Virus record (IMG/VR): IMGVR_UViG_3300030118_001520
Coordinates: 1-20,476 of that record
Direction: 5' to 3' (one strand)
DNA: 20,476 nt
DNA from: a virus
Below the pieces are notes generated by a model. That model saw only the letters and a program-made list of their open reading frames with translations. It did not search any database and was not told where the DNA came from. Both the position numbers and the translations under genes were made by a program. Below are positions 1 through 20,476 of the stretch, in pieces. Numbering within the stretch: position 1 is the stretch's first letter; each line of letters starts with the position of its first letter.

Positions 1-474
1 CATTTGCTGAAATCAGAACTAGAAACATGGTTTCCAAAATTTGAATGCATGATATGGGGTGATCCGGCAGGTTCAGCAAGAGATATGATCTATGAACAAA
101 CAGCGTTTGATCACCTCAAGACACACGGACTAGTTGCCAGACCAACAGCAACCAACGAATTTAAGACCCGAAGAGAAGCAGGGGCTATACCAATGACACG
201 ACTGATAGACGGCAAACCGGGATTTATGGTGCATAGAGAATGTGTTCGCCTTAGAAAAGCTCTGGCTGGGGGCTATCACTTCAAAAGGGTGGCAATGGGC
301 TCGGGACATGAGCGGTTCAAGGATGTTCCCAACAAAGACCACAACTCCCACGTTGCTGATAGTCTGGGGTATCTTCTGCTAGGGGGTGGAGAGCATCGTA
401 ATATGGTCAGAGGTAAATCTCCTCACTTCTATAAAACGGCAAACGCTTGGGGTGACTTTGATGTTTTTGCCTGA
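1..474 (+). CDS. terL: Terminase large subunit, C-terminal nuclease part (5' truncated by window edge)
   Basis: This is the C-terminal part of the DNA-packaging motor, which cuts concatemeric phage DNA and pumps it into the prohead through the portal. The frame is open to the left edge, so the ATPase domain with its Walker motifs lies outside the window. What remains looks like the RNase H-like nuclease domain. GDPAG, about 20 residues into the visible part, carries one likely metal-binding aspartate. The segment KDHNSHVADSLGYLL, about 100 residues later, carries another in the HxxDSLGY context usual for terminase C-termini. A short basic and aromatic tail follows. The stop overlaps the next gene by 14 bases and the portal gene lies about 0.9 kb downstream, the usual packaging context. 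I am confident of the family; the true start is not visible. Confidence 0.88.
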   Translation, partial: HLLKSELETWFPKFECMIWGDPAGSARDMIYEQTAFDHLKTHGLVARPTATNEFKTRREAGAIPMTRLIDGKPGFMVHRECVRLRKALAGGYHFKRVAMGSGHERFKDVPNKDHNSHVADSLGYLLLGGGEHRNMVRGKSPHFYKTANAWGDFDVFA

Positions 475-943
475 TGAAATCACAGAAGTAGCCAAACTCG
501 ATGGGGTTCATGCAAAGATTGTAGATTTTGAGCCGCATCACATTGACAAGATAAGCTACAGATCTGCCGACAGTACCTTTGTCCAAGCCAATAAAGAGCA
601 GTTGGTCAGTCGATTGCCCAAAGGTATGTCGTTCTCCGGGACATATGATGATCAAGTATTTGCTATGTTTGGGTTAGTTCCCTATTGGAAAGGATGCTAC
701 GAATGTTGGCTCATACCTGCAACAGATCTTGATATCCACAAAATGAAAATGCACCGCACCTCAATACGTTTTTTTGAGTATACAGCCAAGGTATTGAGAG
801 CAAAACGATACCAATGTTATGTATTTTCGGCTAACTTACGGGCTGTTAGATGGATTGAAATGATGTTATTTAAAAAAGAAGGGCTGATGAAAAACTTTGG
901 CCCCAACCAAGAAGACTTTTTTTTATATGCGAGGTATTTCTAA
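461..943 (+). CDS. GNAT-fold protein resembling T7 gp13 (DUF2833-like)
   Basis: The protein has 160 residues if it starts at the ATG at 461, which has GGGGTGA (449-455) upstream and overlaps terL by 14 bases. The frame is open further upstream inside terL, but no better start is seen. It reads like an acyl-CoA N-acyltransferase (GNAT) fold: a strand VFAMFGLVPYW (67-77), a strand ECWLIP (81-86), a helix around 101-116, then YVFSANLRAVRWIEMMLFKK (120-139) ending in a GxxKNFGPNQEDFFLYAR-type tail, comparable to the NxxAxrwxexxGF end of GNAT proteins. T7 gp13 and relatives have this fold and are needed for virion assembly. I do not see the Q/R-x-x-G-x-G/A acetyl-CoA pyrophosphate loop, so a structural rather than enzymatic role is likely. 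Fold call moderate; function inferred. Confidence 0.6.
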   Translation: MFLPDEITEVAKLDGVHAKIVDFEPHHIDKISYRSADSTFVQANKEQLVSRLPKGMSFSGTYDDQVFAMFGLVPYWKGCYECWLIPATDLDIHKMKMHRTSIRFFEYTAKVLRAKRYQCYVFSANLRAVRWIEMMLFKKEGLMKNFGPNQEDFFLYARYF

Positions 944-1191
944 TGGGATTTTTATTTGGAGGGGGTGGATCAAGCGAACCAAAGCCAGATCCAAAGCCAA
1001 CTGAAAGCGTTCAAAGGCAAGAGCAGAAGGTGCAACGGCAAGAAATTCAAGAAAGACGCAAGATCAATCAGCGAATGCGAAAGATGAAAACAGGGGGCAT
1101 GAGCCAACTTATGGGGGAAAGAGATGAGCCAACCCAAGGAAACCCTATTCAAGTATCTAGAACATTAGGGCCAGATAGAAATCCACGATAA
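943..1191 (+). CDS. Small charged phage protein, function unknown
   Basis: This 82-residue protein starts with ATG at 943, sharing one base with the preceding stop (TAATG), and GAGG at 931-934 is a good ribosome site. The N-terminus MGFLFGGGGSSEPKPDPKP is glycine then proline/lysine rich. Residues 24-48 are a highly charged, glutamine/arginine-rich stretch likely to be helical, and the rest is polar and probably disordered. Small proteins with an MG-F-GGG-proline-rich start are common beside terminase and portal genes in podoviruses, and I place it there by context only. No enzymatic motif or membrane segment is visible. It may be a minor head or connector component, but nothing in the sequence proves this. 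Confidence 0.65.
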   Translation: MGFLFGGGGSSEPKPDPKPTESVQRQEQKVQRQEIQERRKINQRMRKMKTGGMSQLMGERDEPTQGNPIQVSRTLGPDRNPR

Positions 1192-1233
1192 TGAGAAAGT
1201 ATTTACGCAACCCAAGAAAGAAGGAGATGAGCG

Positions 1234-1371
1234 ATGCCTATGGTGAGTTACAAGACGAAGGACGGAACAAAGAAGAAGAAGTTCAAGTACACAAAGAAGG
1301 GAGTAGCGGAAGCGAAAAAGATGGCGAAGCAGACCGGGGGGAAGATTAAGGTCAATAAAAGCTACGGATGA
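1234..1371 (+). CDS. 45-residue lysine-rich basic protein
   Basis: A very small gene begins MPMVSYKTKDGTKKKKFKYT and ends NKSYG. By my count 15 of 45 residues are lysine. The start is supported by AAGGAGATG at 1220-1228, the best Shine-Dalgarno in this part of the window, about five bases before ATG. The stop overlaps the portal start (ATGA at 1368-1371), so the portal is probably translated by coupling to it. Its middle (YTKKGVAEAKKMAKQTGGK) looks like a short basic helix ending in a glycine turn. Tiny KxGxKxxxFxYTxKG-type proteins recur in phage structural regions, from memory. A nucleic-acid-binding or head-packaged role is a guess from charge alone. A 52-codon frame (1191-1349) overlaps it in another register and is judged a likely shadow. 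Confidence 0.68.
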   Translation: MPMVSYKTKDGTKKKKFKYTKKGVAEAKKMAKQTGGKIKVNKSYG

Positions 1372-2927
1372 GACTTGATGTAACCACACTCAAGGGTCGC
1401 TTCAAGAAAGCTATGGCCCACAAGGATGAATGGCGATCCATCTATGAGGATGCGTATCGCTATGTTTTACCTAATCGTAATCTCTATGATGGGAACTACG
1501 AAACGACTTCACCAAAAAATGACAAGATGAACAGAGTGTATGACAGTACAGCAATACACGCTACCCAGAGATTTGCCAATCGACTACAGTCGGGGGTCTT
1601 TCCTACGCAACGTCATTGGTGTCGTTTAGTTCCGGGGGAAGAGATACCAAAAGAAAGACACGTTGAGATACAGCGTGTTCTTGATCAGTATGCAGATACT
1701 ATGTTTGATGTTATGCGGCAATCAAACTTTGATATGGCGATGGGTGAGTTTCTCCTCGAGTTAGCAATAGGAACGGCTGTAATGATTATTCAACCCGGTG
1801 ACGAGTTGCAACCCATTCGCTATACAGCCGTTCCCTCCTTTCTCATTGCTTATGACGAGGGGCCATTTGGTACAGTTGACAAGGTGTATCGCTTGCATCG
1901 CATTCCTTTTGTCGCTGTTGATCAAGAGTTTCCAGATGCTGACATCCCCGATCAGCTCAAACAGAAGTATGACGGCAGACCAGATGAGAAGATAGAGCTG
2001 TATGAGATTACCTGCTATGACAAGGATGAAGGTATCTTTCACTATCATGTCATTACCAAGGAAGGTGAAGATGAGATTGTGTATAGACGTTTGAACTCCT
2101 TCCCTTGGGTTGTGTCTCGGTATATGAAAGCAAGTGGCGAAAAGTATGGCAGAGGACCTGTCCTTACAGCTCTGCATGACATCAAAACCCTCAACAAGCT
2201 CAAAGAGTATCATCTCAAGAATGCATCTCTCTCTATCGCAGGTGTTTATACAGCAATGGATGATGGGGTGCTGAACCCAAACGCAGTCAGACTTGTACCT
2301 GGAGCTATCATCCCGGTGGCTCGAAACGGGGGAAACCAAGGAGAAAGCTTGAAGCCCTTGCCCAGAAGTGGTGATCCGCAACTTTCCCAGATGTCACAAC
2401 AAGACCTTGTGATGTCCATCAAGCAAATACTGATGGATGATATGTTGCCGCCAGATACATCCTCGGCTCGATCTGCTACGGAAATCATGCAAAAGATGAA
2501 GATCTTATCTGAGAATATGGGCAGTGCCTTTGGAAGACTTATACAGGAAACGATGTACCCCGTTGTCAGACGTACTCTTGAAGTTATGGATGAGCTTGGA
2601 ATGATTGAACTGCCCTTGAAAGTCAATGGGTTGCAGGTCAAAGTTCAGCCCGTAGCTCCAATAGCGATGTCTCAGAACATGGAGAAAGTAAGTGAAATAA
2701 TGCAGTATATGCAGATAGCACAGAGTATGGGGCCTGCCGGGCAGTTGGCAGTAAAGCAGGAAGTCCTTCTTGACTACATAGCCGATCAGCTTGCTATACC
2801 TGCCGAAGTCAGAATGACCCCAGAAGAAAAGCAACAAATACAGCAAATGCTGATGGAACAAGCAATGCAGATGCAAAATCAACAAGGAATGATGCAAGGT
2901 GGCGGAGAACCAGAACAACCAGCTTGA
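1368..2927 (+). CDS. Portal protein (T7 gp8-type head-to-tail connector)
   Basis: This is the dodecameric ring at the special capsid vertex through which DNA is packaged and ejected, and onto which the tail tubular proteins dock. At 519 residues it is close to T7 gp8 (536). Family signatures are an N-terminal helix with EWRSIYEDAYRYVLPNRN (21-38), an RVYDSTAIHATQRFANRLQS stretch (56-75), SGEKYGRGPVLTALHDIKTL (256-275), a clip/stem-like part, and PPDTSSARSATEIMQKM (361-377), the conserved ERTTAxE-like helix of this family. The last 35 residues are rich in methionine and glutamine. The start is fixed by the ATGA overlap with the small basic gene. The 3' end overlaps the next gene by 29 bases. 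Assignment to the podovirus head-tail connector family (PF12236 type) is confident. Confidence 0.93.
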   Translation: MRLDVTTLKGRFKKAMAHKDEWRSIYEDAYRYVLPNRNLYDGNYETTSPKNDKMNRVYDSTAIHATQRFANRLQSGVFPTQRHWCRLVPGEEIPKERHVEIQRVLDQYADTMFDVMRQSNFDMAMGEFLLELAIGTAVMIIQPGDELQPIRYTAVPSFLIAYDEGPFGTVDKVYRLHRIPFVAVDQEFPDADIPDQLKQKYDGRPDEKIELYEITCYDKDEGIFHYHVITKEGEDEIVYRRLNSFPWVVSRYMKASGEKYGRGPVLTALHDIKTLNKLKEYHLKNASLSIAGVYTAMDDGVLNPNAVRLVPGAIIPVARNGGNQGESLKPLPRSGDPQLSQMSQQDLVMSIKQILMDDMLPPDTSSARSATEIMQKMKILSENMGSAFGRLIQETMYPVVRRTLEVMDELGMIELPLKVNGLQVKVQPVAPIAMSQNMEKVSEIMQYMQIAQSMGPAGQLAVKQEVLLDYIADQLAIPAEVRMTPEEKQQIQQMLMEQAMQMQNQQGMMQGGGEPEQPA

Positions 2928-3165
2928 TGAAGATCTATGGCCCAATGTCTCTGAAGATCCTCAAGCATCCCAGATGGATATGCTGTATGCAACTGTCTTC
3001 AATAGTCCAGATGGCTTGAAGGTCTTGAAGCATTTAGAAAGCACAACTATTGATCAGCCCTGTTGGTTTCCGGGAACAGAAGCAAGCCAAGGATACTATA
3101 GAGAGGGGCAAAACTCATTAGTAAGACAGATAAACAATCGCATAAGGAGAGCTAAAAATGTCTGA
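2899..3165 (+). CDS. Bbp19-like small phage protein
   Basis: This 88-residue protein begins with GTG at 2899, inside the portal 3' end; AAGGA at 2883-2887 is the candidate ribosome site, with somewhat long spacing. The first in-frame ATG (2977) would remove the first 26 residues. The core has VFNSPDGLKVLKHL (33-46), a variable middle, and YYREGQNSLVRQINNRIRR (66-84), which matches my memory of the Bbp19-like phage domain: an F-x-x-P-x-G-x-x-V-L-x-x-L stretch and a terminal EGxRxxVxxI helix. Members sit between portal and scaffold in many podoviruses; a role in head assembly is inferred, as the biochemistry is not known to me. The stop overlaps the scaffold start by eight bases. The start codon is the least certain point. 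Confidence 0.62.
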   Translation: MAENQNNQLDEDLWPNVSEDPQASQMDMLYATVFNSPDGLKVLKHLESTTIDQPCWFPGTEASQGYYREGQNSLVRQINNRIRRAKNV

Positions 3166-3943
3166 AGAACAGCAAGAAGAACAGATTGAAGAGCAACCAC
3201 AAGCTGAAAGCAGTATGGAAAAACTAGCAGGAGAGGATCTCAATGCCACGACAGAAGAAGAAAATTCGCACCTCCAGACCAATGATGAGCCGGAGGGTGT
3301 TGATCCGGACGAGGTTGAGTTCGTCAAACCAGAGTGGCTCCCGGAGAAGTTCTGGGATACGGAGAACGGCACGAACATAGAGAAGCTTGCCAAAAGCTAT
3401 ACTGATCTTGAAAAAAGATTTTCAAAGGGGGAACACAAAGCCCCAGAGAGTTATGATGTTTCTTTTCTAGGAGAGAATGTTCCAGAAGATGATGAGCTTC
3501 TCAACAACTACAAGGAGATAGCCACTACCTATGGAATGTCACAAGAACACTTTCAGACACTTGCTATGCAGTTTGTTGGTGCTGTTGAAGAAGAGGAACG
3601 CAGTGAGCAAGAGTTTATTGAAGAGCAGAAGCGTCTGTTAGGAAATAATGCTGTTGAGTTAGTGCGATCCAACTATGACTGGGGAAAAAGTCTTCTGAAC
3701 AAAGGGGTCATTACAGAGAATGAGTTTAGTGTCCTAGACCAGATGGGCGGTACAGCCGATGGTACAAGACTATTGCGAAAGATTAGAAACCTATCAAGTC
3801 CAAAAGAACTGCCTATTCCCTCTTTCACCGGGGAAAGAAAGACAAAAGAAGAGTTGGCTCAGTATGTAGCTGACCCACGTTGGAAGTCTGATCCCGTGTG
3901 GAGAAAGCAAAAAGAGAAAGAGTTTTACGACAACATTGCCTAA
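3158..3943 (+). CDS. Capsid scaffold / assembly protein (T7 gp9-like)
   Basis: A 261-residue acidic protein preceded by AAGGAG (3144-3149). Scaffolds form a transient core around which the major capsid protein assembles and leave before DNA fills the head. The first 55 residues are almost all glutamate, glutamine and aspartate. Then come EWLPEKFWD (59-67) and TNIEKLAKSYTDLEKRFSKG (72-91) followed by APESYDV, a pattern typical of phage scaffolds (xxExLAKSYxxLExxxG, then aPExYd). The middle is predicted helical with a long glutamate-rich coiled coil (about 140-160). The C-terminus (DPRWKSDPVWRKQKEKEFYD) resembles the short basic helix that usually contacts the capsid protein. Position between portal and capsid supports the call. 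Confidence 0.87.
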   Translation: MSEEQQEEQIEEQPQAESSMEKLAGEDLNATTEEENSHLQTNDEPEGVDPDEVEFVKPEWLPEKFWDTENGTNIEKLAKSYTDLEKRFSKGEHKAPESYDVSFLGENVPEDDELLNNYKEIATTYGMSQEHFQTLAMQFVGAVEEEERSEQEFIEEQKRLLGNNAVELVRSNYDWGKSLLNKGVITENEFSVLDQMGGTADGTRLLRKIRNLSSPKELPIPSFTGERKTKEELAQYVADPRWKSDPVWRKQKEKEFYDNIA

Positions 3944-3983
3944 TTTTTCTTCTTTACTCAATTTTCAAGATATGGTATCGGTG

Positions 3984-4023
3984 GATTGAGCGATAACTAC
4001 ATCTGTAGCCGTTCAATCTTTTT
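3984..4023 (+). terminator. Terminator-like hairpin upstream of the capsid gene
   Basis: In the 142-base gap between scaffold and capsid, GATTGAGCG (3984-3992) pairs with CGTTCAATC (4010-4018), nine pairs with one G-U. Inside the loop, CTAC (3997-4000) can pair with GTAG (4005-4008), extending the structure. Five T residues (4019-4023) follow directly, as in a Rho-independent terminator. The stem is only moderately GC-rich, so partial termination or an RNA-processing structure are alternatives. I found no convincing -35/-10 pair between 4024 and the capsid start. The rest of the gap is AT-rich and holds only the capsid ribosome site GGAG (4076-4079). Confidence 0.6.
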
Positions 4024-4085
4024 GATTGGCGGATTTATTCCATAACCAAGAAAACACTAATGTTAATTTTTTTATGGAGCGATAG

Positions 4086-4943
4086 ATGTCGAACAACGCA
4101 ATTTCAAACGCATTCGTCACTATCTTTGAAAGCGAAGTCCATCAAGCTTATCAGTCTGAAGCTAAGTTGGCAGGAACTGTCAGAACCCGAACCAATGTTG
4201 AGGGGTCAACTGTAAAGTTTCCAAAACTAGCTAAAGGTCAAGCTTCTGTTCGCAATCCGGGGACACAAGTCACACCTGTTGGGGCCCAGTTCTCAAGTGT
4301 AACAGCAACGATGGTGGATTATTCAGCATCAGAGTACAGTGATATCTTTAACCAAGCGAAAATAAACTTTGACGAGAGAGCAGAACTAGCCGAGATGCTA
4401 GGTAAAGCCATAGCCAGACGAGAAGATCAAGTGGTGATTGATGCCCTAATAAACGCATCAGCCGGGTCAACTGTCGCAAATACTGTGGTAACAAGCGGAT
4501 CAGCAAGTGCTTCTGACCTCAATGTTGGAAAGATTATTGCCGCAGGAAAAGCACTAAACGCAAAAAACGTACCTGCTACCGAGAGATGTTTGTTAGTTCA
4601 TGCTAACTCAATGGCATCCTTACTTGGTGATGAGAGAGCAGTAAGTTCTGATTTTATTCAGCTACAGGCTCTCCAGAGAGGTGAGGTTCAAACTTTCGCC
4701 GGGTTCAATATAATTATGTTTGGTGACAGAGATGAGGGCGGTATTCCAATCGATGGATCAAATGACAGAACGTGTGTAGCGTTCCACAAGTCAGCCATTG
4801 GTCTAGGTGTTGGTATGCCTGCTAAAACAGAAATCAACTATGTTGCAGAAAGAACATCGTTTCTTGTGACTGCCATGTATTCGGCAGGAGCGATAGCGGT
4901 AGATACTGATGGCATCGTAGATGTAACTTGTAGGGAGAGCTAA
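4086..4943 (+). CDS. Major capsid protein (HK97-fold podovirus type)
   Basis: This 285-residue protein forms the icosahedral shell. It starts with ATG at 4086, six bases after GGAG (4076-4079). The N-terminal MSNNAISNAFVTIFESEVHQ, a short strand-rich region (TVRTRTNVEGSTVKFPKLAK), the helix KINFDERAELAEMLGKAIAR (90-109) containing the xDEraelaxxlGxaxxRxeD pattern, and the hydrophobic C-terminal strands (AVDTDGIVDV) match the coat proteins of podoviruses with T7-like tails. The family is typically 280-350 residues. The gene sits between the scaffold and a small decoration-like gene, preceded by the longest intergenic region of the window, as expected for the most highly expressed virion gene. 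The HK97 fold is inferred from family resemblance. Confidence 0.88.
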   Translation: MSNNAISNAFVTIFESEVHQAYQSEAKLAGTVRTRTNVEGSTVKFPKLAKGQASVRNPGTQVTPVGAQFSSVTATMVDYSASEYSDIFNQAKINFDERAELAEMLGKAIARREDQVVIDALINASAGSTVANTVVTSGSASASDLNVGKIIAAGKALNAKNVPATERCLLVHANSMASLLGDERAVSSDFIQLQALQRGEVQTFAGFNIIMFGDRDEGGIPIDGSNDRTCVAFHKSAIGLGVGMPAKTEINYVAERTSFLVTAMYSAGAIAVDTDGIVDVTCRES

Positions 4944-4944
4944 G

Positions 4945-5229
4945 ATGGCATTTGTAAGAAATGATTTCAATACCATCGGAGGACAAGCCAGAGCCGGGGT
5001 TACTCCAGCTATGTATGTCTATACCACAACAGAAGCTCATACTGCGGTAGACGCAGAAGGATATTTCAACGACATATCTGATATTCTAAGTGTGGGTGAT
5101 ATGATAATTGTTCATGGTTCAACCGGTGGCACACGAACAGTCACTATGCACGTTGTTGTCAGCAACGCCAGTGGTGTAGTTGATATAAGCAATGGTACAG
5201 TCATTGCCGTGGTAACAGACAGTGACTAA
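4945..5229 (+). CDS. Probable capsid decoration / head protein
   Basis: A 94-residue protein starting one base after the capsid stop, with AGGGAGAG (4932-4939) as ribosome site. It begins MAFVRNDFNTIGGQARAGVT, continues with VYTTTEAHTAVDAEGYFNDI and SVGDMIIVHG, and ends in alternating valine/threonine strands (TRTVTMHVVVSN). This looks like a compact beta-rich domain. Small proteins with an N-terminal FxxxGGxxxxGxxPxxxxYxT motif and a GYFNDxSDxLxVGDxIxV core commonly follow coat genes in podoviruses and are usually annotated as hypothetical or head proteins; this is from memory. Tight coupling to the capsid gene suggests it is made in large amounts and binds the shell, but no direct evidence is visible. 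Confidence 0.6.
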   Translation: MAFVRNDFNTIGGQARAGVTPAMYVYTTTEAHTAVDAEGYFNDISDILSVGDMIIVHGSTGGTRTVTMHVVVSNASGVVDISNGTVIAVVTDSD

Positions 5230-5236
5230 TATTCTT

Positions 5237-5277
5237 GGGGGGTAGTTCCGACTGCCCTCCAAACCAAAAGGGGTTTG
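5237..5277 (+). promoter_or_regulatory. Tandem hairpins between the decoration and tail tubular A genes
   Basis: GGGGGGTAGT (5237-5246) pairs with ACTGCCCTCC (5251-5260), ten pairs including two G-U, closed by the four-base loop TCCG, which is a UNCG-class stable tetraloop in RNA. Next, CAAACC (5260-5265) pairs with GGTTTG (5272-5277) around AAAAGG. The second hairpin contains the only purine-rich ribosome-site candidate (AAGGGG, 5268-5273) for the tail gene at 5279. No T-tract follows, so this is not a standard terminator. Likely roles are protecting the 3' end of capsid mRNA, RNA processing, or lowering translation of the next gene; all inferred. Confidence 0.55.
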
Positions 5278-5278
5278 A

Positions 5279-5893
5279 ATGGCAAGCACAGACACAGACG
5301 TTTCTATTTGTTCTCAAGCCCTATTACTTCTCGGATCAACGAGTATATCCTCCTTTTCCGATGGAACTGCCCCGGCTTCAATAGCTGGGGTTCTTTATCC
5401 AAAAGTAAAAGCACAAACTCTTGGAATGTATCCTTGGAGCTTCTCACTTACAAAAACACAATTAGCACAGTCAGCATCTACTCCCCTATCTTATTGGCAG
5501 TATGCCTATGCCTTACCTTCAGATATGGTGAATGGAGTACCTCGAAAAGTATTTATCTCTAATAATACAAACGCTCCTAATCTTACTGACTATGAGATCC
5601 AAGGTGCTGAACTATTATCACAAGAGCAGACAATCTATATAGATTATCAAAGGGATGTTGATGAGCAGTCAATGCCTGCTTATTTTGTACAACTTCTCAT
5701 ATATCAGATGGCATGGCATCTAGCTGAACCTGTAACAGACCAGACTACCAAATCAGAATATTGGAAGAATGTAGCCCTTGGAACTCCCCTAGAAAGTCTG
5801 AGGGGTGGCTACTTCCGTCAAGCTACTGCTATTGATGGATCTGGGCAATCTTCTCAAGTTCTAGCTGATTATGTACTAGTGGATGTCAGATGA
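5279..5893 (+). CDS. Tail tubular protein A (T7 gp11-like adaptor)
   Basis: This 204-residue protein is the adaptor ring between portal and nozzle in T7-like tails. The N-terminus VSICSQALLLLGSTSISSFS (8-27) followed by LYPKVKAQTLGMYPWSFSLT (39-58) is the family signature (ICNxALxxLGxxxIxSxxD, then YxxxrxxxLxxxPWxFA). Other typical parts are YAYALPSDMVNGVPRKVF (75-92) and IYIDYQRDVDEQSMPAYFVQ (118-137), the YxxxxxDxxxxPxxFxxAL element. The length is close to T7 gp11 (196). The candidate ribosome site AAGGGG lies within a small hairpin just upstream. The stop overlaps the next start (ATGA at 5890), so the two tail-tube genes are translationally coupled. Confidence 0.9.
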   Translation: MASTDTDVSICSQALLLLGSTSISSFSDGTAPASIAGVLYPKVKAQTLGMYPWSFSLTKTQLAQSASTPLSYWQYAYALPSDMVNGVPRKVFISNNTNAPNLTDYEIQGAELLSQEQTIYIDYQRDVDEQSMPAYFVQLLIYQMAWHLAEPVTDQTTKSEYWKNVALGTPLESLRGGYFRQATAIDGSGQSSQVLADYVLVDVR

Positions 5894-7923
5894 GCCGGGT
5901 TACAGTCTATCAATCAAACTTCACAGTTGGGGAGCTTGATCCTCTTGTCAAAGGCAGAGTTGATCTCAATCAGTATCCTTCTGGATTAGATCGGGCAAAG
6001 AATATAACGGTGATGCCGCAAGGTGGCTTTGAACGAAGACCGGGACTTGCGTTCTTACAAGATCTGAGCAGTCACTTAGGTGGCTCTTTCAATGCCCAGA
6101 ATGGTATTAGGCTCATTCCTTTTGAGTTTAGTAATGATCAAAGCTTTATGTTGGTCTTTGTAAAGCAGTCAGCGTCTGAAACTAGAATGTTTGTCTATGC
6201 TAACAAGGTTCTAATTACAAATATAAATGGCTCTGGAAATAATTATCTTGCTATAAATCTAGGCAATATAGATCTGTCCAAGCTATTCTTCACTCAATCG
6301 GCTGATACACTAATACTTGTTCAAGAAGATCTTGCCCCTCGAAAGATTGTAAGGGGTGGGTCAAACTCAACATGGACTGAAAGCACTATATCTCTAACCT
6401 CTCCTTTTCATGCGTTCACTATCTCAACATCAAATCCAAGTGCAACGATTACACCAGACGCAGTTGATGGAACAGTTAAGATTACAGCATCGTCCGGGAT
6501 ATTTTCTTCTGGCAATGTAAACCAGTATATCAATGTCCTCAATGGTTTTGGTCGTGCTAGGATTATTGAGTTTGAAAGCTCTACAGTTGTAAAGACAGTA
6601 GTTGAAGTTCCCTTCTTTGAAGCATCAGTTGCTATTGCGTCTGGTGACTGGGAGCTTGAAACGGGATATGAAGCGGTCTTCTCTAATACAAGAGGGTTTC
6701 CCCGGACCTGTACTTTTCACGAAGGACGGCTCTTTTTTGGTGGGTCAAAGTCTATGCCCAACACAGTGTTTGGCTCAAAGGTTGCTGACTTCTTTAATTT
6801 TAAAACAGATGAAGCGTTGGATGATGATGCGTTGTTTGTCACCATATCAAGTGATAGTCTGAATGCTATCAATGCTATTCGCTCTGGTCGAGACTTGCAG
6901 ATCTTTACGTCATCGGCTGAGTTCTTCATACCACAGTCAACACTTGATCCAATAACACCATCAAACATAGTTATTAAGATTGCCACCCGTAGAGGGTCAA
7001 AAGAGGGCATCAAACCCGTGTCAGCGGAAACTGGCACTCTTTATATACAAAGATCAGGTAAAGCCCTCAGAGAGCTTATTTTCAGCGATACAGACCTAAA
7101 CTACAACTCAGACAATGTGTCTCTTCTTTCCTCCCATTTGTTGAAGAACCCTACCAAGATGGCTCTGAGGGTGGCAACCTCTACAGATGATGGTGATCTT
7201 CTTATGATCTGTAATGGAACGGATGGGTCAATGTGTGTCTATTCTATTCTCAAACCACAGAATGTTGTTGCACCGTCTGAGTTTATTACTGATGGCACGT
7301 TTGAAGATGTCTCTGTTGATATTGAGGATATTTATGTTGTGGTCAAAAGAACAGTCAACTCTGCAACCAAGCATTATCTTGAGTGCTTTGATGATGATAG
7401 AACTACGGATGCAAACATACAATACTTCTCTGGAGCGACTGCCCCGGATCAAGCAAAGCCAACTAACACTACTGCCGGAAGTCTGTCGCATTTAGAGGGT
7501 AAGGTTGTGAATGTTATAAGAGATGATTTTGTGCTGACTGATAAAACTGTTGCGTCTGGGCAAGTAACTCTTGATGCAGTACCTACAACCTATGTTGAGG
7601 TTGGGTTGCCCTACGATGTTGAAGTCAAGACTATGCCCGTTGAACCAAGGCTATCAAGTGGCGTTATCACAAGCAGAAAGAGAAGAATACTAGAAGTATC
7701 GCCTATATTAGACAGAACCCAGAACCTTGCAATCAATGGTAACGAGATACCCTTTCGAGAGTTGCCCCATACATTAGGAACAGCTCTGCCAACCTTCACC
7801 GGGAGAAAACGTATGTCTCCTCTACTTGGCTACTCAAGTGAGGCCCAGATTACATTTACAATGACTAAACCTCTATTCGCTACAGTACTAGCAGTAGAGT
7901 ACAAACTTTCAACAGGAGCATAA
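5890..7923 (+). CDS. Tail tubular protein B (T7 gp12-like nozzle)
   Basis: At 677 residues this is the hexameric nozzle that closes the tail channel and anchors fibres; T7 gp12 has 794 residues, so this is a shorter member. The diagnostic N-terminus is YQSNFTVGELDPLVKGRVDL (7-26), then KNITVMPQGGFERRPGLAFL (37-56), matching the FxxGELSPxlxGRxDlxxYxxG...NxxvxpqGGxxRRPGxxfv pattern. The middle is beta-rich, including RGFPRTCTFHEGRLFFGGSK (268-287), another family hallmark (P.....f..gRL.fgGs...P..v..S). The ATGA overlap with the adaptor gene fixes the start. The gp14-like gene begins two bases after the stop. I see no truncation or frameshift. Confidence 0.92.
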   Translation: MSRVTVYQSNFTVGELDPLVKGRVDLNQYPSGLDRAKNITVMPQGGFERRPGLAFLQDLSSHLGGSFNAQNGIRLIPFEFSNDQSFMLVFVKQSASETRMFVYANKVLITNINGSGNNYLAINLGNIDLSKLFFTQSADTLILVQEDLAPRKIVRGGSNSTWTESTISLTSPFHAFTISTSNPSATITPDAVDGTVKITASSGIFSSGNVNQYINVLNGFGRARIIEFESSTVVKTVVEVPFFEASVAIASGDWELETGYEAVFSNTRGFPRTCTFHEGRLFFGGSKSMPNTVFGSKVADFFNFKTDEALDDDALFVTISSDSLNAINAIRSGRDLQIFTSSAEFFIPQSTLDPITPSNIVIKIATRRGSKEGIKPVSAETGTLYIQRSGKALRELIFSDTDLNYNSDNVSLLSSHLLKNPTKMALRVATSTDDGDLLMICNGTDGSMCVYSILKPQNVVAPSEFITDGTFEDVSVDIEDIYVVVKRTVNSATKHYLECFDDDRTTDANIQYFSGATAPDQAKPTNTTAGSLSHLEGKVVNVIRDDFVLTDKTVASGQVTLDAVPTTYVEVGLPYDVEVKTMPVEPRLSSGVITSRKRRILEVSPILDRTQNLAINGNEIPFRELPHTLGTALPTFTGRKRMSPLLGYSSEAQITFTMTKPLFATVLAVEYKLSTGA

Positions 7924-7925
7924 CT

Positions 7926-8429
7926 ATGGCATTTGTAGCACCAGCATTAGGAGCAGTAGCAGGATCATCAGCGATGACGGCAGTATCTGTTGGGTTGTCG
8001 GCTGTTTCCGCAATAGCACAACTATCGGCAGGAGAAAAAGCAAAACAAGCCTACGAACAGAGAGCAAGAAATGAAGAGCTTAATTCAAGAGTGGAAGCTG
8101 TCAACGCAAAGAAAAAGGGTGTAGAAGCTCTCAAAAGAACTAATGCAAGTCTAGCATCTATTATTGCAGGGTCTGGAAGGCAAGGACTTGCATTCTCTGG
8201 AACTGTCTTAGACAGAGGGGTCTTCCTTGTGCAACGACCTGCATCAGAAGATTTTAGCGATACCGCCTTTAATGCATCTATGGCTTTGATGACGGGCAAG
8301 ATGAGAGCAGATGATTTACGAGCCGCAGGTGACCAAGCAAGACTGCAAGGACAGATTGGAGCGTTCTCAACCTTGGCCAGTGCTTTTGGTAATGCATCTG
8401 GCATATCCCCTAATCTACCTGGCTTCTAA
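7926..8429 (+). CDS. Internal virion (ejection) protein, T7 gp14-like
   Basis: This 167-residue protein starts two bases after the nozzle gene. It has an alanine/glycine/serine-rich hydrophobic N-terminus (VAPALGAVAGSSAMTAVSVG and on to about residue 32), long enough for a membrane-inserting helix. A charged helical section (37-75) follows, then GSGRQGLAFSGTVLDRG (86-102) and an alanine-rich helical C-terminus. The layout (hydrophobic start, coiled helix, ASxGRxGxxxSG motif) is typical of the gp14 group, whose members leave the virion first and form a pore in the outer membrane. Length is close to T7 gp14 (196). Its place directly after the nozzle and before two large helical proteins supports the role. 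Confidence 0.78.
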   Translation: MAFVAPALGAVAGSSAMTAVSVGLSAVSAIAQLSAGEKAKQAYEQRARNEELNSRVEAVNAKKKGVEALKRTNASLASIIAGSGRQGLAFSGTVLDRGVFLVQRPASEDFSDTAFNASMALMTGKMRADDLRAAGDQARLQGQIGAFSTLASAFGNASGISPNLPGF

Positions 8430-8431
8430 AT

Positions 8432-10273
8432 ATGGCCCCTACCTTTCGTCCATATCAATCAGTAGGTCAAGGACTAAACAGACTTAATCTGCCTGAAGGA
8501 GCTGAAGCAAGAGAAGCTCAGAGAACTATGACCGTTCTCTCTCAAGCTATGGATAGAATGTCCAACTTCTATTTTAATAAAGCAGAAGAACTTGCGGCAA
8601 TAGAAGGAGAAAAGTTTGGTATTGAGAATATGTCCTTACAAAAACTCAAGGATGCAAACAAACGAAACGAAGATATCTTTGATGTACCAGAGTTTGGCAA
8701 TACTGTTTTTGGAAAAGCGGCAAGAGCATCAGCTCTAACTGTTTTAGAAAACGAAATACTTCTCGACTATAATAGTTCTATTAGTGATCTTGTATTCAAT
8801 GCAAACCAGAGTGGTACTAATCCAACTGTCCTTAGAAACCAGATAGATGCAACGATCAAAGGATATGTTGATGCTCTCAAGCCATCTGTCCCGGTTCTAG
8901 CTAAAAAAATAGAGGGCAAGCTTACTCTGCAAGGAGCGAATGAGTTTGATAACTACAGAACAGCTCATGCCAAAGGGGTAGCAAAAAACCTTACAGCAAC
9001 AAACATTACTGCCTTAAATCTTCAGATCAATTCTTTGGACGGGCCTCTCAACAAGTTTTACAATGATGGTACTCTCACTCAGAAGTCTTTCTCAACACTA
9101 AGAGATGATTTTGCTGAGTTGTTAGATAATCCTGCCGCAGGTCTGGGTCTATCTGACACAGAGAAAAAAGCATATATTAAACAGATTGATGATAAGTTTG
9201 CATCTTTTGTTCAAGCAAAAGTGTTTGCAATAGCTATGGACAAAGCAAAGCCTATGGCATTTCTAAACAGTCTGCTTGATCCAGATAACCCCAAAACAAC
9301 CGGGAACGAAACTTTAGACAGACTTCTCAAATCACCCATGTTTGATCTTGAAAGAAAGTCTAGCATTTTTACTGAAATAAAAAAAGAAATTAGAGATCTG
9401 AGAACTGAAGAGAACTTAGAAGAAACAAGAAAAGAAAAAGAACTGCCCACCAAGATTAATGCAGTAAACGCCCAGTTTAATAAATTCTTATTTGGTATAG
9501 GAAACAATGGGTTAGCTGATGTAACCAATGCTCTGAAACAGATTGAGGAGATGAATAAGATTGACCCAAGTAAGGTACCAGCTATGCAAAAGAAACTTGC
9601 AGATCTAAAAGGTGGGCTACGGGCAAGCAGTGACTTTAATAATCCAAATGTAATTACTTTTGTTAAAAAGCTCAATGCAGGTCAAGCAGACTATCAAGAT
9701 CTTGCCAATGTTGCAGACTTGTTAAGCCAACAGGATCTTGAAAATTTTGATGCTCAACTTGATGAGATAACAGATGAGAAGTTTAAAAACGCACAAGCAA
9801 CCCTAATTGGAGAACTAGGATATAGTCCAGAAGCAAAACTTGCAGAACAAGCTCTTGAGGAAACAGAGACCCGGGCCCAAGCCTACCGACTAGCATATGC
9901 AGAACTATTAGAAAAAGCGAGTGATGCCAAACGTCTTAATCAAGATATTGATCTGAAACTTGAAGCCAAAAAGATTGCCAAAAAATACATAGATGATTTT
10001 GATATCAAGCTTGATAAGATCAATAGAAAAAAGATTGTGATAAATGTAAGAAAGAAAATTGAAGCGTTAAAAAGTGCAGATGTTCCAAACGTACCTACTG
10101 TAAATGTTGAAGACCCCTCAGAAGCTCTGCAATTCGTTATTGATTACATGGTTACAAACAAAAATAACAAAGAAGCATTAGCAAACTTTGGGGCAGGTCT
10201 TATTAGAAAACAAAACGTGGAAAGAAATATTGATGCATTACGTCTAGATCTTGAAAGATTGAGAGGTGAATGA
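8432..10273 (+). CDS. Large helical internal virion protein (gp15-like position)
   Basis: This 613-residue protein is almost entirely predicted helix and rich in lysine, glutamate, leucine and alanine. It starts MAPTFRPYQSVGQGLNRLNL and continues with long heptad-like segments, for example 55-80, 310-345 and 450-545. No catalytic motif, signal peptide or membrane segment is visible. Position between the gp14-like gene and the gp16-like gene, and a length comparable to T7 gp15 (747), suggest the middle ejection protein that builds the periplasmic tunnel. I cannot show sequence homology to gp15 by eye, so the call rests on context and helical character. The ribosome site before ATG at 8432 is weak; translation is probably coupled to the preceding gene two bases upstream. 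The stop overlaps the next start. Confidence 0.68.
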   Translation: MAPTFRPYQSVGQGLNRLNLPEGAEAREAQRTMTVLSQAMDRMSNFYFNKAEELAAIEGEKFGIENMSLQKLKDANKRNEDIFDVPEFGNTVFGKAARASALTVLENEILLDYNSSISDLVFNANQSGTNPTVLRNQIDATIKGYVDALKPSVPVLAKKIEGKLTLQGANEFDNYRTAHAKGVAKNLTATNITALNLQINSLDGPLNKFYNDGTLTQKSFSTLRDDFAELLDNPAAGLGLSDTEKKAYIKQIDDKFASFVQAKVFAIAMDKAKPMAFLNSLLDPDNPKTTGNETLDRLLKSPMFDLERKSSIFTEIKKEIRDLRTEENLEETRKEKELPTKINAVNAQFNKFLFGIGNNGLADVTNALKQIEEMNKIDPSKVPAMQKKLADLKGGLRASSDFNNPNVITFVKKLNAGQADYQDLANVADLLSQQDLENFDAQLDEITDEKFKNAQATLIGELGYSPEAKLAEQALEETETRAQAYRLAYAELLEKASDAKRLNQDIDLKLEAKKIAKKYIDDFDIKLDKINRKKIVINVRKKIEALKSADVPNVPTVNVEDPSEALQFVIDYMVTNKNNKEALANFGAGLIRKQNVERNIDALRLDLERLRGE

Positions 10274-11970
10274 TGGCTGAAGAATTTGATCTAGTCTCTG
10301 AGATTATTCGCTCTAACAACCTTAGAAGGGATGACAACCATCAGCTAAGTATTGTAAAAGGAAAGCTTCAAGTTGAAGATCGTGAGGTTGGCCCAGACTA
10401 CACCGATATGGATCAAGCAATCAAACTAGTTGGTGAAAGTGATGAAGCTGAGTTAAAAGATCTTCTTGGAAAGGCTGAAGGTATTCAAGCTCCACCTCGA
10501 ATAAGCAGACAGAATATAAGAAATAGAGTGTTCCAAGGATTGACCAACGTAGGACTTGATCCAGAGAAGAGCAGTTTCGTTGCTGATCTCTTTGTAGGAG
10601 ATATGAACACAGAGTTTGGTCTTCTTGACTTTATGGCTGTTATGTCCCCGGTTGACATCATTGAAGGTATCAGACGCTTTAGAGGTGGGTCTAAGTTAGA
10701 AGGTAGTCTTCAAGCCGGGATGGGTTTTGCAGAAGCCGCTCCCTATGTTGGCAAGGCAGTCAAGACATTGAAAGAACCTATCAAATCGGCAGTAAGCTCA
10801 GTTGCAGGTCCTGCTCGAGAGTTTATAGAAAAGCAAGGCGGTGGCACTCGTCTAGGTGCTAATGACGCAGAAAACATTATTGCTCAAGGAGTTGTTGCTC
10901 TAGATGACACCATCAATCCTAAGAAAAACAATGCAGAGCTTAGAAAGCTTGAATTACCAACAGACAACAAACCGGGAATAATTGCCTTTCATGGTTCTGG
11001 TGCTGACTTTGATGAATTTAAGTTAGTGAAAATTGGAACAGGTGAGGGCAATCAAGCGTTTGGTTATGGGCTGTATTTCACAGATTTAGAAAGCATAGCA
11101 AAATACTATAGAGATGCTATGAGAGAAGAAAGAAATCTTCTTCATCTTGATGGAAAAAAGTTAGATAGTGTCTTTACCGCTGATAATGAAGAAAAATTTG
11201 GTGACTATGTTACAAACAACTTTCCATCTAGTAGCCATGATAATGTCTACATGGTGTTAGATAATCTTGGTCAAGGTTTAAATTCGCTTGAAGATGCTGA
11301 CCAATTAGCGTTTTCTTTAAATACTGCTCAGAAACAAATTTACAACCAAATCAAAAAAGATTTATCTGTGCCAGAACTTTCTGAGGGCAAGATGTATAAA
11401 GTGTCTTTAGCTCCAAAAGAAAGTGAGCTTCTTGACTATGACAAAATGCTTATTGATCAACCTAAAGAAATGCAAAAGAAAGTTCAGAAAATTGTAGACA
11501 TTTTACCTTTTAATAAGCCTGCAATGGATGCGAGAAATGGTAATTCTTTTCAAGAAGAATTGACGACACAAGTTGAGGGCAGTATCAAAAACCTTGTTAC
11601 TCAAAAAACTTTGGTTATGAAAGGCGAAATGTCAGAAGAAGTTTTTAACAAAACAGTAAAACAAGACCCTTTTATTAATTTAGTATTTAAAAAATTATTT
11701 AAGCAAGGGGAAGAAAATCAAGGCTTTGGCATAAACCCCCTAGCTAGAACTCCACAGATAGCATCACAGATAATGGACGAATTTGGTATCAAAGGCATAA
11801 AATACAAGGCTGGTCAAGGCGTAGGGATACGCAATATTGATGAAAATGCAAAGGCAAACAATTACGTCATTTTTGACGAGAAGGCAATTAAAGTACTTGA
11901 GAAATATGGCATTGTTGGGCCAGTCGCTTTGACATCCGTAGCTTCACAACAAGGGGAAACAGATGGTTGA
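10270..11970 (+). CDS. Ejection-cassette protein with ADP-ribosyltransferase-like (ART-PolyVal-type) domain
   Basis: A 566-residue protein. Residues 1-115 are polar and helical. Residues 117-170 (GLLDFMAVMSPVDIIEGIRR and on to APYVGKAVKTLK) resemble the glycine/proline hydrophobic segment of large phage polyvalent proteins. Residues 236-548 look like an ADP-ribosyltransferase domain: IIAFHGSGADFDEF (237-250), with H241 as the likely NAD-binding histidine; then GTGEGNQAFGYGLYFTD (256-272), with Y269 as the conserved tyrosine and the GxGxYFT turn; and GIKGIKYKAG (506-515) with NYVIFDEKAI (531-540) as the closing strands. I cannot assign the third catalytic residue. ARTs transfer ADP-ribose from NAD+ to proteins or nucleic acids. 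The gene lies inside the internal-virion-protein block, so delivery with the DNA is inferred. ATG at 10270 or 10273 could start it; AGAGG at 10262-10266 fits the second slightly better. Confidence 0.75.
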   Translation: MMAEEFDLVSEIIRSNNLRRDDNHQLSIVKGKLQVEDREVGPDYTDMDQAIKLVGESDEAELKDLLGKAEGIQAPPRISRQNIRNRVFQGLTNVGLDPEKSSFVADLFVGDMNTEFGLLDFMAVMSPVDIIEGIRRFRGGSKLEGSLQAGMGFAEAAPYVGKAVKTLKEPIKSAVSSVAGPAREFIEKQGGGTRLGANDAENIIAQGVVALDDTINPKKNNAELRKLELPTDNKPGIIAFHGSGADFDEFKLVKIGTGEGNQAFGYGLYFTDLESIAKYYRDAMREERNLLHLDGKKLDSVFTADNEEKFGDYVTNNFPSSSHDNVYMVLDNLGQGLNSLEDADQLAFSLNTAQKQIYNQIKKDLSVPELSEGKMYKVSLAPKESELLDYDKMLIDQPKEMQKKVQKIVDILPFNKPAMDARNGNSFQEELTTQVEGSIKNLVTQKTLVMKGEMSEEVFNKTVKQDPFINLVFKKLFKQGEENQGFGINPLARTPQIASQIMDEFGIKGIKYKAGQGVGIRNIDENAKANNYVIFDEKAIKVLEKYGIVGPVALTSVASQQGETDG

Positions 11971-14893
11971 TAAACCTTTCTTAAACTTGCTTAGACAGTT
12001 TGGATCAGATGCTGAGTACAAAGTCTATGGTCGAGATCTCCCAACCAAGCCAGAAAAGATTGGCGGTCAGATAGTTGTTCCAGCAGATGATGTTGCAGAT
12101 ATATCAGAGTATATGAAAGTTTTCAAAGAGGATGGGTTTACAGGTAAGAATGTTAACTTTGGTCGTATTGGTGATATCTTTGATAAGAAGTTTGATGCTC
12201 TTGATGAAATGGTAACAGACAATATGGGAACTCCCGGTGACCTAATCAAAAACCTCAAAAGCAAAAACAAAGAACTATTTGAGTTCCAACGTAGAAAAAC
12301 TATGACCCTTGAAGAACAAGCGATGCAAGCAAAAGAGCTTGGGTTTGATACTATTTCGCAAAAGCTCCTTCTAAGGAAGCCAGGTGATATGCTACGACCT
12401 GAAGAAACTCTTGCAGGATTTTTAGTTCTCAAAAAGCTAATCATGGAGATACATCATGGGGCAAGAGAAACTCTCAAGATCCCACAGTTTATTGGTGACA
12501 AACAACGCCTAGAAAACGTTGCTAAGTTAGAACGTCTGACAATGATGGCAAAAACTATGCAAGCTTCTTTAGCTGGTCAAGTAAGTGAGTATGGTAGAGG
12601 ATTAAACATTGCCGCAAACCTAGACACTATTTTAGATACAAACTTTGGTGGGTTAAACCGAGCTTTTGAAAGTATGACTAATAAGACTGTCTCAAGTATG
12701 ATTGATCAGAATGCTCGAAATGAAATCAACTATCATCTTATACAGCTATCAACCTTAGATTTCAGAAAGAAAAATGAGTACATCTTTAATCTGCCTACCG
12801 GTGTAAATAGAACAATGGATGTTATGATGGAAGCATATATCAATGCTCTTCTCTCCTCTCCCGTAACACATACTGTAAATGTGGCAGGTAATGCAGTCTT
12901 TTCAATGATGCGTTTTATGGAAACGGGCATTGCAGGTGTTATTGGAAACACTAGGCAAGCTATAGCAAAAGGTATGGGAATGGATGTTGATCCACAAGAC
13001 ATGGCTATGATTATGGATGCTAAAGCAAGAATGCATGGGTTTGCTATGGCTCAAGGTGATGCATTTAAGCTTATGGGTAGGACATTCATAACCGGGGATA
13101 GTGGTGATTTGATAGATAAGATTGACCTCAAAAGAATTGGCATAGGCAAAACAAACAACATGATTGACGTTATTGAGATGGCTCAAAAGGGTGAAATGAT
13201 GGATGCGGCAATCAATGCTTTTGGTATTGCTACAAGGATGCCCGGTCGTTTCCTTGCTGTTGAGGATGAGTATTTTAAGGTTGTTAAAAGAAAACAAGTT
13301 ATATACCAAGAAGCGTATCGAGCATCAGCGATTGAGTATCAAATGAGAAGACAAGCCGGGGACAGTCGCTTGAAAGCAAAGCAAGAAGCACAAAAGGTAT
13401 ACAAGCAGTTTCTAGTAGAGCCACCTGCCGATGTTGTAGAAAAGGCAAAGAAGATAGCTCTTCAAGAGACATTCCAAGCACCTATCAATCAACCGGGGCT
13501 ACAAACATTTAATCCTGTGTTCAACAACCACTTAGCTAAAATACTTGCTGTTCCTTTCTATAGAACGCCAACAAACATAATGATTGAGACACTTGATAGA
13601 GTAGTACCCCTCTCACCAATACTTGCAGGTTTCAGAAAGTCTGGTCGAGAGTTTGATGAAGCTCTGGCAAAGATAACGCTTGGATGGGGAACAATGGCAA
13701 TAGTATCGGCCCTTGTCTCTGGTGAGTATGGCGATGATATTATTATAACCGGGACTGGCCCAAGTGATCCAAAGGCAAAAGCAATCATCAACAAGGGGGC
13801 TAATGTTCCTAGCACTAGCATAGGATTTAAGAAAGAAGACGGAACATATGACTTCTATAGCTTTTCTCGATTTGATCCTTTGTCTTTCTTACTGACTGCA
13901 ACTGCTGACTATATCAAGACTGCGGAGTATAACCCTCAAGGAGGTATGCTTGACAATATGGGGCAAGCCTTACTTGTTGCTTTCTCTGAATACTCACAAA
14001 GTCTTCCCTTTCTGCAAGGTGTAGCTGAACTAAATGAGATGCTATTTAACAAGTTTGAAAAGCCAGAGAAGTTCCTTGAAAGATTTCAAAAGTTTGTAGC
14101 TACAAGAATTACTGATGTTGGTCTAACAGCAACCTCACAACTGATTGAAGGAGTGCCTGCCGCAACTGTCAGAAAGCTTACATCACTAAATGTAGGTTCT
14201 CCCGGTGCAACATCTTTTACAGCCACTATGGAAAGAATAGGTGACCCTTACAAATCAAGCACCAGAGTACGCAAGGATCAAGTCAATGCGATGCGACTAG
14301 AAGAAGTAAGCCCTGCAATACTAGCTTTCTATGAGACACTAAACAAGGCAAGAGCCAGACACCCTCTATTCAGTAAAGATATGCCAGATGATGTAAACTT
14401 TTGGAATGAACCTATAATGCAGATGGATCCTGACCAGATACAAGAGACAGGAAAGTTTGCGATGTACTTCAATCCAATACGCATACAGTCTGGGAGCTAC
14501 AAACCTCTAGATGAGGAACTCATTAGATTGTCTGAAACGGGAATGGGTACTTTCTCACTTCATAGCACTACACAACGTGGATATAAGCTTTTTGATGGGG
14601 AGTATCGAGATTTTGTTTATATGGTGAACAACTTGGATGATGATGGCAATCTGCCAACAGATAAGGGCTATGATAGCAGTACCACTATGGTAGTAAAGAT
14701 GAATAGGTATCTCGATCCAAACACGATTGAGGGTCAAGAATATTTTAAGGCTGATGAAGAAGAAAAATTTAATTTGCTCAATGATGTTCTGTCAGATGCA
14801 CGAAAAGTAGCCAGAGATAAGCTGTTTTCATCTGGACGATTAAAAGAGATCTTTGAAGCTGACAACCCAGAAAAGGTTTCAATATTTGAGTAA
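11963..14893 (+). CDS. Large internal virion (ejection) protein, gp16-like
   Basis: A 976-residue protein starting at an ATG with AAGGGGA just upstream and overlapping the ART gene by eight bases. Hallmarks of the large ejection proteins of T7-like and related podoviruses are SSPVTHTVNVAGNAVFS (about 297-313), MPGRFLAVEDEYFKVVKRKQ (about 426-445) and VPFYRTPTNIMIETLDRVVP (about 529-548), followed by a hydrophobic stretch around 570-590 (TLGWGTMAIVSALVSG). These parts probably insert in or cross the host inner membrane during DNA entry. T7 gp16 is longer (1318) and has a lytic transglycosylase domain at its N-terminus. Here the N-terminal 200 residues are helical and charged and I see no transglycosylase catalytic pattern, so wall degradation must be supplied elsewhere. 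The call is strong for family, moderate for mechanism. Confidence 0.82.
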   Translation: MVDKPFLNLLRQFGSDAEYKVYGRDLPTKPEKIGGQIVVPADDVADISEYMKVFKEDGFTGKNVNFGRIGDIFDKKFDALDEMVTDNMGTPGDLIKNLKSKNKELFEFQRRKTMTLEEQAMQAKELGFDTISQKLLLRKPGDMLRPEETLAGFLVLKKLIMEIHHGARETLKIPQFIGDKQRLENVAKLERLTMMAKTMQASLAGQVSEYGRGLNIAANLDTILDTNFGGLNRAFESMTNKTVSSMIDQNARNEINYHLIQLSTLDFRKKNEYIFNLPTGVNRTMDVMMEAYINALLSSPVTHTVNVAGNAVFSMMRFMETGIAGVIGNTRQAIAKGMGMDVDPQDMAMIMDAKARMHGFAMAQGDAFKLMGRTFITGDSGDLIDKIDLKRIGIGKTNNMIDVIEMAQKGEMMDAAINAFGIATRMPGRFLAVEDEYFKVVKRKQVIYQEAYRASAIEYQMRRQAGDSRLKAKQEAQKVYKQFLVEPPADVVEKAKKIALQETFQAPINQPGLQTFNPVFNNHLAKILAVPFYRTPTNIMIETLDRVVPLSPILAGFRKSGREFDEALAKITLGWGTMAIVSALVSGEYGDDIIITGTGPSDPKAKAIINKGANVPSTSIGFKKEDGTYDFYSFSRFDPLSFLLTATADYIKTAEYNPQGGMLDNMGQALLVAFSEYSQSLPFLQGVAELNEMLFNKFEKPEKFLERFQKFVATRITDVGLTATSQLIEGVPAATVRKLTSLNVGSPGATSFTATMERIGDPYKSSTRVRKDQVNAMRLEEVSPAILAFYETLNKARARHPLFSKDMPDDVNFWNEPIMQMDPDQIQETGKFAMYFNPIRIQSGSYKPLDEELIRLSETGMGTFSLHSTTQRGYKLFDGEYRDFVYMVNNLDDDGNLPTDKGYDSSTTMVVKMNRYLDPNTIEGQEYFKADEEEKFNLLNDVLSDARKVARDKLFSSGRLKEIFEADNPEKVSIFE

Positions 14894-14925
14894 TTACTGT
14901 ATAAAAGCTAGAAGGGGCAACTAGA

Positions 14926-17652
14926 ATGACTAACATAAATGCACAAGATAGACGGGTTCAATACACCGGGAACGGAACGGCAGGCCCTTTCAGTTTCTCA
15001 TTCCAAGTAAACGCAACATCAGAAATAAAAGTCTATGTTGATACCACAGTTAAAACACTTACTACACATTACACAGTTTCATTAAGCAGTGATGGCTCTG
15101 GTACAATAAGCTTTACAACCGGGAACCATCCAACTAACAGCCAGACTATTACCATCATGTCCAACATTCCTATCTCAAGGACATCACAATTTACAACAGG
15201 TGGTACTCTTACAGCGGATGCTCTGGAGACAGAGTTCAATAATCAGTTCATGCACCATCAACAACATGATCAGAGACTTGATAGAGCTTTATTGGTGCCT
15301 GAGCATGATACCATTTCGGGAGCTAACTTTATACTGCCTGCTAAAAGCTCCCGACTTGGAAAGCTGTTAGGCTTCAACTCTACAACGGGAAACCCAGAAG
15401 CTAGTTTTACAGTTGCAGACGGCAACACCCTTGCCGGGATCTCTGGTGATATAGCAACACTTGCTGATCTTCAAGATGGCACAACAACATCCAATGGTCT
15501 TTCTACCCTTGCAGGGATATCTAGTGACATATCAACCGTATCAGGTGTAAGCAGTAATGTTACTACAGTGGCATCAAACATATCAAACGTAAACGCTCTA
15601 GCCGCATCATCCGTTATCACAGATATGTCTCTTCTAGCAACAACTGATGTCATTGCTGATATGGCACTCTTGGCAAATGCTGATGTTATATCTGATATGA
15701 ATACTCTTGCTGTTACTGATGTCATCAACGACATCAACACCCTAGCTACCTCAGATATTGTTTCAGATCTAAACACCTTGGCAACGAGTGACATAGTATC
15801 AGACATCAATACTCTTGCTACTTCTGATATAGTCTCAGATCTAAACACTCTTGCGACAAGTGACATAGTTGCAGATATAAACACCCTAGCAACATCAGAC
15901 ATTGTTGCTGATCTTGCCTTGCTTGCTACATCAGACTTTGTATCTGACCTCAACACAATGGCAACTACCTCAAATGTAAATAATCTCAACACCGTTGCAG
16001 GGGCTGTAAGTAATGTAAATGCACTTGGGCCGATATCAGCAAATATCACAAGTGTGGCGAATATTGCTAGTGATGTTACCTCGCTTGCTAACTCTCTTGA
16101 AAAAACATACACCGTCACCGTAGTCAATCCCGGCAGTGGTAATGTCTTTGCTCTCGATGGCAGTAACAAACCAGCCATATCAGTCTTTAGGGGCAACAAA
16201 TATATTTTCAACCAAACAGCAAGCACCAACGATGGACACCCTCTTGTCTTTAAAAATGGTGGCTCAGATTATGAGGTGGGAGTTACTTACTATCTAAATG
16301 GTTCTGCGACTACTCGGTCAAACTATGTCAATACTACAACCTTTAATGCTGGTCGATCATCTGGTGATAGAAAGGTCGAGATAGAAATAGCATCCTCTGC
16401 CCCAAGCTCTGGTTTGGCTTATGTATGTTATGTTCATGGGTCTGGCATGGGTAACTCAATATCTGTCTCAGATAGCAACATATCCTTGGTGGCAGGATCA
16501 ATAACAAACATAAATACGGTGGCTGGTCAGAATGCCAACATCACAACTCTTGCCGCAATATCAAGTGATATCACAACTTTGGCTGGAACAACTGGTCTTT
16601 CTACTCTGGCATCCAATGCATCAAATATCAATGTGGTGGCAACGAACAATACTAATGTGACCAATGTCGGATCAAATATTACAAACATTAACACCGTTGC
16701 GTCAAACCTTACTAACGTCAACAACTTTGCTAATCGTTACAGAATTGGAACATCAAATCCAACCTCATCGTTAGACAATGGTGATCTCTTTTTCAATACT
16801 ACTAGCAGTACCTTGCTAGTGTATGGTTCAAGTGGTTGGCAAAATGCAGGGTCTTCAGTCAACGGAACATCTGCAAGATTTACTTACAATATATCTGGTA
16901 CTCCTACATCAGTTACAGGAGCTGACGCAAACGGCAACACTTTAGCATACGATGCCGGATTTATTGATGTGTATTTAAATGGAGCCAGGTTGTCTGGTGC
17001 TGATATAACCACAACCTCTGGGGATACTGTAACTTTTGCGTCTGCTTTGGCAAACGGTGACGTTGTTGATATCGTTGCTTTTGGTACATTCAATGTTGCA
17101 AGTATCAATGCAAACAACATCAATGCCGGCACAGTTCCTATAGCAAGACTTGGAACTTCTGGAACAAAAGATACTACTACCTTCCTCCGAGGTGATAATA
17201 CCTTTGCAGTGGTCGATACGACAAACGCATCAAATCTTTCTACCGGTACTCTTCCAAACGCTAGACTAAGTTCTGTTCCAAACTCTGCCCTTGCTAACTC
17301 TTCAATAACAATAAATGGATCAGCTATATCTCTGGGTGGATCAGTTACGGTTGAGACAGACTTTACATGGGAAACAAAAACAGCAAACTTCAATGTTAAT
17401 GCAAGTCGGGGATACTTTGTAGATACTTCAAGCAATGCGGTTACAGCAACCCTCCCTGCAAGTCCGACTGCCGGGGATACTGTTCGGTTTATTGACTTGA
17501 GTGCAACATTTGATACTGCGAACTTAACAGTGGCTCGTAATGGTAAGAAGATCCAAGGCGATGCTAGTGACATGACAGTCGCTACCGAACGAGCTGGATT
17601 TGCTCTGGTATTCTCTGGGGATACACAGGGTTGGCTATTGATGGAGAAATAA
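14926..17652 (+). CDS. Tail fibre with T7 gp17-type N-terminus, 12-residue repeats and cupredoxin-like domain
   Basis: This 908-residue protein is the main host-recognition fibre. Residues 1-130 match the T7 tail-fibre attachment domain: RVQYTGNGTAGPFSFSFQV (10-28), a TLTTHYTVS strand, and FNNQFMHHQQHDQRLDRALL (104-123). Residues 225-356 are eleven 12-residue repeats of LATSDIVSDLNT type, a probable trimeric shaft. Residues 394-514 look like a cupredoxin-like beta domain, with H438 (GHPLVF), C501, H504 and M508 (CYVHGSGM) in copper-ligand order. Asparagine/threonine-rich repeats return at 525-600. A beta domain begins near 645 (RFTYNISGTPTSVTG), and GTSGTKDTTTFLRGDNTFA (743-761) is a phage-fibre motif. 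The C-terminus ends GDTQGWLLMEK. Ribosome site AGGGG is at 14912-14916. No chaperone or tailspike enzyme motif is seen. Confidence 0.9.
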   Translation: MTNINAQDRRVQYTGNGTAGPFSFSFQVNATSEIKVYVDTTVKTLTTHYTVSLSSDGSGTISFTTGNHPTNSQTITIMSNIPISRTSQFTTGGTLTADALETEFNNQFMHHQQHDQRLDRALLVPEHDTISGANFILPAKSSRLGKLLGFNSTTGNPEASFTVADGNTLAGISGDIATLADLQDGTTTSNGLSTLAGISSDISTVSGVSSNVTTVASNISNVNALAASSVITDMSLLATTDVIADMALLANADVISDMNTLAVTDVINDINTLATSDIVSDLNTLATSDIVSDINTLATSDIVSDLNTLATSDIVADINTLATSDIVADLALLATSDFVSDLNTMATTSNVNNLNTVAGAVSNVNALGPISANITSVANIASDVTSLANSLEKTYTVTVVNPGSGNVFALDGSNKPAISVFRGNKYIFNQTASTNDGHPLVFKNGGSDYEVGVTYYLNGSATTRSNYVNTTTFNAGRSSGDRKVEIEIASSAPSSGLAYVCYVHGSGMGNSISVSDSNISLVAGSITNINTVAGQNANITTLAAISSDITTLAGTTGLSTLASNASNINVVATNNTNVTNVGSNITNINTVASNLTNVNNFANRYRIGTSNPTSSLDNGDLFFNTTSSTLLVYGSSGWQNAGSSVNGTSARFTYNISGTPTSVTGADANGNTLAYDAGFIDVYLNGARLSGADITTTSGDTVTFASALANGDVVDIVAFGTFNVASINANNINAGTVPIARLGTSGTKDTTTFLRGDNTFAVVDTTNASNLSTGTLPNARLSSVPNSALANSSITINGSAISLGGSVTVETDFTWETKTANFNVNASRGYFVDTSSNAVTATLPASPTAGDTVRFIDLSATFDTANLTVARNGKKIQGDASDMTVATERAGFALVFSGDTQGWLLMEK
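15598..15993 (+). repeat. Eleven tandem 12-residue repeats coding for the fibre shaft
   Basis: Eleven consecutive 36-base units encode variants of LATSDIVSDLNT (fibre residues 225-356). The protein repeat is strong, with six near-identical central units (15742-15957), but the DNA is not repetitive. The first two central units share 11 of 12 residues but only one identical codon, and over the five adjacent comparisons I count 15 identical codons among 49 shared residues. The periodicity suggests one helical or beta turn of a trimeric shaft per repeat. Confidence 0.85.
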
Positions 17653-17653
17653 T

Positions 17654-18364
17654 ATGAGTACATACGAAGCAAACAGATACAATTTTACTGGTGCAAATGT
17701 AACTGGAATACCTACATCAGCTATAACATCTGGAACTTTTGCTGATGCAAGGTTGTCAAGTTCCTCAGTTACACAACATGTTGACCTATCCAATCTTAAT
17801 GCAAGTAATCTTACAAGTGGCACAGTTCCAAATGCAAGAATATCTAGTGGTTCTGTAACTCAGCATGTTACCTCTATAAGTCAAACAGCTGGAAGCTGGA
17901 CACCAACGGCTAATGGAAATGGTTTTAGTTCTGCTACTGGTAGATATTTTAAGATTGGAAAACTTGTTTATGTCGTAGCAAGATGGGAATTTCCAACTGG
18001 CAATGTATATGGTGGTTCTAGTGCTGGTATTGGTGCAGGAGTTTCAACAGCATTTACAGTATCTGGTTTACCTTTTACAGCGGCAAACACATCAAATCCA
18101 GTTTTAAATAGTAGAGGTAGTTCTCATGTAGAGATTAATCTCGCTAGAGCAAATTCCTATATAGCTGCGGTTGTTTATCATAACACAAGTGCGATTAGAT
18201 TTTTTGCTGGAAGTGTTCCATACAATAGCTCTTATAACACAGATTCAGCTACCAATACTATGCCTTACACTGGATACGAAATGTCAGTAGCAAACACATT
18301 TGTTAGGTCTAATGATAGTGAACAAAGATATGGTGGGTGTAGTTTTGTGTATTACACAGATTAA
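17654..18364 (+). CDS. Second fibre/tip protein, paralogue of the gene at 18724
   Basis: A 236-residue protein starting one base after the main fibre gene stops, with GGAG (17643-17646) upstream. Residues 26-62 (SGTFADARLSSSSVTQHVDL and on to PNAR) are a linker nearly identical in protein to two copies in the 311-residue protein downstream. After SVTQHV, the C-terminal domain begins GSWTPTANG (80-88), with YFKIGKLVYVVARWEFP (98-114) and FTVSGLPFT (134-142), a pattern shared in outline but not in detail with the paralogue. Such GxWTP...GLPFT domains are common phage fibre tips and probably bind the receptor. Two cysteine-free beta-rich thirds and a tyrosine-rich end (GGCSFVYYTD) follow. It may be an alternative or additional tip sharing the virion with the main fibre. 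Confidence 0.72.
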   Translation: MSTYEANRYNFTGANVTGIPTSAITSGTFADARLSSSSVTQHVDLSNLNASNLTSGTVPNARISSGSVTQHVTSISQTAGSWTPTANGNGFSSATGRYFKIGKLVYVVARWEFPTGNVYGGSSAGIGAGVSTAFTVSGLPFTAANTSNPVLNSRGSSHVEINLARANSYIAAVVYHNTSAIRFFAGSVPYNSSYNTDSATNTMPYTGYEMSVANTFVRSNDSEQRYGGCSFVYYTD

Positions 18365-18381
18365 TATGGGAGAAAAAATAA

Positions 18382-18723
18382 ATGAGTAAATATACAACAA
18401 CAAAACATGAATATTCAATGGATGTAATTAGAAACTCTGATAATCATGCTTGTGGTTTTATGTGTTCTAACGTCTGGAATGATATGGGTGAATATAGTTA
18501 TTATCAAGAAGATGATGATGAAGTAAAGTCAGGTGCTAAAAAAGAAGGTGATGTAAAAGCAGAGATATCTGCACCTAAAGGATGGCAACAAGAAGATTGG
18601 AACTGGGATACAGAATTACAAAGAGTCTTTGGTGAAGTTGATGCTGACCTCAAGAAAGAGCTTACAGATTATTTCACTACAGATATGAAAGCAAAGTATC
18701 TAGCATTTCAGAAAGGTGAGTAA
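18382..18723 (+). CDS. Small acidic protein between fibre genes, function unknown
   Basis: A 113-residue protein with GGGAGA (18368-18373) ahead of the ATG. It is acidic and tyrosine/tryptophan rich: MSKYTTTKHEYSMDVIRNSD, an EDDDE cluster (43-47), then WQQEDWNWDTELQRVFGEVD (68-87) and a helical end. Cysteines at 24 and 28 are the only ones. I do not recognise a family. Its position between two paralogous fibre genes, in the same operon, makes a fibre-assembly chaperone or a small fibre partner the best contextual guess; small genes next to phage fibres are often chaperones. No membrane segment or signal peptide is visible. It ends with the stop directly before the next ATG, and the ribosome site of that gene (AAAGGTGAG) lies in its last codons. 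Confidence 0.6.
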   Translation: MSKYTTTKHEYSMDVIRNSDNHACGFMCSNVWNDMGEYSYYQEDDDEVKSGAKKEGDVKAEISAPKGWQQEDWNWDTELQRVFGEVDADLKKELTDYFTTDMKAKYLAFQKGE

Positions 18724-19659
18724 ATGACAAAGGCAAGAGATTTAGCAAACTTAATATCCGGTGGCTTGACGGCTAATGAGATACCCGATCTCCCTGCATC
18801 AAAGATTACATCAGGAACAATAGCATCAGCTAGGCTCTCATTGTCTGCATCCGATATTCCAAACCTTGACACTGCCAAAATTACATCTGGCACTTTCGCT
18901 GACGCAAGACTTGCATCAAGCAACGTCACTCAGCACGTTGATCTATCTAGTCTCAATGCATCTAATCTGACCTCTGGAACTGTACCCTCTGCACGATTGT
19001 CATTATCAGCTAGTGATGTGCCTGACTTAGCCACATCGAAGATTACTAGTGGTACGTTTGCCGATGCTCGACTGTCATCCTCTTCTGTTACTCAACACGT
19101 TGACTTGTCAAACTTAAACGCATCAAACTTAACGTCTGGTTCAATACCAAATGCACGAGTTCCATCTGGTGCAGTTACCCAGCACGTTAGTGCGGTCACA
19201 CAACAAACAGGCACTTGGACACCTAGTCCAGTTATTGGAGGTTTTTCTACTATTTATGCAACTTATTCAAGAACAGGAAATATTGTAACTTGTGTTGCAA
19301 ACTTCAAATTCAATGGTAATGGAAGGACTACTAGTAGTAATGCCACTTATACTATATCAGGTCTTCCTTTCACATCACGAGCTTCATCTGGTAATCAGCA
19401 TGTTGGGGGTGGTGTTTATAGTTTTTATAAAAGCGGAGCTTATCAAGGTATAGTGAAAGTTAATGAAGGCAGTTCACAAATTAATTTTTATGCTCAGGCT
19501 TCAGATCTTTCCACTACTTCATATTACAGGACTTATGATGATCTATCAATTACTATACCTTCTAGTGGTGACAACGGATGGGTAATAACCCGAAAAAACA
19601 TGTATAGAACTATGGATCAAAACAGATGGGGATACCTATTTTTGGTATATCAAGTTTAG
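18724..19659 (+). CDS. Third fibre/tip protein with a 54-residue tandem repeat
   Basis: A 311-residue protein beginning MTKARDLANLISGG, a start I recall from many marine phage fibres. Residues 38-91 and 92-145 are a tandem 54-residue repeat (LSLSASD..P.L...KITSGT, then FADARL...VTQHVDLS.LN). Its second part is also present once in the 236-residue protein upstream. The C-terminal domain starts at GTWTPSPVIGGFS (163-175) and includes YSRTGNIVTCVANFKF (181-196) and YTISGLPFTSRAS (209-221), a fibre-tip pattern. The last 90 residues are rich in serine, tyrosine and glycine. A tip that binds host glycan or protein is inferred. The ATG follows the previous stop directly, so expression is coupled. 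No protease or glycosidase motif is visible. Confidence 0.75.
   Translation: MTKARDLANLISGGLTANEIPDLPASKITSGTIASARLSLSASDIPNLDTAKITSGTFADARLASSNVTQHVDLSSLNASNLTSGTVPSARLSLSASDVPDLATSKITSGTFADARLSSSSVTQHVDLSNLNASNLTSGSIPNARVPSGAVTQHVSAVTQQTGTWTPSPVIGGFSTIYATYSRTGNIVTCVANFKFNGNGRTTSSNATYTISGLPFTSRASSGNQHVGGGVYSFYKSGAYQGIVKVNEGSSQINFYAQASDLSTTSYYRTYDDLSITIPSSGDNGWVITRKNMYRTMDQNRWGYLFLVYQV
18835..19158 (+). repeat. Tandem 54-codon repeat inside the third fibre gene
   Basis: Two 162-base units (18835-18996 and 18997-19158) encode near-identical 54-residue segments. In the 37-residue core (18886-18996 against 19048-19158), 31 residues are identical but only 7 codons are. A third copy of the core lies at 17729-17839 in the upstream fibre gene. 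The DNA is synonymously almost fully diverged, so the repeat is visible only at protein level. Confidence 0.85.
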
Positions 19660-19668
19660 GAAAAACGA

Positions 19669-19848
19669 ATGACCAAGAATGACATAAACGCAATACTGAT
19701 GGAGCTGAGTGTTCTCAAGAATGATATGTATCATTTTCGCCAAGATATGGAGCGTAGAGTGTCTAGGCTTGAGAGAATAGTAATATCAATAACTGCATTC
19801 TATGTGATCTCGTCTTTCGGTGTGATATTCAACACGATAGTGTTGTGA
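19669..19848 (+). CDS. 59-residue membrane protein, holin-accessory (XhlA-like) candidate
   Basis: This small gene starts MTKNDINAILMELSVLKNDM. Residues 1-36 form a charged amphipathic helix with a heptad pattern (coiled coil likely; ERRVSRLER at 28-36), and residues 37-58 (IVISITAFYVISSFGVIFNT and on) form a single membrane segment ending at the C-terminus. This topology, helix then C-terminal membrane anchor with an LER-type junction, is like XhlA-type proteins that assist holins in Gram-positive phages; assignment to that family is only by resemblance. It follows the last fibre gene with a nine-base gap and an AGGA-like site at 19658-19661, and the next gene begins six bases after its stop. 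A lysis role is plausible but unproven. Confidence 0.55.
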   Translation: MTKNDINAILMELSVLKNDMYHFRQDMERRVSRLERIVISITAFYVISSFGVIFNTIVL

Positions 19849-19854
19849 TCTGCT

Positions 19855-20352
19855 ATGTTCGATCCCGGCACCATAACAGTTGCGGTCACCACGGCAACCT
19901 CGGCATTCAATGCAATCAAGCGAGCAATGGACGCAGGCAGAGAAGTTGAAAGTATCAGCAAGGATCTAAATCGTTGGATGTCTGCCGTTTCTGATGTAGA
20001 CAATATTAAGAAGCAATCTGAGAACCCTACCTTCTTTAGAAAGATATTATCTGGCAATCAAATAGAGCAGATGGCATTCGAAAGTATCAGAGCAAAAAAA
20101 GCTCTCGAGGATCAACGAGCGACACTCAAGAACTATATTATGTTTAAGATGGGAACTCGTTTTTGGGAGGATTTGCTTGCAGAAGAAGGACGCTTGAGAA
20201 AATTACGCCAGGAACAAATTTATGCCAAACAACAACTTAAAGAAAAAATTATTATGTACTCCGTCCTCTCTGCGGCTATTGTTGTTGGTTGTGGTATACT
20301 TTACTATTTTACTTATGGGCTTGTACTCCTCGACAGAGGTGAACTCGGCTGA
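19855..20352 (+). CDS. Hypothetical protein with C-terminal membrane segment
   Basis: A 165-residue protein starting MFDPGTITVAVTTATSAFNA. The first 130 residues are alanine, lysine and glutamate rich and helical, including NRWMSAVSDVDNIKK (39-53), NPTFFRKILSGNQIEQMAFE (57-76) and WEDLLAEEGRLRKLRQEQIY (104-123). A hydrophobic segment (about 132-155, IIMYSVLSAAIVVGCGILYY and on) anchors the C-terminus. Proteins of this MFDPxTI...F..LKR...N.P.F.KL.......E..A type recur as hypotheticals near the fibre genes of marine phages, as I remember; no function is known to me. No Shine-Dalgarno is obvious; the start six bases after the preceding stop suggests coupling. It could be a lysis-associated or virion-membrane protein; the sequence does not decide. 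Confidence 0.7.
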   Translation: MFDPGTITVAVTTATSAFNAIKRAMDAGREVESISKDLNRWMSAVSDVDNIKKQSENPTFFRKILSGNQIEQMAFESIRAKKALEDQRATLKNYIMFKMGTRFWEDLLAEEGRLRKLRQEQIYAKQQLKEKIIMYSVLSAAIVVGCGILYYFTYGLVLLDRGELG

Positions 20353-20372
20353 TCATTATGAAAGGAAAACTT

Positions 20373-20476
20373 ATGATTGGAGAAATGATACGAAACGCTT
20401 GGACAACGGTGGCAAGACTATTTGTCGGCTCGCCAAAAGAGTTAGAAACAAATCCCCCGGACAAAGCTTACAAGAA
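20373..20476 (+). CDS. Start of a gene cut by the right edge, function unknown
   Basis: An open frame runs from ATG at 20373 to the edge without a stop (34 complete codons). It begins MIGEMIRNAWTTVARLFVGS, followed by PKELETNPPDKAYK. AAAGGA at 20361-20366 is a good ribosome site for this ATG; the in-frame ATG at 20358 is less well placed. The amphipathic start and gap of 20 bases after the preceding stop fit a further small gene in the same operon. Too little is visible to assign a family. Confidence 0.5.
   Translation, partial: MIGEMIRNAWTTVARLFVGSPKELETNPPDKAYK

What the first reader, a model, noticed from the sequence alone, without database searches (positions are those of the whole stretch)
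10975..11913. ADP-ribosyltransferase-like domain inside the ejection-protein cassette
The gene between the gp15-like and gp16-like genes carries H241 in FHGSG, the GxGEGxQAFGYGLYF turn with Y269, and the GIKGIKY...NYVIFD closing strands of ART-PolyVal-type domains. T4 injects Alt with its DNA to ADP-ribosylate host RNA polymerase. This T7-like phage may do the same with an unrelated domain built into its core proteins. A virion-carried effector acting before any phage transcription would be an unusual addition to a T7-type ejection apparatus. Seen: motifs and gene position. Inferred: enzyme activity, packaging and target.
Basis: partly seen in the sequence, partly recalled or inferred. Interest (0 to 1): 0.68.

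Follow-up and report, generated by a model that had tools for sequence, protein, structure and literature searches.

The report
Swappable ADP-ribosyltransferase payload in phage ejection cassette
A marine short-tailed phage carries, between two genes for proteins that phages of this type inject with their DNA, a gene whose end is an exchangeable module, and in this phage the module is an ADP-ribosyltransferase, which suggests that the phage delivers interchangeable enzymes into its host at the very start of infection.

Summary
Window 10270-11970 encodes a 566-aa protein (here 'X') between gp15-like and gp16-like genes. Residues 237-548 form an ART-PolyVal-type ADP-ribosyltransferase domain. 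A profile built only from distant homologues scores it 142 bits; the best of 1,847 scored shuffles reached 8.5. AlphaFold gives a confident fold (pLDDT 83.8) that matches predicted phage ART-PolyVal proteins. H241, Y269, Y280 and N531 are invariant in 64 relatives; the third active-site position is Asn, not Glu or Asp.

The larger finding is modularity. Contig L009 is 98.9% identical to the window over 7.7 kb up to this gene, and 94.7% after it, yet carries an ASCH plus DUF7178 segment where the window has the ART. Other close relatives carry a third module or none. Conversely, this ART is attached to eight unrelated N-termini in gp15-X-gp16 cassettes. X therefore looks like an ejection-cassette carrier with an exchangeable C-terminal payload slot.

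Virion-delivered ARTs and polyvalent proteins are already proposed in the literature. The swap slot between gp15 and gp16 was not found described in the searches made. Packaging, injection, activity and target are inferred; RNA polymerase as target is unsupported.

The parts
7926..8429 (+). gp14-like internal virion protein (167 aa)
   Evidence: phrog_418 internal virion protein E=2.7e-5; weak T7_gp14 Pfam
8432..10273 (+). gp15-like internal virion protein (613 aa)
   Evidence: position; profile built from relatives matches MEP301 gp26, E=1.3e-29
10270..11970 (+). gene X, 566 aa: proposed payload carrier of the ejection cassette
10270..10923 (+). N-terminal carrier part of X (aa 1-218), retained in L003, L004, L008, L009 at 86-90% identity and distantly in L010, L011
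10926..11960 (+). segment replaced by unrelated sequence in L009 (flanks 98.9% over 7.7 kb, then 90.8%, and 94.7% identical after it); the analogous segment is replaced in L003 and L008 and absent in L004
10975..11913 (+). ART-PolyVal-type ADP-ribosyltransferase domain (aa 236-548)
10990..10992 (+). His241, motif I (HGS), invariant in 64 of 64 relatives
11074..11076 (+). Tyr269, motif II (YF[TS]), invariant in 64 of 64
11107..11109 (+). Tyr280, candidate nicotinamide-stacking Tyr, invariant in 64 of 64
11860..11862 (+). Asn531, motif III position (N-[YF]-V-[IV]-F-D), invariant in 64 of 64; Glu in PARP1
11908..11967 (+). short hydrophobic C-terminal segment (GIVGPVALTSVA) and polar tail; comparable tails end the payloads of L003, L008, L009
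11963..14893 (+). gp16-like internal virion protein (976 aa); its start overlaps the end of X
   Evidence: phrog_6651 E=4.9e-8; homologous to MEP301 gp24/gp23 and 'internal virion protein D' of pelagiphages

Best explanation
X is a fourth component of a podovirus ejection cassette: a carrier whose N-terminal part is kept within a phage lineage and probably docks it in the virion core, and whose C-terminal part is an exchangeable effector. In this phage the effector is an ART-PolyVal-type ADP-ribosyltransferase. The likely course is: X is made late with gp14, gp15 and gp16, is packaged in the internal core, leaves the virion with them during ejection, and the ART domain then uses host NAD+ to mono-ADP-ribosylate a host macromolecule before phage genes are expressed. 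Shown by computation: fold family, conserved active-site positions, purifying selection, gene position, exchange of the C-terminal segment between near-identical phages. Inferred: packaging, ejection, catalysis, target.
For: ART domain: 142 bits against at most 8.5 for shuffles using only distant homologues; 63/64 relatives hit ART-PolyVal; AF2 pLDDT 83.8, pTM 0.78; Foldseek against viral models gives ART-PolyVal proteins, 27 hits at E<=1e-3. Active site: H241, Y269, Y280, N531 invariant in 64/64. Selection: dN/dS about 0.10-0.17 against L002. Position: 17 contigs with gp15-X(ART)-gp16 exactly adjacent, more with one neighbour cut off or unassigned. Modularity: window vs L009 98.9% identical over 7.7 kb, replaced at 10926-11960, 94.7% after; the window's N-terminal cluster carries at least six C-terminal states, and the ART C-terminus sits on eight N-terminal clusters. 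Virion precedent: LIMEstone1 ORF173 is ART-PolyVal (Pfam 5.2e-12, above cut-off) and found in virions by MS (PMC3296691). Ejectosome precedent: cyanophage A4 pre-ejectosome chain 9k3a_B is homologous over its C-terminus to Pf-WMP3_26, whose predicted structure matches this ART model. Empty-slot form in a cultured relative: MEP301 gp25, 161 aa, between gp15-like and gp16-like genes.
Against: No virion proteomics for this phage or any close relative. The ORF173 precedent rests on a single peptide. The motif III residue is Asn, outside the H-Y-[EDQ] definition, so activity could be altered or lost. No significant match to a solved ART structure. The same ART also occurs in other phages next to terminase and portal genes, so it is not tied to ejection proteins as such.
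Confidence: 0.66

Rival explanations
1. X is a late-expressed protein that acts inside the producing cell: the ART and its alternatives serve superinfection exclusion or counter-defence after late expression, not delivery with the virion.
For: Payload exchange among near-identical phages also fits defence or anti-defence competition; known phage ARTs include non-packaged ones (PMC9503650).
Against: Consistent placement inside the virion-protein operon between gp15 and gp16, with overlapping start and stop codons; other instances examined also sit in head and packaging modules.
Confidence: 0.17
2. The ART domain is a catalytically dead pseudoenzyme used as a structural or NAD-binding element of the core.
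For: Asn instead of Glu/Asp/Gln at motif III; some ART-like domains elsewhere are inactive (PMC7955679).
Against: H, Y, Y and N are all invariant across divergent members and dN/dS is low; a purely structural role does not fit replacement by unrelated domains or absence. PARPs with other non-acidic residues there are listed as mono-transferases.
Confidence: 0.12
3. The apparent payload swaps are assembly chimeras of metagenome contigs.
For: All compared contigs are metagenomic.
Against: Independent contigs from different samples repeat the pattern; flanks stay homologous on both sides of intact frames; the same N-terminal cluster shows several C-termini and the converse; MEP301, an isolate, has the short form.
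Confidence: 0.04

Closest known systems
ART-PolyVal domains of polyvalent proteins (Pfam PF18760; Tox-ART-HYD2 clade; Iyer et al. 2017, PMC5512222)
   Same: Same domain family by sequence profile and predicted fold; encoded among virion genes; predicted to be injected.
   Different: Those are described as large multi-domain proteins with an H-Y-D site; here a one-payload carrier of 566 aa in an ejection cassette, with Asn at motif III. That paper does not mention T7-like ejection proteins.
Phage T4 Alt
   Same: Functional model: virion ART injected with DNA (PMC5512222).
   Different: R-S-E clade, different active site; packaged in a myovirus head, not in a podovirus ejection cassette.
MuF-ART fusions and ARTs next to terminase/portal genes (PMC9503650)
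   Same: ART coupled to virion morphogenesis genes; MuF carries varied C-terminal effectors.
   Different: Carrier here matches no MuF model and lies between gp15 and gp16 rather than by the portal.
Cyanophage A4 pre-ejectosome protein (PDB 9k3a chain B) and Pf-WMP3_26
   Same: Podovirus internal proteins; their shared C-terminal region has an H-G-T ... Y motif and the Pf-WMP3_26 model matches this ART.
   Different: ART-like part fused to very large proteins, only distant structural similarity, no payload exchange examined.
Dickeya phage LIMEstone1 ORF173
   Same: ART-PolyVal family protein found in virions by mass spectrometry.
   Different: Small standalone protein of a myovirus; one peptide only.

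Membership tests
ART-PolyVal domain family (Pfam PF18760) | significant profile match | tested here: met
   window protein alone sub-threshold, E=0.0056; 63 of 64 relatives match at E<0.01, best 4.5e-8; profile of distant members scores the window 142 bits
ART-PolyVal domain family (Pfam PF18760) | ART fold | tested here: met
   AF2 pLDDT 83.8, pTM 0.78; viral-model matches named ART-PolyVal at E down to 8e-11; no significant PDB match
ART-PolyVal domain family (Pfam PF18760) | H in strand 1 and Y in strand 2 | tested here: met
   H241 and Y269, 64 of 64, lying in predicted strands
ART-PolyVal domain family (Pfam PF18760) | D in strand 5 (as stated in PMC5512222) | tested here: inconclusive
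   strand-5 motif is N-Y-V-I-F-D; the residue at the PARP Glu position is Asn531, while D536 at the end of the strand is also invariant in A4; which one the authors meant cannot be told
Polyvalent protein (Iyer et al. 2017) | two or more domains with disparate activities in one polypeptide | tested here: not met
   window X has one recognisable enzymatic domain; relatives L009 (ASCH + DUF7178) and L030, L072, L086 (ParB-like + ART) do meet it
Polyvalent protein (Iyer et al. 2017) | encoded in the vicinity of virion genes | tested here: met
Virion-injected ART (T4 Alt-like in function) | presence in virion and transfer into host | not testable with these tools
T4 Alt family (R-S-E clade) | R-S-E active site | tested here: not met
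   H-Y-Y-N pattern
H-Y-[EDQ] clade of ARTs | E, D or Q at motif III | tested here: not met
   Asn531 in 64 of 64

The most novel reading that the evidence does not exclude
Marine podoviruses carry a dedicated, recombination-prone payload slot in their ejection apparatus: a carrier protein between gp15 and gp16 whose virion-docking N-terminus is kept while its C-terminal effector (ART, DUF7178, ASCH, others, or nothing) is exchanged between near-identical phages, in the way tail-fibre tips are exchanged, so that the injected effector is matched to the host's defences.
Probability: 0.5. Interest if true: 0.82.

Novelty: new variant of a known kind. Interest (0 to 1): 0.66.

Why it matters
Virion-delivered effectors are known from T4 and predicted in polyvalent proteins, but T7-type ejection proteins are usually seen as a DNA conduit. 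A swap slot inside that cassette would make effector delivery by small podoviruses a general, testable theme and would give a way to find new early-acting effectors by reading one locus. The empty and filled natural variants of near-identical phages are ready-made comparison pairs.

Tried and rejected
Single-sequence Pfam, PHROG and PDB searches were weak or negative. A first AF2 run on 64 close relatives left the ART core at pLDDT 30-40, probably because the core columns hardly vary; a more diverse alignment solved it. Foldseek against PDB gave nothing significant; the top row, the cyanophage A4 pre-ejectosome (E=0.44), is a lead, not evidence by itself. Profile searches of PDB sequences found no ART; the prefoldin and similar rows are matches of the helical insert. 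RNA polymerase as the target: no evidence found. N-terminal homology between the window carrier and MEP301 gp25 was not detected, so 'one carrier family' is not claimed across all phages. I guessed an accession for the Anabaena phage A4 genome and got an unrelated record. phiGT1 virion proteomics (its gp5 is an ART relative) is in a supplement that could not be opened. No paper on the A4 pre-ejectosome was held. Literature searches for this swap slot found nothing, but most subscription journals are not held.

Full report
WHAT IS THERE. The window is a 20,476-base IMG/VR virus fragment with a podovirus structural operon: connector/portal (phrog_332), major head protein (phrog_3437), tail tubes A and B (phrog_394, phrog_376), gp14-like, gp15-like, gene X, gp16-like and tail fibre. 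The closest cultured phage by tail tube B, capsid and gp16 is Methylophilales (OM43) phage MEP301 at 49%, 53% and 26% identity, so the host is unknown. 'T7-like' is right for the ejection cassette; no T7-type RNA polymerase gene was identified in this fragment, although no dedicated search for one was made.

THE ART DOMAIN IS REAL. Alone it misses Pfam cut-offs (ART-PolyVal E=0.0056). Viral relatives were collected with motifs that do not include H241, Y269, Y280 or N531 and reduced to 64 distinct sequences; 63 of them hit ART-PolyVal. A profile made only from ten distant homologues in bacterial contigs, most of them in proteins of 878-3,754 aa, scores the window protein 142.4 bits over residues 237-547, while the best of 1,847 scored shuffles reaches 8.5. 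AF2 on 94 diverse sequences gives pLDDT 83.8 and pTM 0.78, with H241, Y269 and N531 in strands. Viral structure matches are ART-PolyVal proteins (27 at E<=1e-3). The PDB search gave no significant match.

ACTIVE SITE. H241 (HGS), Y269 (YF[TS]), Y280 and N531 (N[YF]V[IV]F) are invariant in 64/64. In alignment A6 the Asn is partly imposed by my extraction rule, so A4 is the fair test. Motif I and II letters are close to those of PARPs (HGS, YFA; PMC7955679), and the second Tyr lies 11 residues after Y269, the same spacing as Y896 and Y907 of human PARP1 (own knowledge). PARP1 reads NEYIVYD where this protein reads NNYVIFD (own knowledge for PARP1), so Asn531 stands where PARP1 has its catalytic Glu. 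PMC5512222 reports H-Y-D for this family. Asn there argues against poly-ADP-ribosylation and leaves mono-transfer, NAD+ hydrolysis, or loss of activity. dN/dS between window and L002 ART is 0.10-0.17, so the domain is maintained.

THE C-TERMINUS IS EXCHANGEABLE. L009 is 98.9% identical to the window over window positions 2560-10287 (several genes 99.95-100%), 90.8% over 10287-10925, unrelated over 10926-11960, and 94.7% from 11961 on. In place of the ART it has an ASCH domain (Pfam 3.3e-5, above cut-off) and a DUF7178 region (5.2e-9). Identity falls towards the swapped segment, as expected for exchange through flanking homology. L003 has DUF7178 alone (2.7e-9), L008 a different segment of about 530 aa, L004 nothing (X is 195 aa). 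More distant relatives, found by gp16 and hence not biased to ART, carry further types (L010 DUF7699 plus a tudor-like end; L011, L192 and L196 a phrog_2563 type). By clustering, the window's N-terminal group (12 loci) carries at least six C-terminal states; the ART C-terminus (33 loci) sits on eight N-terminal groups. These counts include near-duplicate contigs, and the ART set is enriched by the way it was searched.

POSITION. Of the ART contigs with T7-type markers, 17 have gp15 directly upstream and gp16 directly downstream; most others have one neighbour cut off or unassigned. A second group of phages has the same ART domain next to terminase and portal genes. In Sulfitobacter phage phiGT1 it lies between portal and scaffold, and in vir555 and LS06 it is inside giant proteins next to internal virion proteins. 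The contexts examined are virion or packaging modules.

VIRION EVIDENCE FROM RELATIVES. LIMEstone1 ORF173 is an ART-PolyVal protein (5.2e-12) and was found in virions by mass spectrometry (one peptide, 11.84% coverage; PMC3296691). Pf-WMP3_26, a podovirus protein encoded beside an internal-protein gene, matches the ART model (E=0.029, probability 0.98), and its C-terminal 300 residues, which include an HGT...YLT motif, are homologous to chain B of the solved cyanophage A4 pre-ejectosome (E=3.7e-11). This is indirect but suggests ART-like parts in podovirus ejectosomes. Whether that part of chain B is resolved in the structure could not be checked.

A CULTURED EMPTY FORM. MEP301 has gp26 (gp15-like), gp25 (161 aa), then gp24 and gp23 (gp16-like, split). 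gp25 matches the largest N-terminal group of ART-carrying X proteins (E=1.6e-8 in a five-protein search). It is therefore probably a natural carrier without payload, as L004 is for the window lineage.

MECHANISM. X is most simply a carrier that joins the ejection proteins and brings a replaceable effector. The ART, DUF7178 and L008 payloads end in a short hydrophobic stretch and a polar or acidic tail, which may serve packaging or membrane passage; this is speculation. What the ART modifies is unknown. Exchange of payloads between otherwise almost identical phages points to host-specific or defence-specific selection rather than a fixed core function such as commandeering RNA polymerase.

KNOWN OR NEW. 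Injected ARTs (T4 Alt), ART-PolyVal domains and MuF-effector fusions are known or predicted (PMC5512222, PMC9503650). The new element is the swap slot in a gp14-gp15-X-gp16 cassette, documented at nucleotide level between near-identical phages. I found no earlier description in the held literature, which is incomplete.

Noticed in passing
L003:10655-11842, L009:8380-10008, L195: DUF7178 region as the alternative payload of X, in L009 preceded by an ASCH domain; function unknown.
   Followed up: partly
L008:5400-7010: An alternative payload of about 530 aa with the motif VLYIDEIQSDWGQ; no Pfam match, weak match to a long 'endolysin' PHROG.
   Followed up: no
L030:5645-6910, L072:8420-9997, L086:8489-10000: ParB-like domain (phrog_2579) directly upstream of the ART in the same protein, that is true polyvalent architectures.
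   Followed up: partly
window 14926-17652: Tail fibre with a weak LED-repeat match (Pfam PF20854, E=9e-7, below cut-off).
   Followed up: no
window 386-943: Small gene matching phrog_308 'internal virion protein' and weakly an N-acyltransferase PHROG, upstream of the portal gene.
   Followed up: no
window 7926-10923 against L009: Nucleotide identity between window and L009 decays stepwise from 100% to 90% towards the swapped segment, a footprint of exchange by flanking homology.
   Followed up: yes
L044, L065, L072: In three ART loci a relative of the small phrog_308-type gene of window 386-943 occurs in the tail/ejection gene region.
   Followed up: no
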